From: Gammaproteobacteria bacterium
Lineage (GTDB): Bacteria > Pseudomonadota > Gammaproteobacteria > Steroidobacterales > Steroidobacteraceae
Assembly (NCBI GenBank): GCA_004297335.1
Contig: SCUD01000175.1
Span: 1-64,000, forward strand
Reading direction: 5' to 3'
DNA length: 64,000 nucleotides
The translations under genes were made by a program, and so were the position numbers. Shown here in pieces: positions 1 to 64,000 of this stretch (within the stretch, counting starts at the first letter, position 1; each line of letters opens with the position of its first letter). The notes beneath the pieces are model-generated. The model ran no database searches, was not told the origin of the DNA, and saw only the letters and a list, made by a program, of their open reading frames with translations.

Positions 1-71
1 GGCACCTCCCGCAGCGGGCCGCGGGCTGCCGCCTGGGCGGCTACGGTTCTCTTCTTGGTCGGCATATCCAT
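1..71 (-). CDS. N-terminal fragment of an unidentified protein
   Basis: Reading the minus strand from an ATG at 71 gives an open frame that runs off the left edge: MDMPTKKRTVAAQAAARG and onward, 23 codons in all. A purine-rich AGGGAA lies just upstream on that strand, which favours the ATG at 71 over the in-frame ATG at 65. The basic, Ala-rich N-terminus is not diagnostic. Only the start is inside the window, so no function is offered. Confidence 0.45.
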   Translation of the reverse strand, partial: MDMPTKKRTVAAQAAARGPLREV

Positions 72-163
72 GATCTTCCCTCATGTTATGCCTCGCACAC
101 AAAATCCCGGATAGGCTCGCCGTAATCGCGCCACGAAACAGCTTCATCGCGCCACTGACCACA

Positions 164-1441
164 TGTCCACGCCAGAAGAGCTGCTGCAAAGCATCCAATC
201 CGCCCCGAGGGCCTCGCCATCGCCGACATCCTGACTCGGCATCCGGAGCTCGCCCGACGGACGGTCCAGCGATGGCTAAACCAGCTGACAGCTGAGGGCG
301 GGATCAAGGCCTTGGGCGCGGGGCGGGCACGCCGGTACACCGCCGTGGCTATGGCCCCTGCGCCCTCATCCGGCGCTCCGGATATCTTCCCCCGGTACGT
401 CCCGCTTTCCGCCGACAGCCGGGACATCCTCGCCTATGTCGACCAGCCGCTGGAGCTGCGCAAGCCGGTGGGTTATCAGCGCGATTTTCTGGATGCCTAC
501 CAGCCGAACCGTACCTGATACCTGCCCGAGCCGCTGCGGCGGCAGTTCCGCAAGATGGGTGATACCGGCCAGACACGACTGCCGGCCGGTAGCTACGGCC
601 GCGCGGTCCTGAACCGTCTTCTGATCGATCTGTCCTGGGCCTCCAGCCACCTTGAAGGTAACACCTACACCCGGCTCGACACCCGGGAGTTGATCGAGCA
701 CGGCCGGGCTGCGCAGGGCAAGGCGGCCATCGAGTTGCTGGTCGAAAATGCCGACGCGGCCGGATTCAACCGTTTCACGCTGCTCAATCTGCACAGCACG
801 CTCGCGGAGAACCTCCTGCCCAACCCCGCCGACGAGGGGCGCCTGCGCCAGCACGGGGTGGAGATCGGCAAGAGCGTCTATCGCCCGCTCACCGTGCCCG
901 CGCAGATCGAGGAGATGCTCGACCTCCTGCTGGACAAGGCGAATCGCATCGAAGACCCCTTCGAGCAGTCCTTTTTCGTGATGGTCCACTTGCCCTACCT
1001 GCAACCTTTCGCCGACGTCAACAAACGCAGCTCGCGGCTCGCGGCGAACCTGCCGCTGATCCGCGCCAATCTATGCCCGCTGACCTTTCTCGACGTGCCT
1101 GAGCAGGCGTATAACCGGGCCGTGCTCGGCGTGTACGATATGAGCGCTCGACCCAGGAGTATCTCGCCATCAAGCATGATCTGGCCGAGCCCGACCCCCT
1201 GCGTCTGGCATGGCGCGAGGTCATCAAGCAGTCGGTCCGCGAAGTTGTCCGGCAGCCCGGGCGCGAGCCGCTCGACGTGATCGACGAATGCCTGTCGGGG
1301 CACGACCTCGGCGCCGACCGCGACGATGTCGCAGCCCTGGTGATCGATGAGCTGCGGCGGCTGCACGAAGGTGTGCTGGCGCGCTACCGGTTGCGTCCCT
1401 CCGAGTTTGCACAATGGCAGTCAAGCCAGCGGCAGGTGTGA
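164..1441 (+). pseudogene. Decayed Fic-family (AMP-transferase-like) gene
   Basis: Fic proteins transfer AMP or similar groups from nucleotides to target proteins, often as toxins. The variant core HLPYLQPFADVNKRSSRLAAN, which in related Fic proteins replaces the HPFxxGNGR loop, is visible around 986-1050. Upstream lies a winged-helix-like segment (ADILTRHPELARRTVQRWL). The gene is broken in three places. One frame change near 200-210 separates the start MSTPEELLQSIQ from the helix segment. An in-frame TGA at 516-518 falls where TGG would read through (NRT-stop-YLPEPL). A second frame change near 1135-1150 shifts the C-terminal part, which then reads on in another frame to the TGA at 1439-1441. 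The longest intact piece (from 555) keeps the Fic core but loses both ends. It is probably non-functional unless sequencing errors explain the lesions. Confidence 0.75.
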
Positions 1442-1528
1442 GGCAAGGAATTGGATGGTGGCGGGCATCGCGCTTCGCCATCGAGAATCTTCTGCCGCGG
1501 CATGGCTCCCGGAGTCCGGGTTACCTCA

Positions 1529-1765
1529 TCAGTTCGCAGCCGCCTTCTGTTGCTCCAGTCTCTCGGCCAGCCACATCTTGATGAGGGATTGGCGCGTCAC
1601 GCCGAGTCGCGTGGCTTCCTGGTCGATGGAACGGACCATCCAGTTCGGGAAATCTACATTGACCCGCTTCGCGTCGACGCCGGCGCGCCGAGCCTTCGTC
1701 AGATCCAGGTCGCCGGTGATGTCCTTGCCCGCATCGAATTTCTGATCAAATCTCTTCGCTTTCAT
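1529..1765 (-). CDS. brnA: BrnA-family antitoxin
   Basis: This is an antitoxin of the BrnT/BrnA type II system: it binds and neutralises the RNase BrnT and represses the shared promoter. The 78-residue protein has an acidic N-terminal half and a ribbon-helix-helix-like C-terminal half. The beta strand reads KRVNVDFPNWMVR and the helices include QEATRLGVTRQSLIKMWLAERL, a typical CopG/BrnA ending. I start it at the ATG at 1765 (MKAKRFDQKFDAG) rather than at 1783, because BrnA proteins begin with this segment. It overlaps the end of the toxin gene by about 20 bp, the usual BrnTA order with the toxin first. Family assignment rests on sequence resemblance and gene order. Confidence 0.85.
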   Translation of the reverse strand: MKAKRFDQKFDAGKDITGDLDLTKARRAGVDAKRVNVDFPNWMVRSIDQEATRLGVTRQSLIKMWLAERLEQQKAAAN

Positions 1766-2015
1766 ACAGCGCCACCTCCTCAAGTCGAGAGCGCCGGACC
1801 GAGATCAATCGGATGTTGTCGCCCCTGCGAGTAATGACCGCCGACCAGTGCCTATTCGCAATCCTGCCGATCACGAGCCAGCGCGGTTCATCCACGACTC
1901 TCGCGGGTATCTCCACCAGCGCATCGTCGCTCCAAAGCGCCAGCGCGTCCTCGAAATCGATCCCATGCTTGCGCTTGTTCTCCGTACTCTTGGCCGGGTC
2001 GTACTCGAATCCCAT
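1746..2015 (-). CDS. brnT: BrnT-family toxin (ribonuclease)
   Basis: BrnT is a RelE-fold ribonuclease that blocks translation when it is not bound by BrnA. The 89-residue protein opens with the family hallmark MGFEYDPAKSTENKRKHGID followed by FEDALALW, and carries the later RWLVIGRI and RLISVRRS strands expected of BrnT. The ATG at 2015 is chosen because it starts exactly at this hallmark and has GGAG about 6 nt upstream on the minus strand. The frame extends open to 2153 but has no family similarity there. The 3' end overlaps brnA, so the two are translationally coupled. Confidence 0.87.
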   Translation of the reverse strand: MGFEYDPAKSTENKRKHGIDFEDALALWSDDALVEIPARVVDEPRWLVIGRIANRHWSAVITRRGDNIRLISVRRSRLEEVALYESEEI

Positions 2016-2040
2016 GCCGCTCCGTATACCACGATCGGGA

Positions 2041-2068
2041 AGTATATTAAAGGTATGGAAACTATACC
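2041..2068 (-). promoter_or_regulatory. Putative brnTA promoter and operator
   Basis: On the minus strand upstream of brnT lies an AT-rich island in an otherwise GC-rich region, with a candidate -10 TATACT at 2041-2046. At 2052-2068 is the inverted repeat GGTATGGAAACTATACC (arms GGTAT/ATACC). BrnA proteins repress their own operon, so this is a sensible operator, but the -35 element is poor. The rest of the 2016-2362 interval holds no other gene or repeat that I can support. Confidence 0.45.
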
Positions 2069-2362
2069 ATTCCCGGAGCCGCCCGATCCACTGTCGATGG
2101 TTCATCCAGTCCCTTTGCGCTGAGGGGCTGAGGCTGAACGGCTCAATTCGCAACCAATCTTCGAGACGAACCGATTACCATCCGCCGATTCAGGCATGTC
2201 AAGCACCGTTTCTTGCAGCAGCCATCAGGACAGGCTGACCTCCTGAATTCCGCATCGATGCCCGTGGTCGCGGCCATCTTCTCTACCCCGCAGTCCTTGT
2301 TCCAGCGGATCGCCGGTAGTATGTTCCGTCGCTCAAGGCGTCTCCATGAGAGGCCACGAACC

Positions 2363-2713
2363 ATGGCCGATGATGAATCGACGGCCCGGGCGCTGAGTGG
2401 CTCCTGTCTCTGCGGCCGCGTCCGCCTCGAGGTCCGCGGTGACCTCGGCCCCGCCGATGCCTGCCACTGCGTGCAATGTCGCAAGCAGTCCGGGCATTAC
2501 TTCGCATCCGCGAATGTCCCGCGCGACGCGCTCACTGTGACGGGACGGGAGCACTTGTCCTGGCACCAGTCATCGGCGGCAATCCGCCGTGGCTTCTGTT
2601 CCACCTGCGGTTCGTTCCTGTTCTGGGACCCGCCGGCGAAGGACTGGATCGCCGTCGCGCTGGGTGCTTTCGATACGCCAACCCCAGCACTGAGCGAGGA
2701 GGTTGAACCATGA
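2363..2713 (+). CDS. GFA/CENP-V-type zinc protein, shortened at the C-terminus
   Basis: GFA-domain proteins (named after glutathione-dependent formaldehyde-activating enzyme) are small zinc proteins of mostly unknown substrate. The Cys pattern is complete for the first two sites: GSCLCGRVRLEV, then CHCVQCRKQSGHYFAS, then GFCSTCGSFLFWD. The ATG at 2363 is preceded by GAGAGG. At 116 residues the protein ends in ALGAFDTPTPALSEEVEP, whereas relatives usually continue another 20-30 residues past the 'FD.PT' strand, so the C-terminus looks cut. The stop overlaps the next start (ATGA at 2710-2713), giving a coupled pair with the metallo-hydrolase. Zinc binding is well supported; activity is unknown. 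Confidence 0.8.
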   Translation: MADDESTARALSGSCLCGRVRLEVRGDLGPADACHCVQCRKQSGHYFASANVPRDALTVTGREHLSWHQSSAAIRRGFCSTCGSFLFWDPPAKDWIAVALGAFDTPTPALSEEVEP

Positions 2714-3438
2714 CCATCACCAACCGACAGTCCGGGACGAATGTGCACGAGGTCGCGGACGGGATCTATCGCATCAATACCCCCGTCGCGATCGAAGGCG
2801 CGGGCGGGTTCTCGTTCAACCAGTACCTCATCCTGGACGACGAGCCACTGCTCTTTCACACCGGGCTGCGCCGGATGTTCCCGCTCGTGCAGGAGGCGGT
2901 AAGCAGCCTCCTGCCGGTCGGGAAGCTCCGCTATATCGCGTTTTCCCATGTGGAGGCCGACGAGTGCGGCTCGCTCAACGAGTGGCTGGCTGTCGCTCCG
3001 CAGTCCGTGCCACTGTGCGGTACGGTTGCCGCCATGGTATCGATCAGTGACCTCGCGGATCGGGCGCCCCGCGCGCTGGCCGACAGCGAGCTGCTCGTCC
3101 TCGGCCGGCACTCCGTGCGCTGGTTCGACACGCCGCATCTGCCGCACGCCTGGGAATGCGGCCTCCTGAGGGAAGAACGCACGGCGACGCTGCTGTGCGG
3201 CGACCTGCTGACCCAGGGTGGCACTGATCTGCCACCGGTCACGGAGTCCGATGTTCTCGGGCCGAGCGAGGCCTTTCGCCAGCAGATGGATTATTTCTCG
3301 CACACGAAGAACGCGCGCGCGATGCTGGAAAGGCTGGCGGCGACGAAGCCGACGACGCTGGCGTGCATGCATGGCAGCGTGTGGCGTGGCGACGGTGCCA
3401 GCGTGCTGCGTGCGCTGGCTGATGCGCTGGGCGTGTGA
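2710..3438 (+). CDS. Metallo-beta-lactamase-fold protein of the di-iron ODP type
   Basis: The 242-residue protein has the metallo-beta-lactamase fold. Its metal motif reads SHVEADECG, that is H-x-E-x-D-E, which matches the di-iron oxygen-binding (flavodiiron-like) branch rather than the HxHxDH of hydrolases. Further ligands are seen in LPHAW, LLCGDLLTQGG (bridging Asp) and ACMHGSVW. ODP-type proteins bind O2 or peroxide and act in sensing or oxygen detoxification. There is no flavodoxin domain, so it is a stand-alone core. It is translationally coupled to the GFA gene and preceded by GAGGAGG. The oxygen-binding role comes from the family; the physiological partner is unknown. Confidence 0.78.
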   Translation: MTITNRQSGTNVHEVADGIYRINTPVAIEGAGGFSFNQYLILDDEPLLFHTGLRRMFPLVQEAVSSLLPVGKLRYIAFSHVEADECGSLNEWLAVAPQSVPLCGTVAAMVSISDLADRAPRALADSELLVLGRHSVRWFDTPHLPHAWECGLLREERTATLLCGDLLTQGGTDLPPVTESDVLGPSEAFRQQMDYFSHTKNARAMLERLAATKPTTLACMHGSVWRGDGASVLRALADALGV

Positions 3439-3566
3439 CGCCGACACGGCGGAGCAGGAATCCTGGTGACCCATGGCTCGGAGGGACACTTCTTCAGCGC
3501 GGCCTTGCATTGAACCCGCAAGGAGCAGCAAGTGACCGAGATCCTCGGCAACCCCTGTCCACGTCG

Positions 3567-3602
3567 TTACGCTTGACGTAATGGGTAAATCGGGATTATG
3601 CT
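3567..3602 (+). promoter_or_regulatory. higBA-1 promoter with operator
   Basis: A -35 TTGACG (3573-3578) and -10 TATGCT (3597-3602) are 18 bp apart. The -35 overlaps the inverted repeat TTACG-CTTGA-CGTAA (3567-3581), a likely site for HigA autorepression. The -10 ends 6 bp before the toxin ATG at 3609, so the transcript would begin at or next to the start codon. The 130 bp between 3439 and 3566 hold nothing else recognisable. Confidence 0.6.
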
Positions 3603-3608
3603 GGCCCC

Positions 3609-3893
3609 ATGATCGTGAGCTTCAAAGATAAGCGCACGCGCGAGTTCGCCGAAGGCAAGTGTGTAAAGTCTTTTTCGAGCTTCTCGCACCGGGCGGAGAT
3701 GAAATTGGATCAACTCGAAGCGGCGACCACGGTCCGGGATCTTGCGGTCTTGCCCGGAAACCGGTTGGAATCTTTGAAGGGCGATCGGAAGGGGCAGTTC
3801 AGCATCCGGATCAACGACCAATGGCGAATCTGCTTCGAATGGCCGGGCGGGTCGCCAGGTCCGGTCAACGTCGAGATCGTGGACTATCACTGA
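3609..3893 (+). CDS. higB: HigB/RelE-family toxin
   Basis: This is a small RelE-superfamily mRNA endonuclease that cleaves ribosome-bound mRNA and is neutralised by HigA. The 94-residue protein has the HigB pattern: an N-terminal MIVSFKDKRTREFAEG, a central LEAATTVRDLAVLPGNRLESLKG, and the C-terminal strand pair GQFSIRINDQWRICFEW ending in VEIVDYH, with the conserved Arg and His near the active site. It is followed 11 bp later by the antitoxin, the toxin-first order typical of HigBA. No Shine-Dalgarno is visible, and the -10 lies 6 bp upstream of the ATG. Confidence 0.9.
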   Translation: MIVSFKDKRTREFAEGKCVKSFSSFSHRAEMKLDQLEAATTVRDLAVLPGNRLESLKGDRKGQFSIRINDQWRICFEWPGGSPGPVNVEIVDYH

Positions 3894-3904
3894 GGGAATA
3901 ATGC

Positions 3905-4231
3905 ATGGCACGCACCGCTATCCACCCCGGCGAGCACCTCGCCGAACAGCTCAAGGAACTCGGCATGAGCGCCGCCGAGCTCGGTCGTCAGCTCAAGGTG
4001 CCGACCAACCGGATTACCGGAATCCTGAACGGCCAGCGCGCGGTTACCGGCGATAGCGCGCTGCGCCTGGCGCATTTCTTCGGGACCAGCGCTGAGTTCT
4101 GGCTGAACCTGCAAAAGGTGTACGAGCTTCGAGTCGCCGAGCAGAAGGTGGGGGTGACGATCCGGAGTCTCCCCAAGCTTGCCCAGCGTCTGAGAGGCCG
4201 GAATGGCGGGCCGCGTGCACATGCCGCTTGA
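3905..4231 (+). CDS. higA: HigA-family antitoxin (XRE helix-turn-helix)
   Basis: This antitoxin binds HigB and represses the operon. The 108-residue protein starts MARTAIHPGEHLAEQL, the standard HigA opening. It carries an XRE helix-turn-helix around residues 20-70 (MSAAELGRQLKVPTNRITGI, then NGQRAVTGDSALRLAHFFG) followed by SAEFWLNLQKVYELRVAE. It lies 11 bp after higB. The tail beyond the conserved YELR helix is a little longer than usual and Arg-rich. The operator is presumably the inverted repeat at 3567-3581. Confidence 0.9.
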   Translation: MARTAIHPGEHLAEQLKELGMSAAELGRQLKVPTNRITGILNGQRAVTGDSALRLAHFFGTSAEFWLNLQKVYELRVAEQKVGVTIRSLPKLAQRLRGRNGGPRAHAA

Positions 4232-4260
4232 GACGCGGGCATGATGCTGGCGAGGCCGCG

Positions 4261-4563
4261 ATGCTGAAGGGTTACTGGATCGGTCGCGTGGATATCGCGG
4301 ACACGGAGCGGTATCAGGCGTATATCGCCGCGAACGCGGAGCCGTTTCGCAAGTATGGCGGCCGGTTCCTGGTGCGAGCCGGGCGCTTCGAGAATCCCGA
4401 AGGCGCGAGCCGCAGTCGCAACGTCGTGATCGAGTTCCCGTCGTACCAGGCCGCTCTCGATTGCTGGAAGTCGCCGGAGTACCAGGCAGCCCTCCGGCTC
4501 CGAGCGCCGGTCGCGACGGTCGATCTGGTCATCATTGAAGGCTACGACTGTGGCCCGGCGTGA
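4261..4563 (+). CDS. DUF1330 domain protein
   Basis: This is a small dimeric alpha-beta barrel (ferredoxin-like) protein of the DUF1330 family, about 100 residues, with no established substrate. The family signature runs KGYWIGRVDIADTERYQAYI, then YGGRFLVRAG, VVIEFPSYQAALDCWKSPEYQ and a final IIEGYD. The ATG at 4261 begins at the conserved first strand; the frame is open back to 4228 but that extension has no family match. It follows higA by 29 bp and could be read through from that promoter. Such genes are common in mobile cassettes, which fits its neighbours. Confidence 0.85.
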   Translation: MLKGYWIGRVDIADTERYQAYIAANAEPFRKYGGRFLVRAGRFENPEGASRSRNVVIEFPSYQAALDCWKSPEYQAALRLRAPVATVDLVIIEGYDCGPA

Positions 4564-4668
4564 ACGCTGACCAGGACTGAGCTAACAAGGGTATCCGGGG
4601 GGTGTCCGGTCGAAGGTGACAGTGGTCGTCGTTGACGCATGATCACCTGAGGCGCACGATCGTCCGAG

Positions 4669-4815
4669 ATGGGCGACGGCCCCTACCACGTGCTCAAGGT
4701 CGGTGATGCCGCGGTGGGCGGCATCATGGGCAAGCCTCCGGGCACACCGGCGGACATGCCGTCGATGTGGGGCTGTTACGTCACTGTGAAGAACATCGAC
4801 CAGTACAGCATGTGA
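4669..4815 (+). pseudogene. Fragment of a VOC (glyoxalase-like) gene
   Basis: A 48-codon frame reads GPYHVLKVGDAAVGGIMGKP, then MPSMWGCYVTVKNID, and stops soon after. This matches the middle of VOC-family proteins related to lactoylglutathione lyase, where a strand like 'WGCYVTVDDVD' leads into the second half of the domain. The first strand and the entire second repeat are missing, so it is a relic. The surrounding gap (4564-4891) holds nothing else that I can identify. The remnant supports past rearrangement in this block. Confidence 0.55.
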
Positions 4816-4891
4816 CCGGACAGGTGGCCGGGGCTATTGGCTGGACGCCCGGCGGCGGATCGAGGCTGGGACCGGCAGTGAGGTTTCCGCC

Positions 4892-5314
4892 ATGCGGATC
4901 GAGTTCTCGGAGTTCATCCCGCTGCCGGCTGAGGACGTGTTCGCGTATTTCCGCACACCCGCCGACTGGGTCCGGCTGTACGGCTTCGCGGGCCATAGCG
5001 AGGATCGTGGCGCCGGCTGGTATGCGGTGCCGTTGCAGCGCTTTCCGTTCCCGCTCGTGGCGAAGAACACCGCACTGGAGCTGCCGCGGCTCGCGCACTG
5101 GGAATTCCGGGGCTTCTGGCGCGGTTGCGGCGAGGTCCGGATAACGGAGCGGCCGGGCGGCGTGCAGTTGGAGGGCTACGAGGAAATCACCGCCCGCTGG
5201 CTGCCGGGACTCTCGTGGCTGCTCGCGCGGCTGTTCATGGAGCGCGAGTTCCGGCGGATCTGGGCGCTCGGGTGTCGAAGGCTGCGTCGCCAGGCCGGCG
5301 AAGCTGTAGCCTAA
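4892..5314 (+). CDS. SRPBCC-fold (START-like) protein
   Basis: The 140-residue protein looks like a ligand-binding SRPBCC/polyketide-cyclase-like domain. The first strand MRIEFSEFIPLPAEDVFAYF and the helix with TPADWVRLYGF are the usual opening. Alternating hydrophobic strands follow, and a long C-terminal helix (LLARLFMEREFRRIWALGCRRL) closes the cavity. I cannot name a ligand. The ATG at 4892 starts at the conserved first strand and is preceded by GAGG. It stands alone, with no coupling to neighbours. The fold assignment is by pattern and moderately secure. Confidence 0.7.
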   Translation: MRIEFSEFIPLPAEDVFAYFRTPADWVRLYGFAGHSEDRGAGWYAVPLQRFPFPLVAKNTALELPRLAHWEFRGFWRGCGEVRITERPGGVQLEGYEEITARWLPGLSWLLARLFMEREFRRIWALGCRRLRRQAGEAVA

Positions 5315-5409
5315 TGTTTTGCGAAACTGTAGTGTATATAGATGAGAAATGGTATGTTAACGCCCGTCGTGCCATGCCATACCTGCTGCTGTGACAGCCG
5401 CCCGCGTGT

Positions 5410-6687
5410 ATGAGCGGCCGGTACATCCCTCGCCTGGTCGACCGGGAGCTTGATGAGCTGCTGCCGCAGCTGCCCGCGATCGCCCTGGAAGGTCCGAAGG
5501 CTGTCGGCAAGACCGAGTCGGCCGGGCGCCGTGCGAGAACGATCCATCAGCTCGATGATCCCGCTCAGCGGGCGATCGCCGAAGCGGATCCCGCGCGTCT
5601 GCTGGGCGGCACGCCGCCGATCCTGATCGACGAATGGCAGCGGGTTCCAGCAGTTTGGGACGCCGTCCGGAGGGCGGTGGACCAGGGCAGCCCACCGTCG
5701 CAGTATCTGCTCACCGGTTCGGCGAGTCCCGCGGCCGCCCCGACACATTCCGGCGCCGGACGGATCGTGACGGTGCGCATGCGACCGCTGTCGCTGGCCG
5801 AGCGCGGGCTCGACACGCCGACTGTCAGCTTGCAGGACCTGTTGGCGGGGGGCCGCCCGGAAGTCACAGGCAGGACGAATGGCCGGCTCGACGACTACGT
5901 CGACGAAATCGTCCGCTCGGGACTGCCGGGCCTGCGCTCCTATCGGGGACGCGCTCTACGCGCGCAACTCGACGGCTACATGAACCGCATCATTGATACC
6001 GACTTCGAGGAACAGGGCCTGCCGGTGCGCCGCGCGGGGACGCTGCGGCGCTGGATCTCCGCCTATGCGGCGGCCACGGCGACCACGGCTAGCTACGAGA
6101 CGATTCGCGATGCTGCGACGGGCGGCCAGCAGGACAAGCCCTCGCGCAGCGCGACCCAGCCGTGGCGCGACGTGCTCGAGAGGATGTGGATTCTCGATCC
6201 GCTGCCCGCATGGCTGCCGACACAGAATTATCTGAACCGACTGGCCCAGCTACCCAAGCATCACCTGGCCGACCCGGCACTAGCCGCGGCCGTTCTCGGC
6301 TTCGATGCGAACGCGCTGCTCCAGGGCGTCGAGGCCGGACCGAGCATCCCTGGTAGCGACCTGTTGCTGGGTCGCCTGTTCGAGTCGCTGGTCACGCTGA
6401 GCCTGCGTGTCTACGCGCAGGCGGCCGAAGCGCAGGTTCGTCACCTGCGGCTTCACGGTGGCAGCCAGGAGGTGGATCTGATCGTCGAGCGCAGCGACCG
6501 GCGCATTCTCGCCGCCGAAGTGAAACTGGGTCGCACGGTCGCTGAGGACGACGTCCGCCATCTGCACTGGCTGCGCGAGAGAATTGGCGCGGACCTGCTC
6601 GATGCGGTCGTAATCAATACGGGGCCGGAGGCCTATCGACGCAAGGACGGGATCGCCGTCATTCCGGCGTTCTTGCTCGGCCCGTGA
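5410..6687 (+). CDS. AAA-type ATPase with DUF4143 domain
   Basis: This belongs to a widespread prokaryotic family of stand-alone AAA ATPases with a C-terminal DUF4143 nuclease-like domain; the biological role is unsettled. The 425-residue protein shows Walker A GPKAVGKT (28-35) and Walker B ILIDEWQ (71-77). It also has the YLLTGSAS sensor strand (with an LTG motif) and, near the C-terminus, EVDLIVERSDRRILAAEVKLG. That last stretch is the PD-(D/E)xK-like core of DUF4143. The ATG at 5410 has no strong ribosome binding site. The 95 bp upstream is AT-rich compared with its surroundings and may carry a promoter. A second, divergent member of the family lies at 13103-14461. Confidence 0.88.
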   Translation: MSGRYIPRLVDRELDELLPQLPAIALEGPKAVGKTESAGRRARTIHQLDDPAQRAIAEADPARLLGGTPPILIDEWQRVPAVWDAVRRAVDQGSPPSQYLLTGSASPAAAPTHSGAGRIVTVRMRPLSLAERGLDTPTVSLQDLLAGGRPEVTGRTNGRLDDYVDEIVRSGLPGLRSYRGRALRAQLDGYMNRIIDTDFEEQGLPVRRAGTLRRWISAYAAATATTASYETIRDAATGGQQDKPSRSATQPWRDVLERMWILDPLPAWLPTQNYLNRLAQLPKHHLADPALAAAVLGFDANALLQGVEAGPSIPGSDLLLGRLFESLVTLSLRVYAQAAEAQVRHLRLHGGSQEVDLIVERSDRRILAAEVKLGRTVAEDDVRHLHWLRERIGADLLDAVVINTGPEAYRRKDGIAVIPAFLLGP

Positions 6688-6726
6688 TAGAGCGCCCGAT
6701 CGAAAGTGAGCCGGGTGGGGCTGGCA

Positions 6727-6755
6727 TTGTCTGCAATCTCATATTGAGATATCAT
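6727..6755 (+). promoter_or_regulatory. higBA-2 promoter with palindromic operator
   Basis: TTGTCT (6727-6732) and TATCAT (6750-6755) are 17 bp apart. The perfect inverted repeat ATCTCA-TAT-TGAGAT (6736-6750) fills the spacer and touches the -10, so bound antitoxin would block polymerase. The predicted transcript start is only about four bases before the toxin ATG at 6766. Confidence 0.65.
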
Positions 6756-6765
6756 ACGCGGGCCG

Positions 6766-7053
6766 ATGAGGATCATCAGCAATAGTGCGTTGCGAGCATT
6801 CGCTGCTGAGGATCCTCGGGCGGCTGAGCCGCTGCAAGGCTGGCGGCGCGTGATCGAAAAGAATCGCTTCGCGAACTGGGCGGAGCTGAAGGCAGCATTC
6901 AATTCCGTCGACAAGGTCGGAGACCTGGCGGTGTTCAACTTCGGTGGCAACAAGTTCCGGCTGGTGGCGTACATCCGATTCGAGAAGCAGATCGTGTACA
7001 TCAAGGCAGTGCTGCGCCACGGCGACTACGACAAAGGGGCCTGGAAGAAGTGA
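6766..7053 (+). CDS. higB: HigB-family mRNA interferase toxin (second module)
   Basis: This is a toxin of the other HigB branch (the HigB_toxin domain family), an mRNA-cleaving RelE-like fold. The 95-residue protein runs MRIISNSALRAFAAEDPRAAE, then LQGWRRVIEKNRFANWAELKAAF, then VGDLAVFNFGGNKFRLVAYI and IVYIKAVLRHGDYDKGAWKK. The last segment carries the His-x-x-Tyr-Asp ending typical of this group. It overlaps the antitoxin start, so the pair is coupled. No Shine-Dalgarno is seen. It differs in sequence from the higB at 3609, so the two modules are not recent duplicates. Confidence 0.9.
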   Translation: MRIISNSALRAFAAEDPRAAEPLQGWRRVIEKNRFANWAELKAAFNSVDKVGDLAVFNFGGNKFRLVAYIRFEKQIVYIKAVLRHGDYDKGAWKK

Positions 7054-7463
7054 ATGCCAGCGTCGAATTGAAGCGCCTGCTACCGGCGTGGGAGCGATTC
7101 CGCGCTGTCACCGACGTCGCCCCGATCCGCAACCGGGCCCATTATCGGCGCATGGTGGCGATGCTCGAGATGCTGCTGGCAGAGGCTGCCGGCGACGAAT
7201 CGCACCCGGCGATGGAACTCGTCGACATCATCGGCGACCTGGTCGAGGACTACGAGCAGGCGCACGAGTCGCTGCCGCCCGCCACGGGCGTGCAGGCGCT
7301 GAAGTTCCTGATGGAACAGCACGGGCTTCGACAGGGCGACCTCACGGAGGTCGGCAGCCAGGGCGTCGTGTCCGAGATCCTGGCCGGCAAGCGCGAACTC
7401 AACCTGCGGCAGGTCCGGGCGCTGGCGGCGCGGTTCAGCGTGTCCCCGGCAACGTTCATCTGA
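7050..7463 (+). CDS. higA: HigA-like antitoxin with XRE domain (second module)
   Basis: This is the antitoxin partner of the preceding HigB. It begins at a GTG (7050) overlapping the toxin stop. The 137-residue protein has a long N-terminal helical region (residues 1-85) rich in acidic residues (EDYEQAHESLPP), a plausible toxin-binding part. A C-terminal helix-turn-helix follows (ALKFLMEQHGLRQGDLTEVG, then GVVSEILAGKRELNLRQVRA), ending with the common RFSVSPATFI. This N-terminal-extended architecture matches HigA partners of HigB_toxin proteins. It presumably binds the palindrome at 6736-6750. Confidence 0.88.
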   Translation: MNASVELKRLLPAWERFRAVTDVAPIRNRAHYRRMVAMLEMLLAEAAGDESHPAMELVDIIGDLVEDYEQAHESLPPATGVQALKFLMEQHGLRQGDLTEVGSQGVVSEILAGKRELNLRQVRALAARFSVSPATFI

Positions 7464-7531
7464 ATCGGCTCACCACTGCGACAGCTACATCGGCTGTTAG
7501 GTTAACCTCGCACTTGTGACAGATGCCGCCG

Positions 7532-7741
7532 ATGAGAACCACGATCACGATCGACGACGAATTGTTCCGCAAGGCCCTTGAGGTCGCGGAGCCGGGCATG
7601 GACAAGGGTGAGATTGTCCGCGAGGCGATGCGCGTGTTTATCCAAGTGCAAGCGGCCCGGAGGCTCGCTGCGCTCGGCGGGGCAGCACCCCGGATGCGCG
7701 CAATCCGCAGGCGTAGCGCAGTCGGGCGGTCCGGCAAGTAA
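7532..7741 (+). CDS. vapB: VapB-family antitoxin without an intact toxin
   Basis: The sequence MRTTITIDDELFRKALEVAE is the hallmark opening of VapB-type ribbon-helix-helix antitoxins, and the ending ARRLAALGGAAPRMRAIRRR is the toxin-wrapping tail. I use the ATG at 7532 rather than 7523 because the family starts at this strand. Length is 69 residues, normal for the family. A VapC PIN-domain RNase should follow immediately, but only a few codons that might belong to one remain before an unrelated minus-strand gene. A 10-bp palindrome AGGTTAACCT (7499-7508) upstream could be its operator. Confidence 0.8.
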   Translation: MRTTITIDDELFRKALEVAEPGMDKGEIVREAMRVFIQVQAARRLAALGGAAPRMRAIRRRSAVGRSGK

Positions 7742-7746
7742 ACTGG

Positions 7747-7764
7747 GTGCCGGTCGATACCTCA
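7747..7764 (+). pseudogene. Possible decapitated vapC: first six codons only
   Basis: Five bases after the vapB stop, GTG CCG GTC GAT ACC TCA reads V-P-V-D-T-S. This resembles the VapC opening (V/I-L-V-D-T-S, which carries the first catalytic Asp of the PIN domain). The sequence then continues into the 3' end of the minus-strand oxidoreductase, and no PIN-domain residues follow in any frame. The match is very short, so this is a suggestive but weak call that relies on the position directly after vapB. Confidence 0.35.
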
Positions 7765-8667
7765 GCCGCCGCCAGCCGCGCCCGGAGCGAGTGCCTCGAG
7801 CAGCCGCAGGTCCGGACCGCGCTCGCCATCCGCGCGCAGCGGCTGGATGCAGACGTGATCGGCTCCGGCCGCGAAATGCGCATCGACACGGGCCCGGATC
7901 GCCTGCTCGTCGCCCCAGGCGACGACTGAATCGATCAGGCGGTCGCTGCCGCCGCCGGCGAAGTCCTCATCGGTGAAGCCGAGCCACTTCCAGTTGTTCA
8001 GGTAGTTCGGGCTCTTCATGTACAGGTCGAGGTTCTGGCGGGCGATGGCGCGCGCCCTGGCCGGATCGGTCTCGCGCAGCACCATCTGCTCGGGTGCGAG
8101 CGTCGGCCCATGGCCGAGGATCGCGCGTGCGCGTGCCGTATGTTCCGGGGTGACGTTGTAGGGATGGGCGCCGGCGCAGCGCTCACCGGCCAGTGCGAGC
8201 ATGCGGGGTCGCAGCGCCGCGATCACGATCGGGACCTCTGCGGCCGGCGCGGGCCCCTGGTACGTGGCCGCGGCCATCGCTTCGAGGTAGGCGCGCATCG
8301 TGGCGATCGGCCGGCCATAGGCGTGTCCGCGCAGTCCCTCCACCAGGAACGGATGCGAGACACCCAGACCGAGAACGAAGCGGCCACCCGCGAGCTCGTC
8401 GACGGTCTGCTGCGCGGCGCGCATCGCCATCGCGTCGCGCGCGTAGATGTTGGCGATGCCCGTCGCGAACACGAGCCTCTGCGTGTGCGCCGCGAGGAAG
8501 GCCGTGAGGGCGAACGGATCGCGCCCGACGGCCTCCGGCATCCACAGCGCCGAGTAGCCCCAGGCCTCGACCTGGCGGGCGAATTCCGCCGCCTGCGGGG
8601 CCGGCAGCGAGTCCATCCACGTCCAGACGCCGAGGCGGCCGAGTCGTTCCGCGTGTCGTGTCGTCAT
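7762..8667 (-). CDS. LLM-class (luciferase-like) F420-dependent oxidoreductase
   Basis: The 301-residue protein is a TIM-barrel luciferase-like monooxygenase/F420 oxidoreductase. Visible features are LGRLGVWTWMDSLPAPQAAE (first strand and helix), WGYSALWMPEAVGRDPFA, the conserved LVFATGIANIYARDAMAM and the VLGLGVSHPFLVEGLRGHAY cofactor loop. The C-terminal GADHVCIQPLRADGE is the usual last strand. Family members use reduced F420 or FMN to oxidise or reduce organic substrates; the substrate here cannot be read. Its 3' end abuts the vapB remnant, suggesting a recombination joint near 7762. It lies divergent to hipBA with only 79 bp between starts. Confidence 0.82.
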   Translation of the reverse strand: MTTRHAERLGRLGVWTWMDSLPAPQAAEFARQVEAWGYSALWMPEAVGRDPFALTAFLAAHTQRLVFATGIANIYARDAMAMRAAQQTVDELAGGRFVLGLGVSHPFLVEGLRGHAYGRPIATMRAYLEAMAAATYQGPAPAAEVPIVIAALRPRMLALAGERCAGAHPYNVTPEHTARARAILGHGPTLAPEQMVLRETDPARARAIARQNLDLYMKSPNYLNNWKWLGFTDEDFAGGGSDRLIDSVVAWGDEQAIRARVDAHFAAGADHVCIQPLRADGERGPDLRLLEALAPGAAGGG

Positions 8668-8707
8668 GGCAGAGTCCTCCGCGATCCATCAGTAAGTGTC
8701 ACGATAA

Positions 8708-8739
8708 TGGACTTTAGCCTACATAAAGTCCAGTATAGA
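8708..8739 (+). promoter_or_regulatory. hipBA operator and -10 element
   Basis: A perfect inverted repeat with 9-bp arms, TGGACTTTA-N7-TAAAGTCCA, spans 8708-8732. It is followed directly by a -10-like TATAGA (8734-8739). The hipB ATG is at 8747, seven bases after the -10, so the message would be leaderless. HipB proteins bind palindromes upstream of their own operon, which makes this a strong operator candidate. The -35 region overlaps the left arm and is weak. Confidence 0.65.
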
Positions 8740-8746
8740 CAACATT

Positions 8747-9091
8747 ATGATCGAGACTCACCACGCCTACAGTCGCCCGCTTCCGGTATGCCGGGCGCTC
8801 CGCAAGCTGGGTCGCGACCTCCGCGAGGCCCGCCTGCGACGGCGCATTCCGGCGGCCGTCGTCGCTGAGCGTGCCTCGATCAGTCGGACCACGCTGTTCA
8901 AGCTCGAGCAGGGCGATCCTGGTGTTTCGATCGGGAGCCTGGGCACCGTGCTCTTCGTCCTCGGCATGGAGGAACGCCTCGCTGAAATTGCCGACATTCG
9001 GAGCGACGAACAGGGGTTGGCGCTCGATCAGCAGCGCCTTCCCCAACGTGTCCGGGCGAGAGGCCGGCGTGCTGCACGGGAGCCGGGCTGA
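8747..9091 (+). CDS. hipB: HipB-like XRE-family antitoxin/repressor
   Basis: This is a helix-turn-helix repressor that pairs with the HipA kinase toxin. In its 114 residues the XRE domain spans about residues 15-75: ALRKLGRDLREARLRRRIPA, AAVVAERASISRTTLFKLEQ and GVSIGSLGTVLFVLGME. The tail (DIRSDEQGLALDQQRLPQRV) resembles the HipB tail before hipA. The stop codon and hipA start overlap as TGATG. It is presumably autoregulated through the palindrome at 8708-8732. Confidence 0.85.
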   Translation: MIETHHAYSRPLPVCRALRKLGRDLREARLRRRIPAAVVAERASISRTTLFKLEQGDPGVSIGSLGTVLFVLGMEERLAEIADIRSDEQGLALDQQRLPQRVRARGRRAAREPG

Positions 9092-10320
9092 TGGAACGCG
9101 AGACCTGCGTCCACGTTGAGTTGGGCGGCGGGACCGAGCCGGTCGGCCGCCTCTATACGCACGTGCGTCGGGGCCGGGAAACGGTCACCTTTGAGTACGA
9201 GACGGCATGGCTGAATCACGCCGAGCGCTTTGCGCTGGACCCGGCACTGAAACTCGGGCCCGGCCCCTTTCATTCCCGCGCGGACAGGCTACTCTTTGGC
9301 GCGATCGGCGACTCCGCGCCCGATCGCTGGGGCCGCGCACTCATGCGCCGCGCTGAACGGCGGCGTGCCGCGGCCGTGCCTGAAACACCGCGTACGCTCT
9401 TCGAAATCGACTACCTGCTGGGAGTCAGCGACGAGGCGCGCATGGGCGCGCTCCGCTTTTCCGATCAGCCGGGTGGGCCGTTCCTCGCTCGGCCGGGAGA
9501 GACTTGCATACCGCCGCTCGTGGACCTGCCGCGCCTGCTCGCGGCCGCAGGACGCGTCGTGGCAGAAAACGAAGACGATGAGGACCTGCGACTACTGCTG
9601 GCGCCGGGCTCATCGCTGGGTGGCACACGACCAAAGGCCACAGTGCGTGAACCGGATGGCCGACTCGCACTGGCAAAGTTTCCGCATCGGGCCGATGAGT
9701 GGAACACGGTCGCCTGGGAGGCCACGGCACTACTCCTTGCAGAGAGGGCCGGCATCGAGGTTCCGCGCTTTCGCCTCGAGACGATCGCAGGCCAGGATGT
9801 CCTCGTTCTTCAGCGCTTCGACCGTGACGGCGCTGCCCGCATCCCGTACCTGTCCGCAATGAGCATGGTCGACGCAACGGACCATGAGACGCGCTCCTAT
9901 CTCGAACTGGCGGATGCGCTGCGCCGGTACGGCGCGCGTCCGGCGGCGGACCTTCGCCAGCTCTGGCGGCGCATCGTCTTCACCGTGCTCGTATCGAATG
10001 TGGACGATCACCTGCGCAATCACGGCTTCCTCTTCACCGGCATGAGGGGATGGATTCTCTCGCCGGCCTTCGACCTCAACCCCGTCCCGGTCGATGTGCG
10101 GCCACGGGTCCTCAGCACCGCGATCGACGAGGAAGACCCGACGGCGTCGCTCGATCTGGCGCTGGGCGTCGCCGGGTATTTCGATCTCGATAGCGACGCG
10201 GCGCGGCAGATCGCGGGTGAAGTCGGTCGCGCGGTGGCGGACTGGCACCGGGTGGCAGCAGGCCGGGGTATTGGCAAAGCCGAAATCGAACGCATGGAGT
10301 CCGCGTTCGCCAACGTGTGA
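9091..10320 (+). CDS. hipA: HipA-family serine/threonine kinase toxin
   Basis: HipA phosphorylates targets such as glutamyl-tRNA synthetase to trigger dormancy. The 409-residue protein has the HipA N-terminal subdomain, then the Gly-rich ATP loop SSLGGTRPK (174-182) that family members use as P-loop and autophosphorylation site. The catalytic loop NVDDHLRN (303-310) and metal-binding FDLN (327-330) are intact, and FPHRADEWNTVAWE carries the partner of the ATP site. Length fits full-length HipA. It is coupled to hipB by TGATG. The stop is one base from the stop of the convergent E1 beta gene, marking the right edge of the accessory block. Confidence 0.9.
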   Translation: MERETCVHVELGGGTEPVGRLYTHVRRGRETVTFEYETAWLNHAERFALDPALKLGPGPFHSRADRLLFGAIGDSAPDRWGRALMRRAERRRAAAVPETPRTLFEIDYLLGVSDEARMGALRFSDQPGGPFLARPGETCIPPLVDLPRLLAAAGRVVAENEDDEDLRLLLAPGSSLGGTRPKATVREPDGRLALAKFPHRADEWNTVAWEATALLLAERAGIEVPRFRLETIAGQDVLVLQRFDRDGAARIPYLSAMSMVDATDHETRSYLELADALRRYGARPAADLRQLWRRIVFTVLVSNVDDHLRNHGFLFTGMRGWILSPAFDLNPVPVDVRPRVLSTAIDEEDPTASLDLALGVAGYFDLDSDAARQIAGEVGRAVADWHRVAAGRGIGKAEIERMESAFANV

Positions 10321-10321
10321 C

Positions 10322-11296
10322 TCAGCCGCGCAGCACCTCGCGCACCGCGCTGACGACGCCGTCGACCGACGGCAGGAAGGCTTCCTCGAGTTCGCGCCGG
10401 AACGGCGGTGGCAGGTGTGGCGGCGCGACCCGCCGGATCCAGGTCCTGAGCGCCGCGTGGGCGCGTTCGCCGATCGTGGCAGCGATCTCGGCGCCGAAGC
10501 CGCCGATCTTCCAGTCGCTGTGTACGATGACCACCCGGCCGGTGCGGCGCACCGAGGCGACGATCGTGTCGAAGTCGAGCGGCGCGAGCGTGCGCAGGTC
10601 GATGACCTCCGCCTCGATGCCATCCCCGGCCAGCCGCGCAGCAGCCTCGAGCGCAAGTCGCACGGTCTCGCCGGCCGCGATCACGGTGACGTCGCGGCCG
10701 CGGCGCTTCACCTCGGCCTGGCCGATCGGTATGAGTTCCTCGGTCTCCGGCACCTCCTCGGGCGGCCCGACCCAGGCCGCGAGCGACTCGAGGATCACCA
10801 CCGGATTCTCGTCGCGGATCGCCGATTTCCACAGGCCGCGGGCATCGCGCGGCGTCGCCGGGGCGACGACCTTCAGGCCCGGCACGTGGATCAGCCAGGA
10901 ATTGAAGCCGCGCACGTGGCTCAGGTTGCCGGCGACCCCCTGCTTGGCGCAGATCACGATGGGTACGTGCGCCTTGCCGGCGGTCCCGTAGTGCACCGCG
11001 GCCATGTCGGCGCACAACGGCTCGGTGATGTAGGGGATGTACTCGGCGAAGCAGATGTCGAAGATCGGGCGCATGCCGAACATCGCCGCCCCGGCACAGA
11101 TGCCGAAATAGCCGGTCTCCGTCATCGGCATCTCGATCACGCGCTGATCGCCGAACTCCTCCCACAGGCCCTTGGCGCTGTCGTAGACACCGCCGTAGTG
11201 AGTGACGCCGAAGCCGGTGAGGAACACCCGCGGATCGCGCCGCATTTCCTCCGCGATCGCCGCTACGGTCGCCTGCGCCATCGTCATCACGGTCAT
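10322..11296 (-). CDS. 2-oxoacid dehydrogenase E1 beta subunit
   Basis: This is the beta subunit of a thiamine-diphosphate-dependent E1 component (pyruvate, branched-chain 2-oxoacid or acetoin dehydrogenase type). The 324-residue protein shows the transketolase pyrimidine-domain strands VFLTGFGVTHYGG and RVIEMPMTETGYFGICAGAA, the Glu that activates the cofactor, and the C-terminal VIDLRTLAPLDFDTIVASV and GRVVIVHSDWKIGGFGAEIA. The ATG at 11296 has GGAG upstream; the open frame beyond it belongs to no family. It follows the alpha gene by 13 bp. No E2 or E3 gene is nearby, so the substrate class is undecided. Confidence 0.88.
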   Translation of the reverse strand: MTVMTMAQATVAAIAEEMRRDPRVFLTGFGVTHYGGVYDSAKGLWEEFGDQRVIEMPMTETGYFGICAGAAMFGMRPIFDICFAEYIPYITEPLCADMAAVHYGTAGKAHVPIVICAKQGVAGNLSHVRGFNSWLIHVPGLKVVAPATPRDARGLWKSAIRDENPVVILESLAAWVGPPEEVPETEELIPIGQAEVKRRGRDVTVIAAGETVRLALEAAARLAGDGIEAEVIDLRTLAPLDFDTIVASVRRTGRVVIVHSDWKIGGFGAEIAATIGERAHAALRTWIRRVAPPHLPPPFRRELEEAFLPSVDGVVSAVREVLRG

Positions 11297-11309
11297 GAAT
11301 GGTCTCCGG

Positions 11310-12293
11310 TCAGCGCGCCGGGGCGAACACGAGCGCCGGGTCGAGGTCCGACAGCGGCGCCGGCCCGACCTTCTCCGCGCGCTCGATTGCGGCGCTGATT
11401 TCCCCGGCGGCCCGCCGATGGACTTCGGCGAGCTCATCCGCGGTGGCGATGCTGGCGGCGAGCATCGCCTTCTCGAGCCGGTCGAGCGGATCCTTCTGCA
11501 GCCACTCGGCGATTTCATCGGCTGGCTGCTCGCGGCGCGGCAGCTTGCCGTAGCCACCCTGGGCGCGGTAGGTCACCGCGTCGATCAGCGTCGGACCATC
11601 GCCGGCGCGTGCGCGGGCGACCGCCTCGCGCATGACGCCGCGAACCAGGAGCACGTCATTGCCGTCGACCCGGATGCCCGGCATGCCATAGCCGATGCCG
11701 CGGTCCGCAAAGGTCCGGCAGGCGGTCTGTTTCTGCAGCGGCGTGCAGATCGTAAACTGGTTGTTCTGCACGACGAACACGACCGGCAGCCGGCGCAGGC
11801 CGGCAAAGTTCATCGATTCGTGGACTTCCCCGCGGTGCGCGGTACCGTCGCCAAGGATCACGACGGCGACGTTGTCGCGCTCCTGCATCTGCATCGCCCA
11901 CGCGGCGCCGGTGCCGTAGGCGACGTCGGGGCCGAGATTGCCCGAATAGGCGCCGAGCAGGCCGTACTCGAACGGCGCCGACCAGTCGCCGCGGAACCGG
12001 CCGCGGTTGTACGAGGCAGCCGTGCCGAGGCAGGCAGCGATCAGCTCGTCGATCGGCGCGCCGCGTACCATCGCCGCGATCAAGCCCCCGCGCCAGTGCG
12101 GCGCGACCACGTCACCAGCCCGCAGCCCGTAGCTCGCGCCGACGATCACGCCGTCCTCGCCGACCGCCGTGAACCAGTGCTTGCTCCAGCGGGCCGACAG
12201 CTCGTCGAGGCCGCGGTCGAGCGCCCGCCCGGCAACCATGGCGCGATGCAGGTCCGGGATCTCGGGGTCGGTGATCCCGATCGCTGTCGTCAT
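11310..12293 (-). CDS. 2-oxoacid dehydrogenase E1 alpha subunit
   Basis: The alpha subunit binds thiamine diphosphate. In the 327-residue protein the cofactor motif reads ILGDGTAHRGEVHESMNFAG and ends in VVFVVQNNQFT, the standard GDG...NN signature. Before it, GNLGPDVAYGTGAAWAMQ matches the E1 alpha core, and GMPGIRVDGNDV follows as expected. The ATG at 12293 starts MTTAIGITDPEIPDLHRAMV; an upstream open extension to 12359 is not family-like. It is transcribed before the beta gene as a two-gene operon. It could serve pyruvate, branched-chain acids or acetoin; the sequence alone does not decide. Confidence 0.88.
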   Translation of the reverse strand: MTTAIGITDPEIPDLHRAMVAGRALDRGLDELSARWSKHWFTAVGEDGVIVGASYGLRAGDVVAPHWRGGLIAAMVRGAPIDELIAACLGTAASYNRGRFRGDWSAPFEYGLLGAYSGNLGPDVAYGTGAAWAMQMQERDNVAVVILGDGTAHRGEVHESMNFAGLRRLPVVFVVQNNQFTICTPLQKQTACRTFADRGIGYGMPGIRVDGNDVLLVRGVMREAVARARAGDGPTLIDAVTYRAQGGYGKLPRREQPADEIAEWLQKDPLDRLEKAMLAASIATADELAEVHRRAAGEISAAIERAEKVGPAPLSDLDPALVFAPAR

Positions 12294-12458
12294 GGTCCCA
12301 TCCTCCGGGTTCCGGCCCTCGATTCGCCCGAGGTTGGACGGGCGCGCCGGGGGGTGCAACTGGCAGTACTGCCAGCGTGGGGCGGCGTTCGACGCCGGGC
12401 CTCGCGCTCTGTTACCGTCCGGCGGTCACGGGCCCGTGACGATCCAGGCGGAGGCCAC

Positions 12459-13061
12459 ATGGCACGCGTTGCACTGGCGAATCCGGGGACGGGCGACGAT
12501 GTCGCGATCGGCGAGATCCTCGCCTGGGTGACCGAGATGGAAGGCGCGGTACCCAATCACTTCCGTGTCGAGCTGAACTTCCCCGAGTACTTCAAGGCCA
12601 AGCTCGGCTCGACCAAGGTGCTGTGGCAGCTGGGCGAGCTCAGCATGCCGGAAATCCAGCACGTCGGCATTCTCGTCTCGCAGGCGAATGGCTGCCCATA
12701 CTGCACGGCTGCCTTCTGCACGATCCTGAACTACGGGCTGCAGGTCGGAGAGGACTACGTCACCGGGCTGCTGGCCCGCGGCAGCGAGGCGGCTGGCGAT
12801 CCCCGCCTGCGGACCATCCTGGAATTCGCGCTGAAGGTGAACGCGGAAGCGAAGTCCGTGACCGACGCCGACGTCGCGGGCCTGCGTGCGATCGGGCTGA
12901 CGGACAAGGGCATCGTCCAGCTCGTCCATCTGGTCAGCGACTTCGGCTCCTACAACCGGCTCAACCTGGCGCTCGCCACCGACTACGACTACCGCGACCT
13001 GTGGCGCAGCCTGGCTTTCGGCTGGCAGCCTCTGGAAGATTTATCCTTTTCTAAAGGATAA
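12459..13061 (+). CDS. Carboxymuconolactone decarboxylase/AhpD-like protein
   Basis: The 200-residue all-helical protein has the AhpD-type redox motif NGCPYCTAAF (CxxC followed by the helix that usually holds the proton-relay residues). It also has the pre-motif LSMPEIQHVGILVSQA typical of the carboxymuconolactone decarboxylase family. Such proteins act as peroxidase reductants or small oxidoreductases. The ATG at 12459 has a good GGAGG. The last residues (DLSFSKG) are encoded by the palindrome at 13038-13064 and look unlike the rest, so the natural C-terminus may have been replaced there. It is divergent from the E1 operon. Confidence 0.8.
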   Translation: MARVALANPGTGDDVAIGEILAWVTEMEGAVPNHFRVELNFPEYFKAKLGSTKVLWQLGELSMPEIQHVGILVSQANGCPYCTAAFCTILNYGLQVGEDYVTGLLARGSEAAGDPRLRTILEFALKVNAEAKSVTDADVAGLRAIGLTDKGIVQLVHLVSDFGSYNRLNLALATDYDYRDLWRSLAFGWQPLEDLSFSKG

Positions 13062-13064
13062 ATC
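13038..13064. promoter_or_regulatory. 27-bp perfect palindrome before the second DUF4143 ATPase
   Basis: GATTTATCCTTT and AAAGGATAAATC form perfect 12-bp arms around TCT. The element is AT-rich in a GC-rich context. It contains the stop codon of the preceding gene and lies 39 bp before the ATPase start. It could be an operator for the ATPase, a terminator-like hairpin, or the edge of an inserted module. A second, weaker inverted repeat CATTTC/GAAATG follows at about 13071-13096. Confidence 0.55.
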
Positions 13065-13102
13065 CCATTGCATTTCTCCTTCTGGCAAGGTGAAATGTCG
13101 AA

Positions 13103-14461
13103 ATGAGCGACCCATCCCCACAGCCCTGGCGGGCCCGGCTGGCCAGGCTGCTCGCTGCGTCTCTGGATGCGCCGATCGTGAATTCGACGCCGCGCCGACT
13201 GCATGGAGCACTGGCCCTGCCCGGAAAGGCCACCGCAGTGATCGGCATGCGGCGGGCCGGAAAGACCACCTTCCTGCACCAGATGCGGCGGGAACGGCGG
13301 GATAGCGGGACGCCGATCGAGCGGCTCGTATATCTGAACCTGGAGGACGAGCGGCTCGCAGGTCTCGGCGCCGAGCACCTGCGCCTGCTGCCGGAAGAGT
13401 ACTACCGGCGGTTCCCGGAATTGCGCCAGCGGGAGACGGTGACCTGGTGCTTCGACGAAATCCAGGTGGTACCGGGATGGGAGCGATTCGTGCGGCGCCT
13501 GCTCGACAGCGAGCGCGTCGAGATTTTTGTCAGCGGCTCGTCGGCGGCACTACTGAGCCGGGAGATTGCCACGGCGATGCGTGGGCGCGCGTGGGAAGTA
13601 CTGCTGCATCCCTTCAGCTTCGAGGAATACCTGAGGCACCACCATCTTGCGGTACCGGAGCACCCGCACTTCCTCGCGCCTCGACAGCAATCTGCTCTCG
13701 CCAGGGCCTTGCAGGACTACCTGGCCTGCGGCGGGTTTCCGGAAGTACAGGGCCTCGATCCAGCAACGCGCCGGCAGGTGCTGCGTGACTACGTCGATGT
13801 TGCGACGCTGCGCGACATTGTGGAGCGCCACCGGGTCAGCAATGTCATCGCGCTGCGCTGGCTGGTGCGGCACTTGCTCGGTAACGCGGGCTCGTTGTTC
13901 AGTGTCGAGAAGTTCTTTGCCGACCTGAAGTCGCAGGGCCTGCGCGTATCGAAGGACACGGTCCACGAACTGCTGGCGCATGTCGAGGACTGCTTTCTCG
14001 CGCGTGTGGTCTGGATCGATGCGGGTTCTGAGCGGCGGCGGATGGTAAATCCGCGCAAGATCTATCCGGTGGACCCTGGGTTGATCCCGGTGTTCGACCG
14101 TACCGGGCGCGCGAACATCGGTCATGCGCTGGAAACAGTCGTGATGCTCGAACTGGAGCGGCGGCGCTGCGAGGTGAACTACGTGCGCACCGGGAACGGC
14201 CTGGAAGTGGATTTCCTCGCCCGTGCACCGGATGGCAGCGAGGCACTGATCCAGGTCTGCGCGGACGCCAGCGATCCACAGACGCTGGCGCGCGAACTGC
14301 GCGCGCTGCAGGAGGCCCGGGCGCTGTATCCGCGGGCCCGCGCGCTGTTGCTGACGCTGGTAGCCGGGGAGTTGCCTGCGGGGATTCCATCCGGCGTCGA
14401 GATGCTGCCGGCCTATGAGTGGCTGCTGTCCGGCACCCCCGTCCTCCCGGGCACCCGCTGA
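13103..14461 (+). CDS. AAA-type ATPase with DUF4143 domain (second copy)
   Basis: The 452-residue protein has Walker A GMRRAGKT (48-55) and the LVYLNLEDERL strand after it. Walker B is WCFDEIQVVPGWE, followed by the sensor IFVSGSSAALLSRE. A winged-helix stretch (SVEKFFADLKSQGLRVSKDT) precedes the DUF4143 core, with GNGLEVDFLARAPDGSEALI and then QVCAD. In the nuclease-like core the usual E-x-K appears as Q-V-C, so the catalytic Lys position is lost. Function is unknown for the family. It is only distantly similar to the copy at 5410. The stop codon directly abuts the stop of the convergent ATP-grasp gene, leaving no intergenic DNA. Confidence 0.87.
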   Translation: MSDPSPQPWRARLARLLAASLDAPIVNSTPRRLHGALALPGKATAVIGMRRAGKTTFLHQMRRERRDSGTPIERLVYLNLEDERLAGLGAEHLRLLPEEYYRRFPELRQRETVTWCFDEIQVVPGWERFVRRLLDSERVEIFVSGSSAALLSREIATAMRGRAWEVLLHPFSFEEYLRHHHLAVPEHPHFLAPRQQSALARALQDYLACGGFPEVQGLDPATRRQVLRDYVDVATLRDIVERHRVSNVIALRWLVRHLLGNAGSLFSVEKFFADLKSQGLRVSKDTVHELLAHVEDCFLARVVWIDAGSERRRMVNPRKIYPVDPGLIPVFDRTGRANIGHALETVVMLELERRRCEVNYVRTGNGLEVDFLARAPDGSEALIQVCADASDPQTLARELRALQEARALYPRARALLLTLVAGELPAGIPSGVEMLPAYEWLLSGTPVLPGTR

Positions 14462-15748
14462 TTACTGCTGCGCCATCACCCCGGCCAGCGCCAGTACCGG
14501 CGCAAATCCGCCGCCGGGCGTGCGGAAATTCGTGGTCTGGCCGCGCCACAGGCGGGCCGCGCGCAGCCAGGTCGCACCGTCGCCGCAGTAATTGCGGATG
14601 TCCACGCGCAGGTCGGCCGGCTGCCCGTCGACGGTGACGCGCCGCATCGAGGTCGGCGCGATGGCCTGCGCGACGTAGCGATGCGCGAGGATGTGCTGGA
14701 ACGCACTGCGCGCCAGGCCATCGCCGCGATAGGCGGCCTTGCTGCCGTAGCCGTCCACCGGCTTGAAGAACAGTCCCTTGCGCCGCTGCCAGAGTTCATC
14801 GGCGTGCTCGGGTGTCACGATTTCGGTGCGCGGGATCGTGCGCAGCAGGTGGGTGCGCTCGTTCTCGTCGAGCCCGGCGGCGCGCAGCAGCTCCTCGTCG
14901 CCGAGCGCGGCGAGCAGGCGCTTGTCGGCCCAATGCGCGTGGCCGGCGGGATTCGGAATCACGACCGCGAGACCGCGTTCCTCGGCGAGCCGCAGCGCGG
15001 CGTGGCGCTCCTCGGCGAGATAGAAATCCGTCAGGCGGTTATAGACGAGATCGATCTTCGCCTCGCCGAACCACAGGCCGCTGTCGCGGACCTCGAGTGC
15101 AGCGGCATCGGCGATCAGGCTCTTCCAGCCGGCCGCCTCGAACAGGCGCTGGTACAGCAGGAACTCCGGATACAGGTACTGGTTCGGCGGGTCGTCGTCC
15201 ACGAGCGCCACAGTCGCGAGCGGCGCGTTGCCGCGCGCGGCCGCCCAGCCGCAGCGGAAGCAGCCGGTGATCTGCGCAGCCACCTCGTCCGGCGACAGGC
15301 TGACCGCCCTCAGCGCGGCCATCGGCTCGGCGACCTCGGGGCAGCACGCGGTCACTGCGCGGGCGAGCTCGAGGTTCACCAGCAGGCCACCCGGATTGGT
15401 GTTGATCTCGATGAGCTGCGGCAGCTCGTCGCCGAGGTGGAAATCGAAGCCGAGCATTCCGCCATTGACCGAGCGCGCACTGGCCGCGATGGCCGGCGCC
15501 TGCCGGGTGACATGCGCGCACAACGCCGGGCTCGTGAGCGCACGCGTGATGAGGGCGATGGTGCGGTCCATCACCGCCGCGTCGCCGGGATCGAGGAAGA
15601 CGACATTGCCCGCGACGAGCCCCGGCCGCGAGTCGAAGAGCTCCGCCAGGCGCGGGTCGCGCGCCAGCCCTTCGCGCAGTGCCTGCCGGTCGAGCCAGAG
15701 GCACTGGCAGGCGGCGTTCAGCACGGTCGCGAGCCGGTCGTCGTTCAT
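14462..15748 (-). CDS. ATP-grasp-like protein at the end of the gcd operon
   Basis: The 428-residue protein has features of an ATP-grasp ligase. NGGMLGFDFHLGDELPQLIE ends in the metal-binding-like INTNPGGLLVN, and a late FFKPVDGYGSKAAYRGDGL resembles the ATP-binding Lys and Gly-rich loop. LAVVIPNPAGHAHWADKRLL lies between. The order of motifs may be circularly permuted relative to classical ATP-grasp enzymes. The ATG at 15748 (MNDDRLATVL) is chosen because the long upstream extension runs into the carboxyltransferase gene. It lies 44 bp after gcdA and is probably co-transcribed, but I cannot link it to glutarate metabolism. Function unknown. Confidence 0.65.
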   Translation of the reverse strand: MNDDRLATVLNAACQCLWLDRQALREGLARDPRLAELFDSRPGLVAGNVVFLDPGDAAVMDRTIALITRALTSPALCAHVTRQAPAIAASARSVNGGMLGFDFHLGDELPQLIEINTNPGGLLVNLELARAVTACCPEVAEPMAALRAVSLSPDEVAAQITGCFRCGWAAARGNAPLATVALVDDDPPNQYLYPEFLLYQRLFEAAGWKSLIADAAALEVRDSGLWFGEAKIDLVYNRLTDFYLAEERHAALRLAEERGLAVVIPNPAGHAHWADKRLLAALGDEELLRAAGLDENERTHLLRTIPRTEIVTPEHADELWQRRKGLFFKPVDGYGSKAAYRGDGLARSAFQHILAHRYVAQAIAPTSMRRVTVDGQPADLRVDIRNYCGDGATWLRAARLWRGQTTNFRTPGGGFAPVLALAGVMAQQ

Positions 15749-15792
15749 CAGTGCCCCCGCCCGGACCCACCGGCCCGGGCGCAGCTCGGCGT

Positions 15793-17526
15793 TCAGCCGC
15801 GGATGATCCGCGGCAGCAGCATCTGGTGGCGCGGGCAGATCGACTTCGGGTTCTGGTAGGCGCTGCCGGCGAAGGCCTGCAGGTAGCCACGCAGTGCCTT
15901 CAGGTCGACGATCTCGTCCACGAGGCCATGGCGCGCGCACCAGGCCGGCCGCGAGGTCTCGTAGTACTTCCGCGCCATCTCGTTCATCTTCGCGGCGATC
16001 GGCTCGAGCGGCTTGCCGGCGTCCTTGTCCTTGACCGCGCGGCGCGCATAGGTGGCGACCGCCGCGGTCTCACCGTGCATCACGTAGATCTCAGTCGCCG
16101 CAGTGCCGAGCGTGAAGGCGTTCTGCCGGTTGGCCGTCGGCCCACCCATGATGTAGTGCGCCGCGGCGCTGCCCTTGCGCAGCACGACGAGCATCATCGG
16201 CACGTCCACCTGCTGGATGGAATACACGAGGCTGGCGCCGAGACCGAGCAGCTCGGCTTTCTCCGCCGCATCGCCGACGTCGATGCCGCTGGTGTCCTGC
16301 AGCCAGATTACCGGCACGCGATCGCGCCCGCAGTGGGTCACGAACTCGTTCATCTTGATCAGGCCCTGGCGGTACAGCTTGCCGCCGATGCCGGGGTAGT
16401 CCGCATATTCCGGATAGCCGGCCGGCAGCAGGCCCTGGCGGTTGCCGATCACGCCGATCAGCATGCCGTCGATCTTGACCAGTCCGGTGTAGATTTCCGG
16501 GCCGTAGTCCGGGCGGAACTCCAGGTGCTCGCTGCCGTCCACCACGCGCGCAAGGATCTCCTCGAGCACGTAGGGTTCCTTCTGGTTGAAGGGCAGCAAA
16601 TGATAGAGATCCTCCGCCGGCAGCGCGGGCTCCGCCGGCGCGGCGACGCGGAAGAACATCGGGTCGTAGGCCGGGATCGCGCGCATGTAGTCCTTGATGC
16701 CGTCGAGGACGCCCCGTTCCTCGTCGCAGACATGCGTGAAGAAGCCGGTCTCGTTGTAGTGCGTCTCGACGCGACCGGGTGGCCGCTCCTTGAGATCGCG
16801 CGTGACGTTGATCAGCTGCTCGAGTCCCTCGACGTCAAAGCCGCCACGCGGCGACATGCCTGAGACGATGCCGGCGCCGCCGACGGCGATGTTGGCGTCC
16901 TTGTGCGCGATCAGGATGGTCGGCGTGATGCCCTGGTAGCCGCCGCCGGCCGGATTCGTGCCGTAGATGCCGGCGAGGATCGGGATGCCGGCCTGCTCGA
17001 GCTCGGCGTGCCGGAAGAACGGCGCGCCGGAGCCGCGCCGCCCGGCATAGAACTTCTCCTGGTCGGGCAGCTTCACGCCGCTGCAGTTGACCAGCCAGAC
17101 GAGCGGGATGTGCAGCCGCTTCGCCAGGTCAGTGACGCGCAGGATGTTGTCCGGCTGCCCGGCGATCCAGGCCCCGGCAAGCACCTTGTTGTCGAAGCCG
17201 ATGATCACGGCCCAGCGCCCCGCGATCCGGCCGAGGCCATCGACCACGTTGGTCGTGCCTTCCTCGTTCTCCTCGGGGTTGTAGAGGCTGTGCAGCGGAT
17301 GCCAGGTGCCCGGATCGACCAGGTACTCGAGCCGCTGCCAAATGGTCAGTCCGCCGCGCGCGTTGATCGTCTCGGCCGGGATCCCGACCTTCTCCCGCTC
17401 CTTGCGCAGCGCCGCGATCCCGGCCTCGACGGTCTCGAGGCTGGCGCGACTGTCCTTCGAGCGCGCAATGCGGTTCTCGCGGAGCGGCTTGCCGAAGCCG
17501 GGCATCTTCTCGAAATACGGTCTCAT
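15793..17526 (-). CDS. gcdA: Glutaconyl-CoA decarboxylase, carboxyltransferase (alpha) subunit
   Basis: GcdA transfers the carboxyl group from glutaconyl-CoA to biotin on the carrier subunit, giving crotonyl-CoA. The 577-residue protein follows the GcdA pattern end to end. It opens with YFEKMPGFGKPLREN, then VLAGAWIAGQPDNILR, NPAGGGYQGITPTILIAHKD and AVGGAGIVSGMSPRGG (oxyanion loops of the crotonase-like fold). The second half has YRQGLIKMNEFVTHCGRDRV, QDTSGIDVGDAAEKAELLGL and the C-terminal AYQNPKSICPRHQMLLPR. The length is close to the roughly 587 residues I recall for characterised GcdA. GAGG lies upstream of the ATG and overlaps the end of the dehydrogenase gene. The adjoining beta, gamma and biotin subunits support a membrane sodium-pump complex. 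Confidence 0.9.
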   Translation of the reverse strand: MRPYFEKMPGFGKPLRENRIARSKDSRASLETVEAGIAALRKEREKVGIPAETINARGGLTIWQRLEYLVDPGTWHPLHSLYNPEENEEGTTNVVDGLGRIAGRWAVIIGFDNKVLAGAWIAGQPDNILRVTDLAKRLHIPLVWLVNCSGVKLPDQEKFYAGRRGSGAPFFRHAELEQAGIPILAGIYGTNPAGGGYQGITPTILIAHKDANIAVGGAGIVSGMSPRGGFDVEGLEQLINVTRDLKERPPGRVETHYNETGFFTHVCDEERGVLDGIKDYMRAIPAYDPMFFRVAAPAEPALPAEDLYHLLPFNQKEPYVLEEILARVVDGSEHLEFRPDYGPEIYTGLVKIDGMLIGVIGNRQGLLPAGYPEYADYPGIGGKLYRQGLIKMNEFVTHCGRDRVPVIWLQDTSGIDVGDAAEKAELLGLGASLVYSIQQVDVPMMLVVLRKGSAAAHYIMGGPTANRQNAFTLGTAATEIYVMHGETAAVATYARRAVKDKDAGKPLEPIAAKMNEMARKYYETSRPAWCARHGLVDEIVDLKALRGYLQAFAGSAYQNPKSICPRHQMLLPRIIRG

Positions 17527-17536
17527 CGATCTGCCC

Positions 17537-18697
17537 TCAGTCGCGGTTCGGGGTGAAGCCCAGTGCCATGCCCGCGATGATGACCTTCTGGATGTTGGAG
17601 GTGCCCTCGACTACCTGCAGTGACTTGGAGTCGCGGTAGAAGCGCTCGGCCGGATACTCGGTGGAGAAGCCGTAGGAGCCGTAGATCTTCATGCACTCGT
17701 TCGCGGCATGCACGGCCGCCTCGGAGGCCGCGTACTTGGCGACCGAGGTCTCGAACTGGTTCGGCTTGCCCTGGTCCTTCAGCCACGCGGCCCGGTAGAC
17801 CAGCATCTGCGCGGCCTGATGCTCGACCGTGAGCTCGGCGATCTGCGCCTGGACCATCTGGTGCTGCGAAATCGGCTTGCCGAACTGGGTGCGCTCGTTG
17901 GCGTACTGGATCGCCAGGTCGAGCGCCCCGCCGGCGACGCCCAGCGCGCCGGCCGCGCAGCCAAGGCGGGTCTGGTTCAACTGCCACATGCAGATGCGGA
18001 AGCCGTCACCGGGCCTGCCCAGCACGTTGTCCTTCGGCACCTTCATGCCGTCGAAGGTGAACTCACCGGTCGGCGCGCACTTGAGGCCGAGCTTGGTCTC
18101 GATCGGACGCGCGCTGCAGCCGGGCATGTTCTTCGGCTCGATGAGGAAGGCGGTGATGCCCTTGTTGCCGGCCGCACGGTCGGTGTAGGCATACAGCAGG
18201 CCGGCATCGCCGACATGCGCCTGCGAGATCCAGATCTTGCCGCCGTGCACCTCCCAGTGGTCGCCCTTGTCGACGGCATAGGTGCGCATGCTGGCGACAT
18301 CCGAGCCGGTGTTCGGCTCGGTCATGGCGAAGAAGCCGAGCTGCGTGCCCGCGACCCAGCCGGGCACGTACTTCTCCTTCTGCGCCTGCGTGCCGAACCG
18401 GCACACGGTCAGCGCGGGACCCAGGTTCTGCATGTTGAACGGCAGCCGCCACGAGGCCGAGACCCTGGCGATCTGCTCGGCCATCAGGACCGACTCGCTG
18501 AAGCCCATGCCGCTGCCGCCGAATTCCTCGGGCACGGCGCAGGAGAAGAACCCGAGCCCGCCCATCCGGGCGACGCGGTCGGCGCGAAACTCGTGGTTGC
18601 GCTCCTCTTCCTCGAGCGTGGGCGCGATGTCCTCGGCGGCGAAGCGCCGTGCGGTTTCCTGGATCAGGAGCTGGTCTTCGGTCAGTGCAAAGTTCAT
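17537..18697 (-). CDS. Acyl-CoA dehydrogenase, probably non-decarboxylating glutaryl-CoA dehydrogenase
   Basis: This FAD enzyme likely oxidises glutaryl-CoA to glutaconyl-CoA without decarboxylation, leaving the CO2 release to the Gcd pump. The 386-residue protein has GFFAMTEPNTGSDVASMRT, GDHWEVHGGKIWISQAHVGD, RTQFGKPISQHQMVQAQIAE and the catalytic base region SLQVVEGTSNIQK (Glu in VEGT). From memory it resembles the dehydrogenase described from Desulfococcus, including the AYTDRAAGNKGITAFLIEP stretch. Its place between the gcdB and gcdA genes is strong context. The alternative is another short-chain or dicarboxylyl-CoA dehydrogenase, so substrate assignment is an inference. Confidence 0.82.
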   Translation of the reverse strand: MNFALTEDQLLIQETARRFAAEDIAPTLEEEERNHEFRADRVARMGGLGFFSCAVPEEFGGSGMGFSESVLMAEQIARVSASWRLPFNMQNLGPALTVCRFGTQAQKEKYVPGWVAGTQLGFFAMTEPNTGSDVASMRTYAVDKGDHWEVHGGKIWISQAHVGDAGLLYAYTDRAAGNKGITAFLIEPKNMPGCSARPIETKLGLKCAPTGEFTFDGMKVPKDNVLGRPGDGFRICMWQLNQTRLGCAAGALGVAGGALDLAIQYANERTQFGKPISQHQMVQAQIAELTVEHQAAQMLVYRAAWLKDQGKPNQFETSVAKYAASEAAVHAANECMKIYGSYGFSTEYPAERFYRDSKSLQVVEGTSNIQKVIIAGMALGFTPNRD

Positions 18698-18734
18698 CGT
18701 CTTTCTCGTTTCAGCCGGATTCGATGGCTGCTGC

Positions 18735-19940
18735 TCAGCGCAGCAGCGTGACGTAGATGGCGGCGATGATCGCCGAGGTGATGACGCCGCAGATGCTTGC
18801 GCCCATCGCCCACGGCAGGATCACGGCGAACTTGTTGGCCGCGCGGACCTCCTTCTGGGCCACCTTGGCCGTGGTCGGGATGCAGGAGATGCCGGCGATG
18901 CCGATCGCCGGGTTGAAGCTGCGGCCGCTCGCCAGCCAGACCACGTAGCCGCCGATGATGCCGCCGATGCCGGACAGCAGCAGGGCGAGGATGCCGAACA
19001 CCAGCAGCAGGACGACCTTGGGGTTCAGGATGGTGCCGGCCTCGCACAGGACGCCGAGCAGCAGTCCCAGGAAGAACGTCGCCCCGTACAGCACTGGCCC
19101 GCCGATGAAGTCGACGAAGGGCTTCGGGCCGGCCTCGCGGATGACGATGCCGAGGAAGAAGGACATGAACAGCGGCGCCGCCACCGGCAGCAGCAGGCAC
19201 AGCAGCGTATTGATGATCACCGCGAAGGTGACCTTCTCCGCCGCGGAGACGCTCGGAATCTGCTTCGCATCCATCTTGATCCCGCGCAGCTGCTTCGGGA
19301 CCATGAACCGGACCAGGTAGGGATAACCCGCGTAGGTCAGGCTCAGGTAGAGGTAGGCGACGATCGTGATCGGCACGAACAGGTCGTCGGCCAGGATCAG
19401 CGAGGTGTAGAGCACCATCGGGCCGTCGGCACTGCCGATCATCGCCACCGCCGCGGCCTCCTTGAAGGTGAAGCCGACGGCGACCGCGAGCGGGAAGGTC
19501 AGCAGCGTGCCGAGTTCCGCGAACAGCGCGATGCACATGCTGCGGAACGGCGAAATCAGCATGTAGCCGATGTCGGTGATGACGCCGATGCCCATGAACA
19601 CGAGGCAGGCGATCAGGCCATTGCTGAACGTGAAGGTGTAGATGGGCTGCAGGAAATTGATCTGCAGCTCGTTGACGAGCTCGGTCGTCTCGCTCGCCAT
19701 CGGGTCGAGGAAGATCGTGCCCATCACCGAGCCGGACAAATAGAGGACCGCGGCATTCACGGAAGTCATGCCGATGCCCATCGGGATCATGATCAGCGGA
19801 TCGAGCGTGCCCTTGACGCCGAGCCAGACGAAGGCGATGCCGAGCAGGATCAGCACGATCCGCGCGACCATGATCGCCGGTTCGGCGGCGACCAGCGTCG
19901 CGACGCCCTGGAAGATGGACAGCAAATCAATCTCTGGCAC
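18735..19940 (-). CDS. gcdB: Na+-translocating decarboxylase beta subunit
   Basis: The integral membrane subunit decarboxylates carboxybiotin and exports Na+. The 401-residue protein is almost entirely hydrophobic helices. It has the two family ion-path motifs: AMIGSADGPMVLYTSLILAD (the conserved Asp region of OadB/GcdB) and NPAIGIAGISCIPTTAKVAQ (the Asn/Ser region). I start it at a GTG (19940) with AAGGGGAG eight bases upstream, giving the N-terminus VPEIDLLSIFQGVATLV. The longer open frame above it covers the small subunit. It sits 2 bp after the small-subunit stop and 37 bp before the dehydrogenase. Confidence 0.93.
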   Translation of the reverse strand: MPEIDLLSIFQGVATLVAAEPAIMVARIVLILLGIAFVWLGVKGTLDPLIMIPMGIGMTSVNAAVLYLSGSVMGTIFLDPMASETTELVNELQINFLQPIYTFTFSNGLIACLVFMGIGVITDIGYMLISPFRSMCIALFAELGTLLTFPLAVAVGFTFKEAAAVAMIGSADGPMVLYTSLILADDLFVPITIVAYLYLSLTYAGYPYLVRFMVPKQLRGIKMDAKQIPSVSAAEKVTFAVIINTLLCLLLPVAAPLFMSFFLGIVIREAGPKPFVDFIGGPVLYGATFFLGLLLGVLCEAGTILNPKVVLLLVFGILALLLSGIGGIIGGYVVWLASGRSFNPAIGIAGISCIPTTAKVAQKEVRAANKFAVILPWAMGASICGVITSAIIAAIYVTLLR

Positions 19941-19942
19941 GT

Positions 19943-20104
19943 TCAGCTCCCCTTGCCTGGCTCGCTGGCTGCCGGTGCCGGCGGACGCAGCCTGCGGATG
20001 GCGTTGAAGATCAACTGAATGACGCCGGCGACGAGCAGTGAGATCAGCACCGACAGGCCGGCCACGAACAGCATCAGCTTGAACGCGCCCATGAAGTCTT
20101 CCAA
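19943..20104 (-). CDS. gcdD: Small membrane subunit of the decarboxylase (OadG/GcdD-like)
   Basis: A 53-codon frame between the biotin carrier and gcdB encodes one hydrophobic helix, FKLMLFVAGLSVLISLLVAG, followed by a basic stretch and a Pro/Ala-rich tail (RRLRPPAPAASEPGKGS). That is the layout of the small anchoring subunit of sodium-pumping decarboxylases. Two starts are possible. The TTG at 20104 has GAGGAG nine bases upstream and the ATG at 20092 has GGAAG close by. I use the TTG; the ATG would give 49 residues. Its stop is 2 bp from the gcdB GTG. The sequence is short, so the call depends on position and topology. Confidence 0.75.
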   Translation of the reverse strand: MEDFMGAFKLMLFVAGLSVLISLLVAGVIQLIFNAIRRLRPPAPAASEPGKGS

Positions 20105-20193
20105 GTTCCGGTACTCCTCGATGCGGCGGGGCCTGCGGGCCGGGCAGCAGCGGCTCGCCCGCTCCCCGGGGGCGGGAGCGATGCGGTGGTGGA

Positions 20194-20409
20194 TTATTCG
20201 ATGACCAGCAGCAGCTGGTTGGATTCGACTGCGGCGCCCGGCTCGACCTTGATTGCCGTAATCCGGCCATCGGCAGGAGCGAAGATCGGATTTTCCATCT
20301 TCAGGGCTTCCAGGATCATCAACTCGTCCTCGTTGCTGACCTGGTCGCCGACCTTGCAGAAGATCTCCGTGATCTTCCCCGACATCGGTGCCGTGACATT
20401 GACCGCCAT
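20194..20409 (-). CDS. gcdC: Biotin carrier subunit of the decarboxylase
   Basis: This biotin/lipoyl-attachment domain carries CO2 between the carboxyltransferase and the membrane beta subunit. The 71-residue protein MAVNVTAPMSGKITEIFCKV has the biotinylated Lys in ILEALKMENPIFAP. The usual motif is EAMKM, so Leu replaces the first Met here, a change that biotin ligases often tolerate. The ATG at 20409 has GGGAGGAGAAGG upstream; the longer frame to 20472 is not family-like. Unlike many GcdC proteins it lacks an Ala/Pro-rich linker and is just the carrier domain. It is the first gene of the operon. Confidence 0.9.
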   Translation of the reverse strand: MAVNVTAPMSGKITEIFCKVGDQVSNEDELMILEALKMENPIFAPADGRITAIKVEPGAAVESNQLLLVIE

Positions 20410-20517
20410 CCGCCTTCTCCTCCCAAAGGAACTGCCAAGGACCCTGACCCGGACCCCTGGAGCCCCGATCAACGGCCTATTCTATCCTGTAGGGGAGCCG
20501 ACGGCACCCCGGGTGCC

Positions 20518-20547
20518 CCCTTGAACTCCGGAAGCTGGTCTCCATCT
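20518..20547 (+). promoter_or_regulatory. Sigma-32-like heat-shock promoter
   Basis: CCCTTGAA (20518-20525) and CTCCATCT (20540-20547), 14 bp apart, fit the E. coli heat-shock consensus CTTGAA and CCCCATNT with one mismatch in the -10. It lies 50 bp before the first Hsp20 start, the expected place. A GGCACCC-C-GGGTGCC palindrome (20503-20517) precedes it, shared with the divergent gcd operon; its role is unknown. Confidence 0.6.
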
Positions 20548-20597
20548 CTGGAACATGCCCGCGAGGGCGTGGAATTACGGGATCAGGAGGAGCGGTC

Positions 20598-21041
20598 ATG
20601 TTTGGAATTTCAAGGGTCTTCGACGGCGGCCTGCTGCAGGAATTCAGGCGCCTCGAGCAGGAGATGGACGAGATGCTGGGGCGCTCGCCGTGGCCGGCCG
20701 CCACCCGCCCGGCCTCGCGCGGGACCTACCCGCCGATGAACATCGGGACGACGCCGGACAACGTCGAGGTGTACCTGTTTGCCGCCGGGCTCGATCCGGC
20801 GACCGTCGATATCTCGGTGCAGCAGAACCTGCTGACGGTGTCGGGCCAGCGCAAGGTCCCGGAGCAGAAGAAGGCTACCTGGTATCGGCAGGAGCGCTTC
20901 GACGGCGCGTTCCGTCGGGTCATCAGCCTGCCCGACGACGTGGACCCGGATCGGGTCAGCGCACGCTACCGGGACGGGGTGCTGCAGATCACGGCCGGCC
21001 GTCGCCAGGCCGCGAAGCCCCGGCAGATCGAGATTCACTGA
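20598..21041 (+). CDS. Small heat-shock protein (Hsp20), first of two
   Basis: This is an ATP-independent holdase chaperone of the alpha-crystallin type. The 147-residue protein starts MFGISRVFDGGLLQEFRRLE. Its alpha-crystallin domain begins with PPMNIGTTPDNVEVYLFAAG and continues through VDISVQQNLLTVSGQRKVPE, and ERFDGAFRRVISLPDDVDPD contains the family's 'GxFxRxxxLP' loop. It ends RYRDGVLQITAGRR, where the A-x-x-x-G-V-L motif is intact. GGAGGAG precedes the ATG. A sigma-32-like promoter lies just upstream. The second Hsp20 follows 15 bp later. Confidence 0.92.
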   Translation: MFGISRVFDGGLLQEFRRLEQEMDEMLGRSPWPAATRPASRGTYPPMNIGTTPDNVEVYLFAAGLDPATVDISVQQNLLTVSGQRKVPEQKKATWYRQERFDGAFRRVISLPDDVDPDRVSARYRDGVLQITAGRRQAAKPRQIEIH

Positions 21042-21056
21042 AAGCGGAGGCCGATC

Positions 21057-21461
21057 ATGAGCAATACACAGGAAGTCACGAAGCAGACTGAGGCCGGGGC
21101 CCAGGGCCGGCCGCAGGCGCGGGAGGCCGGCTACACGCTGGTCCCGCCGGTGGATATCTTCGAGGATGCGGACGGCGTCAGCCTCGTGCTCGACATGCCC
21201 GGCGTCACCAAGGACCGTCTCAGGATCGAGGCCGAGCGCGAGGCGCTCGTGGTCGAGGGCGAGGCCGCGATCAACGTGCCGGATGGCATCGAGCCGGCCT
21301 ACGCCGAGATCCGCTCGACGCGCTACCGCCGCAGCTTCACGCTGACCAGCGAACTCGACGCGGATCGCATCGAGGCGAGCCTGAAGGACGGCGTGCTGTC
21401 CCTGCGCATCCCCAAGCGTGCGGAACTGAAACCGCGCCGGATCGAGGTCCAGGCCGCCTGA
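21057..21461 (+). CDS. Small heat-shock protein (Hsp20), second
   Basis: The 134-residue Hsp20 has the alpha-crystallin domain VDIFEDADGVSLVLDMPGVT, then DRLRIEAEREALVVEGEAAI, RSTRYRRSFTLTSELDADRI and a closing ASLKDGVLSLRIPKRAE. The N-terminal tail is hydrophilic (MSNTQEVTKQTEAGAQGRPQ), unlike the hydrophobic tail of its neighbour. The two may therefore differ in assembly or substrate preference. It lies 15 bp behind the first gene with its own GGAGG and is probably co-transcribed from the same heat-shock promoter. The frame ends just before the M20 peptidase. Confidence 0.92.
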   Translation: MSNTQEVTKQTEAGAQGRPQAREAGYTLVPPVDIFEDADGVSLVLDMPGVTKDRLRIEAEREALVVEGEAAINVPDGIEPAYAEIRSTRYRRSFTLTSELDADRIEASLKDGVLSLRIPKRAELKPRRIEVQAA

Positions 21462-21521
21462 AGCCGCGGCCGCCACCTATTTCCCCTGCGGAAGTGGGTG
21501 GCGGCCGCCTATACTTGGCCG

Positions 21522-22898
21522 ATGCGCATGAGGTGGCTGATCCAGGCGAGTCTCGCGCTGGTGGCGTCGGCGGCTGCGGCCGCGGTGCCGCCGGCGACGA
21601 CGGTGCAGGCGCTCGAGATCCTCGGCAGCTCGATCCGGTTCCGCACCTTCCCCGGGCAGGACCAGGTTCCGGCCTATGCGGAGTACCTCGCCGGCGTGCT
21701 GCGCGACGGCGGCTTCGCCGCCAGCGACATCACGATCACGCCCTTCGAGGACACCGCGGTCCTGACGGCGCGCTACCGCGGCTCGGATCCGACGCTGAAA
21801 CCCATCGTGCTGGCCGCGCACATGGATGTTGTACCCGCGCTGGCGGGCGACTGGCAGCGGGATCCCTTCGTGCCGGTCACCGACGGCGGCTTCGTCTTCG
21901 GCCGCGGCAGCTCCGACAACAAGTTCGGCATCGCGACGATGGTTGCCACGCTGCTGTGGCTGAAATCCGAGCATTTCCAGCCGCGGCGCGACATCATCCT
22001 GGCGCTGACCGGTGACGAGGAGACGACCCAGGCCTCCACCGCCATGCTGGCGCGGCAGTTCCGGGACGCGGAGCTGGTGCTGAACAGCGATGCCGGCGGC
22101 GGCATGCTCGGCGAGGACGGGACGCCGCTGGTGTACGGCGTACAGGCGGCGGAAAAGACCTATGCCGATTTCGAGGTCACCTTCCGGAGTCCCGGCGGCC
22201 ACAGCAGCCGGCCCGGCCCCGGCAATCCGATCTATGCGCTCGCCGGGGCCCTCGGGCGGCTCGCGGCCTGGCGTTTCCCGCCACAGCAGAGCGAGCTCAC
22301 GCGGGAGTACTTCCGCGCGGTCGGCGCGATGACGCCGGGGGAGGCCGGCGCGGTGATGCGGCGCTATGCCGGGGACCCCACCGACGCTGCCGCGATCGAG
22401 TTCCTGTCCGGCCAACCGGAATTCGTCGGCCAGCTGGGCACGACCTGCGTCGCTACCATGGTGCAGGCCGGCCACGCCGCCAACGCATTGCCGCAGAGCG
22501 CGACCGCGACGGTCAACTGCCGGATCTTCCCGGGCGTTTCCATCGACAAGGTCCTCGCGACGCTGGCGGAGGTGATCGCCAATCCGGCAGCGCAGATCAG
22601 CGTCATCGGCAGTCCGGTGGCGAGCGACGCCTCGCCGCTGCGCGCGGATGTGATGGCCGCGCTGCGCCGCGCGATCGACCTGCGCCATCCGGGGCTGCCG
22701 ATCGTCCCGAACATGTCTGCGGGCGCGACCGACAGCCTGTATTACCGCAATCTCGGCGTGCCGAGTTACGGGGTCTCAGGCCTGTTCATGAAGCCGTCCG
22801 ATGATTTCGCCCACGGGCTGGACGAGCGCGTTCCCGTCGACTCGATCGAGGGCGCGCTGCTGCAGTGGCACAGCCTGCTGCGGGACCTGGCGCGCTGA
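21522..22898 (+). CDS. M20-family zinc metallopeptidase, exported
   Basis: This is a co-catalytic zinc peptidase or deacylase. The 458-residue protein has a signal peptide (MRMRWLIQASLALVASAAAA). Metal ligands are in VLAAHMDVVPALAGDW (His, Asp), GRGSSDNKFGIATMV (bridging Asp), ALTGDEETTQ (base Glu and ligand Glu), ELVLNSDAGGG (Asp) and DDFAHGLDE (C-terminal His). A lid domain with PGGHSSRPGPGNPIYALAGA sits between. The ATG at 21522 begins the signal peptide; the frame is open from 21498. A periplasmic dipeptidase or carboxypeptidase role is likely; the substrate is not known. Confidence 0.9.
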   Translation: MRMRWLIQASLALVASAAAAAVPPATTVQALEILGSSIRFRTFPGQDQVPAYAEYLAGVLRDGGFAASDITITPFEDTAVLTARYRGSDPTLKPIVLAAHMDVVPALAGDWQRDPFVPVTDGGFVFGRGSSDNKFGIATMVATLLWLKSEHFQPRRDIILALTGDEETTQASTAMLARQFRDAELVLNSDAGGGMLGEDGTPLVYGVQAAEKTYADFEVTFRSPGGHSSRPGPGNPIYALAGALGRLAAWRFPPQQSELTREYFRAVGAMTPGEAGAVMRRYAGDPTDAAAIEFLSGQPEFVGQLGTTCVATMVQAGHAANALPQSATATVNCRIFPGVSIDKVLATLAEVIANPAAQISVIGSPVASDASPLRADVMAALRRAIDLRHPGLPIVPNMSAGATDSLYYRNLGVPSYGVSGLFMKPSDDFAHGLDERVPVDSIEGALLQWHSLLRDLAR

Positions 22899-22988
22899 AA
22901 CCCTGCCGGCGCTGGAACCTCCGCGCGGGGCAGCGGTCAGATCCGGAAGATCGCGAATGTTGCCGGAACTTGCCAAGGAGATAGTGCC

Positions 22989-23393
22989 ATGCAACGTGCC
23001 TTCATCCTGGTCCTGATGGCCGCGCTCGTCACCGGCTGCGCCGGTTCGCTGAAGCGCAGCGATACCGACGAGACGCTCGCCCAGTACATGGGCTATGCCG
23101 GCGATCCCGTGCAGGGCTTCACGGCGATGCGGATCCAGTCCTGGCAGCCGCTCGCGCGCGACAAGCTGATCCTGTGGACCGGCATCAACGAGGCCTACCT
23201 GTTGACGGTCTGGGATAACTGCACGGACCTGATGTTCGCCAACGTGATCGGCGTGACGCAGTCCGGCAGCCAGGTCACGAGCTTCGACAAGGTGCGGGTC
23301 GGCCGCGATCGCTGCCCGATCGAGCAGATCCGGCCGCTCAATATCAAGCAGATGAAGGCCGACCGCGCCGCGGACGCGGCCTCGAAGCCCTAA
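22989..23393 (+). CDS. Outer-membrane-type lipoprotein (DUF6491-like)
   Basis: The protein (134 residues) carries a lipobox LVTGC after a short signal (MQRAFILVLMAALVTGC), so it should be lipid-anchored at residue 17. The mature part includes FTAMRIQSWQPLARDKLILW and the two-Cys stretch WDNCTDLMFANVIG and VGRDRCPIEQIRPL, matching a small family of unknown function (DUF6491-like). The two cysteines could pair. GGAG precedes the ATG. The stop overlaps the stop of the convergent lyase gene by a few bases. No function is proposed. Confidence 0.75.
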   Translation: MQRAFILVLMAALVTGCAGSLKRSDTDETLAQYMGYAGDPVQGFTAMRIQSWQPLARDKLILWTGINEAYLLTVWDNCTDLMFANVIGVTQSGSQVTSFDKVRVGRDRCPIEQIRPLNIKQMKADRAADAASKP

Positions 23394-24286
23394 GCCCTGG
23401 CGGGGAACGGCCCGGCCCGGGCGAGCAGACCCGGCACCGGGCGGCCGAGCTGGTCCTGCAGCCAGGCGGCGGTCTCGATGCAGCGATCGAGGTCGGCGCC
23501 GGAGTCGATGCCGGAGCGCGCGAGCAGGTACAGCAGGTCCTCGGTCGGGATGTTGCCGGTCGCGGCCGGCGCGAACGGGCAGCCGCCAATGCCGCCGGCG
23601 CTGGCATCCAGCACGGTGGCGCCGGCGCCGACCGCCGCCCACGCGTTCGCGATCCCGGTATTGCGCGTGTTGTGGAAATGCGCCCGCACTGGCATCGCCG
23701 GCAGCGCCGCACGCAACTGCTGCAGCAGCGCGGTCACCTGCGACGGCACCGCGACTCCGATCGTGTCGGCGATCGCGAGTTCGAACGGCGCGCCGTCGGC
23801 GAGTTCGCGGGCGATCTCCACGACACGCGTGGCGCTGACCTCGCCGTCGTAGGGGCAGCCGAAGGCCACCGCGATCGTCACCTGTGCGTGCACACCGGCG
23901 GCGTGGGCGGCCGCGGCGATCTCGTGCCAGGCCGCGATGGATTCCCGCGTGGACTGCGCCTGGTTGCGCTGGCCGAAGCTGTCGCTCGCGGCGACGACCA
24001 TGCCGATTTCCTCGCAGCCGACGGCGACGGCGCGGTCGAAGCCGCGCCGGTTCAGTACCAGGCCGATGTAGCGCACGCCGTCGACCCGCGGCAGCGCCTG
24101 CAGCACTGCTTCCGCGTCAGCCATCTGCGGTACGCGCCGCGGGTTGACGAAGCTCGCGACCTCGATGCGGCGGATGCCGCTCGCGACCACGCGGCGGACG
24201 AACTCGACCTTCGCCGCGGTCGTGAACAGGGTGGATTCATTCTGCAGGCCGTCCCGCGGACCGACCTCGACGAGAGTTACTGGCAT
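23390..24286 (-). CDS. HMG-CoA lyase-like TIM-barrel enzyme
   Basis: Hydroxymethylglutaryl-CoA lyase cleaves HMG-CoA to acetyl-CoA and acetoacetate. The roughly 298-residue protein has VTLVEVGPRDGLQNE (metal and substrate-binding Arg-Asp), IRRIEVASFVNPRRVPQMAD, FELAIADTIGVAVPSQV, the metal HxH in VRAHFHNTRNTGIAN, and the flexible loop GGCPFAPAATGNIPTED, whose Cys is catalytic. All are typical of the family. I use the ATG at 24286 (MPVTLVEVG); one at 24304 is possible. It overlaps the end of the cyclase gene by 10 bp. Leucine catabolism is the usual pathway; it stands apart from other leucine genes here. Confidence 0.88.
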   Translation of the reverse strand: MPVTLVEVGPRDGLQNESTLFTTAAKVEFVRRVVASGIRRIEVASFVNPRRVPQMADAEAVLQALPRVDGVRYIGLVLNRRGFDRAVAVGCEEIGMVVAASDSFGQRNQAQSTRESIAAWHEIAAAAHAAGVHAQVTIAVAFGCPYDGEVSATRVVEIARELADGAPFELAIADTIGVAVPSQVTALLQQLRAALPAMPVRAHFHNTRNTGIANAWAAVGAGATVLDASAGGIGGCPFAPAATGNIPTEDLLYLLARSGIDSGADLDRCIETAAWLQDQLGRPVPGLLARAGPFPARA

Positions 24287-25077
24287 TCCGGCAAGGGTCC
24301 CCATGTTTTTCGTTCCGCCGCTGGCAGGCAGTAGATATCGACCGGCTGCGAGCGTCCGCGCAGCAGGAGTGGCGGCAGTGCGACGAACGCGGCCCGCCGC
24401 AGGTCCGGTTCGAGCGCCTGCCAGACGGCGCGCGAAATGAGCGTCTCCCCGGCGCGCGCGCGCTGGACGAGCCTGGCCGCAACGTTGACGGTGTCGCCGA
24501 TCAGCGTGTAGCTGGCCCGCTGCGGCCCGCCGATGTCGCCGGCGATCACGTCGCCGGCGTTGATGCCGATGCCGAGGCCGGTGTCGACGCCGAGGCGCCG
24601 CTTCCAGCCGCCGGCGAGGTCCTCGAAGCCCGCGATCATGCGACGCGCGGCGGCGACCGCCCGCGCGCTGGCATCGGCAGCCTGGGCGGGAACCCCGAAG
24701 CCGGCCATCAGCCCGTCGCCCGCAACGTGGAACACGGTGCCGCCGTGCTCGGCAGTGGCTGTGGCCAGCAGCGACAGGAAGTCGTTCAGCAGCGGCACCA
24801 CCTGGTCCGGACCGAGGTGTTCGGCGAGCGCCGTGAATCCGCGCATGTCAGCGAACAGCACGGTGCAGCAGACGCGCGCGTAGTCAGGCGCGCAGGGTGG
24901 CTCTGAACTGGCGCCGGGGGGCCGGGCCTGGTGGAGCTCGAACGTCTTGCCGGCAGGATCCAGCAGTACCAGACGCTCCGGTTTCGAGGCGCCGTCAGCA
25001 GGCACCCGCTGATAGCGAATGCCGAGGCGATCGAGCTCGGCGCGGGCGGCCGCCAGGTCCACGACCTCGAGGCTCAT
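24277..25077 (-). CDS. Class III nucleotide cyclase fused to half a VOC domain
   Basis: The 266-residue protein has two parts. Residues about 1-50 (LEVVDLAAARAELDRLGIRY to LVLLDPAGKTFELHQA) look like the second repeat of a glyoxalase/VOC domain. Residues about 65-250 are a class III adenylate/guanylate cyclase: TVLFADMRGFTALAEHLG holds the first metal Asp (about residue 77), FHVAGDGLMAGFG the second, and GIGINAGDVIAGDIGG, YTLIGDTVNVAARLV the nucleotide site. So the catalytic residues appear intact and a cyclic nucleotide is likely made. It overlaps the zinc-ribbon gene (ATGA) upstream and HMG-CoA-lyase-like gene downstream. There is no membrane segment, so it is probably cytosolic. Confidence 0.85.
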   Translation of the reverse strand: MSLEVVDLAAARAELDRLGIRYQRVPADGASKPERLVLLDPAGKTFELHQARPPGASSEPPCAPDYARVCCTVLFADMRGFTALAEHLGPDQVVPLLNDFLSLLATATAEHGGTVFHVAGDGLMAGFGVPAQAADASARAVAAARRMIAGFEDLAGGWKRRLGVDTGLGIGINAGDVIAGDIGGPQRASYTLIGDTVNVAARLVQRARAGETLISRAVWQALEPDLRRAAFVALPPLLLRGRSQPVDIYCLPAAERKTWGPLPECQ

Positions 25078-25421
25078 CGCGGCTTCACGGGCGCTGAAAG
25101 CTCGACGCTGAGTTCGACCGAGCGTTCCTCGCCGGGAGCGAGGCCGCCGACGCCGATGACCCTGCGGGCGAGCTCGGTGCCGTCGGTATCCCGGATGACC
25201 ACGACCACCGAATATTCACCCGTGCCGTCCGCGACGTCGCGGCGGAACTGCCCAGCTACCCGCAGCGCCACCTGGCCGGCCGGCCCGGTTGCCGTGCCGG
25301 CCTGGGTTCCGAACCGCAAGTGATGCTGGCAGGCAGGACAGATCGCCGCACTCTCGAGGATCGTCTCCCGGCAGTGCGGGCACGATCGGGTCCGGCCAGC
25401 GGCAGCCGTGCGGCGGCTCAT
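25074..25421 (-). CDS. Zinc-ribbon protein coupled to the cyclase
   Basis: The 115-residue protein has an N-terminal two-knuckle zinc ribbon, RSCPHCRETILESAAICPAC (CPHC and CPAC). It is followed by a beta-rich domain with VALRVAGQFRRDVADGTGEY, SVVVVIRDTDGTELARRVIG and APGEERSVELSVELSAPV, which looks like an immunoglobulin-like sandwich. No signal peptide is apparent. The stop overlaps the cyclase start as ATGA, and the bactofilin gene lies 13 bp upstream, so the three form one operon. I know of no named function. The pairing with bactofilin suggests a role near the cytoskeleton or envelope. Confidence 0.7.
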   Translation of the reverse strand: MSRRTAAAGRTRSCPHCRETILESAAICPACQHHLRFGTQAGTATGPAGQVALRVAGQFRRDVADGTGEYSVVVVIRDTDGTELARRVIGVGGLAPGEERSVELSVELSAPVKPR

Positions 25422-25434
25422 CGCCCGGTGCTGC

Positions 25435-25902
25435 TCAGCCGCGCCCCGCCGGCTTCAGGCTGCCGGTGTCGCTCCAGCCGAATTCGGCCCGGCCACGCAT
25501 GCGTGCGCCGCTCGCAACCGTGAGGTTGCCGGCGTTGACGTCGCCGTTGACGACACCCGTCTGCTGCAGCTCAACCTTGTTCGCGCCCTCGATGTTGCCC
25601 TCGATCTCGCCGGCGATGATCACTGAACCCGCGCGCACCGAGCCGGCGAGATGGGCCCCGGCCTCGATCGTCAGCGTCCCGTCGACGTGGATGTCACCCT
25701 TGAAGCGACCGGAGATCCGCACATGACCGGAGCCCTCGATCTTGCCCTCGAAGGTCAGTCCGGTGGCAATCACCGATTCCTTCAGCTCGCGCGGCGGCGC
25801 TGGAACAGGCGTCGGCGCCGGGGGCGGCGGGGCCGGTTCCGGGCGCAGGCGAGTGACTGGGGGCGCCGTCGCCTCGGGCTGAGCTTCCTTCCATAGCGCC
25901 AT
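25435..25902 (-). CDS. Bactofilin (polymer-forming cytoskeletal protein)
   Basis: Bactofilins polymerise into filaments that shape cells or position enzymes. The 155-residue protein has a disordered Pro/Ala-rich N-terminus (PPPPAPTPVPAPPRELKE) followed by the right-handed beta-helix repeat domain. Repeats read LTFEGKIEGSGHVRISGRFK, GDIHVDGTLTIEAGAHLAGS and VRAGSVIIAGEIEGNIEGAN, with Gly at regular six-residue spacings. The length and repeat pitch fit the family. It starts with ATG preceded by GGAGGA, and is the first gene of a minus-strand operon with the zinc ribbon and cyclase. No transmembrane helix is seen. Confidence 0.92.
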   Translation of the reverse strand: MALWKEAQPEATAPPVTRLRPEPAPPPPAPTPVPAPPRELKESVIATGLTFEGKIEGSGHVRISGRFKGDIHVDGTLTIEAGAHLAGSVRAGSVIIAGEIEGNIEGANKVELQQTGVVNGDVNAGNLTVASGARMRGRAEFGWSDTGSLKPAGRG

Positions 25903-25982
25903 GATCTGTCCTCCGGGCCTGTGGGACCCCCAAGACTAGCCGGTTGCGGGCTGTTGGGCGAGCCTTGCGTGCCAGCTGGGCC

Positions 25983-27395
25983 TCAGAACAGGCCGGGCAG
26001 CCAGGCCTGGGCCGCCGTGGCGGGCCGCGGCCAGGTCCGGGCCGCCTCCGGCGCAGCCACCAGGGCCCGCAATCCGGCGCCAGGTGTACCCATGACCTGC
26101 CCACAGGCGCCGAGGTTGAGCCAGCTCAGCGCCGCGGCCGTCGAACTCTCCTGCGGGTCCCCCATGCCACGGCTCAGGTCGTCGCCGGCCGCGCAGGCGA
26201 AGGGCAGGGTAGGCGCGAGGCCATCGTAGTAGTCACCCTGTTCGAGGGCATTCGTGACCTTCAGCGTGACGAGCCGCAGGCGGAGGTCGCAGCCGGCGAG
26301 ATCGAAGGCCGCCTGGCCGACCGGCTTGCCGTAGGTGTCGTCGCCGATGATCGCGACCTCGGCCCAGGGTTTCATCGAATTGACCACCATCTCGCTGGCG
26401 GAAGCGGTCAAGCCGGTCGTGATGAAGGCGATGCGGACCGGGTTTACCGATTGCGGCTGCGGCTGGAAGCGGCGGGTCTCGTCGTTCGCGGACTTGCGGG
26501 AGTTGTACCGAACGTTCGCATAGATGTCGGCGGCGAGGCGGTCGCGCCCGTTCAGGTCGCCGAGCAGTTCGGCGATGGCGAGCAGGCCGCCGCCGTTGTA
26601 GCGCAGGTCGAGGATGAAATAATCGATGCCCTGGGTACGGAACTGCGAATAGGCGTCGCGCAGCGGTGTTTCCGCAGTCGAGATGAAGGTGCGCAGGTTG
26701 ATGTAGCCGACCTGTACCGACGGATTGCCCGGCAGGGAGAACACCCGGGTGCCGTTCGTCGCTGGCAGCGGCTGGATCGTGACGACGCGCTTGGTGAGCG
26801 TCACTTCGACCTGCTGCCCGTCCCGGCGCAGATAGCGCAGCCCGCGCTGGACCCCGGTGCTGGCCGGCCCCAGGGCCTGCTCGAGATCCGGGTCGGTCGC
26901 CAGGATCGTCGCCATCGGCACGAAACCACTGCCTGAGTCGATAGCGGTGATCTCGACGCCCCGGCCCATGCCGCCATCGTCCGCCGGGCTCGCCTCGTAG
27001 ACTTCGGGCACCAGCAGCCGGCCGTCCTGGAGTTGGATGCGGAAACCGAATCCGATGTACTCGCCCTCCTGCAGGAAGGAGCTGTCCTCCTGCGGGGTGG
27101 TCAGGTAGCTGAAATAGCGGTCCCGGCCCTGGGCTCGTGCGGCCGACGTCAGTGCATCGAGGAGTTCCGCGGCGGTCGCATAGTCAGCGATATTGATCGA
27201 GGCGGGCAGCAGTTCGGGAAACAGGTACCACTCGCGGGCGGAATCGAGAACGAACTGCTTCTGGCTCGTGGCCGAGCAGGTTCCCGGAATGATCGTGCCG
27301 CCGTCCCCGCCACCGCCACCGCCACCGCCGCAGGCGGCGAGAGCCGCGGTCGCGATCAGCAGCAATGGGCGGGTCCAGCGGGGCAGGGGCAGCAT
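25983..27395 (-). CDS. S41-family protease, lipoprotein
   Basis: This resembles the carboxyl-terminal processing proteases. The 470-residue protein has a signal with lipobox (LIATAALAAC, then an 8-Gly linker), so it is likely membrane-anchored outside the cytoplasm. A PDZ-like part (YIGFGFRIQLQDGRLLVPEV) is followed by the catalytic domain: YFILDLRYNGGGLLAIAELL, TGLTASASEMVVNSMKPW with the nucleophilic Ser, and IIGDDTYGKPVGQ with the general-base Lys. The ATG at 27395 overlaps the stop of the upstream zinc-ribbon gene (TGATG). The tail beyond residue 400 is family-divergent and low-complexity. The substrate is unknown. Confidence 0.88.
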   Translation of the reverse strand: MLPLPRWTRPLLLIATAALAACGGGGGGGGDGGTIIPGTCSATSQKQFVLDSAREWYLFPELLPASINIADYATAAELLDALTSAARAQGRDRYFSYLTTPQEDSSFLQEGEYIGFGFRIQLQDGRLLVPEVYEASPADDGGMGRGVEITAIDSGSGFVPMATILATDPDLEQALGPASTGVQRGLRYLRRDGQQVEVTLTKRVVTIQPLPATNGTRVFSLPGNPSVQVGYINLRTFISTAETPLRDAYSQFRTQGIDYFILDLRYNGGGLLAIAELLGDLNGRDRLAADIYANVRYNSRKSANDETRRFQPQPQSVNPVRIAFITTGLTASASEMVVNSMKPWAEVAIIGDDTYGKPVGQAAFDLAGCDLRLRLVTLKVTNALEQGDYYDGLAPTLPFACAAGDDLSRGMGDPQESSTAAALSWLNLGACGQVMGTPGAGLRALVAAPEAARTWPRPATAAQAWLPGLF

Positions 27396-27697
27396 CAGGA
27401 CTTCCCGCCGAACAGGGATTCCAATGCCGAGCGCGCCTGGTCCGTGGCGTTGCCACCCGCCTTCCAGGCACCCGCTCGTGGCTGGAAGTAGCCGCAGAAA
27501 TTCGCCCGGTCCCGATCGCGGACTTCGTCGGCCACCGGCTCGAGGCAGGGGCGCGCCCGGCTGGCATCGAAGAAACGGCACATCCGGCACACGTGCAGCG
27601 GCGTGCGGCAGCTGCGGCATTCCTCGGTCCGCAGCAGCGGCAGGCTGAGGTCGGCGAGCGATGCGCCGCATTTCCAGCAGACCAGCGCCTGGCTCAT
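27395..27697 (-). CDS. Small zinc-binding protein coupled to the S41 protease
   Basis: The 100-residue protein has many cysteines in pairs: LVCWKCGASL, TEECRSCRTPLHVCRMCRFF, and later ARPCLEPVA and ANFCGYFQP, enough for two zinc sites. The final third is polar. I start at the ATG at 27697 (MSQALVCWKCG), where the zinc-ribbon begins, rather than at 27715. Its stop and the protease start overlap as TGATG, so the two are translated together. This could be a cytosolic chaperone, a regulator, or a metal-dependent partner. No named family is recognised beyond a general zinc ribbon. Confidence 0.72.
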   Translation of the reverse strand: MSQALVCWKCGASLADLSLPLLRTEECRSCRTPLHVCRMCRFFDASRARPCLEPVADEVRDRDRANFCGYFQPRAGAWKAGGNATDQARSALESLFGGKS

Positions 27698-27721
27698 GTC
27701 ACTTGCCGCCTGCACATGCGC

Positions 27722-27767
27722 CGGAAAATAACACGCCAGCGTCCCCCGGGTGGGAGACGCTGGCGTG
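27722..27767 (-). terminator. Rho-independent terminator after ompA-like gene
   Basis: On the minus strand, a perfect 12-bp stem (CACGCCAGCGTC at 27732-27743 against GACGCTGGCGTG at 27756-27767) is followed by TTATTTTC. It lies 19 bp past the OmpA stop and separates it from the zinc-ribbon/S41 pair, which are on the same strand. Confidence 0.8.
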
Positions 27768-27785
27768 GCGTATCGAGTCCTGGCG

Positions 27786-28865
27786 TCAGCGACTCAGTTC
27801 GATGGCCACCCGCCGATTGCTGGCGCGGCCCTCGTCCGTGTCGTTGCTGGCGACTGGGTTGGACTCGCCAAAACCCTTCGCGGTCATGCGTGAGCCGGCA
27901 ATGCCCTTCGCGGCGAGGTAATCGCGCACGGAACCGGCGCGACGCTCGGAGAGCTTCTGGTTGTAGGCGTCGCTGCCGCGGCTGTCCGTATGTCCACGGA
28001 TCTCGAGCTGCAGTTCCGCCGGCATGGTCTGCAGGTCGGCATGGATGCCGTCCAGCAGGCCGCGGGCCTCCGCAGTCAGTTCCGCGGAGTCATAGTCGAA
28101 CAGCACGCCGCGCAGCACATAGCTCGTCGTGCAGCCATGCTCATCGACGACGGCGCCCTTCGGGGTGTTGGGGCAGCGATCCTTGTCGTCGGTCACGCCG
28201 TCCTTGTCCGCATCGCCCGGGGGTGGTGGCGGAGGAGGAGGCGGCGGCGGCGGGGGTGGCGGCGGCGGTTCGACAGCGCGCGGTGGCGGTGGCGGCGGGG
28301 GCGCAACCCGCGCCGGTCCGAACGCGTACTGCAGGCTCAAGCCGAAGATCTTGTCCGCGAAGCCATTGTCCTTGTCGAAGTCATAACGCACGCGCATTTC
28401 CGGACGGAGCTGGAGTTTGCGCGACCCGTCCTCGCGTACCGACAGGTCCACCAGTGCGCCGACACCAGCCTCCAGCATCGACTCGGCGTCGGAGGAGTAC
28501 CCGGTGAACTTGCGCAGCAAGGCGCCATAGCCCAGCGACACGAACGGGGACACCTTCGAGTCCGCGGCGAAGATCCGCAGCGCCGAGAGGGAGATCCCGG
28601 TCAGGTCCATGTCGAAGTCGGGGTTGCCAACATGGCTGTGCTGGCTTCGGGTAGCGTTGAGCTCGACGGCCCAGTTCTCGCTGATCCCGTAGCCGGCGCC
28701 GACGCCAAGCTGCATTTCGTCCTTGAACTCGCGCTCGCTGTCGAGGCCGACGGCTTCCACGCGCGGAAAGATCACATAAGTCATGCCCGACACGTCGCTG
28801 GCCAGTGCCGGCAGCGCAGCGGCTCCCAGCGCGGCGGTCGTGGCAAGAACGACAAACCTCTTCAT
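27786..28865 (-). CDS. OmpA-family outer-membrane protein with proline-rich linker
   Basis: This outer-membrane beta-barrel binds peptidoglycan through its C-terminal domain. The 359-residue protein has a signal peptide ([20 protein letters not shown]) and a barrel of about 170 residues ([20 protein letters not shown] and similar amphipathic strands). A very long proline run (about 35 residues, roughly positions 190-220) follows. Then comes a thrombospondin-3-like calcium repeat ([20 protein letters not shown]). The OmpA domain has [60 protein letters not shown] and [10 protein letters not shown] strong terminator follows. The linker length is unusual but the family is common. Confidence 0.93.
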
Positions 28866-28954
28866 GGATAAACTCCTCTGCTGGAACGGGCGTCGCGCGG
28901 TCCGGTCACTGGTGTTGCTTGGTCGCGACGGCTGCGCCAGTGTAACCGATCACC

Positions 28955-29896
28955 TCAGGGGCTGGCAAAGACCCCGTAGTCGACCTGATCTCCTGCTGTG
29001 AGCCCGATACGCGCCGCGGTCCCGCCGGCGAGCTCGAGGACCATGGTCACTGGAGCGCTGGAACGGATCGGCTGCAACGACAGTGGTTGTGTCTCCTGCG
29101 CAACATTGACCACGCGACCGTCGCTGGCGATGAACACGATGTCGAGCGGGATCAAGGTGTTCTTCATCCAGAAGGAGGCCAGGTGCGGCTCATCGAACAG
29201 AAACAGCATGCCGGTGTCGGCTGGCAGTTCCTGGACGAACATGAGGCCGCGGGCCCGGGCGGCGTCATTCGTCGCAGTCCAGGCCTCGAAGTGATGCCGG
29301 CCGGTCCGGGTCGTGACGGTGACTTCCTCGCGTGGCAGATGGGCGAGTGTCGGCGGAGCCGGGGCTTCGTCCCTGGGGAAGGTCACCAGTCCGCTGAAAT
29401 CGAAGCGCGTCAGCAGGACAGCACCGACCCCGTCCAGTGCCCGCATCGGTTCGGTGCAGAAGCCGCGAGCGCTGATGCGGTAGCTCCGTGGCAGCAGGCC
29501 GGGACCATCGAGCGGTTGCTGTTCCACGCGGTCGAGCACGCAGCGGTGATCGCCGCGGGTCGCGTAGATGTGCTCGCCCTGGCGGTCGAACAGCGTGATG
29601 TTGACCGGCACCTCGCGAGCAGTGGCACCCTCGCCGAGTGCGCTGGCCGCGAACACGATGGCCATTTCCCCGGCCCCCGGCTCCTGGCTGGAGAAGCGCA
29701 GCCGCAGGCCGAGCCCGTCCGGCCGCGACATGCCGGTGCAGGCGATGGCCTCGCCGCGCCAGTCGATTTCGCGGTCGATGCTGCCACGCAGGCGCATCGT
29801 CAGGTAGCCGGCGCCATCGGGCAGGCAGGCGGGCGGTGGTCCGGGCGGCGCTCCGGCAGCCAGCTGCAGGGCCGCAACCGCGGCGACGATCAGCAT
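28955..29896 (-). CDS. DUF192-domain protein with an unknown N-terminal domain
   Basis: The 313-residue protein has a signal-like start (MLIVAAVAALQLAAGAPPG) and a Cys-containing N-terminal region with no recognised family (residues 20-190). The C-terminus is a DUF192 domain: VTVTTRTGRHHFEAWTATND, RARGLMFVQELPADTGMLFL, FDEPHLASFWMKNTLIPLDI and VNVAQETQPLSLQPIRSSAP. DUF192 proteins are small beta barrels of unclear role, some linked to cell-envelope maturation. Fusion with a large N-terminal part is less usual. The gene ends 90 bp from ompA and starts 14 bp after the downstream membrane gene on the same strand. Confidence 0.78.
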   Translation of the reverse strand: MLIVAAVAALQLAAGAPPGPPPACLPDGAGYLTMRLRGSIDREIDWRGEAIACTGMSRPDGLGLRLRFSSQEPGAGEMAIVFAASALGEGATAREVPVNITLFDRQGEHIYATRGDHRCVLDRVEQQPLDGPGLLPRSYRISARGFCTEPMRALDGVGAVLLTRFDFSGLVTFPRDEAPAPPTLAHLPREEVTVTTRTGRHHFEAWTATNDAARARGLMFVQELPADTGMLFLFDEPHLASFWMKNTLIPLDIVFIASDGRVVNVAQETQPLSLQPIRSSAPVTMVLELAGGTAARIGLTAGDQVDYGVFASP

Positions 29897-29909
29897 CCCC
29901 GGGACCGCC

Positions 29910-30818
29910 TCAATCGGCGCCGTCGCGCGCGACCAGCAGGTTCTTGGCGAGCGCGCCGTGCATCCGCCCGATGCCGCGCACCAGGTGCATCACGGCCGTG
30001 AGCAGCAGCAGGCCGATGGCGAGCAGGAGAGGCAACAGCAGCGTCGGCGGGAAATGCCAGGTCAGTTCGTCGATGGTGATGACGCCGGTCTCCCCGAGCA
30101 ATCCGACGAGGCTCGCGAACACCAGGCCCAGGCTGACCGCGATGCCGGTGACGGCCACGGTGAAGTACAGGATGCCGAGCGGCAGCATCAGCAGGAAATA
30201 GAACATCGTCGTCCAGGTGCGCCGGTCCACGAGCATGTTGCGGATGCGCGTGAGTATCGGTACTCCGCGCTCCGGATACAACGGGCGTCGCGGCATGCGT
30301 TGCCCGAGCAGTCCCTCGACGAGGCGTCCCTCGGCCAGCGACAGCACGCGCGTGAAGCCTACGAACAGCAGGAAGAAAGGGATGCCGATGATCAGGACCA
30401 GCAGCCCTGCGGACAGCGAGAAGCCGGTCACGACCATCGTGAAATAGAAGATGCCGGTCACCAGCGACAGCAGCAGGTAGAACAGTGCGGTCCAGGTGCG
30501 CGAATCCACGTACACGGCGAAGAAACGGCCGAGTGCGCCCTGCGCTTCGCGACGGGGCGGCGGTGCGAGTGCCGTTTGCAGCTGCTTTTCGGTCGTGCGG
30601 TAGGCCGCGGCCACCTCGTCAGGCGCGCCGTAGGTGCTTGCGATCAGTTCGAGCGTGTCCGCCTCGAGGCGGTCGGGATGGGCGGCGACCTCGGCGCGCA
30701 GGTACTCCTCGGCGTCGTACAGCGCATCCTGGACCAGGGCCGGGTCCTCGCCGGCCAGCGCTTCGCGCAGCGCGGCCAGGTACTGGTCGATCGAGCGTGG
30801 AGCGGTGCGCTGGTTCAT
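29910..30818 (-). CDS. HAAS/sensor-type membrane protein
   Basis: The 302-residue protein has an N-terminal cytosolic part of the HAAS type (RSIDQYLAALREALAGEDPA, LVQDALYDAEEYLRAEVAAH), which often partners PadR repressors. After it come several membrane helices in two internal repeats. Each repeat begins with an amphipathic stretch ('DSRTWTALFYLLLSLVTGIF' and 'DRRTWTTMFYFLLMLPLGIL'), the pattern of the bacterial 'sensor' domain. I use the ATG at 30818 (MNQRTAPRSIDQ). The start overlaps the padR stop as ATGA, so the two are translated together. Likely role: an envelope or stress signal to PadR, inferred from the pairing. Confidence 0.78.
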   Translation of the reverse strand: MNQRTAPRSIDQYLAALREALAGEDPALVQDALYDAEEYLRAEVAAHPDRLEADTLELIASTYGAPDEVAAAYRTTEKQLQTALAPPPRREAQGALGRFFAVYVDSRTWTALFYLLLSLVTGIFYFTMVVTGFSLSAGLLVLIIGIPFFLLFVGFTRVLSLAEGRLVEGLLGQRMPRRPLYPERGVPILTRIRNMLVDRRTWTTMFYFLLMLPLGILYFTVAVTGIAVSLGLVFASLVGLLGETGVITIDELTWHFPPTLLLPLLLAIGLLLLTAVMHLVRGIGRMHGALAKNLLVARDGAD

Positions 30819-31204
30819 GCGGTTGTTCCTCCGGGCTGCATGCATCCGTCGACGAAATCGCGTGTGGACTGCCAGATCGCGCGCCAGGCGGCCAGCGCCT
30901 CGCGCCCCGCTGGCGTCATCCGGTAATAGCGCCGCGGTGGGCCAGCGTACGACGGCACGATGCGGCTGGCGAGCAGCCCGCTCGCCGCCAGTTGCCTCAG
31001 CACCGGATAGAGGGCGCCCTGCTTGATCGGGGCATCGCCCCCGCCGGTGCCCTGCAGCCGTTTCGCGATCTGATAGCCGTAGAGATCCTCATCCGCCTGG
31101 TCCAGGACCGAGAGCAGCACAAGGCTGGCGAGCCCGGCGTTCAGTTCCTTCTGGAACTTCTGCGAGAGCCGATCCTGATCCTGGGCTTCTGTACTGTGGT
31201 CCAC
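30815..31204 (-). CDS. PadR-family transcriptional regulator
   Basis: This winged-helix repressor responds to signals and often governs its neighbours. The 129-residue protein begins at a GTG (31204). It has the PadR core LASLVLLSVLDQADEDLYGY, QIAKRLQGTGGGDAPIKQGA, LYPVLRQLAASGLLASRIVP and the wing RRYYRMTPAGREALAAWRAI. A promoter with TTGACT and TATTAT lies upstream. The stop overlaps the start of the membrane partner (ATGA). Divergent from the GH57 gene; the AT-rich 75 bp between may hold its operator. Effector unknown. Confidence 0.9.
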   Translation of the reverse strand: MDHSTEAQDQDRLSQKFQKELNAGLASLVLLSVLDQADEDLYGYQIAKRLQGTGGGDAPIKQGALYPVLRQLAASGLLASRIVPSYAGPPRRYYRMTPAGREALAAWRAIWQSTRDFVDGCMQPGGTTA

Positions 31205-31233
31205 GGTGCTAAATTACCGCCGTTGATTGCTCA

Positions 31234-31261
31234 ATAATACTATCAAGTTAATATTAGTCAA
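31234..31261 (-). promoter_or_regulatory. padR promoter
   Basis: On the minus strand, TTGACT (31256-31261) and TATTAT (31234-31239) are 16 bp apart, in an AT-rich stretch between padR and the divergent GH57 gene. The predicted transcript starts about 24 bases before the GTG of padR. PadR proteins usually repress themselves, so an operator in this stretch is expected. Confidence 0.6.
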
Positions 31262-31366
31262 GCGGCAAATTCTTCCCGGGTGAGGACCGACCCCGGGGAG
31301 GCGGCGCTGCTACACTGCGCCCCGCCCGCCGAGCCGCGGGCACTCTGGCCGGGAGGGACCCACGGG

Positions 31367-33007
31367 TTGGACGAGGCTGTCGATGAGCGGGTAAACGTGG
31401 TGCTTTGCTGGCACCTGCACCAGCCCCAGTACCGTGATCCCCTGACCGGTCAGTTCGAGCGGCCCTGGTCCTACCTGCATGGCATGCGGGACTGCATCGA
31501 CCTGGCAGTCCACCTCGAAACCGTCCCGGAAGCCTGTGCGGTCGTCAATTTCTCGCCGGTGCTGCTCGATCAGCTCGACGATTACTGTACGGGCCTCGCC
31601 GCGCACTTTCGCAGCGGCGCACCCATTCCGGACCGGGTCCTCGCACTGCTCGGCCCGGACGGACCCGGTGAGGATCGCCAGCACTGGCCGATGCTGGCCC
31701 GTGCCTGCCTGCGCGCTGGCCAGGACACGCAGGTCAGCCGCTTCCCGGCCTACCGGGCACTGGCCGAGCGTATGGCGCCGATGCTCCGCGACGGAACCGT
31801 GGCGGGGGCAGAGCCCTCGCAGCTGACCGATCTCGCAGTCTGGTATCACCTCGCCTGGCTTGGGGAAACGGTGCGCCGCGGTGATCCGCGCGTCCGCCCC
31901 TTGCTCCGGCGTGCGGGTGACTTCAGCGTGGCGGACCGGCGCCAGCTGCTCGAATGCATCGCCGACGTGCTCTCGGGCCTCGTGCCGCGTTATCGGCGCC
32001 TGGCCGGCAACGGCCAGGTCGAGCTGTCGATCTCGCCCTGGGGCCACCCGGTGATGCCGCTGCTGTTCGATTTTGCGGCCGCGCACCAGGCCGATCCCGG
32101 GCTCGAATTGCCGGCTGCACCCTGCTACCCGGGCGGCGCCGACCGGGCCCGCTGGCATCTGGCGCGGGCGCTGCAGGTCTTCCACCGCGCCTTCGGCTTG
32201 CGGCCGCGCGGCTGCTGGCCGGCCGAGGGTGCGATTTCCGACGCCACGCTCGCGATGCTCGACGGTTTTGGATTCGACTGGACGGCCAGCGCTGATGGTG
32301 TCCTGCGGCGCTCCGCGGGAGCGATTCCGGCTGCGGCGGCGCACTGCGGCTGGCGCCGTGGGGAACAGCGCCTGGTCTGCTTCTTTCGCCACGACGAACT
32401 CTCCGAGCGTGTCGGCTTCGAGTATTCGCACCAGGATGGCGAGGCTGCGGCCGCGGACCTGGTGCTCGAGCTCGAACGCCTCGCGGCCAGTGGCGGGCTG
32501 CAGGGTCGCAACGCGATTTCGCTGGTGATGGACGGGTTGAACGCGTGGGAGTCTTTTCCCGACGGTGGCTACCGGTTCCAGCGCGCCCTGTACCGGCGCC
32601 TCGCGACCCACCCGCGCCTGCGCCTGTCCACGTTTGCGCGCTGCCTGCAGCAGGGTGTCGAGGTACGGCCGCTCGATACGCTCGTCGCCGGCAGCTGGAT
32701 CGACGGCCGGCTCGATACCTGGATCGGCAATCCGGAGCGCAACGCACTCTGGCAATGGCTCTGCGAGGCCAAGGCCGTGTTCGACCAGGTCGTCGTCGAA
32801 GGCTCGCTCGACGAGGCCGGCCAATCGCTGGCGGAATACCAGCTCGGGGTCTGCGAGGGCTCGGACTGGTTCTGGGCCCTGCCGGAGGCCAATCCGGGGG
32901 AGTCGGCGGCCAGTTTCCAGCGCCTGTACCGCCGGCACCTCGGCCGCCTGTACCAGCTGCTCGATGAAGCTCCGCCGGCATTCGACCCCGGACTCATGGC
33001 AGGATAA
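31367..33007 (+). CDS. Glycoside hydrolase family 57 enzyme
   Basis: GH57 enzymes act on alpha-glucans (amylase, 4-alpha-glucanotransferase, branching enzyme). The roughly 546-residue protein starts with the family opening VNVVLCWHLHQPQYRDPLTG. The catalytic nucleophile is in RGCWPAEGAISDATLAML and the acid/base Asp in SLVMDGLNAWESFPDGGY; the usual DGENAWE reads DGLNAWE here, so the Glu after Asp-Gly is replaced. The TTG at 31367 has GGGAGG about 10 bases upstream and places the family start 9 residues in. A GTG at 31280 would add 29 residues without a ribosome binding site. Which glucan it uses is not known. It precedes a small lipoprotein by 5 bp. Confidence 0.86.
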   Translation: MDEAVDERVNVVLCWHLHQPQYRDPLTGQFERPWSYLHGMRDCIDLAVHLETVPEACAVVNFSPVLLDQLDDYCTGLAAHFRSGAPIPDRVLALLGPDGPGEDRQHWPMLARACLRAGQDTQVSRFPAYRALAERMAPMLRDGTVAGAEPSQLTDLAVWYHLAWLGETVRRGDPRVRPLLRRAGDFSVADRRQLLECIADVLSGLVPRYRRLAGNGQVELSISPWGHPVMPLLFDFAAAHQADPGLELPAAPCYPGGADRARWHLARALQVFHRAFGLRPRGCWPAEGAISDATLAMLDGFGFDWTASADGVLRRSAGAIPAAAAHCGWRRGEQRLVCFFRHDELSERVGFEYSHQDGEAAAADLVLELERLAASGGLQGRNAISLVMDGLNAWESFPDGGYRFQRALYRRLATHPRLRLSTFARCLQQGVEVRPLDTLVAGSWIDGRLDTWIGNPERNALWQWLCEAKAVFDQVVVEGSLDEAGQSLAEYQLGVCEGSDWFWALPEANPGESAASFQRLYRRHLGRLYQLLDEAPPAFDPGLMAG

Positions 33008-33012
33008 GCCCC

Positions 33013-33480
33013 ATGCGCGTCATCGCTGTGCTGGTCCTGTCCCTGCTGGCCGCCTGTGCCGGCGTCGGCACGCAGCTGGAGCCGCCGAAGCTGTCCTTTG
33101 TAAAGCTGCGCACCATCGAGGCGGGCCTGTTCGAGCAGCGCCTGGAATTGCGCCTGCGTGTGCAGAATCCGAACTCACTCAGCCTGCCGGTCCACGGGCT
33201 CGACGTGGACGTCGAACTGGCCGGCGAGCACTTTGCCCACGGTGTTTCGGCGCGCGAGTTCACCGTCCCGGCCAACGGCGAGGCCGAGTTCGACATGCTG
33301 CTGACCGCAAATGCCGCGAATGCGCTGATCCGGCTCGCCACCGCGGACCGGCGCGAACGCGAGCAGATCGAGTATCGGCTGCACGGCAAGCTGAGCACGC
33401 GGCTCGGCGTGAAGCGCACGGTTCCCTTCGACGAAACCGGCACGCTGCCGCTGGGTGAACTGCTCGACCGAAGGCGCTGA
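33013..33480 (+). CDS. LEA type 2 (WHy-like) lipoprotein
   Basis: The 155-residue protein has a lipobox LLAAC after a short signal (MRVIAVLVLSLLAACAG). A LEA-14/WHy-like beta sandwich follows: FEQRLELRLRVQNPNSLSLP, VHGLDVDVELAGEHFAHGVS and TVPANGEAEFDMLLTANAA, with the signature RVQNPNSLSLPVHG. Such domains are linked to desiccation or stress tolerance in the periplasm and are often anchored to the outer membrane. It starts 5 bp after the GH57 stop, so they are probably co-transcribed. The partner relation is unclear. Confidence 0.82.
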   Translation: MRVIAVLVLSLLAACAGVGTQLEPPKLSFVKLRTIEAGLFEQRLELRLRVQNPNSLSLPVHGLDVDVELAGEHFAHGVSAREFTVPANGEAEFDMLLTANAANALIRLATADRREREQIEYRLHGKLSTRLGVKRTVPFDETGTLPLGELLDRRR

Positions 33481-33494
33481 GGGACTGGCCCCGA

Positions 33495-34019
33495 TCAGCC
33501 CTCGGCGCGACCTGGTGCGCCGGCGGCAGGTTCCTCGTGGTCCTCGCCCGCGGCCGGATTCGCGCGGGGCGGGACCAGCAGGCCGAGCATCCCTTCCTGG
33601 ACGCGGTTCCAGAGTTCGAGATTCTGGCGGGCGAGGTCGGCCATCGCGTTCATCGGCGGCGGAGCCTGCCGGAGCATCTGTGACACCTGCTGCTGCACGC
33701 TTTCCTGCTGGCGCATGAAGGCGGAGACACTCTGTTCCAGGTAGCGGGACATGAAGTCCTGCATCGGTCCGCCGTAGTAACGGATGATGCCCTCGAGCAG
33801 GGCCGTCGACAGGATCGGCCGGCCGAACTGCTCCTGCTCCGCGATCACCTGCAGCAGGATCAGCCGGGTGATGTCTTCACCCGTCTTGTCCTCGACGACG
33901 CGGATTTTTTCACCGCGGACGATCAGGTCGCGGATGTCCTCGAGGGTGACGTGTTTGCTGATCGAGGCGTCGTACAGGCGCCGGTTGGCGTACTTCTTGA
34001 TCAACCGTTCCTTGATCAT
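33495..34019 (-). CDS. phaR: Polyhydroxyalkanoate synthesis repressor PhaR
   Basis: PhaR binds DNA and nascent PHA granules and represses phasin genes. The 174-residue protein begins with the family start MIKERLIKKYANRRLYDASI. It continues with SKHVTLEDIRDLIVRGEKIR, VVEDKTGEDITRLILLQVIA, QFGRPILSTALLEGIIRYYG and a helical, Gln-rich C-terminus (MRQQESVQQQVSQMLRQAPP) ending in an Ala/Pro-rich tail. The ATG at 34019 fits the family. A perfect 11-bp-arm inverted repeat lies 21 bp upstream (34040-34067), a likely self-operator. It is convergent with the LEA gene and next to the phasin. Confidence 0.93.
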   Translation of the reverse strand: MIKERLIKKYANRRLYDASISKHVTLEDIRDLIVRGEKIRVVEDKTGEDITRLILLQVIAEQEQFGRPILSTALLEGIIRYYGGPMQDFMSRYLEQSVSAFMRQQESVQQQVSQMLRQAPPPMNAMADLARQNLELWNRVQEGMLGLLVPPRANPAAGEDHEEPAAGAPGRAEG

Positions 34020-34039
34020 GGCTGGAGTGTACCGGATCG

Positions 34040-34067
34040 TGCCGCAGTGCGTTACTGCACTGCGGCA
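34040..34067. promoter_or_regulatory. Probable PhaR operator upstream of phaR
   Basis: TGCCGCAGTGC-GTTACT-GCACTGCGGCA is a perfect inverted repeat with 11-bp arms, 21 bp before the phaR start. PhaR proteins are known to prefer TGC/GCA-rich sites. The CAGTGC/GCACTG arms share the core of the palindrome at 34567-34583, so both may be bound by the same protein. Confidence 0.6.
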
Positions 34068-34086
34068 AGCAGCGCGGGCCGCGGGC

Positions 34087-34122
34087 AAAAAAATAGGACG
34101 GCGGCCTGAAGGCACGCCGTCC
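34087..34122 (-). terminator. Rho-independent terminator of the phasin gene
   Basis: On the minus strand, an 8-bp stem (GGACGGCG at 34096-34103 with CGCCGTCC at 34115-34122) is followed by ATTTTTTTG (34087-34095). It lies 26 bp after the phasin stop and separates the abundant phasin message from phaR downstream on the same strand. Confidence 0.78.
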
Positions 34123-34148
34123 CGAGGGGGGGAGGGTACGGGGTTCGA

Positions 34149-34508
34149 TCAGGCGGCCTTGCGGGCCGTCCGGGCGGTGTCGACCGCCGTCTGATCAAAC
34201 CACTTCGAAACCTGGGCCTGCTGGTCGGTCGCGAGCTTCACCAGATCCTGGGAACGCTGCGCGGCCTTCTCGGCGAACTGGCTCGCAATCTCCAGCTGCT
34301 TGGCAGTCAACTCATTGAAATCCTTGGCCGATGACAGCAGCTGCAGCTCCTGCACCGAGAACTCCAGCACCTCGCCCGCGAAGGCATACTGCTGGCGGGC
34401 CATGCGCTCGAAACTCTGCAGCGCGAGTTCGCTGAACTTGTGGGCCGGCGCCATGGCCTTGCGGCTTGCATCCATGAATGCACTGAAATCGAAGGCGGAG
34501 CTTGTCAT
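34149..34508 (-). CDS. phaP: Phasin (PHA granule surface protein)
   Basis: Phasins coat polyhydroxyalkanoate granules. The 119-residue helical protein MTSSAFDFSAFMDASRKAMA continues with FSELALQSFERMARQQYAFA, EVLEFSVQELQLLSSAKDFN, LEIASQFAEKAAQRSQDLVK and ends with WFDQTAVDTARTARKAA, a typical phasin make-up of amphipathic helices. The ATG at 34508 has AAAGGA about 10 bases upstream. A TTGCAC/TATCGT promoter (17 bp spacer) overlaps the TGCA palindrome at 34567-34583, so PhaR could block it. It is followed by a strong terminator. Confidence 0.9.
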   Translation of the reverse strand: MTSSAFDFSAFMDASRKAMAPAHKFSELALQSFERMARQQYAFAGEVLEFSVQELQLLSSAKDFNELTAKQLEIASQFAEKAAQRSQDLVKLATDQQAQVSKWFDQTAVDTARTARKAA

Positions 34509-34566
34509 TTCTGGCATCCTTTGAGCCTGGGGCTCGATTGCATAGGCCGGCACGATACACGAGGAT

Positions 34567-34583
34567 TTATTGCAGTGCAATAA
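34567..34583. promoter_or_regulatory. Palindrome in the phaP-phaE intergenic region
   Basis: TTATTGCA-G-TGCAATAA is a perfect 17-bp palindrome. On the minus strand its TTGCAC forms the -35 of a phaP promoter with -10 TATCGT. More TGCA-centred sites follow toward phaE: TTGCAGCA near 34670 and TTGCAGAGCAA (34697-34707). The 220 bp between phaP and phaE hold these sites, an AT-rich stretch with GTTAGTTAGTAG, and no gene. Confidence 0.6.
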
Positions 34584-34728
34584 GTTTTTTCGGTGACTCG
34601 GCCACGGAGCGGAACTGGCTACTTGTTAGCTTTATAAAACAGTTAGTTAGTAGTATTCACGAAACGCTGTTGCAGCACGAAGTGCTTGCGGATCTTTTGC
34701 AGAGCAATAGCCTGGAGGGTGCGCCACG

Positions 34729-35412
34729 ATGACTGCCGACCCGACCGCAGCCTGGTTAGAACAGCAGCAGGAGTTCTGGAGCCGGCTGGCGGCCGGCCAG
34801 GGCGGCGGCGTGCCACCGGAGACGCTGCAGCGCCTCGCGGACTTTGGCAGCCAATACGCCAGCCTGACCCACGAGTTCTGGCAGCGCTTTGCCGCTGGCG
34901 GCAGTGCAGGTCCGGCGGACTCAGCGGGACTGCAGGCCCTGTTCCTGGCCGCGTACCAGCAAGCGCTCCGCCCGGCCTCGCTGCAGCTGCCGGATCACGG
35001 TCACCACGTTGCTGTACTGGTGCGGTTGCAACAGGCGACGCATGCCTTCGGACAACTGCTGGTCGCCATCGCTGCGGACGCAGCGGCACGCCTGATGGCG
35101 GCGCTTGCCACGCCGTCCGCTGACCGGATTGTGAGTGTTGCGGGCCTGCATGAACTCTGGCTGGAAAGCGGCGAACAGGCCTGGGCGGCGGCCGCGCCCA
35201 GGGCGGATTTCGTCGCAGCGCAGCAGGAACTGCTGGCGGCTCTCACCGAGTGGCGGGCCGTGCAGATGGAAGCCCTGGATGCACTGGGACGTCAGTTCGG
35301 TTTGACGGGACGGGCCGAACAGGACGAGCTGTATCAGGAACTGCAGACCCTGCGGCGCCGGGTCCGCGAGCTGGAGCGCGCGTTGCGCGACCGTGAGGCC
35401 GGCTCACCGTGA
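34729..35412 (+). CDS. phaE: Class III PHA synthase subunit PhaE
   Basis: PhaE is the non-catalytic partner of class III PHA synthases; it activates PhaC. The 227-residue protein is all-helical with aromatic-rich motifs such as AWLEQQQEFWSRLAAG and LTHEFWQRFAAGGS, and a C-terminal coiled coil (DELYQELQTLRRRVRELERA). It is shorter than the roughly 350 residues I recall for characterised PhaE proteins, so part of the middle is missing. It overlaps phaC (GTG at 35409 inside the stop), which supports the pairing. CTGGAGGG precedes the ATG. Assignment is by gene context and helix content. Confidence 0.82.
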   Translation: MTADPTAAWLEQQQEFWSRLAAGQGGGVPPETLQRLADFGSQYASLTHEFWQRFAAGGSAGPADSAGLQALFLAAYQQALRPASLQLPDHGHHVAVLVRLQQATHAFGQLLVAIAADAAARLMAALATPSADRIVSVAGLHELWLESGEQAWAAAAPRADFVAAQQELLAALTEWRAVQMEALDALGRQFGLTGRAEQDELYQELQTLRRRVRELERALRDREAGSP

Positions 35413-36470
35413 CGCCGAGCGCCCTCGATCCGGCGGCGGTACAGTCCGAGCTGCTCGGTTCCTGGCGACGGCTCGCCGCGGCGATCGCGGCGCTTACCGA
35501 GCTGCCGGCGGTTGGACCGGGGTGTTCTGCCCGTGACGAGGCCTGGCGCGAGGACGGTGTGGTCCTGTATCGCTACCGGCCGCTCGGCCCGCCGGCGGAC
35601 CTGCCTCCGGTCCTGATCTGCTATGCGCTGGTCAACCGGCCCGGCATGCTCGACCTGCAGCCGGACCGGTCGCTGATCCGCGGCCTGCTGGCCCGCGGGC
35701 TCACGGTCTGGCTGATCGACTGGGGTGATCCGGCTCCGGCTGATCGCTACCGCGATCTCGACGACTACATCAATGGTTACCTCGACCGTTGCGTCGACGT
35801 GGTCTGTGCCGCCCATGGCGTGCCGGCAGTCAACCTGATGGGCGTCTGCCAGGGCGGGACGCTGGCGCTGTGCTACACGGCATTGCACGGCGCGCGGGTG
35901 CGCAACCTGATCACGATGGTGACGCCAGTGGATTTCCACACGCCGGACAATCTGCTCACCCGGTGGGCCCGCGGGCTCGACGCCGGGCGGATGGCCGAGG
36001 TGTACGGCAACATCCCGGGCGCGCTGCTGAACGCGGCCTTCCTGGCGCTACGGCCGCTGCGCCTGAGCAGCGGCAAGTACGCGCGGCTGGCCGCCGCCGA
36101 TGCGGATCAGCAGGCGCTTGCGACCTTCCTGCGCATGGAACGCTGGATCCTGGACAGCCCGGACCAGGCGGGGGCTGCATTCGCGCAGTTCATCCGCTGG
36201 TTCTTTCAGGAAAACCGACTCATCAACGGCGGCCTCGAGCTCGCCGGTCGCCCGGTGGAACTGGGCCAGGTCCGCTGTCCGATCCTGAACGTCTACGCGA
36301 CCCGCGATCATCTGGTCCCGCCGGCCGCGTCACTGGCGCTCGAGGGCCGGACCGGAAGCGCGGACTGCAGCAGCCATGGGATCGAGGCCGGCCACATCGG
36401 TATCTATGTCGGCGGCCAGGCGCCGGAGCTGCTGCCAGGGCTGATTGCCGGATGGTGCTCCGCCCGCTGA
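35409..36470 (+). CDS. phaC: Class III PHA synthase catalytic subunit PhaC
   Basis: PhaC polymerises (R)-hydroxyacyl-CoA into polyhydroxyalkanoate. The 353-residue length fits class III. The lipase-like box VNLMGVCQGGTLALCY holds the catalytic Cys (about residue 147), YATRDHLVPP the Asp (about 300) and GIEAGHIGIYVGG the His (about 329), so the triad is complete. The start is a GTG overlapping the phaE stop. Conserved WLIDWGDP and TMVTPVDFHTPD are also present. The phaE partner, the upstream phasin and repressor, and the downstream hydratase make a complete locus; phaA and phaB are not in the window. Confidence 0.93.
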   Translation: MTPSALDPAAVQSELLGSWRRLAAAIAALTELPAVGPGCSARDEAWREDGVVLYRYRPLGPPADLPPVLICYALVNRPGMLDLQPDRSLIRGLLARGLTVWLIDWGDPAPADRYRDLDDYINGYLDRCVDVVCAAHGVPAVNLMGVCQGGTLALCYTALHGARVRNLITMVTPVDFHTPDNLLTRWARGLDAGRMAEVYGNIPGALLNAAFLALRPLRLSSGKYARLAAADADQQALATFLRMERWILDSPDQAGAAFAQFIRWFFQENRLINGGLELAGRPVELGQVRCPILNVYATRDHLVPPAASLALEGRTGSADCSSHGIEAGHIGIYVGGQAPELLPGLIAGWCSAR

Positions 36471-36520
36471 AGGGTGCCGCTCCATCCCATCGGTTAGAAT
36501 CCCTCTCTTTTTCCCAGGTC

Positions 36521-36997
36521 ATGGATACAGCGATGTCGAAGGAACAGGTCCTGAAGGAACTGCAGGCAGCGGTCGGCAGCGAAACCCGGGTGAGCGACTG
36601 GCTCGAGCTCACGCAGGAGCGGGTCAATGCCTTTGCGGATGCCACTGGCGATCACCAGTGGATCCACTGCGATCCGGAGCGAGCCGCGCGCGAGTCGCCT
36701 TCGGGCGGCACAATCGCGCACGGTTACCTGACGCTATCGCTCTACCCCTGGCTGGCTGGACTCGTTGACGGGCGGTCGCGGTTCCCGGGGGTGCGCAGCG
36801 CGATCAACTACGGGATCAATCGCCTGCGGTTTCCGGCCACGCTGCCGGTCGGCGCGCGGGTCCGCGGACGGATCACGCTGAAGGCGGTCGAGGAGGCTGG
36901 CGAGGGCCTGCAGATCACCGAGCAGTACACCGCCGAGATCGAGGGCGGCGGCAAGCCGGCCTGCGTGGCCGAAGTCGTCATCCGGCTCAACTTCTGA
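36521..36997 (+). CDS. phaJ: MaoC-type (R)-enoyl-CoA hydratase, PhaJ-like
   Basis: This hot-dog-fold hydratase makes (R)-3-hydroxyacyl-CoA from enoyl-CoA, supplying PHA synthesis from fatty acids. The 158-residue protein has the R-hydratase core: TQERVNAFADATGDHQWIHC (catalytic Asp and His), then PSGGTIAHGYLTLSLYPWL, SAINYGINRLRFPATLPVGA and LQITEQYTAEIEGGG. Starts at 36521 or 36533 are both possible. It lies 50 bp after phaC. The similarity is clear; its PHA role follows from position. Confidence 0.88.
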   Translation: MDTAMSKEQVLKELQAAVGSETRVSDWLELTQERVNAFADATGDHQWIHCDPERAARESPSGGTIAHGYLTLSLYPWLAGLVDGRSRFPGVRSAINYGINRLRFPATLPVGARVRGRITLKAVEEAGEGLQITEQYTAEIEGGGKPACVAEVVIRLNF

Positions 36998-37013
36998 TAT
37001 GGAGGCGCGGGCG

Positions 37014-38102
37014 ATGCCTGATCTGCTGCGTCGCCTGCTGCCCATTGCCGTCGTCGCCATTGTGGTGATTGCGGGCTGGTTCGTCCTGGGCCGCGGGGCT
37101 GAAGAAGCAACGACGGGTGGCCCGGAGGCCGGAAACATGGGCGGGCCAGTCGCGGTCGTGACCACGGCGGTCGCCTCGAAGCCGCTCGCAGTCCGCGTCG
37201 AGGCCCTCGGCACCGCACGGGCCAACGAGGCCATTGAAGTGACCTCGCGGGCTGCCCGGGTCGTGACGGCCTTGCGTTTCACCGAGGGCCAGCAGGTCCG
37301 GCGCAACCAGGTGCTGGTGGAACTCGAGTCGACCCAGGACCGGGCGGACCTCGCGGCCGCCGAGGCGGCGCTGGCCGAGAGCCGCTCGGCATTCACGCGC
37401 AGCCGCGACCTGTTCACGCAGCAGGCCCTGTCGCAGGCGCAGCTCGAGCAGATCGAGGCGACGCTGAAGGCCAACGAGGCGCGGGTTGCGGCGGCGGCCG
37501 CGCGCGTCGCCGATACCGTGATCCGCGCGCCCTTTGCCGGCACCGTGGGCCTGCGCCGGGTCAGCCTGGGTGCGCTCGTCAATCCCGGCACGGTGATCAC
37601 GACGCTGGACGATACCGCGACGATGAAGCTCGATTTCGACGTGCCCGAGGTGTTCCTTGCGGTGCTGCAGGCGGGCCTCGCGGTCGAGGCGGCCAGTGCC
37701 GCCTGGCCCGGCACCAGCTTCGCCGGTACCGTCGAGACGGTGGATTCGCGCGTCGATCCGGTATCGCGCTCGGTGCGGGTGCGCGCGCGCCTGCCGAACA
37801 CCGACGGCCGGCTGCGCCCCGGCATGTTCCTGACGGTGCGGGTCAGCCGCGAGCCGCGGCCGGGGCTGGTGGTGCCGGAGCAGGCGGTCATTCCGGAGCG
37901 TGGCGACCTGTTCGTCTACGTGGTCGCGGGCGGCCAGGTGGAGCGCCGCACCGTCGCACTGGGCCGGCGCAGCCCCGGCGAGGTTGAGGTCCTCGAGGGC
38001 CTGGCTGCCGGCGAGCGGGTGATTGTCGAGGGCACGCAGAAAGTCCGGCCGGGTGTTGCGGTCACTGAGCTCGAGCCCGCGCCGGCCGCCGCGCAGCAAT
38101 GA
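37014..38102 (+). CDS. RND efflux periplasmic adaptor (membrane fusion protein)
   Basis: The adaptor couples the inner-membrane RND pump to an outer-membrane channel. The 362-residue protein has an N-terminal membrane anchor (RRLLPIAVVAIVVIAGWFVL), a barrel-sandwich part (GTARANEAIEVTSRAARVVT, then ALRFTEGQQVRRNQVLVELE) and a helical hairpin (RSRDLFTQQALSQAQLEQIE). The second lipoyl half follows (DTVIRAPFAGTVGLRRVSLG), then the beta barrel (PNTDGRLRPGMFLTVRVSR). The ATG at 37014 has GGAGG nine bases upstream. The stop and permease start overlap as ATGA. No outer-membrane channel gene is nearby. Confidence 0.92.
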   Translation: MPDLLRRLLPIAVVAIVVIAGWFVLGRGAEEATTGGPEAGNMGGPVAVVTTAVASKPLAVRVEALGTARANEAIEVTSRAARVVTALRFTEGQQVRRNQVLVELESTQDRADLAAAEAALAESRSAFTRSRDLFTQQALSQAQLEQIEATLKANEARVAAAAARVADTVIRAPFAGTVGLRRVSLGALVNPGTVITTLDDTATMKLDFDVPEVFLAVLQAGLAVEAASAAWPGTSFAGTVETVDSRVDPVSRSVRVRARLPNTDGRLRPGMFLTVRVSREPRPGLVVPEQAVIPERGDLFVYVVAGGQVERRTVALGRRSPGEVEVLEGLAAGERVIVEGTQKVRPGVAVTELEPAPAAAQQ

Positions 38103-41100
38103 AGCTCTCCGAGATCTCGATCCGGCGCCCGGTCTTCGCGGCCGTGATCAGCCTGCTGCTGGTGCTGCTCGGACTCATTTCGCTGGACCGGCTGCCAGTG
38201 CGCGAGTATCCGGACGTCGAGCCGACGGTGATCTCGATCACCACCGCCTACAACGGCGCTGGCGCGGCGATCGTCGAGAACAAGATCACCCAGCTCATCG
38301 AGGACCGCATCGCCGGTCTCGAGGGCATCGAGAAGCTGCGCTCCAGCTCGCGCGACGAGCGTTCGGCAATCACCGTCGAGTTCAGTGCCGACCGGCCGAT
38401 CGACGCCGCCGCCAATGACATCCGCGATCGCATCGGCCGCGTCCTCGATGACTTGCCGGACGAGGCCGAGCCGCCGGAGATCCGCAAGAGCGGTGCCGAC
38501 GGCGAGGCGATCATGTACCTGAACCTGACCAGCGACCGGCAGTCGGCGATCGAGCTGACCGACTACGCCGAGCGCGTGCTGGTCGATCAGCTGGCGGCGA
38601 CCCCGGGCGTCGCGCGGGTCAACATCAACGGCGGGCGCCGCCAGGCGGTGCGCATCTGGATCGATCGCCAGGCGCTGGCCGCGCGGGCGCTGACCATTAC
38701 CGACATCGAGGCGGCGCTGCGCAGCGAGAACGTCGAACTGCCGGCCGGCCGGCTCGAGTCGATAGAGCGCGAGTTCGCGCTACGCACCGATACCGGCCTG
38801 AACCGCGTCGAGGATTTCCGCCGGCTGGTGATCGGGCGCGGGCCGGACGGCTATTTGGTGCGGCTTGGCGACATCGCCGACGTGCGGCTCGGCGCCGAGA
38901 ACGAGCGCAGCGTGTCGCGGTCGATGGGGCTGGCGGGCGTCAGCTTCGGCATCGAGCAGATGTCGCGCACCAACACGCTCGAGGTCGCCAACGAGGTGCA
39001 CCGGACCCTGGCGCGGATCGGCGCCGACCTGCCGGCCGGCATGCGGCTGACCGCCGATGTCGATCGCGCGGTGTTCATCCGCTCCTCGCTGCGCGAGGTG
39101 GTCACCGCGCTCGGCATCTCGCTCGGCGCGGTGCTGCTGGTGATCTTCCTGTTCCTTGGCAACCTGCGGGCAACGTTGTTGCCGGCGCTGACCATCCCGG
39201 TGTCGATCCTGGCCAGCCTGACGTTCATGGACTTCATGGGCTACTCGATCAACGTGCTGACGCTGCTCGGCATGGTGCTGGCAATCGGCCTGGTGGTCGA
39301 CGATGCGATCGTCGTGCTCGAGAACATCTTCCGGCGCATTGAGGCCGGCCAGCCGCCGTTGCTGGCGGCGCTCGACGGCAGCCGCGAGATCGGTTTCGCG
39401 GTGATCGCGACGACGGCCGTCCTGGTCTCGGTGTTCGTGCCGCTGTCGTTCCTGCCCGGAGTGCTCGGCCGCTTGTTCCGCGAGTTCGGCCTGACGCTGG
39501 CGGCGGCGGTGCTGTTTTCGGCGCTGGTCGCGCTGACGCTGACGCCGGCGCTGGCGGCGCGGGTCTTCCGCAGCGGCAGCGAGCGCGGCGCACTGGCGGC
39601 GCGCATCGAGCATTTCTTCACCGCCCTGGCCGTCGGCTACGAGCGGCTGCTCGGCAGCCTGATCCGGCGGCCGTGGCTGGTCGTCGGCGGTACGCTCGGG
39701 CTGCTGGTGCTGGCCGGCCTGGCGTTCCGTCAGCTGCCGCAGGAGTTCACGCCCAGCGAGGACCGCGGCTTCCTGTTCGTCGGCCTGGACGCGCCGGAGG
39801 GCGCCAGCCTCGAGTACACCAGCCGCTACCTGCAGCAGGCGGAGCAGATCCTGTTCGACGAGATCGAGCGTCACGGTGACATCCAGCGGTTCGCGCTGCG
39901 GATCGGCAGCGTCGGCTTCAGCGCCGAGGTCAACGCGGTGCGCGGCTGGATCGTGCTCGGCGACTGGGGCGCGCGGCAGCGCACGGCCGCGGCGATCGCC
40001 GATTCGCTGCGCAGCCAGCTCGGTGCCCTGCCGGGCGTGCGCTCATTCGTCTTCGTCCCGCAGGGGCTGAGCGTCGCCGGTTTCGGCCAGCCGGTGCAGG
40101 TCGTGATCGGCGGGCCGGACTACCCGACGCTGGCTGGCTGGAGCGAGCGGCTGGTCGAGCAGGCGGCGGCCAATCCGGGTCTGCTCAGCGTCGAGACCAA
40201 CTATCAGGAACGCAAGCCGCAGATCTCGGTGGCGGTGGACCGGGATCGTGCCGCCGAGCTTGGCGTCTCGCTGCAGACCGTCGGCCGCACGCTCGAGGCG
40301 ATGCTCGGCTCGCGGATCGTGACCACCTACGTCGATCGGGGCCGGGAGTACCGCGTGATCCTGCAGGCCCGGGCCGCGGACCGGGCGCAGCCGGCCGACC
40401 TCGAGAACCTGTACGTGCGTTCCAGCCGCGGCGGCGAGCTGGTGCCGCTCGCCAACCTGGTCCGGCTCGAGGAGGCCGCGGCGGCAATGCAGCTCAACCG
40501 CTTCGACCGGATGCGCGCGGTGACGATCAGCGCCAGCCTGGCGCCCGGCTACACGATGGGCGAGGCGGTCGGCTTCTTCCAGGAGCTGGTGGCGCGCGAG
40601 TTGCCGGCGACCGCACGGCTGTCGTTCGACGGCCAGGCCCGCGAGTACCTGCGCTCGCGCGGCCAGCTCTGGTCGACTTTCGCGTTCGCGGTCGGCATCG
40701 TCTTCCTGGTGCTGGCCGCGCAGTTCGAGAGTTTCCGGCACCCGCTGGTGATCCTGACGACGGTGCCGCTGGCGGTGATCGGCGCGATCGCCGGCCTGCA
40801 GCTGTACGGCTTCTCGCTGAACGTGTTCAGCCAGATTGCGATGATCCTGCTGATCGGCATCGCCGCCAAGAACGGCGTGCTGATCGTCGAGTTCGCGAAC
40901 CAGCAGCGTGATCGCGGCCTCGATCGCGTCCAGGCAGTGGTACGCGCCGCGGCAATCCGCCTGCGGCCGGTGCTGATGACGAGCCTGTGCACCGCGTTCG
41001 GCGCGCTGCCGTTCCTGCTCGCCAGCGGCGCGGGTGCCGAGACCCGGCGGCCGATCGGCGTCGTCGTGTTCTACGGCACGGTCATCGCCGTGCTGCTGAC

Positions 41101-41206
41101 GCTGTTCGTGGTGCCGGCGGTCTATGCGCTGATCGCGGGCAAGCATCGTTCGCCGCACTACCTGGCGGGCGTCATCGAGCGCCTGCGCGCGCAGCCCGGC
41201 GGGTAG
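38099..41206 (+). CDS. RND efflux permease (HAE1 family)
   Basis: This proton-driven trimeric exporter of drugs, detergents or lipophiles has the normal length of 1035 residues. It begins MKLSEISIRRPVFAAVISLL. It has large periplasmic loops, TM4 with the proton-relay pair GLVVDDAIVVLENIFRR and the matching TM10-12 (ILTTVPLAVIGAIAGLQ, IGIAAKNGVLIVEFANQQRD). The Asp-Asp pair in TM4 is present. It is translationally coupled to the adaptor. A TolC-type partner must be elsewhere. The M32 carboxypeptidase follows 17 bp after its stop. Confidence 0.94.
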   Translation: MKLSEISIRRPVFAAVISLLLVLLGLISLDRLPVREYPDVEPTVISITTAYNGAGAAIVENKITQLIEDRIAGLEGIEKLRSSSRDERSAITVEFSADRPIDAAANDIRDRIGRVLDDLPDEAEPPEIRKSGADGEAIMYLNLTSDRQSAIELTDYAERVLVDQLAATPGVARVNINGGRRQAVRIWIDRQALAARALTITDIEAALRSENVELPAGRLESIEREFALRTDTGLNRVEDFRRLVIGRGPDGYLVRLGDIADVRLGAENERSVSRSMGLAGVSFGIEQMSRTNTLEVANEVHRTLARIGADLPAGMRLTADVDRAVFIRSSLREVVTALGISLGAVLLVIFLFLGNLRATLLPALTIPVSILASLTFMDFMGYSINVLTLLGMVLAIGLVVDDAIVVLENIFRRIEAGQPPLLAALDGSREIGFAVIATTAVLVSVFVPLSFLPGVLGRLFREFGLTLAAAVLFSALVALTLTPALAARVFRSGSERGALAARIEHFFTALAVGYERLLGSLIRRPWLVVGGTLGLLVLAGLAFRQLPQEFTPSEDRGFLFVGLDAPEGASLEYTSRYLQQAEQILFDEIERHGDIQRFALRIGSVGFSAEVNAVRGWIVLGDWGARQRTAAAIADSLRSQLGALPGVRSFVFVPQGLSVAGFGQPVQVVIGGPDYPTLAGWSERLVEQAAANPGLLSVETNYQERKPQISVAVDRDRAAELGVSLQTVGRTLEAMLGSRIVTTYVDRGREYRVILQARAADRAQPADLENLYVRSSRGGELVPLANLVRLEEAAAAMQLNRFDRMRAVTISASLAPGYTMGEAVGFFQELVARELPATARLSFDGQAREYLRSRGQLWSTFAFAVGIVFLVLAAQFESFRHPLVILTTVPLAVIGAIAGLQLYGFSLNVFSQIAMILLIGIAAKNGVLIVEFANQQRDRGLDRVQAVVRAAAIRLRPVLMTSLCTAFGALPFLLASGAGAETRRPIGVVVFYGTVIAVLLTLFVVPAVYALIAGKHRSPHYLAGVIERLRAQPGG

Positions 41207-41222
41207 ACCGGAGCAAGCCGCC

Positions 41223-42725
41223 GTGGCCACCGTGACACCGTACCAGCAGCTCGAGCAGGAGTTCCGCCGCCTGCACGCCTTCCGCGGCGCGCTCGCCGTG
41301 CTGCGCTGGGATGCCGCGATCACGATGCCGCGCGGCAGCGCGGACGTGCGCGGAGAGCAGCTGGCGACGCTCGAGCTCGAGTGCCATGCCTTGCTCGGCA
41401 CGCCGCGGCTCGCGCGGCTGCTCGAGCGGGCGCAGGCCGGCGCCGCTACGCTTGCCGACTGGCAGAGTGCCAACCTGCGCGAGATGCGCCGGCTGCGCGA
41501 TCACGCGATCGCAACGCCGCCATCGCTGGTCGCGCGCATCGCGCGGGCGGTGGCGCAGGCCGAGGCGCGCTGGCGCGAGGCCCGCGAACGCAACGACTTC
41601 GGCGTCCTGGCGCCGCAGCTCGAGGAAGTCGTCCGCCTGGTGCGCAGCCGCGCAGAGCTGCTGGCGCAGCGCTTCGGCCTCGATCCCTGGGACGCGCTGG
41701 CTGACGAATTCACGCCGGGCCTGCTGTCGCGCGATATCGACGCGATCTTCACCCCGTTGTCGCAGCGGCTGCCGACCCTGGTCACCGAGGCGATCGAACG
41801 GCAGGCGGACCCGCCGATCCTGCCGATCGAGGGGCGGTTTCCGGCCGGGCGCCAGCGCGCGCTATGCATCGAGGTCATGAAGGCGTTTGGTTTCCCGTTC
41901 GATCGTGGTCGCTTCGACGACAGCGATCACGCCTTCACCGAGGGTGTGCCGGGCGATATCCGGGTCACCACCCGTTTCAGTCCCCGCGATCCCTTCCAGG
42001 GACTGCTGGGGGCGTTGCACGAGACCGGCCAGGCGCTCTACGACCTCGGCTTGCCCGCGGCATGGGTCGACCAGCCGGTCGGCCAGGACCGTGGCATGGC
42101 GCTCGAGGAGAGCCAGTCGCTGCTGCTCGAGATGATGGTGGGCCGGAGCCGGGCCTTCGTCGCCTGGCTGCGCCCGCTGCTGGAGAAACACTTCGACGCG
42201 ACCGGCCCGCAGTTGTCGGAGGAAAACGTCTATCGGTACCTGAACCGGGTCGCGCGCGGCCCGAACCGCTCGGAGGCCGACGAGCTCACCTACCAGACCC
42301 ACATCGTGCTGCGTTATGAGCTGGAGCGGCGCCTGCTGTCGGGCCAACTCCCCGTGCGCGAGCTGCGCGATGCCTGGAACGACCTGTCGGCCGAGCGCCT
42401 CGGTCTCGTGCCCGCATCGGATCTCGAGGGCTGCCTGCAGGATATCCACTGGGCGCTCGGTTCCTTCGGTCATTTCCCTTCCTATGGTGTCGGGGCGGTG
42501 ATTGCCGGCCAGCTGTGGGAGGCGATCCGCGAGCACCGGCCGACGATCGACGCCGAGATCCAGGCCGGCCAGTTCGCGGGCCTGCTCGGCTGGCTGCGCG
42601 AGCGCGTGCACGCGCTGGGCGCGCGCTTCGGTGTGCCCGAACTGGTCCGGCACGCGACCGGGCGGCCGCTTTCCGCGGCGCCGTTCCTGCGCTACCTGGA
42701 GCGCAAGTACGTCTCCGACCTCTAG
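41223..42725 (+). CDS. M32-family carboxypeptidase with altered zinc motif
   Basis: M32 (Taq-type) carboxypeptidases remove C-terminal residues using one metal. The 500-residue protein has the family layout (QLEQEFRRLHAFRGALAVLR, LRWDAAITMPRGSADVRGEQ, FTEGVPGDIRVTTRFSPRDP). The metal motif normally HExGH reads HETGQ (residues 266-270), so the second His is Gln. The third-ligand segment normally HESQS reads EESQS (295-299). It begins at a GTG (41223). Two departures at the metal site mean either a variant subgroup or weakened catalysis. It lies between the RND genes and ttcA with tight spacing (17 and 9 bp). Confidence 0.85.
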   Translation: MATVTPYQQLEQEFRRLHAFRGALAVLRWDAAITMPRGSADVRGEQLATLELECHALLGTPRLARLLERAQAGAATLADWQSANLREMRRLRDHAIATPPSLVARIARAVAQAEARWREARERNDFGVLAPQLEEVVRLVRSRAELLAQRFGLDPWDALADEFTPGLLSRDIDAIFTPLSQRLPTLVTEAIERQADPPILPIEGRFPAGRQRALCIEVMKAFGFPFDRGRFDDSDHAFTEGVPGDIRVTTRFSPRDPFQGLLGALHETGQALYDLGLPAAWVDQPVGQDRGMALEESQSLLLEMMVGRSRAFVAWLRPLLEKHFDATGPQLSEENVYRYLNRVARGPNRSEADELTYQTHIVLRYELERRLLSGQLPVRELRDAWNDLSAERLGLVPASDLEGCLQDIHWALGSFGHFPSYGVGAVIAGQLWEAIREHRPTIDAEIQAGQFAGLLGWLRERVHALGARFGVPELVRHATGRPLSAAPFLRYLERKYVSDL

Positions 42726-42734
42726 AATGGCGCG

Positions 42735-43547
42735 ATGCCCGTAGCCGTTCCCACGACCTCGGCGAACTTTCGCCGCCTCAGCGCCCGGCTGCGGGGGCTG
42801 GTCGGCCGCGCCATTGCCGATTTTGGCATGATCGGCGAGGGCGACCGGATCATGGTCTGCCTGTCGGGCGGCAAGGACTCCTTCACGCTGCTCGACCTGC
42901 TGCTGTCGCTGCGGCGCGCGGCGCCGGTGCGGTTCGAACTGGCCGCCGTCAACCTCGACCAGAAACAGCCCGGCTTCCCGGAGCGCGTGCTGCCGGAATA
43001 CCTGGAGGGGCTCGGGGTTCCGTACCAGGTCATCGAACAGGACACCTACCGAGTGGTGCGGCGCGTCATCCCGGAGGGCCGCACGCAGTGCGGGCTGTGC
43101 AGCCGCCTGCGCCGCGGCGCGCTGTATCGTCACGCGCGCGCGCAGGGCTTCACGCGCATCGCCCTCGGCCATCATCGCGACGACATCATCGAGACGCTGT
43201 TCCTGAACCTGTTCCATGGCGGGCGCCTCAAGGCCATGCCGCCGAAGCTGCTGGCCGAGGATGGCAGCAACGTGGTGATCCGGCCGCTGTGCTACGTGCC
43301 GGAACGCGAGATCGCCCGCTATGCGCGGGCCCGCCAGTTCCCGATCATTCCCTGCTCGCTGTGTGGCTCGCAGCCGAACCTGCAGCGGGTCGCGATCGGT
43401 CGCATGCTCGAACAATGGGAGCGCGAGCATCCGGGCCGTGTGGACTCGATCTTCACCGCCATGCGGAATGTCCAGCCGTCGCATCTCGCTGATCCGCAGC
43501 TGTTCGATTTCCGCAGTCTCGAACGCCGGGCCACCGCAGGCAGCTGA
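42735..43547 (+). CDS. ttcA: tRNA 2-thiocytidine biosynthesis protein TtcA
   Basis: TtcA thiolates cytidine 32 of some tRNAs using a [4Fe-4S] cluster and ATP. The 270-residue protein has the PP-loop SGGKDS (44-49), the cluster cysteines in [16 protein letters not shown] and [14 protein letters not shown] (two CxxC sites), and [20 protein letters not shown]. Normal length is about 270-310 residues. It starts with an ATG at 42735 and is followed one base later by the next gene's GTG. It could be part of the downstream operon or just a neighbour. Confidence 0.95.
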
Positions 43548-43548
43548 C

Positions 43549-45057
43549 GTGCCCGAGGGTTTCCCACCGCCGCTGCCGAACAGCTACTGGGTCGAGCCTG
43601 GTCGCCTGCTCGCCGGCGAGTATCCGGGTGCCGCGAGCGAGGAGGGGACGCGCTCGCGGCTGAAGCGGCTGCAGGACGCCGGCATCGACTGCTTCATCGA
43701 CCTGACGATGCCGGACGAGCTCGAGGCCTACGATCGCCTGCTGCCGGGTCCGCACGCGCGCCGCGCGGCCAGCTACCTGCGCCAGCCGATCCGCGACCAT
43801 GGGCTGCCGGAAACGGCCGCGCAGATGGTAGCGATCCTCGATGCCATCGACGCGGCGCTGGCACAGGACCGGCATGTCTACCTGCACTGCCGTGCGGGCA
43901 TCGGACGCACCAACCTGGTCATCGGCTGCTGGCTGGCCCGCCGTGGTCTCGGCGGCCCGGCGGCGCTCGCACGCCTGAACGAGCTGTGGAGTGCCAGTGC
44001 CCGGTCGGAATCGTGGCCGTCGGTTCCCGAGACTGAGGCCCAGGCTGATTTCGTCCTGGCCTTCCGCGGGACACCGGCCGTGCGGCCGGCCGCAGCGACT
44101 CCGGGCCCCGGCGCCGGCAGCCTGCACGCACGCTGCCGCGGACTGCTCCTCGGCCTCGCGCTGGGCGATGCCCTGGGCCAGGCTGCCGCCGGCCGGCGCG
44201 CCGGTACGTTTCCGGCGCTCAGGGACCTCGAGGGCGGTGGACCGCACGCGTTGCCCGCGGGGGCCTGGTCGGACAAGACCGCGATGGCGCTGTGCCTCGC
44301 CGCCAGCCTGACGGAGCGCGATGCCGTGGATCCGACCGACCAGCTGCATCGCTACCTGCGCTGGCAGAAGGATGGCGAGTGGAGCAGCACCGGGCGCTGT
44401 GTCGGCATCAGCGCCGCAACTGCGCGGGCGCTCGCGACCGCCCAGTGGTCCCGCAATCCGTTCGCAGGTTCGCACGATCCGGCCACTGCGGACCGCGAGC
44501 CGCTGGCACGCATCGGCCCGGTCGCGGCCTTCCTGTGCGCCGATCCCGCCGCCGCGGTAGCGGCGGCGGTGGATTGCGTCCGCGTGACCCACCAGGCACC
44601 GGTCGCGCTCGAGGCCGCGCGTTACTTCGTGGCCCTGCTCGTCGGTGCGCTGCGCGGCGCGTCGAAGGAGGAACTGCTCGCGCCGCTGTACACGCCGGTT
44701 CCGGGGCTGTGGGAAAGGGCGCCGCTGCGGCCCGAGATCCACGCGATCGCGCTCGGCGCCTGGCGCGACCAGGATGCCCGGCGGAGCGCGCGCGCCGGCC
44801 AGGCGGCCGGAGCCCTGGGGCTGGCCCTGCGGTTGTTCGAACGCGGCGCAGGACTCACGGACTGCCTGTTGCAGGCGGCCAACCTCGGGCGTGAGGCCGA
44901 CGCCAATGCGGCGATCGTCGGGCAGCTCGCGGGAGCCTGTTACGGTGCGACGGAGCTGCCGGCCGGCTGGCTGCAGAAGCTCGCGCTGCGCAACTCGATC
45001 GAGACGCTGGCGGAAGGCCTGTGGTCTGCAGCCCGGCGTCGCGGTGCCGGGCCATGA
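43549..45057 (+). CDS. Fusion of dual-specificity phosphatase and ADP-ribosylglycohydrolase-like domain
   Basis: The 502-residue protein joins two domains. Residues about 10-160 are a Cys-phosphatase: DLTMPDELEAYDRLLPG supplies the acid Asp, and HVYLHCRAGIGRTNLV is the CX5R loop (Cys 114, Arg 120). Residues about 190-500 resemble ADP-ribosylglycohydrolase (DraG): GLLLGLALGDALGQAA, then AWSDKTAMALCLA and NLGREADANAAIVGQLAG. In active enzymes the middle motif is T/S-D-D-T and the last D-x-D-T/S. Here they are S-D-K-T (241-244) and R-E-A-D-A (448-452), so metal ligands are partly lost. The start is a GTG one base after ttcA. It overlaps the zinc peptidase start (ATGA). Confidence 0.85.
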   Translation: MPEGFPPPLPNSYWVEPGRLLAGEYPGAASEEGTRSRLKRLQDAGIDCFIDLTMPDELEAYDRLLPGPHARRAASYLRQPIRDHGLPETAAQMVAILDAIDAALAQDRHVYLHCRAGIGRTNLVIGCWLARRGLGGPAALARLNELWSASARSESWPSVPETEAQADFVLAFRGTPAVRPAAATPGPGAGSLHARCRGLLLGLALGDALGQAAAGRRAGTFPALRDLEGGGPHALPAGAWSDKTAMALCLAASLTERDAVDPTDQLHRYLRWQKDGEWSSTGRCVGISAATARALATAQWSRNPFAGSHDPATADREPLARIGPVAAFLCADPAAAVAAAVDCVRVTHQAPVALEAARYFVALLVGALRGASKEELLAPLYTPVPGLWERAPLRPEIHAIALGAWRDQDARRSARAGQAAGALGLALRLFERGAGLTDCLLQAANLGREADANAAIVGQLAGACYGATELPAGWLQKLALRNSIETLAEGLWSAARRRGAGP

Positions 45058-46091
45058 CCGGCGCGACCCGCCGCCAGCGCCGTCCGGCCTGGAGCCGGCT
45101 GCCGGACGAGGAGCTGCTGGACCTGCGCCTGTGTGACCTGCAGCTGCGGATCCGCGGTTCGCCGGTGGAGCCGCAGATCCGACGGCTCGGAGGTGAACTT
45201 GCCGCCCGCGGTCTCGTCTTCCGGCCGCACTGCTGGATCGCGCAGGAGTGGTTCTCGCCCGACGGCGTGCCGGGCATCGCGATTCCGTTCTACCTGCTGC
45301 ATCCGCGGCTGGCTGCGCTCGAGCGACGCTTCATGGGCGAGGTCGAGGGCGGCAACGCCGATGCGCTGATGCGGATCCTGCGCCACGAGGCCGGCCACGC
45401 GATCGACACGGCCTGGCGCCTGCGGCGGCGCAAGCGCTGGCGCGAGCTGTTCGGCTACGCCTCCAGGCCATACCCGCGCCACTATCGCCCGCGACCCGGC
45501 AGCCGGCGCTTCGTGCAGCATCTCGGCAACTGGTATGCGCAGAGCCATCCGACCGAGGATTTCGCCGAGACCGTCGCGGTCTGGCTGGCACCGCGCTCGG
45601 CCTGGCGGCGCCGCTACGCGGACTGGCCGGCGCTGCGCAAGCTCGAGTACGTGGACGAGCTGATGCAGGAGCTGCGCGGCCGGCGCCCACCGGTGCGTGC
45701 CCGCCAGCATGTCGAGCCACTGAAGGTCGCGCGGCGTACGCTGCGTCAGCACTACGCACTCATGGTGCGTCATTACCGCAGCGACGATGCCGAGCGCATC
45801 GACAAGATCCTGCTGCGGGTCTTCACGCCGCGGCGCCAGCGCCGGGGACAGACCGGCGCGGCGCGTATGCTGCGCGAGGAGCTGCCGGTGCTGCGGCGGC
45901 GGATCGCCAGGCGGCTGGGAGCGAGCGAATATCTGGTGCAGGAGATCATCGAACATCTCATCGATCGCTGCCGGATCCTCCGCCTGTTCGTCCGTGGCGG
46001 GCGGCGCCGCTCGCGCCGGCGGGCCGAGCGGCTGATCGTCGCGCTGGTCAGTCGGGCAATGCACAATACCGGACCTAGGCTGGCACTATGA
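45054..46091 (+). CDS. Putative zinc metallopeptidase
   Basis: The 345-residue protein has the gluzincin-like motif RILRHEAGHAIDTAWRLRRR (HExxH) and a later TEDFAETVAVWLAP whose Glu could be the third ligand. The C-terminal 100 residues are very basic and helical (RVFTPRRQRRGQTGAARMLR). The ATG at 45054 overlaps the preceding stop; the open frame upstream to 45021 is inside that gene. It overlaps the ATP-grasp gene (ATGA at 46088). I know no substrate. Pairing with an ATP-grasp ligase suggests a small-peptide pathway. Confidence 0.78.
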   Translation: MTGATRRQRRPAWSRLPDEELLDLRLCDLQLRIRGSPVEPQIRRLGGELAARGLVFRPHCWIAQEWFSPDGVPGIAIPFYLLHPRLAALERRFMGEVEGGNADALMRILRHEAGHAIDTAWRLRRRKRWRELFGYASRPYPRHYRPRPGSRRFVQHLGNWYAQSHPTEDFAETVAVWLAPRSAWRRRYADWPALRKLEYVDELMQELRGRRPPVRARQHVEPLKVARRTLRQHYALMVRHYRSDDAERIDKILLRVFTPRRQRRGQTGAARMLREELPVLRRRIARRLGASEYLVQEIIEHLIDRCRILRLFVRGGRRRSRRRAERLIVALVSRAMHNTGPRLAL

Positions 46092-47116
46092 AGAAACTGC
46101 GCATCCTCGTGCTGGTTCACGAGACCCTGGTTCCGCCGGAGACGCTGGAAGGCGTCTCCGAGCAGCAGGCGGACGAGTTCCGCACCGAATTCGACGTGAT
46201 CACGCGGCTGCGGGCCTCCGGTCACGAGGTGCGGCCACTCGGCATCGGTGACAGCCTGGGCGAACTGCGCACGGCGATCCGCGAATGGCATCCACACGTC
46301 TGCTTCAACCTGCTCGAGGAGTTCGGTGGCGTCGCGGCCTATGACCAGCACGTCGTGGCCTACCTCGAGCTGCTGCGCCAGCCGTACACCGGCTGCAATC
46401 CGCGCGGCATGATGCTGTCGCGCGACAAGGTGCTGTCCAAGCAGATCCTGTCCTACCACCGGATCCCGACCCCGCAGTTCGTGCTGTTCCGGCGTGGCCG
46501 GGTCATCCGCATCCCGAAGCGGCTGCACTTCCCGCTGTTCGTCAAGTCGGCATCCGATGACGCCTCGCTCGGCATCGCCCAGGCCTCGGTGGTCGAGGAT
46601 GCGGCGCGCCTGGTCGAGCGCGTGCAGTTCATCCACGAGCACACCTCCGGCCATGCGCTGGTGGAGGAGTTCATCGAGGGCCGCGAGATCTATGTCGGCG
46701 TCTTCGGCAATGCCAGCCTGCGGACGCTGCCGCCCTGGGAACTGTCCTTCGGCGGGCTCGGCGCAGGCAGCGCCGCGATCGCGACGCGCAAGGTCAAGTG
46801 GGACCGGGCCTACCAGCAGCGCCACGGCATCACCACCGGTGCCGCGCTGGACCTGCCCGCCGGTATCGCCGAGCGCCTCGATCGCTACGCACGCCGCATC
46901 TACCGCGCACTGCACATGTCGGGCTACGCGCGCATGGATTTCCGGCTGCGGGGCGACGGTACGCCGTTCGTGCTCGAGGCCAACGCGAATCCGAACCTCG
47001 AGGAACGCGAGGACTTCGCGAGGTCCGCGCTGCATGCCGGCATATCCTATCCCGCGCTGCTCGGGCGCATCATCTCGCTTGGTACCGGCTACCGCGCGGA
47101 GTGGCGCCAGGACTGA
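46088..47116 (+). CDS. D-Ala-D-Ala-ligase-like ATP-grasp enzyme
   Basis: ATP-grasp ligases form amide or ester bonds via acyl-phosphate. The 342-residue protein has the D-Ala-D-Ala ligase plan: an N-terminal domain ending NLLEEFGGVAAYDQHVVAYL, the central FPLFVKSASDDASLGIAQAS (Lys that contacts ATP), ALVEEFIEGREIYVGVFGNA and the metal-binding FVLEANANPNLEEREDFARS. It is not Ddl itself, as the substrate loops differ. It overlaps the zinc peptidase. Substrate unknown; possibly ligation of amino acids to a small acceptor. Confidence 0.83.
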   Translation: MKKLRILVLVHETLVPPETLEGVSEQQADEFRTEFDVITRLRASGHEVRPLGIGDSLGELRTAIREWHPHVCFNLLEEFGGVAAYDQHVVAYLELLRQPYTGCNPRGMMLSRDKVLSKQILSYHRIPTPQFVLFRRGRVIRIPKRLHFPLFVKSASDDASLGIAQASVVEDAARLVERVQFIHEHTSGHALVEEFIEGREIYVGVFGNASLRTLPPWELSFGGLGAGSAAIATRKVKWDRAYQQRHGITTGAALDLPAGIAERLDRYARRIYRALHMSGYARMDFRLRGDGTPFVLEANANPNLEEREDFARSALHAGISYPALLGRIISLGTGYRAEWRQD

Positions 47117-47129
47117 GCTCCCGGCCGGA

Positions 47130-48221
47130 CTACCGGCCGCTCGCCTCCAGGTAACGGTCGAGGTGCGCGCCCTCGTCACCGCCCGCCAGCGCGATCATCG
47201 TCAGCCTCCGGAAGTAGTGACTGACATCGAGCGCATCCGTCATGCCGATGCCACCATGCAGCTGCAGTGCCTGCTGGCCGACCTGGCGCGCGGCGCGGGC
47301 GATGCAGGCGCGCGCGGCGCTGACATGGCGCCGGCGGCTGGCCGCATCCTCGTCGTCGGCATGCAGGGCCGCGACCAGGGCCATCGAACGCGCCTGCTCG
47401 AGCTCCATCGCCATGTCGGCGACCCGATGACGCAGTGCCTGGAACTGGCCGAGCGCCACGCCGAACTGCTGGCGGGTGCCGAGGTAGGTGATGGTGCGTG
47501 ACAGCAGCGCGTCCATCGCGCCGACCGCCTCGGCGCAGAGCGCGGCACTCGCGCGGTCGTGCAGCCGCTCGAGCAGGGCCGGGCCGGCCTCCGGCGTGCC
47601 GAGCAGCGCCTCCGGTCCAAGCTGCACGCCGTCGCAGTCGAGGTCCGCGGCCGGCAGGCCATCCGGAGTCGTGTAGCGATGCAGCCGCAATCCGGGTGAT
47701 GCGGCGGGGACGAGCAGCAGTGCGGCGGGCGTCGCCGCGGGCCCGGCATCGATGCGTGCCGCGACCACGAACCAGTCCGCCGCGGCCGCATGCAGCACGG
47801 CGTGGGCCTCGCCGCCGAGGCGCCAGTCGCCGGTGATCGCGAGATGGCCCTCCGCGAAGGCGAGCAGGCAGCGGCCCTCGCTCACTGCCGGCAACAGCTC
47901 ACGCTGGACTGACGAGCCGGCCAGATCCAGGGCGCCGGCACCGAGTACGCCGGTCGCGAGCCAGGGCTCGACGACCAGCGCGCCGCCGCAGGCCTCGGCG
48001 ATGATCAGCGCGCCGAGTGCGCCGAAGCCGAAGCCGCCGGCTGCTGGCGGCAGTGCCGCACTGACGAAGCCGAGGTCAGCCATCGACGCCCAGGTCCGGC
48101 GGCAGAAGCCATCCGGCTGCGCCCGGCGCTGCTGCCGCGCCTCGAAGCCATATTCCCTGGACATGAAGCGCCGCACGCTGTCGCGCAGCAGTGCGGCCTC
48201 GGACTCCAGGGATAGTTCCAC
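47130..48221 (-). CDS. Acyl-CoA dehydrogenase family protein (smaller subunit type)
   Basis: The 363-residue protein has the acyl-CoA dehydrogenase fold: a helical N-terminus with FMSREYGFEARQQRRAQPDG, the middle barrel (PAALLLVPAASPGLRLHRYT), and the C-terminal helices with ITYLGTRQQFGVALGQFQAL and ALQLHGGIGMTDALDVSHYF. The catalytic Glu found at the end of many acyl-CoA dehydrogenases is not in a clear position. Together with the upstream 403-residue enzyme it resembles paired subunits of heterotetrameric enzymes used for ring or side-chain acids. The substrate is unknown. It starts 13 bp after the partner gene. Confidence 0.85.
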   Translation of the reverse strand: MELSLESEAALLRDSVRRFMSREYGFEARQQRRAQPDGFCRRTWASMADLGFVSAALPPAAGGFGFGALGALIIAEACGGALVVEPWLATGVLGAGALDLAGSSVQRELLPAVSEGRCLLAFAEGHLAITGDWRLGGEAHAVLHAAAADWFVVAARIDAGPAATPAALLLVPAASPGLRLHRYTTPDGLPAADLDCDGVQLGPEALLGTPEAGPALLERLHDRASAALCAEAVGAMDALLSRTITYLGTRQQFGVALGQFQALRHRVADMAMELEQARSMALVAALHADDEDAASRRRHVSAARACIARAARQVGQQALQLHGGIGMTDALDVSHYFRRLTMIALAGGDEGAHLDRYLEASGR

Positions 48222-48234
48222 GCCGTCCTCCGCT

Positions 48235-49446
48235 TCAACCGAGCAGCAGCCCGGCGATGATGTTGCGCTGGATCTCGTTCGAGCCGCCGAAGATCGACAG
48301 CTTGCGCAGGTTCAGGTAGCGCGCGACCAGCGACGGCGCCAGCGCGCGCAGTCCATCGTCCGCACTGCCGGCGGGGCCGCAGGGCGCGAGCGGCCCCGCG
48401 ACTTCGAGCTGCAGCTCGCTGATCGCCTGCTGGATCTCGGTACCGCGCACCTTCAGCATCGAGACCTCCCAGCCGGGGCCCGCTGCAGGCGGCGCGGACA
48501 GCAGCCGCAAGTTGGTCATGTCGAGCGCCATCAGGTCGACCTCGATCCGTGCCATGCGGTCGCGGAAGCGCGGGTCCTCGGCCAGCGGCCGGCCGCGGCG
48601 CTCGATGCGGCGCGCGAGTTCCCACAGGTAGTCGATCTCGCGCCAGGCAATGCCGATGCCGGCGATACCACTGCGTTCATGACCCAGCAATTGCTTGGCA
48701 CAGGACCAGCCCCGGCCTTCCTCACCGACCCGGTTGGCGACCGGCACCTCGACGTTCTCGAACCAGACTTCATTGACTTCCGGGGTGCCATCCAGCAGCA
48801 CGATCGGCCGCACCGTGATCCCGGGCGAGTGCATGTCGACCAGCAGGAAACTGATGCCCTCCTGCTTGCGCGCCCCGGTGCTGGTGCGCACAAGGCAGAA
48901 CATCCGGTTCGCATGCTGGCCGAGCGTCGTCCAGGTCTTCTGGCCATTGACGAAGTAGACGTCGCCACGGCGCTCGGCGCGGGTCCGCAGCGAGGCGAGA
49001 TCGGAACCGGCACCTGGTTCGGAGTAACCCTGGCACCACCAGTCCTCCGAGGCGAGGATGCGCGGCAGGTAGAACTGCTGCTGGGCCGCGGTGCCGTGGC
49101 GCATCAGGATCGGCGCGAGCAGGTCGCGGCCGAAGGACACGACCAGCGGTGCCGCCGCGGCGTGGTATTCATGGTCGTAGAGATACTGCTGCAGGGGCGT
49201 CCAGCCGGTGCCACCCCACTCGACGGGCCAGGCCGGCGCGAACCAGCCCCGCGCATGCAGGCGCTGTTGCCACGCGACCATTTCCGCGGGCAGGACCCGC
49301 TGGTGATTGCGCACCCGCCAGGCGAGATCCGGTGGAAGCTGTTCGCGGAAGAACGCCCGCACCTGTTCGCGGAAGGCGGATTCAGCAGCCCCCGGCACGA
49401 ATGCGGCCAGGGATGACTGCAGCGCTGCATCGTTCTGCGTTGGCAT
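48235..49446 (-). CDS. Acyl-CoA dehydrogenase family protein (larger subunit type)
   Basis: The 403-residue protein has WWCQGYSEPGAGSDLASLRT, VYFVNGQKTWTTLGQHANRM, AWREIDYLWELARRIERRGR and RKLSIFGGSNEIQRNIIAGL. The last motif has Gly-Gly where classical enzymes carry a catalytic Glu, which is usual for one subunit of heteromeric acyl-CoA dehydrogenases. The companion 363-residue gene follows directly. The pair could act on branched or cyclic acyl-CoA. Its ATG lies 3 bp after the stop of the S9 peptidase gene on the same strand, so read-through from that gene is possible. Confidence 0.87.
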   Translation of the reverse strand: MPTQNDAALQSSLAAFVPGAAESAFREQVRAFFREQLPPDLAWRVRNHQRVLPAEMVAWQQRLHARGWFAPAWPVEWGGTGWTPLQQYLYDHEYHAAAAPLVVSFGRDLLAPILMRHGTAAQQQFYLPRILASEDWWCQGYSEPGAGSDLASLRTRAERRGDVYFVNGQKTWTTLGQHANRMFCLVRTSTGARKQEGISFLLVDMHSPGITVRPIVLLDGTPEVNEVWFENVEVPVANRVGEEGRGWSCAKQLLGHERSGIAGIGIAWREIDYLWELARRIERRGRPLAEDPRFRDRMARIEVDLMALDMTNLRLLSAPPAAGPGWEVSMLKVRGTEIQQAISELQLEVAGPLAPCGPAGSADDGLRALAPSLVARYLNLRKLSIFGGSNEIQRNIIAGLLLG

Positions 49447-49449
49447 GGT

Positions 49450-51498
<2,049 letters not shown>

Positions 51499-51532
51499 GG
51501 GCGGGGACTCCGCAGAAAGTTACCGCCGGATT

Positions 51533-52711
51533 CTAGCAGGACCTCCGCCGTACCAGCCCGAAGACGCTCGAATAGGCGTGCAGGAAGGTCGCGCCCTGCA
51601 CCGGCCCGATTTCGCCGGCACTGAACATGCCGGTGATCGGGATATCGGCGAGCCGTCGCAGCGCCGCGGAGTCGTGGCCGGCCGCGCCAAACAGCTCGCG
51701 GCCGCGGCCGCTGCAGGAGAACAGCAGCGCGGCCTCCGGTGAAGATTGGCCCGGCAGGGCCGCGCCGAGGCGGGCAGTGAGCTCGCGCGCCGCTGCCTCG
51801 GCGTCGCGCAGGTGGAACTGCACGACGGTATTCGGCGCCAGGCGCGCACCGACCCACAGCGTGCCCGTATCCGGATCCAGGCCATGCACGTTGCGGATCA
51901 GGAAGTCGCCGGGACCGACCGTCTGGCGCGGGCCGGGCAGGGCGAGGCCGAGGCAGAGCGACTCGCCGAAGCGGACGCGATCCCGCTCCTCGAGACTGGC
52001 GAACAGCGTGCCGATCACTTCCCGCGGGCGCCGGCCGTCGAGGCCCTGCAGCTGGTTGCCCTCGCAGGCGGTCACGAACAGCGGCTCGCCGACCGCACGG
52101 CAGCCCTGGGCGACGACCGGATCGATCACCAGGTCGCCCGTGAGCGCGAGCAGCAGTGCGCCCGTGTGATGCACATCGCGATCGGCGAACAGCCGGGCCT
52201 CGCCGGGCTCCTGCGTACCGCCAGCCAGGGCGCCGATGACGGTTGCGCCGGGCCAGGCCCGGTCGATGCCGCGCGCGCAGGCCTCGGCATCGATGCTCAA
52301 TGGATCGGCGAGCAGCACGAAACTGGCGGCGCACTCCGGCCCGAAATCCAGCAGGCGCCACCAGGATTCGCGCGATGCGGACAGCGAGGGGATGGCGTCC
52401 TGCTCGAGATGCAGCGCCGTCAACACGGCATCTCCCAGGCACCCGGCGAGCAGCGCGACGCCGCCTTCTTCCTCGTGTTCCTCGCCGCCGCCGATCAGGC
52501 CACCGGCGTGACAGCCCCAGAGCAGGCCGTCCTGCAGCAGCGGTTCGAGCAGGCGTGGCAGGCGATCGAGTTCGGAGCCATACCGGGCCGAGGCGAACGC
52601 GAGCAGGAGGTCGGGCCGCTCCGGGTGCAACGCCGCCCCGATCTGTTCGCTGGCTTCGGCCGCGGCCTCGTCAATTCGCGAGGCGAGGCCGATGGCACTG
52701 GCCCAGCGCAT
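51533..52711 (-). CDS. FIST-domain (FIST-N plus FIST-C) sensor protein
   Basis: FIST domains are predicted small-ligand sensory modules, often next to signal transduction genes. The 392-residue protein has a FIST-N half (PDLLLAFASARYGSELDRLP, LLWGCHAGGLIGGGEEHEEE, VALLAGCLGDAVLTALHLEQ) and a FIST-C half (VIGALAGGTQEPGEARLFAD, VHHTGALLLALTGDLVIDPV, RDRVRFGESLCLGLALPGPR, then AALLFSCSGRGRELFGAAGH and GMFSAGEIGPVQGATFLHAY). It has no kinase or output domain, so it is a stand-alone sensor. It starts 12 bp after the end of the GST gene, on the same strand. The ligand is unknown. Confidence 0.88.
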   Translation of the reverse strand: MRWASAIGLASRIDEAAAEASEQIGAALHPERPDLLLAFASARYGSELDRLPRLLEPLLQDGLLWGCHAGGLIGGGEEHEEEGGVALLAGCLGDAVLTALHLEQDAIPSLSASRESWWRLLDFGPECAASFVLLADPLSIDAEACARGIDRAWPGATVIGALAGGTQEPGEARLFADRDVHHTGALLLALTGDLVIDPVVAQGCRAVGEPLFVTACEGNQLQGLDGRRPREVIGTLFASLEERDRVRFGESLCLGLALPGPRQTVGPGDFLIRNVHGLDPDTGTLWVGARLAPNTVVQFHLRDAEAAARELTARLGAALPGQSSPEAALLFSCSGRGRELFGAAGHDSAALRRLADIPITGMFSAGEIGPVQGATFLHAYSSVFGLVRRRSC

Positions 52712-52723
52712 GCCGGGATCGCC

Positions 52724-53380
52724 TCAGGCGCCGACTTCGTCGGCGGCGACCACCTGACTCTCGGCGGCGGCCGCGCGCAGCCAGTCCTGCAGGTGCGGGT
52801 CGGCGAGCATGGTCGTGCACCAGCCGCGGGCGACCTCACCGAGCGGCAGGTCATAGGTCCGCACGCGCAGCACGACCGGGGCGTACATGGCATCGGCTGT
52901 GCTGAAGCGGCCGAACAGCCACGGTCCCGCCGCGGCGAAATCCCGGCGGCATTCGCTCCAGATGGCATCGATGCGGCGCAGGTCGGCCTCGATGGCCGGG
53001 GTCATCGGTACGCGCCGGCCGACGGCGCGGGTATTCATCGGGCAGGCCGAACGCAGCGCCTGAAAGCCGGCGTGCATCTCCGTCGCGACGGCGCGCGCCC
53101 GGGCGCGGGCGGCGCCGTCCTCGGGCCAGCCGCGGCCGCCGGCAAGCTCCGAGGCGTACTCGCAGATCGCCAGCGATTCCCAGACGCGGAGCGATCCGTG
53201 CAGCAGTACTGGTACGCGCCCCGACGGTGACAGCTTCGGTACCTCGCGCGCGAACTCCGGTGTGTCGAGATCGAAGAGTCGCTCGGCGAACGACAGGCCG
53301 AGATGGCGCAGCAGCAGCCATGGTCGCAGCGACCAGGAACTGTAGTTACGCGTGCCAATGACCAGTGTCAGCTCGTGCAT
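52724..53380 (-). CDS. Glutathione S-transferase
   Basis: The 218-residue protein has the thioredoxin-like N-domain with ELTLVIGTRNYSSWSLRPWL, where the Ser after Tyr-Ser would be catalytic, and LSPSGRVPVLLHGSLRVWES (the cis-Pro and glutathione-binding Glu-Ser). The helical C-domain has GPWLFGRFSTADAMYAPVVL, the typical Asp of the N-capping box. I use the ATG at 53380 (MHELTLVIG), where the family begins, although the frame is open to 53611. A role in stress or detoxification is likely. It is divergent from the PQQ dehydrogenase gene with 145 bp between. Confidence 0.88.
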   Translation of the reverse strand: MHELTLVIGTRNYSSWSLRPWLLLRHLGLSFAERLFDLDTPEFAREVPKLSPSGRVPVLLHGSLRVWESLAICEYASELAGGRGWPEDGAARARARAVATEMHAGFQALRSACPMNTRAVGRRVPMTPAIEADLRRIDAIWSECRRDFAAAGPWLFGRFSTADAMYAPVVLRVRTYDLPLGEVARGWCTTMLADPHLQDWLRAAAAESQVVAADEVGA

Positions 53381-53465
53381 GGACACGAGCGTGCGCGTAT
53401 GGCCGGGCCGGGTCAAGCTGCAGGTTTCGAGGTCCGGTGCCGTGCCAATTTCCTGTCGTTTAAAT

Positions 53466-53499
53466 AGTAATTTACCAATTAATATCGATGTAGTATAAG
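53466..53499 (+). promoter_or_regulatory. Promoter of the PQQ-dehydrogenase gene with shared operator core
   Basis: TTACCA (53472-53477) and TATAAG (53494-53499) are 16 bp apart in an AT-rich stretch. The 10-bp AGTAATTTAC (53466-53475) overlapping the -35 equals the core of the perfect palindrome next to the MarR-type gene at 63139-63153 (CCAGTAAATTACTGG read on the other strand). The rest of the 145-bp gap has no other repeat. Confidence 0.5.
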
Positions 53500-53525
53500 T
53501 TGCAGACAGACCGGGAGCACACAGA

Positions 53526-55394
53526 ATGCCCATATGGCGCATTGTTGCGATGGGCGCGCTTGCCGGGCAGTGGCTGTGCGCCGGCGCAACTCTGGCGAAC
53601 GCAGGCTCCAAGGCCGGCAGCGAGGGTGCGCGCGTCTATGAGCAGCACTGCGCCGGGTGTCATGGCGCCGATGGTCAGTCGAAGTTCGCCCCGCTGCGGG
53701 AAGCACTCGGCTTCTACGAACCCGCGGCGATCCAGCGGTCTCTCGAGAGTGGCACGATGGCTGTCTTCGGTGCCGCGCTGTCCGCGACGGAAAAGGCGGC
53801 CGTAGCTGCGTTCCTGGGCAGCCAGGAGCCGGGCGCCGGCCGGCAGGCTGGCGTGGAGCCGAAGTGCCGCGGGGAGGAGATGCGATTCGACTTCGACCAT
53901 TCGATCCAGGCCGGAGGCTGGGGCTTCGACACGGGCAACACCCGCTTCCTGCCTGCCGGGCAGGCCCGGCTGGCGAACGATGAGATTCCACGGCTGCAGC
54001 TGGCCTGGTCACGGGTCTTCCCCGGATCGATCAACATGCGCTCCCAGCCGGCGATCGCTGGAGGCGCACTGTTCATCGGCAGCCAGCCAGGAACTGTCTA
54101 TGCGCTGGACGCGCGGACCGGGTGTGTACGCTGGACCTTCCAGGCCGATGCCGAGGTGCGCAGCTCGATCAACATCGGTCGCATCACGCCCGCCAATGGA
54201 AAAGAGAGACTTGCCGCGTTCTTTGTCGACGTGCAGCTCAACGTGTATGCGCTCGACGCCGCGAGCGGTGAGCTGATCTGGCGGGAGACTGCTGCGCCGG
54301 ATCCGTTTGCTCACTCGACCGGTTCGCCGGTTCTTTCCCGGGGCAGACTGTACGTCCCGATCAGTGGCCACGAAGTCGTCGCCAAGCCGCGTGGCGACAT
54401 GTCGTGCTGCACGACGCGTGGCGCGGTCGCGGCTTATGACGCCGCCAGCGGCAAGTTGCTGTGGCGCACCAGTACCATCGCCGCCGAGGCCAGGGTGCAG
54501 CGGCGCACGAAGGCGGGGGAGGAGCTGTGGGGGCCGTCCGGAGCAATGGTCTGGTCGCCGCCGACGATCGATCACCGGCGGAATCTCCTGTATGTAGGTA
54601 CGGGCACCAATCATTCCTCGCCGGCCACGGACACCAGCGATGCGATCATCGCGATGGATCTGGATAGCGGCGCGATCCGGTGGGTTCGGCAGGTACTGCG
54701 CGGCGACGCCTGGAATGCAGCCTGCTGGCTCGGCCCTGCCGAGAACTGCCCGCTGGAGAACGGCCCGGACCTGGACTTCGGGGCGCCGCCGATCCTGGCG
54801 CAGCTGCAGGACGGCAGGGACATCATCATTGCCGGACAGAAGTCGGGCAACGTCTACGCACTGGATCCCGATGAGGACGGCAGGATCCTGTGGCAGGCAG
54901 GTGTCGGACGCGGCGGTGCTGCCGGCGGCATTCACTGGGGCATGGCAGTGGATGCCACGAGGGAGCGGGTCTACGTGGCGATATCCGATCGGGATCACCC
55001 GGTGCGCTACGGGCCGGGGCGTCCGGGCCTGTACGCACTGGAGCTCCGAACCGGAGAATCCGTCTGGAGGGCGCCGGCGCAGGATGTCTGTGATGGACGC
55101 CCGGGCTGCGATCCGGGGTTTTCGGCGCCGGTGACGGCGTTGTCGGGCGCGGTTTTCGCCGGCTCACTCGATGGGCATCTGCGGGCCTACGCCGCCGACA
55201 ACGGAGCGGTCGTGTGGGATTTCGATACGGCGCGGGAGTTCAGCGGACTGAACGGGGCCAGCGGCCGCGGTGGTTCCATCGATGCCGTCGGCCCGGTCGT
55301 GGCCGCGGGGATGGTCTACGTGAACTCCGGCTATGCATTGTTCCGGCAGATGCCCGGCAACGTCCTGCTGGCTTTCTCGCCAGCCAGCCCATAG
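53526..55394 (+). CDS. Cytochrome c-PQQ dehydrogenase, polyvinyl-alcohol-dehydrogenase-like
   Basis: Quinohemoproteins of this type oxidise alcohols in the periplasm. The 622-residue protein has a signal peptide (MPIWRIVAMGALAGQWLCAG) and a small cytochrome c domain with CAGCH (42-46) and a possible axial Met near TMAVFG. A PQQ-type eight-bladed propeller follows, with repeats such as GTVYALDARTGCVRWTFQAD, LNVYALDAASGELIWRETAA and GNVYALDPDEDGRILWQAGV. The adjacent-Cys stretch MSCCTTRGAVAAYD resembles that of polyvinyl alcohol dehydrogenase. GGGAG precedes the ATG. Substrate inferred from likeness only; secondary alcohols are the family norm. The next gene starts 26 bp downstream. Confidence 0.85.
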   Translation: MPIWRIVAMGALAGQWLCAGATLANAGSKAGSEGARVYEQHCAGCHGADGQSKFAPLREALGFYEPAAIQRSLESGTMAVFGAALSATEKAAVAAFLGSQEPGAGRQAGVEPKCRGEEMRFDFDHSIQAGGWGFDTGNTRFLPAGQARLANDEIPRLQLAWSRVFPGSINMRSQPAIAGGALFIGSQPGTVYALDARTGCVRWTFQADAEVRSSINIGRITPANGKERLAAFFVDVQLNVYALDAASGELIWRETAAPDPFAHSTGSPVLSRGRLYVPISGHEVVAKPRGDMSCCTTRGAVAAYDAASGKLLWRTSTIAAEARVQRRTKAGEELWGPSGAMVWSPPTIDHRRNLLYVGTGTNHSSPATDTSDAIIAMDLDSGAIRWVRQVLRGDAWNAACWLGPAENCPLENGPDLDFGAPPILAQLQDGRDIIIAGQKSGNVYALDPDEDGRILWQAGVGRGGAAGGIHWGMAVDATRERVYVAISDRDHPVRYGPGRPGLYALELRTGESVWRAPAQDVCDGRPGCDPGFSAPVTALSGAVFAGSLDGHLRAYAADNGAVVWDFDTAREFSGLNGASGRGGSIDAVGPVVAAGMVYVNSGYALFRQMPGNVLLAFSPASP

Positions 55395-55420
55395 CCATCC
55401 AAGCTCCGACGCGCGAGCCA

Positions 55421-56743
55421 ATGCAGGCAACGGATCTGATCGAGAGACTGGTACGGGCGTTCACGGACGATGACGCTTCCGCCTGTCGCGAGGTCATTGC
55501 CGACGGGGCAATCTACCACGGGCCCCCGGCTGAGAACCTGATGTCCGTGTTCTCGCCGGCGGCCGGGAAGGCTGCCTACCTGCAGCGCATCGCCCAGCTG
55601 CGGAGCGTGTTGTCCGACGTCGCTGTGTCAGTGAGTGCGGTGGTCCGGACGGATGACATGATCAGCTGCGTGATCGAGTATCGCGGCACTCATCGGGGAC
55701 GCTACCTGAATGTCAGCCCCACCGGGCGCAATCTGGCGCTGCTGACCAGTAACACCTTCCGCATTCAGGATGAGCGGATCGTCGAAATCTGGCACATCCC
55801 CGATCGCTATTCGCTGCTGGACCAGATGACCGGTGTTCAACTGAGAGATGATCCTCTCGATCTTGCCCCGGCCGAGGTCGTGGCGTCGTTTCCGCCTGGA
55901 AGCTTCCCGGAATGCATCGTCATGGACCGGGATGGCACGATGTATGTGACCCTCATGTTCCAGAACCAGATCGTCAGGCTTCGCCCCGGCGGGGCACCCG
56001 AGCTGTTCCATGAGTTCGACCGGGAACTGATCCAGGGGGACCTGGTTGGCCCATCGTGCATGGTGATCGGGTCCGGGGGCGAGTTGTTCGTCAATGTCGT
56101 GTCAGACAATGGCCAGGCGCAGGGAGTCTGGCAGTTCTCGACCGAGACCGGCCTGGGCCACCGGATCGCCCCGATCCCGGTGCCGGCCTTTCCCAACGGC
56201 CTGGCTGCTGATGACCGGGGCCGGCTCTATGCCGCCGACTCCATACGCGGGTTGATCTGGCTGATCGAGCCACAGCAGCGCAAAGCGACGGTGTGGTCGC
56301 GCGATCCATTGCTTGCGGGCCGCCAGTTCCTCGCCGTGGCGCCGGCGGCCAATGGCATCCAGGTCTGGAACAATTCCGTCTATGTAATCGTCTCGGACAC
56401 GGCCAACCTGGTGCGCGTTCCGATTCTCAGCAATGGCAGTGCCGGTCTTCCCGAGATCTTCGCGGGCGATGTGCCTGGCGACGACTTTGCCGTTGACGCC
56501 AACGGCACCTTCTACGTGACCACGCACCCCTACAATGTCGTCATTCGGATCCATCAGGATGGATCGCGGGCGATCGTGGCCACGGCGGAACAGGGTGTCG
56601 CTGGCTGCACCTACGCCCGCTTCGGCGTTCGCGCGGGTGACGAGCGCAATCTCTACGTGGTCGCCGATGGCGGGCTGCTGCATGCCGGTTCCGGTCATAC
56701 GCCGGCTCCGGCGATCGTGCGGCTTGCAATCCCGGCGTCATAG
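55421..56743 (+). CDS. SnoaL-like domain fused to an NHL/SMP-30-like propeller
   Basis: The 440-residue protein joins two folds. Residues 1-140 look like a SnoaL/ester-cyclase NTF2 cone: MQATDLIERLVRAFTDDDAS, EVIADGAIYHGPPAENLMSV, VVRTDDMISCVIEYRGTHRG and IVEIWHIPDRYSLLDQM. Residues 150-440 look like a six-bladed propeller of the SMP-30/gluconolactonase type: ECIVMDRDGTMYVTLMFQNQ, FPNGLAADDRGRLYAADSIR and DDFAVDANGTFYVTTHPYNV. I start at the ATG at 55421. No signal peptide is visible, so it may be cytosolic, unlike its neighbours. A hydrolytic or lactonase role is possible. Confidence 0.75.
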   Translation: MQATDLIERLVRAFTDDDASACREVIADGAIYHGPPAENLMSVFSPAAGKAAYLQRIAQLRSVLSDVAVSVSAVVRTDDMISCVIEYRGTHRGRYLNVSPTGRNLALLTSNTFRIQDERIVEIWHIPDRYSLLDQMTGVQLRDDPLDLAPAEVVASFPPGSFPECIVMDRDGTMYVTLMFQNQIVRLRPGGAPELFHEFDRELIQGDLVGPSCMVIGSGGELFVNVVSDNGQAQGVWQFSTETGLGHRIAPIPVPAFPNGLAADDRGRLYAADSIRGLIWLIEPQQRKATVWSRDPLLAGRQFLAVAPAANGIQVWNNSVYVIVSDTANLVRVPILSNGSAGLPEIFAGDVPGDDFAVDANGTFYVTTHPYNVVIRIHQDGSRAIVATAEQGVAGCTYARFGVRAGDERNLYVVADGGLLHAGSGHTPAPAIVRLAIPAS

Positions 56744-56787
56744 ATTCAGGGCCGGCGGTCCAGGCGGCGGAATATCAGCCCCGGCGG

Positions 56788-58716
56788 TCAGCGCTGGAGA
56801 TCGTAGCGCAGGCTGAGCCGGCCACGGCGACCGGCGGTCGTGAACCCGACGGCCTCCTGCCAGTGCCCGTCGAGCAGGTTGTCGATGGCCAGGCCGATGC
56901 TCAGTGCCTGGTTCGGCTGGAACGTGAGGGCGACGTCCACTCGTCCGTAGCCGCCGAGTGTCACCTCACCGGTCGGCACGGAGTGCCCCTGGGATTGGCC
57001 GGCGCCGGCCAGGCTGGTGACCAGGCGCCAGTCCGGATGAGGAGCCCAGTCGACCACCGCTCCGGCGCGCCAACGCGGCCGCCCGCGCAGCACTGCATCG
57101 CTGCCCCTGATATCGGTGGCCAGCAGGCTCAGGTTGCCACTGACCCGGAGCGTATCGCCCAGCGCGAACGTAGTGCTCAGCTCAGCGCCCTCGCTGACCA
57201 CCATGGAGCGGTTCACCAGCGCAAAGAGCCGGGGGTCGAAGTCGACCAGGTTCTCATACGCGCTGTGATAAAGACTCACGGCGAAGTTCAGCGACTCGGC
57301 CCGGAGCGGACTCCGGTAGCCGATATCGTAGCTGGTCGCCGATTCCGACAGTAACGCCGGGTTGCCGATCAAGGGATGAGCCAGCGCATAGAAACTGGGA
57401 GCCTTGAACCCCTGTCCCCAGTTGGCCCGTAGTTCACCCGCGGCGCGGGGCAGCGTGACCGCGACGCCGAGGCGCCCGCTGGTCTCGGCACTGATGATAT
57501 CGGGCGCATCCCGGCGCACGCTGCCGTGCAGCACGACCGGGCCGCTGCGGAAATGCACTTCAGTGAAGGCGCTGAAGGTGTCCCGGTCCTGGCTGAAGTG
57601 CGTCGGCACCGGGAATCCCAGGTCGAGGTAGCCAGTACTGGTGCCGCTCTCATCCTGCCACTCCGTCCCGAGAAGCAGCGACAGCGATGGGCTCAGGCTG
57701 GTTGCCAGTGACAAGGTGATCCCGCTCCGCCGTAGCGCGGAGTCCGTCACGGCGGGTGGCACGCCGGCGGAAGCGCCGGGCGCGATTCCGGGGGTCGCGT
57801 GCGATTCGAGGTGCTCGAAGTGACTGCCAGCAAGCCTTGCAGTCCAGCCGTTGCGGAAAGCATGGGTGAGGACCGCGTGCGCATGGGATTCCTCGACCGC
57901 GCGCTGGTCGACGTCGCGAATCAGTGCGAACCTCGGGCCACCACTTTCCTCGGGGAACGAATCGCTGCTGGCATGCTGATGACGCAGCACCAGTTCCAAG
58001 TCGGTCGGATCGGCCAGGGCAAGGTGCAGATGGCCGTTGACACCCCAGTCGCGGTAGCTGTCGCCGTCGATGGCGCCGCCGTCGGCGAGGGCATGCACTC
58101 CGATCAGGCTATCGGCGCGCCCGGATCGGCGGCCCAGCTCCACGGAGGTCGATCTCAGGCCGCGGTCACCGAGGCCAGCCGCGATCCGCAGGCCCGGCGT
58201 CCCGCCGGTGGTGATGATATTGATGACGCCCGCCAGGGCATCACTGCCGTACAGGGCTGACATCGGCGACCGGACGATTTCGATCCGACGGATGCTGGAG
58301 AGGTCGAGGCTGGAGAAATCGTACGATCCGCCATGGGCGTTGGTCGGATCATTGACTTTCACGCCGTCGATCAGGACGAGGGTGAAATTGGGTTCGCCGC
58401 CGCGGAGCAGGACGTTGCTGCCTCCGCCGCGCCCCCCCTGCTGGATCATGTTCACGCCGGCCACCTGGCTGAGCAGGGCAGCGAGGTCCGGCGCGAGCCG
58501 ATCGTGAATCTGCTCCTGGGTGATGATTTCGATGGAGGCGGTGAGTTCAGAGAGAGTCCGCTCGAGGCGGGAGGCGGTGACGATCGCCGTGTCGAGCTCA
58601 GGCTGCCCGTCATGACCGTACGAGAGCTGTGGGAGCAGGGCCGCCAGGGCCAGCGCGACTTGCGGAGTGGATCGCAGGATCGGCCGTCGCCGCAACCCGG
58701 GCGATTCAGGATTCAT
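56788..58716 (-). CDS. TonB-dependent outer-membrane receptor (BtuB/FepA-like)
   Basis: This receptor takes up large or scarce ligands across the outer membrane using the TonB-ExbBD system. The 642-residue protein has a signal-like N-terminus with a TonB-box-like start (TAIVTASRLERTLSELTASI). The plug domain has LAALLSQVAGVNMIQQGG, LLRGGEPNFTLVLIDGVKVN, SSIRRIEIVRSPMSALYGSD and ALAGVINIITTGGTPGL. A 22-strand barrel follows, ending in GRLSLRYDLQR with a C-terminal Arg rather than the usual aromatic residue. It overlaps the cytochrome gene by 11 bp and is the last gene of the operon. The ligand may be a product of the neighbouring enzymes. Confidence 0.93.
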   Translation of the reverse strand: MNPESPGLRRRPILRSTPQVALALAALLPQLSYGHDGQPELDTAIVTASRLERTLSELTASIEIITQEQIHDRLAPDLAALLSQVAGVNMIQQGGRGGGSNVLLRGGEPNFTLVLIDGVKVNDPTNAHGGSYDFSSLDLSSIRRIEIVRSPMSALYGSDALAGVINIITTGGTPGLRIAAGLGDRGLRSTSVELGRRSGRADSLIGVHALADGGAIDGDSYRDWGVNGHLHLALADPTDLELVLRHQHASSDSFPEESGGPRFALIRDVDQRAVEESHAHAVLTHAFRNGWTARLAGSHFEHLESHATPGIAPGASAGVPPAVTDSALRRSGITLSLATSLSPSLSLLLGTEWQDESGTSTGYLDLGFPVPTHFSQDRDTFSAFTEVHFRSGPVVLHGSVRRDAPDIISAETSGRLGVAVTLPRAAGELRANWGQGFKAPSFYALAHPLIGNPALLSESATSYDIGYRSPLRAESLNFAVSLYHSAYENLVDFDPRLFALVNRSMVVSEGAELSTTFALGDTLRVSGNLSLLATDIRGSDAVLRGRPRWRAGAVVDWAPHPDWRLVTSLAGAGQSQGHSVPTGEVTLGGYGRVDVALTFQPNQALSIGLAIDNLLDGHWQEAVGFTTAGRRGRLSLRYDLQR

Positions 58717-60460
58717 TGATCAGGAACATCACCGCAGGAACCGCCGTCGGATCCCGCCCGCGCATGATCGGCCTGGTGGTCCAGTCTGGTGGACTGGAGA
58801 AGAAGTAGTTGCCGAGGCCCAGGACGATGTCAGGCCGGCCATCGCCGTTGACATCACCGGCGGCAATGCTGGCCCACGGCGCCCAGTGGGGGACATCCAG
58901 CGACCGCGCCTCGAATTCCCAGTCGCCCTTGCCGGCCAGGTAGACGAAGGTCTCGGGCTCCACCATTCCCCAGTCGGGAAACAGGGCCACGGCAGCGATG
59001 TCCAGGTTGCCATCATTGTCGAAATCGCGCACCACCGCCCGGGTAGCCCCGTGCATCGGGTAGAAATGGCGCTCCACGAACCGCAGATCGCCCCGGTTCT
59101 CAAAGACGCGCAGGCCGTGATAGGGGCGCTGCACGACCAGTTCCACGTTGTTGCCGTTGGTGACCAGCAGATCCGGTCGTCCATCGTGGTTGAAATCCGC
59201 TACATCGATACTGATGCCGCCGAAAGAGGGGCTCCGCTCCATGATCACCTGCATGGTGAACCGTCGGTTCCCCTCGTTGATGAACAGGAGCACCTGATGC
59301 TGGGCCTGGGCGGTCAGCAGCATGATGTCGTGCTTGCCATCACCGTTGAAATCGGCGATCTCGAAATCGATCATGCCGGCGCGGTTGATCAGGACCGTTT
59401 CGTCGACGGTCTCTTCCGGTGGGTGTTGCGTAGTCCGGGCCGGCGTCTGCCAGAAGATGGAGACGCGCCCGCCGCCAAATTCCAGGATGCCGTCGCCCAT
59501 GCCGCTCACCACCAGGTCTTCGAGTCCATCAGCGTCGAGGTCGCTGGTCTGGTGATGCGTCAGCCGATGATAGCCGTTCAGCAGCATTCTCGGCTGCACC
59601 GCCCGGGTGTCGTCTCTGATCCAGTCGAGGACCTGGCCCCAGCCATACTCCATGTTGACCGGGAAGACACCGTGCGTGCCGATCCGCAGCCCGGATGGTC
59701 GTGCTTCAAGGCTGAGCGGCACGGTCATCACTGTAAGTTTGTCGAGCGGCCGGTTGCCTGCAAGGTCGAAGGCGTGGACTTCATCACTCGTTCCGGATGG
59801 AGCCTGGCCGGGCGCCAGGGTACGACGCGCCGGAGGGTTGCTGCCGCGGCCGACATAGAGCAATTTCCTGGCATCGTCGACGAGCAGCGAGGGGATGAAG
59901 CTGTTCGGCGGAATGCCGGTGGCCGGATAGAATGGCGTGAACGATTCCAGTACCGGGTTCCGGCCGCGCTGGATTGTCATCTCCGACCGGGTCGATGCGT
60001 TGGCGACGAAGTACTGCCGGACCTGCGCGTATTCCTCCGGTGTCATCAACGGCGTATCGCGCATGAAGGGCCGAAATACCAGCATGCGCCGCTGCTGGCC
60101 GGTGGCATCGGTCAGGGCGTAGAGAAAGATGTACGGGGCGTACGATTCCAGTTCAGTCACGCTGAGGTCCGGCAACGCGGCTGCGGTCAATCCGACGTAA
60201 TGGCCCATCCAATGCAGTGCAGTGGGCCAGTCCTCCCTGGGCAGGTCGCTGGGGTCGGGCGCCAGGTGGCAGCTCGTGCAATGGCGGGCCACCAGTTGCT
60301 GGGCAATCGCCGGCCCGGGCTGGTCCGACCGCCCGGCCTCCGGAGTGCCGGCACTTGCGTCGGACAGGCCGAGCAGGAACAGCAGGAGGCTGGTGCCCAC
60401 GCAGCGCGGGAGGTGAGGCCGCCGTCCCTGGCTACGCACCGCTGCGTGATCCCAGCACAT
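58706..60460 (-). CDS. Cytochrome c with FG-GAP/VCBS propeller repeats
   Basis: The 584-residue protein has a signal peptide followed by a cytochrome c motif CTSCH (61-65) with a nearby Met-rich region (LHWMGHYVGLTAA). About 400 residues of FG-GAP/VCBS repeats follow, with Asp-rich calcium loops: DLDADGLEDLVVSGMGDGIL, IADFNGDGKHDIMLLTAQAQ, VADFNHDGRPDLLVTNGNNV, VRDFDNDGNLDIAAVALFPD and AGDVNGDGRPDIVLGLGNYF. The protein is periplasmic or surface-exposed. It overlaps the deacetylase gene by 29 bp and the TonB gene by 11. It could carry electrons from the PQQ enzyme or bind a polymer. Confidence 0.85.
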   Translation of the reverse strand: MCWDHAAVRSQGRRPHLPRCVGTSLLLFLLGLSDASAGTPEAGRSDQPGPAIAQQLVARHCTSCHLAPDPSDLPREDWPTALHWMGHYVGLTAAALPDLSVTELESYAPYIFLYALTDATGQQRRMLVFRPFMRDTPLMTPEEYAQVRQYFVANASTRSEMTIQRGRNPVLESFTPFYPATGIPPNSFIPSLLVDDARKLLYVGRGSNPPARRTLAPGQAPSGTSDEVHAFDLAGNRPLDKLTVMTVPLSLEARPSGLRIGTHGVFPVNMEYGWGQVLDWIRDDTRAVQPRMLLNGYHRLTHHQTSDLDADGLEDLVVSGMGDGILEFGGGRVSIFWQTPARTTQHPPEETVDETVLINRAGMIDFEIADFNGDGKHDIMLLTAQAQHQVLLFINEGNRRFTMQVIMERSPSFGGISIDVADFNHDGRPDLLVTNGNNVELVVQRPYHGLRVFENRGDLRFVERHFYPMHGATRAVVRDFDNDGNLDIAAVALFPDWGMVEPETFVYLAGKGDWEFEARSLDVPHWAPWASIAAGDVNGDGRPDIVLGLGNYFFSSPPDWTTRPIMRGRDPTAVPAVMFLINES

Positions 60461-61307
60461 ATTGGCCCGTGGTCATGAATGCACCGGATCCGAACTCCCG
60501 GTACAGGCCGGTCAGGAAGGTCTTCAGCCCCGGGAACGACTTCAATCCCGAGATGAACGGGTGCGCCGAGAACAGGATCGGGAGATCCGGGTGGGTCTTC
60601 TCGTGGAGCACGAAGCGCCGCAGGAAGATGGCGTAGGCCTCATCGCCGCTCAGCTTGCCGAAGAGTCCGCCGGATTCCGGGTTGATCAGGCCGGTATCGA
60701 TGTTCTCCGTAGAGAACGGAATGTTGGGCAGACGGGTTGCCGCAGCCTCGTGGGGTCGCCGCGCCGAGCCATCCTGGCCGGAGAACCGGACGCCGGATTC
60801 CTCGAACGCTGCTGCAATCGCTGAGGCCGGCCCGCTCAGTGCTTCCTGCATCAGTGACACGTATCGAATCCCGTGCCGCTCGAACAGCCCGTCGCTCGCC
60901 GGGTTGATCCTCCCGCCCGGTGGGCAGAATCCGACTGGAATACGATCCAGCACGCCGGCAAAGGCCCTGGCGCTCAACTGCAGCAGGTGGTCTTCGGAGA
61001 CCGGGTCGAGTCCCGCCCACTCCTCGTGCTTCCATCCGTGCTGGGCGATCTCGTGACCCGCCCTGGCCCACCACTGGAGTTGCTCGGGATAGAGCTCGGC
61101 CGCATAGCCTTCCGCAAAGAAGGTGCACTGGATGCCGAGCGTGTCCAGAAGCTCGAGTATGCGCAGGTGCCCGGTGCTCACTGATTCGTCACCCAGGCGA
61201 TCCCAGTAGAGGTCATCCGTCGGCAGGTTCAACCCGGCCGGCGCGGTTCCGTGCGCGAATGGATTTCCGGCGACGCGGCCGAAATTGGCGCAGGTGAACA
61301 GGATCAT
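60432..61307 (-). CDS. Polysaccharide deacetylase-like protein
   Basis: NodB-fold enzymes remove acyl groups from sugars or open cyclic amides (the PuuE allantoinase branch). The 291-residue protein has HGWKHEEW, the metal His pair in AGHEIAQHGWKHEEWAGLDP, and the later PVGFCPPGGRINPASDGLFE. The first NodB motif (usually TFDDG, with the base Asp) is not visible; the start reads MILFTCANFGRVAGNP, so activity may be altered. The ATG at 61307 overlaps the nitrilase stop (ATGA). No signal peptide, so it is probably cytosolic. Confidence 0.75.
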   Translation of the reverse strand: MILFTCANFGRVAGNPFAHGTAPAGLNLPTDDLYWDRLGDESVSTGHLRILELLDTLGIQCTFFAEGYAAELYPEQLQWWARAGHEIAQHGWKHEEWAGLDPVSEDHLLQLSARAFAGVLDRIPVGFCPPGGRINPASDGLFERHGIRYVSLMQEALSGPASAIAAAFEESGVRFSGQDGSARRPHEAAATRLPNIPFSTENIDTGLINPESGGLFGKLSGDEAYAIFLRRFVLHEKTHPDLPILFSAHPFISGLKSFPGLKTFLTGLYREFGSGAFMTTGQYVLGSRSGA

Positions 61308-62440
61308 GACCGGTCCGGTCGCGAGTCGTCGTGTGGTCCGGCGAAGATGCCGGCCTCGAGCAGTTGACCGGCGGCCTGCAGATGCAGGCCAAGCCGCTCG
61401 GCAGCGGTATCGTAGGTCCGTGTCAGATATTGATTCCTGGGATAGTCCGGCCATTGCTCGTAGATCTGCTTCCAGAGCCCGGAGCGCATCTGGGCGAGCA
61501 TCAGGCCGGCCGGGGAAGCAGCGCGGAATTCCCGGAGTGCCTTGATGTTGATTTCGCCGGGAACAAAGCCCTCGTTCCCGTGCGCGGCCCTGGAGACGAT
61601 GCCGCCCCGGTAGTCCACGATCATCGAGTGACCACCGCCGAGCGAGTACGGGACATCGACGTCCGGATGCGTGAAATACGGCCCGAGATTGGCGGCCACG
61701 ACGTAGCAGACGTTGTCGGCAGCGCGTGCCCGGTTGATGAATTCCCAGTATCCATTCATCACCAGCGGCTCGGCCATGGACATCTTGACGATGACCTCGG
61801 CCCCCATGAGCGAAAATGCCCGGAAGGTCTCCGGGAAAACCGTCTCCGCGCAGATGGCGACTGCGAGCGTGCCAATCTCGGTCCTGGCAACCGGGTAGAA
61901 GGACTTCAGGTCGTTGCCGAAGCGTTCGGTCCACCGGTCCCAGACGTCATAGGGACTCGTGGAACCCTCGATGACACTGATGATGTTCTTGTGGTGCTTG
62001 AGGATGATCTCGCCGGCTGGCGAAATGATGAATCCCGTATTGAAGTAGCGGTCGGGCATGACTTCCGGCTCAACGACCTTCGCCTGGGCCACCAGGTAGA
62101 TGTTGTGCTCGATCGCCTTCCGCGCCAGGGTTGCCGTTTCCTCGCCCGGGATCGTGATCGCGACATCCCGGCAGTAGGCCGCCTGGTCCATGTTGGAATA
62201 CTCATCCCACATGCCCTGGATCGAGCCCTCCGACAGGGCGACCAGGCGTACCGGTCCGCCACCGTTCAGTGGACTCGTGTACATCGCCTCGTCGATGAGC
62301 CGGCATTGATTCCGCAGATTCCTGGCGACATCCGCCCGGTTCCTGCAGCCATAGATCCTGGGCTGCAGTGCGACGGCAATGTAGGAATCGCCGGCCAGTG
62401 CCGGGACGGTGGCGGTGGATTCAGCCCTGGAAGGGTGCAT
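61304..62440 (-). CDS. Carbon-nitrogen hydrolase (nitrilase family amidase)
   Basis: This enzyme family hydrolyses nitriles, amides or carbamoyl groups. The 378-residue protein has the Glu-Lys-Cys triad. Glu 71 is in VRLVALSEGSIQ, the Lys in GEIILKHHKNIIS and Cys 197 in TLAVAICAETVFPETFR. RARAADNVCYVVAANLG and HSMIVDYRGGIVSRA fit the amidase branch. CCGGAGG lies just upstream of the ATG. A promoter with TTGATC and TACAAT precedes it. It is the first gene of the four-gene minus-strand operon. The substrate is unknown. Confidence 0.87.
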   Translation of the reverse strand: MHPSRAESTATVPALAGDSYIAVALQPRIYGCRNRADVARNLRNQCRLIDEAMYTSPLNGGGPVRLVALSEGSIQGMWDEYSNMDQAAYCRDVAITIPGEETATLARKAIEHNIYLVAQAKVVEPEVMPDRYFNTGFIISPAGEIILKHHKNIISVIEGSTSPYDVWDRWTERFGNDLKSFYPVARTEIGTLAVAICAETVFPETFRAFSLMGAEVIVKMSMAEPLVMNGYWEFINRARAADNVCYVVAANLGPYFTHPDVDVPYSLGGGHSMIVDYRGGIVSRAAHGNEGFVPGEINIKALREFRAASPAGLMLAQMRSGLWKQIYEQWPDYPRNQYLTRTYDTAAERLGLHLQAAGQLLEAGIFAGPHDDSRPDRS

Positions 62441-62482
62441 GGCAACCTCCGGTTGCGAGCCTTTCTGGAGCGATCCTGGTCG

Positions 62483-62511
62483 ATTGTAGGTGTGCTTGTA
62501 AGAAAGATCAA
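62483..62511 (-). promoter_or_regulatory. Promoter of the nitrilase operon
   Basis: On the minus strand, TTGATC (62506-62511) and TACAAT (62483-62488) are exactly 17 bp apart, a good sigma-70 match. It lies 43 bp upstream of the nitrilase ATG. Just beyond is the short AT palindrome ATTAGTTAAT (62511-62520), a weak candidate operator. Confidence 0.65.
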
Positions 62512-62534
62512 TTAGTTAATGAGTAAAAAACACT

Positions 62535-62560
62535 ATAAAAAGCGTTTGACGGCGAACGCT
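62535..62560 (-). terminator. Rho-independent terminator of the MarR-type gene
   Basis: On the minus strand, directly after the TAG stop of the regulator, AGCGTT (62555-62560) and AACGCT (62541-62546) form a 6-bp stem followed by TTTTTATA. It separates the regulator from the nitrilase operon, which has its own promoter. Confidence 0.6.
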
Positions 62561-63130
62561 CTATTGCTTATCAACCAGTGCGGCATTTCGATGCACATCG
62601 GCATAGGTGATGGCGGTCCGGCTGGCCTGGTCATAGACGCCGGTGATCAGGTCCAGCATCTTCGTGATATGGACCAGTTCCTGGTCGACGTTGGCCAGCC
62701 GCTCATACATCGACAGCAGGACTTTCTCGCGAATCACGGCGCTGCGGTCCGTGACCTCGTGCCCGAGCTCCGAGATCCGGTAGGTCGTCTGCTTCTTGGA
62801 CGCGGATGCTGCCTTTTCGATCAGCCCGGCCTTCAGCAGCTTTTTCACGCTGTACTGAATATTGGAGTAGTCGTCCCGGTTCAACAGCCTGGCGATCTCC
62901 GAGATGCCCATCGGGCTCTCTTTCAGGCGAATGAGGAACAGCGCGGCCGTGTCCGGCCCGCTCAATTGGGCCGCCGACACACAGCCGATGCAGTCCGCCT
63001 GCCAGCGATTGAACGCGGAAAACAGTTGCCAGACCGCCAGTTCGAATTCGAGGATGTGGGCCTGCTTCCGGATGACCGGCCGGGGCTTCGCCCGGTCGTT
63101 CCGTTCGCCGCTTTTCTTCCGAGCAGACAT
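62561..63130 (-). CDS. MarR-type winged-helix transcriptional regulator
   Basis: This is likely the controller of the neighbouring island. The 189-residue protein has the MarR architecture. An N-terminal helix (FELAVWQLFSAFNRWQADCI) with GLN-poor basic lead comes first. The wing-helix core follows with AALFLIRLKESPMGISEIAR, LLNRDDYSNIQYSVKKLLKA and GLIEKAASASKKQTTYRISE. The dimer helix reads VTDRSAVIREKVLLSMYERL. The two Cys (DCIGC) could sense redox state. A perfect palindrome lies just before its start (63139-63153). Confidence 0.83.
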   Translation of the reverse strand: MSARKKSGERNDRAKPRPVIRKQAHILEFELAVWQLFSAFNRWQADCIGCVSAAQLSGPDTAALFLIRLKESPMGISEIARLLNRDDYSNIQYSVKKLLKAGLIEKAASASKKQTTYRISELGHEVTDRSAVIREKVLLSMYERLANVDQELVHITKMLDLITGVYDQASRTAITYADVHRNAALVDKQ

Positions 63131-63138
63131 GCGGTGCT

Positions 63139-63153
63139 CCAGTAAATTACTGG
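63139..63153. promoter_or_regulatory. Perfect 15-bp palindrome before the MarR-type gene
   Basis: CCAGTAA-A-TTACTGG lies 9 to 23 bases upstream of the regulator ATG at 63130, just downstream of a -10-like TATGCT on the minus strand. MarR proteins bind such palindromes to repress themselves. Its core recurs at 53466-53475 before the PQQ dehydrogenase gene. Confidence 0.65.
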
Positions 63154-63213
63154 AAGCATAATGGATGAATTGCTGAGTTGCGCGCCCGACCGGGGCGCCG
63201 GTCAGGCGCCGGG

Positions 63214-63579
63214 TCAATCCGCGGCCGGCTTCCGGGTCTTGATCCACTGCGACAGGCGCCGCAGGTCCTTCTTCTTCTTCCACTGCTTCTTGAGCAGCAT
63301 GCCGCTGTCGTAGGGATCGTAGCCCTTCTTCAGGCCCTGTGCGTTCTGCTGGATCCGGCGGACCGCACCCTCGGAGAACTCGTTGCTGAACGCAAGGTTC
63401 GGGTCGTCGAGCAGCTTGCTGAGGACGTCCTTGCCCTGGGCCCCCGAGAACGGTACCCAGATGGCGTTGCCGAGCTCGTCGAACTCGATCCGGCCGTGAC
63501 CGAGCTGCTGCTCCTGGGCGAAATGCGCCATCTCCCGGACATCCTCCGGAATGCGCTTGAATTTGCCTGTGTCTGCCAT
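63214..63579 (-). CDS. Conserved hypothetical protein
   Basis: The 121-residue soluble protein starts MADTGKFKRIPEDVREMAHF and includes GRIEFDELGNAIWVPFSGAQ, DVLSKLLDDPNLAFSNEFSE and a Lys-rich C-terminus (KKQWKKKKDLRRLSQWIK). It has no signal, membrane helix or recognised domain. The basic tail could bind nucleic acid. GGTGG lies before the ATG. It stands alone between the regulator and the helicase. I do not recognise a function. Confidence 0.65.
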   Translation of the reverse strand: MADTGKFKRIPEDVREMAHFAQEQQLGHGRIEFDELGNAIWVPFSGAQGKDVLSKLLDDPNLAFSNEFSEGAVRRIQQNAQGLKKGYDPYDSGMLLKKQWKKKKDLRRLSQWIKTRKPAAD

Positions 63580-63727
63580 GCCGCCACCTGCACAGCCGGT
63601 GATCCTGCGGCGGAAGGTACCCGCAGCCGGCGCTGCGGGCCGAGAGCCAGTTCACGGAATCGGCATATGTCCAATTGGCGCCGGCAGTGGACTGGATGCG
63701 CATACAGGTAGCTGCTAGCATCTTGGG

Positions 63728-64000
63728 ATGCTGCAGGCTGCCCTGACCGACGAGCTCAACGCTGCGCAGCGGCGGGCAGCCGAATTCGGCAGTTGCGGCA
63801 CGGACGGGTCTTTCACCGCGCCGGGCCTGCTGGTCATCGCCGGCGCCGGTACCGGCAAGACCAGCACGCTGGCGCACCGGGTCGCGCATCTCGTCGCTGC
63901 CGGCGTGGATCCGGCACGCATCCTGCTGCTGACCTTCACCCGGCGCGCGGCGGCCGAGATGACCCGCCGGGCGGAACGCATCGTCGGAGCGGCGCTCGCC
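63728..64000 (+). CDS. N-terminal part of a UvrD/Rep-type helicase
   Basis: The frame runs off the right edge after 91 codons. It has the superfamily 1 helicase start: [15 protein letters not shown] (Q-motif) and [20 protein letters not shown] (Walker A, motif I), then [20 protein letters not shown] (motif Ia). That is the standard UvrD/Rep/PcrA order. The start is the ATG at 63728, though only weak purine-rich sequence precedes it. Family certain, exact helicase not decided. Confidence 0.9.

Follow-up and report, generated by a model that had tools for sequence, protein, structure and literature searches.

The window analysed here, a stretch of DNA 64,000 nucleotides long, raises the question of why a Na+-pumping route of glutaryl-CoA breakdown should be encoded by a bacterium that probably respires oxygen and nitrate. 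Such pumping is an energy saving usually ascribed to strict anaerobes. Sodium-transport decarboxylases have been described as exclusive to anaerobic bacteria (PMC2881705), and in one published scheme facultative anaerobes employ a decarboxylating glutaryl-CoA dehydrogenase, whereas obligate anaerobes employ a split, Na+-pumping route (PMC5852087). From the gene content, active-site residues, phylogeny and genome context observed in this study, we consider it probable that the operon is a two-step, Na+-exporting stand-in for the decarboxylating dehydrogenase, serving aromatic breakdown and acquired from Betaproteobacteria.

The initial annotation had placed five genes in one operon at 15793-20409. 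All five were found there as a single minus-strand run (20409-15793), in the order biotin carrier, small membrane protein, beta subunit, acyl-CoA dehydrogenase (Acd) and carboxyltransferase subunit (GcdA), with intergenic gaps from carrier to GcdA of 89, 2, 37 and 10 bases. The operon promoter is likely to lie in the 188-base divergent spacer (20410..20597) toward the neighbouring Hsp20 gene; the two Hsp20 genes (20598..21461, plus strand) are outside the system. Of the 33 loci classed as alpha-, beta- or gammaproteobacterial (L011 and L020, titled 'Proteobacteria' only, were counted as beta), 27 have Acd and GcdA together, and four of the six loci without this pairing break off at a contig end. 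This recurrence puts the five-gene grouping far beyond chance. The combination of GcdA, Acd and carrier was also found repeatedly among related loci.

The best solved structure for Acd (17537..18697, minus strand, 386 aa) was the glutaryl-CoA dehydrogenase 3mpi (378 bits; next 301), which we take to be the enzyme of Desulfococcus multivorans. The dehydrogenase had been likened to the non-decarboxylating type and a check of its active site proposed; carried out on aligned residues, this check bore out the likeness. Acd retains the substrate Arg (R84) and the base Glu (E364) of glutaryl-CoA dehydrogenases, and carries A77, L85 and V363 where the genome's own decarboxylating enzyme (GcdH) has Glu, Ser and Tyr, positions that presumably correspond to Glu87, Ser95 and Tyr369 in human numbering; the roles of the Arg, the Glu and the polar trio are likewise our assumption. 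We aligned 50 Acd sequences (at least 42% identity, from 80 GcdA loci and genome G152) with 17 GcdH sequences (at least 44%). The substrate Arg was conserved in 50/50 Acd and 17/17 GcdH, and the base Glu in 50/50 and 16/17, the remaining GcdH having a gap. All 50 Acd have A/G/S, L/V and V/L at positions 87/95/369 and none has the Glu/Ser/Tyr trio, whereas the GcdH set has E/D, S/T and Y (Y in 14, L in 2, a gap in 1). Acd of the window has the non-decarboxylating residue signature and lacks the decarboxylating one.

Common descent with the Desulfobacterota-type non-decarboxylating enzymes was indicated by a tree of 41 rows picked by hand, with long branches flagged for the genome's other acyl-CoA dehydrogenases, in which 22 rows including Acd and the Desulfobacterota-type enzymes formed one clade (100/97). 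With the equivalog model NF045552 (GlutCoADH_Des), Acd scored 441.5 bits against a cut-off of 470. All three proteobacterial relatives scored were also below it (L011, 436.8; L016, 444.7; L039, 428.4), and all four Desulfobacterota-type enzymes above (L044, 767.9; L055, 761.7; L076, 784.3; L060, 645.5). As a new point, the proteobacterial Acd is by these comparisons a subclade of its own, below the Desulfococcus-type curated cut-off. Acd is likely to be a non-decarboxylating glutaryl-CoA dehydrogenase, the glutaryl-CoA specificity of the proteobacterial subclade being putative.

For GcdA (15793..17526, minus strand, 577 aa), the best solved structures were 3gf3 (E 4e-220) and 1pix (9e-219), both GcdA, followed by a next match at 2e-38, and the score with TIGR01117 (methylmalonyl-CoA decarboxylase alpha) was 119.5 against a cut-off of 998.8. 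By sequence comparison the carboxyltransferase falls among GcdA proteins rather than methylmalonyl-CoA decarboxylases. Together with the Acd signature, this identity upholds at the sequence level the earlier two-enzyme reading of dehydrogenase plus decarboxylase. The GcdC-like carrier (20194..20409, minus strand) matched PF00364 (Biotin_lipoyl, E 1.6e-17, query including a 21-aa upstream extension) and has the biotin attachment Lys in LEALKMENP. The whole protein is 71 aa, with neither N-terminal anchor nor Ala/Pro linker; the carriers of classical glutaconyl-CoA decarboxylases are of 14-15 kDa (PMC7145394).

The putative carboxybiotin decarboxylase/Na+ pump beta subunit (18735..19940, minus strand, 401 aa) starts with GTG at 19940, matches structure 6iva and is the sole OAD_beta protein of the genome (PF03977, E 1.7e-101; the ORF scanned had a spurious N-terminal extension). 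Its score with TIGR03136 (malonate decarboxylase MadB) was 517.3, below the cut-off of 596.9, as compared with 538.2 and 463.6 for the related beta subunits of L011 and L055; with TIGR01109 (Na_pump_decarbB) it was 181.8, below 190.6. The reference system of TIGR03136 we take to be MadB of Malonomonas rubra. Residues D172, N343, G347 and S352, presumably involved in ion transport, are retained, and K359 stands where 6/6 OadB-like rows carry R. Judged from these comparisons, the beta subunit resembles MadB more than OadB-type subunits, which is a new point. The small one-helix membrane subunit (19943..20104, minus strand, 53 aa) has a TTG start with GAGGAG upstream, a best 19-residue mean hydropathy of 2.67 and a short tail rich in Pro/Ala. 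It had no Pfam match at E 0.01, and relatives were detected in L011, L016 and L024 with a 49-aa peptide as query. It appears to be a minimal GcdD/OadG-like anchor; this minimal subunit and the linker-less carrier are further new points from the predicted proteins.

The following reactions, their Na+ coupling and the growth condition are predictions from the sequence. Acd would oxidize glutaryl-CoA to glutaconyl-CoA with the carboxylate kept, and crotonyl-CoA would form as GcdA transfers this carboxylate to the biotin of the small carrier. Decarboxylation of the carboxybiotin, with export of Na+, would then be the task of the MadB-like beta subunit, for which the 53-aa membrane protein would serve as anchor. 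In sum, glutaryl-CoA would yield crotonyl-CoA and CO2 by way of glutaconyl-CoA while Na+ is moved out, and the most likely use of the route would be anaerobic aromatic (benzoyl-CoA) breakdown alongside ordinary GcdH.

The operon is a second glutaryl-CoA route, because the genome also encodes an ordinary decarboxylating GcdH (C49:6571-7722) with the polar trio Glu/Ser/Tyr. GcdH was likewise present in 16 of the 48 other GcdA genomes examined (50 of 82 genomes were taken for the GcdH and COX1 counts, with 17 of 48 from L043-L090, L066 and L084 included). It lay close to GcdA in 8 of the 33 proteobacterial loci, not counting L027, where the GcdH match overlaps Acd. Among the eight is Ramlibacter lithotrophicus RBP-1 (L016), in which GcdH stands side by side with Acd, GcdA, the beta subunit and the small subunit in one cluster.

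Of the benzoyl-CoA reductase genes, bcrC, bcrB and bcrD scored above cut-off and bcrA slightly below. A Dch-like gene adjoining them reached 181 against its own cut-off of 292.5, the best genome match to the ring-opening hydrolase Oah in a profile search was 104 against 464, and the ten proteins of contigs C97 and C101 that were scanned proved to be either BadI/MenB-like (252 against 467.6) or acyl-CoA enzymes of a general kind. As judged by the models, the path that would lead from benzoyl-CoA to glutaryl-CoA is therefore incomplete, Oah and the Dch-like gene being below cut-off. Both narG and narH were above cut-off, and five COX1-family (heme-copper oxidase) matches were found, at the family level only; such genes are not an unambiguous sign of an aerobic lifestyle, since 9 of 15 relatives from other phyla carry them. 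The host looks facultative and nitrate-respiring from its predicted genes, in agreement with the apparently respiring organism first proposed. Because bcrCBAD, narGH and heme-copper oxidase-family genes are all encoded, aromatics are the likely source of glutaryl-CoA; of the three sources initially suggested, glutarate, lysine and aromatics, the genome gives evidence for the last only. Of the order's 246 genomes, 13 have a BcrB that exceeds the cut-off (14 at E<=1e-30), among them the two that carry GcdA; this genome (G000) was chosen for its operon, and G152 is the single independent case (13/245).

GcdA was found in 2 of the 246 genomes, this one and G152. In a GcdA tree that omits L034, L066, L027 and all but six loci from other phyla, it was nested with Sterolibacterium-like Betaproteobacteria (99/98), whereas the RpoH tree grouped the genome with its congeners (100/98) and with G152 (90/87). 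The description of the host as a gammaproteobacterium is tentative: RpoH places it with its order inside a beta/gammaproteobacterial clade of uncertain deep branching. Neither an Acd orthologue nor operon DNA was seen in any of the six congeners, one of them at least 90% complete, with 40 candidates scored per genome. The trees indicate, as a new point, that the operon was acquired from Betaproteobacteria.

It is unlikely that the bin is contaminated or that the contig was joined chimerically near 21.5 kb. Synteny with two congeners covers the right flank, starting at about 21.5 kb directly past the Hsp20 genes. The tetranucleotide usage of the 13-21.5 kb segment correlated with that of congeners at 0.84-0.86 and with that of own contig C101 at 0.84-0.85, whereas the nearest GcdA relatives gave 0.53 (L012) and 0.66 (L011). 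Composition alone is not decisive, because betaproteobacterial loci L016 and L022 reached 0.81 while own contigs C49 and C97 gave 0.76 and 0.62; C97 itself resembles the remaining genome less closely (0.62-0.67 to four window segments). Plasmid carriage was considered and rejected, as 72,556 plasmid records yielded one match at E<=1e-80, in a Fusobacterium record (57.6%).

Acd and GcdA might act, with chemistry unchanged, on another dicarboxylic acyl-CoA such as a substituted glutaryl-CoA. The separate proteobacterial Acd subclade would agree with this, as would the varied aromatic genes adjoining the relatives' loci, namely a salicylyl-CoA 5-hydroxylase-like enzyme (1039 against a cut-off of 1078), a Rieske dioxygenase-like protein and an enoyl-CoA hydratase. 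However, the substrate Arg is invariant, GcdA is nearest to glutaconyl-CoA enzymes and the GcdH genes of the eight proteobacterial loci point to the same substrate, and we regard this reading as unlikely. That the decarboxylase acts as a pump on malonate or methylmalonyl-CoA, beside an unrelated dehydrogenase, is highly improbable. MadB is the best model for the beta subunit, but its 517 bits remain below 597 and the carboxyltransferase is far from MmdA; a MadB-like beta subunit also accompanies GcdA, Acd and carrier in L055 (Desulfobacteraceae), and no further malonate-decarboxylase subunit is among the five genes. Identity as a methylmalonyl-CoA or malonate decarboxylase, which the initial annotation had named as fatal to its proposal, was rejected, TIGR03136 and TIGR01117 cut-offs both being missed.

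Decarboxylation might also proceed without Na+ pumping, with the beta and small subunits inactive or serving another biotin enzyme, as the lack of a beta gene within the examined stretch of 51 of 80 GcdA loci and an uncoupled reading of the Geobacter bemidjiensis route (PMC2996986) would allow. We hold this to be quite improbable here, as both subunits lie inside the operon, the four presumed ion-transport residues are present and the genome has no second OAD_beta protein. Reverse operation, in which a Na+ gradient drives crotonyl-CoA carboxylation for biosynthesis, has been proposed for Syntrophus. The chemistry is reversible and sequence fixes no direction, yet a host that encodes nitrate reductase and COX1-family proteins has no evident need for it, and we consider this the least probable reading of all. 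Na+-exporting breakdown of glutaryl-CoA remains our preferred explanation.

Both routes that the literature splits by lifestyle are present in this genome, which also encodes nitrate reductase and COX1-family proteins, and this raises the questions of the reason for keeping both and of O2 as a possible switch. We suggest tentatively, as a generalization that could well fail, that strict anaerobes are not the only hosts of the Na+-pumping glutaconyl-CoA decarboxylase and that it may be a module spread horizontally among facultative and aerobic Proteobacteria, having an Acd subclade of its own, an exchangeable MadB- or OadB-like beta subunit and the role of a switchable energy-saving branch beside GcdH, in some Gammaproteobacteria serving oxygen-dependent CoA-thioester aromatic pathways. 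The idea is not wholly new, because Gallus and Schink proposed in 1994 that denitrifiers degrading pimelate use a route via glutaconyl-CoA (cited in PMC4352924); according to that one citing sentence, the same intermediate was placed outside strict anaerobes. In a nitrate-reducing benzene culture, where acd-gcdBC transcripts were observed and those of Peptococcaceae were dominant, the same gene pair likewise occurred outside strict anaerobes, the passages concerned naming no proteobacterial owner (PMC5852087).

Among known enzymes, GcdH (human 1siq and the C49 gene) shares with Acd the predicted substrate, the Arg and the base Glu, but combines oxidation and decarboxylation in one active site with the polar trio; Acd has no such trio and is predicted not to decarboxylate. 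GcdA, a biotin carrier and a beta subunit, as in GcdABCD of Acidaminococcus fermentans and Clostridium symbiosum (1pix, 3gf3), are present here together with a candidate small membrane subunit, whereas the carrier is a linker-less 71 aa, the small subunit 53 aa instead of about 95, and the beta subunit MadB-like. Malonate decarboxylase MadB is the closest model for that subunit, yet the operon contains no other subunit of that enzyme. The Desulfococcus multivorans enzyme (3mpi, NF045552) is the closest structure to Acd by sequence and shares its clade, and the residue replacements are the same as in the Desulfobacterota-type set; Acd differs in belonging to a proteobacterial subclade (441.5 against 470) and in its host, which carries genes for nitrate reductase and COX1-family proteins.

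The five genes that the initial annotation had assigned to a sodium-pumping glutaconyl-CoA decarboxylase operon were all found, on the minus strand and over exactly the span proposed. In order of transcription, they encode the biotin carrier (20409-20194), a membrane protein of 53 residues (20104-19943), the beta subunit (19940-18735), the predicted non-decarboxylating glutaryl-CoA dehydrogenase Acd (18697-17537), and the carboxyltransferase subunit GcdA (17526-15793), with intergenic gaps of 89, 2, 37, and 10 bases. Pfam and solved-structure searches agreed with the names of the carrier, beta, Acd, and GcdA, and no Pfam family matched the 53-residue protein at E 0.01.

The resemblance of Acd to the non-decarboxylating type, also noted in the initial annotation, was borne out by both active-site residues and phylogeny. 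The solved structure nearest to Acd was the glutaryl-CoA dehydrogenase 3mpi, which we take to be the non-decarboxylating Desulfococcus enzyme. For comparison of the active sites, 50 Acd sequences from GcdA loci and G152, the second genome of the order with GcdA (at least 42% identity to the window Acd), were aligned with 17 sequences of the decarboxylating enzyme GcdH (at least 44% identity to that of the host genome G000). The substrate-binding Arg was present in all rows, and the base Glu in all except one GcdH with a gap there. At the three positions presumed to drive decarboxylation (Glu87, Ser95, and Tyr369 in human numbering), all 50 Acd carried A/G/S, L/V, and V/L (A77, L85, and V363 in the window protein), while GcdH carried E/D, S/T, and mostly Y (14 Y, 2 L, 1 gap). 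A tree of 41 rows united 22 Acd at supports of 100/97; 11 proteobacterial Acd clustered at 100/99 with one Spirochaetes row adjoining, and ten Desulfobacterota-type Acd were separate from this group. The curated model NF045552 (cut-off 470 bits) accepted all four Desulfobacterota-type Acd tested (646-784 bits) and rejected the window Acd and all three proteobacterial relatives tested (428-445 bits). Being below the cut-off, the window Acd is not filed as a member of this equivalog; judged from active site and descent, it is predicted to work like the NF045552-type enzyme.

The identity of GcdA is unmistakable, and the carrier, small subunit, and beta around it are unusual. Beta was closest to MadB of malonate decarboxylase (517 bits, under the cut-off of 597) and, at 182 bits, fell slightly short of the 191 required by the general Na+-pump model. 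It retains Asp, Asn, Gly, and Ser at putative ion-transport positions, which we assume to be those tied to ion transport in OadB, and carries Lys where six aligned OadB-like rows have Arg. Among 80 named loci, beta was MadB-like in four, of which three also encode a related small subunit, and OadB-like in 25, including L025 and L027 on weak matches alone; in 51, no beta gene was present in the examined stretch, which was often short. In the Desulfobacteraceae locus L055, the MadB-like beta adjoins GcdA and Acd, which speaks for this beta being part of glutaconyl-CoA decarboxylase. The window carrier has 71 residues without a linker, whereas classical carriers, in the available text of PMC7145394, have an anchor plus an Ala/Pro stretch; the same text gives about 95 residues for the classical small subunit, against 53 here.

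The host genome (3.96 Mb, 187 contigs) contains an ordinary GcdH gene on contig C49, and the operon beta is its sole OAD_beta gene. On contig C101, bcrC, bcrB, and bcrD were all above cut-off, as were narG and narH, with bcrA barely short (554 against 578); a Dch-like gene (181 against 292.5) and 4-hydroxybenzoyl-CoA reductase-like genes were below their cut-offs. Five COX1-family matches were detected in G000. This family also contains NO reductases; 32 of the 33 alpha-, beta-, and gammaproteobacterial relatives have it, yet so do nine of 15 from other phyla. From the COX1-family, narG/narH, and bcr genes, the host is probably able to respire O2 and nitrate and to reduce benzoyl-CoA. Model searches of G000 did not find all steps from ring reduction to glutaryl-CoA: Oah was far below cut-off, and those proteins of contig C97 that were scanned were BadI/MenB-like or general. 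Three more HGD-D proteins lie near bcrCBAD on C101, one HadB-like but below cut-off (63219-64403) and two (90746-92032 and 94170-95249) matched by no NCBIfam model at 1e-10.

GcdH was also present in 16 of 48 further GcdA genomes searched (48-55% identity; next matches at most 39%), and within the examined stretch at eight of 33 proteobacterial GcdA loci. No GcdH was found in G152, in the six gammaproteobacterial GcdA genomes searched, or in the 15 from other phyla. BcrB above cut-off was detected in 18 of the 50 genomes searched, counting G000 and G152. In Ramlibacter lithotrophicus RBP-1 (L016:6036-13283, NZ_VTOX01000001.1; a record not marked as MAG), GcdH and the full Acd/Gcd set form one cluster: gcdH (minus strand), a GcvA-like LysR regulator, carrier, acd, gcdA, and then beta and small subunit, both on the minus strand. 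Two routes for the same predicted substrate are here encoded side by side. In a gammaproteobacterial MAG (L039:390-20191), the neighbours of the Gcd genes include beta-oxidation genes and genes for an ActP-like symporter, a protein resembling Rieske dioxygenases, and an enzyme resembling salicylyl-CoA 5-hydroxylase. The hydroxylase-like, Rieske-like, and beta-oxidation neighbours suggest use of the Gcd genes of such MAGs in oxygen-dependent aromatic pathways; L039 was the annotated locus; L084, L042, and L041 were clustered with it, and not all of them have the complete gene set. Contig C101 of G000 carries homologues of three such beta-oxidation genes (57-66% identity), and no salicylyl-CoA 5-hydroxylase-like enzyme was found on it. 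In Rhodoplanes tepidamans (L032:10001-11731) and R. elegans (L035:330-2060), GcdA (80% identity) was unaccompanied by Acd, carrier, or beta genes in the examined stretch, which for L035 ends just upstream; this GcdA is perhaps a lone carboxyltransferase.

Within the order, GcdA was detected in two of 246 sampled genomes, both possessing BcrB, which occurred in 13 of the 246 above cut-off and 14 at E<=1e-30. The probability of BcrB occurring in both by chance is 0.003, but this pair includes the window's own genome; for G152, the independent case, it is 0.053. In the GcdA tree, the window was nested among Sterolibacterium-like Betaproteobacteria (99/98) and G152 fell outside the beta clade. In the RpoH tree, G000 grouped with its congeners (100/98) and with G152 (90/87), the deeper forks being open. 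Neither operon DNA nor an Acd orthologue was seen in the six congeners, only one of them at least 90% complete, with 40 candidates scored per genome. Rightward of 21.5 kb, five of the tested genes are again syntenic with two congeners. The discordant trees, the operon unseen in congeners, and the resumed synteny altogether indicate Betaproteobacteria as the most likely source from which the operon was acquired. In composition, the operon matches C101 and the congeners, and two betaproteobacterial loci match nearly as well. To the left lie two AAA_14/DUF4143 genes (5410-6687 and 13103-14461) and a HipA-like gene with a small HTH gene, named by eye (8747-10320), perhaps a variable island. Elsewhere in the window (43321-45057), a DSP-type phosphatase domain is fused to an ADP-ribosylglycohydrolase domain. 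In G152 (C27; L139:9985-15966), the operon is a few genes away from rpoH, with ftsX and ftsE recognised by eye, and in G000 it is GcdH that is near rpoH, on C49; one route may have replaced the other locally.

As a kind, Acd with Na+-pumping Gcd is already known, in strict anaerobes. Precedents in the available texts are acd and gcdBC transcripts from a nitrate-reducing culture (PMC5852087), a Geobacter acd-gcdA pair (PMC2996986), and, for pimelate-degrading denitrifiers, a proposed route from glutaryl-CoA to glutaconyl-CoA (Gallus and Schink 1994, cited in PMC4352924); the accessible part of PMC8500227 lists the two-step route merely as a pathway alternative. The literature searched, in accessible text and with subscription journals mostly outside its coverage, yielded no account of these genes as a set from facultative Proteobacteria. 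Nor did we encounter a report of the proteobacterial Acd subclade, of a MadB-like beta combined with minimal forms of carrier and anchor, or of the pairing with GcdH. As worded in the portions available, sodium-transport decarboxylases are exclusive to anaerobic bacteria (PMC2881705), and facultative anaerobes use the decarboxylating glutaryl-CoA dehydrogenase while obligate anaerobes use the split, Na+-pumping route (PMC5852087); the operon in G000 breaks the rule as stated in both.
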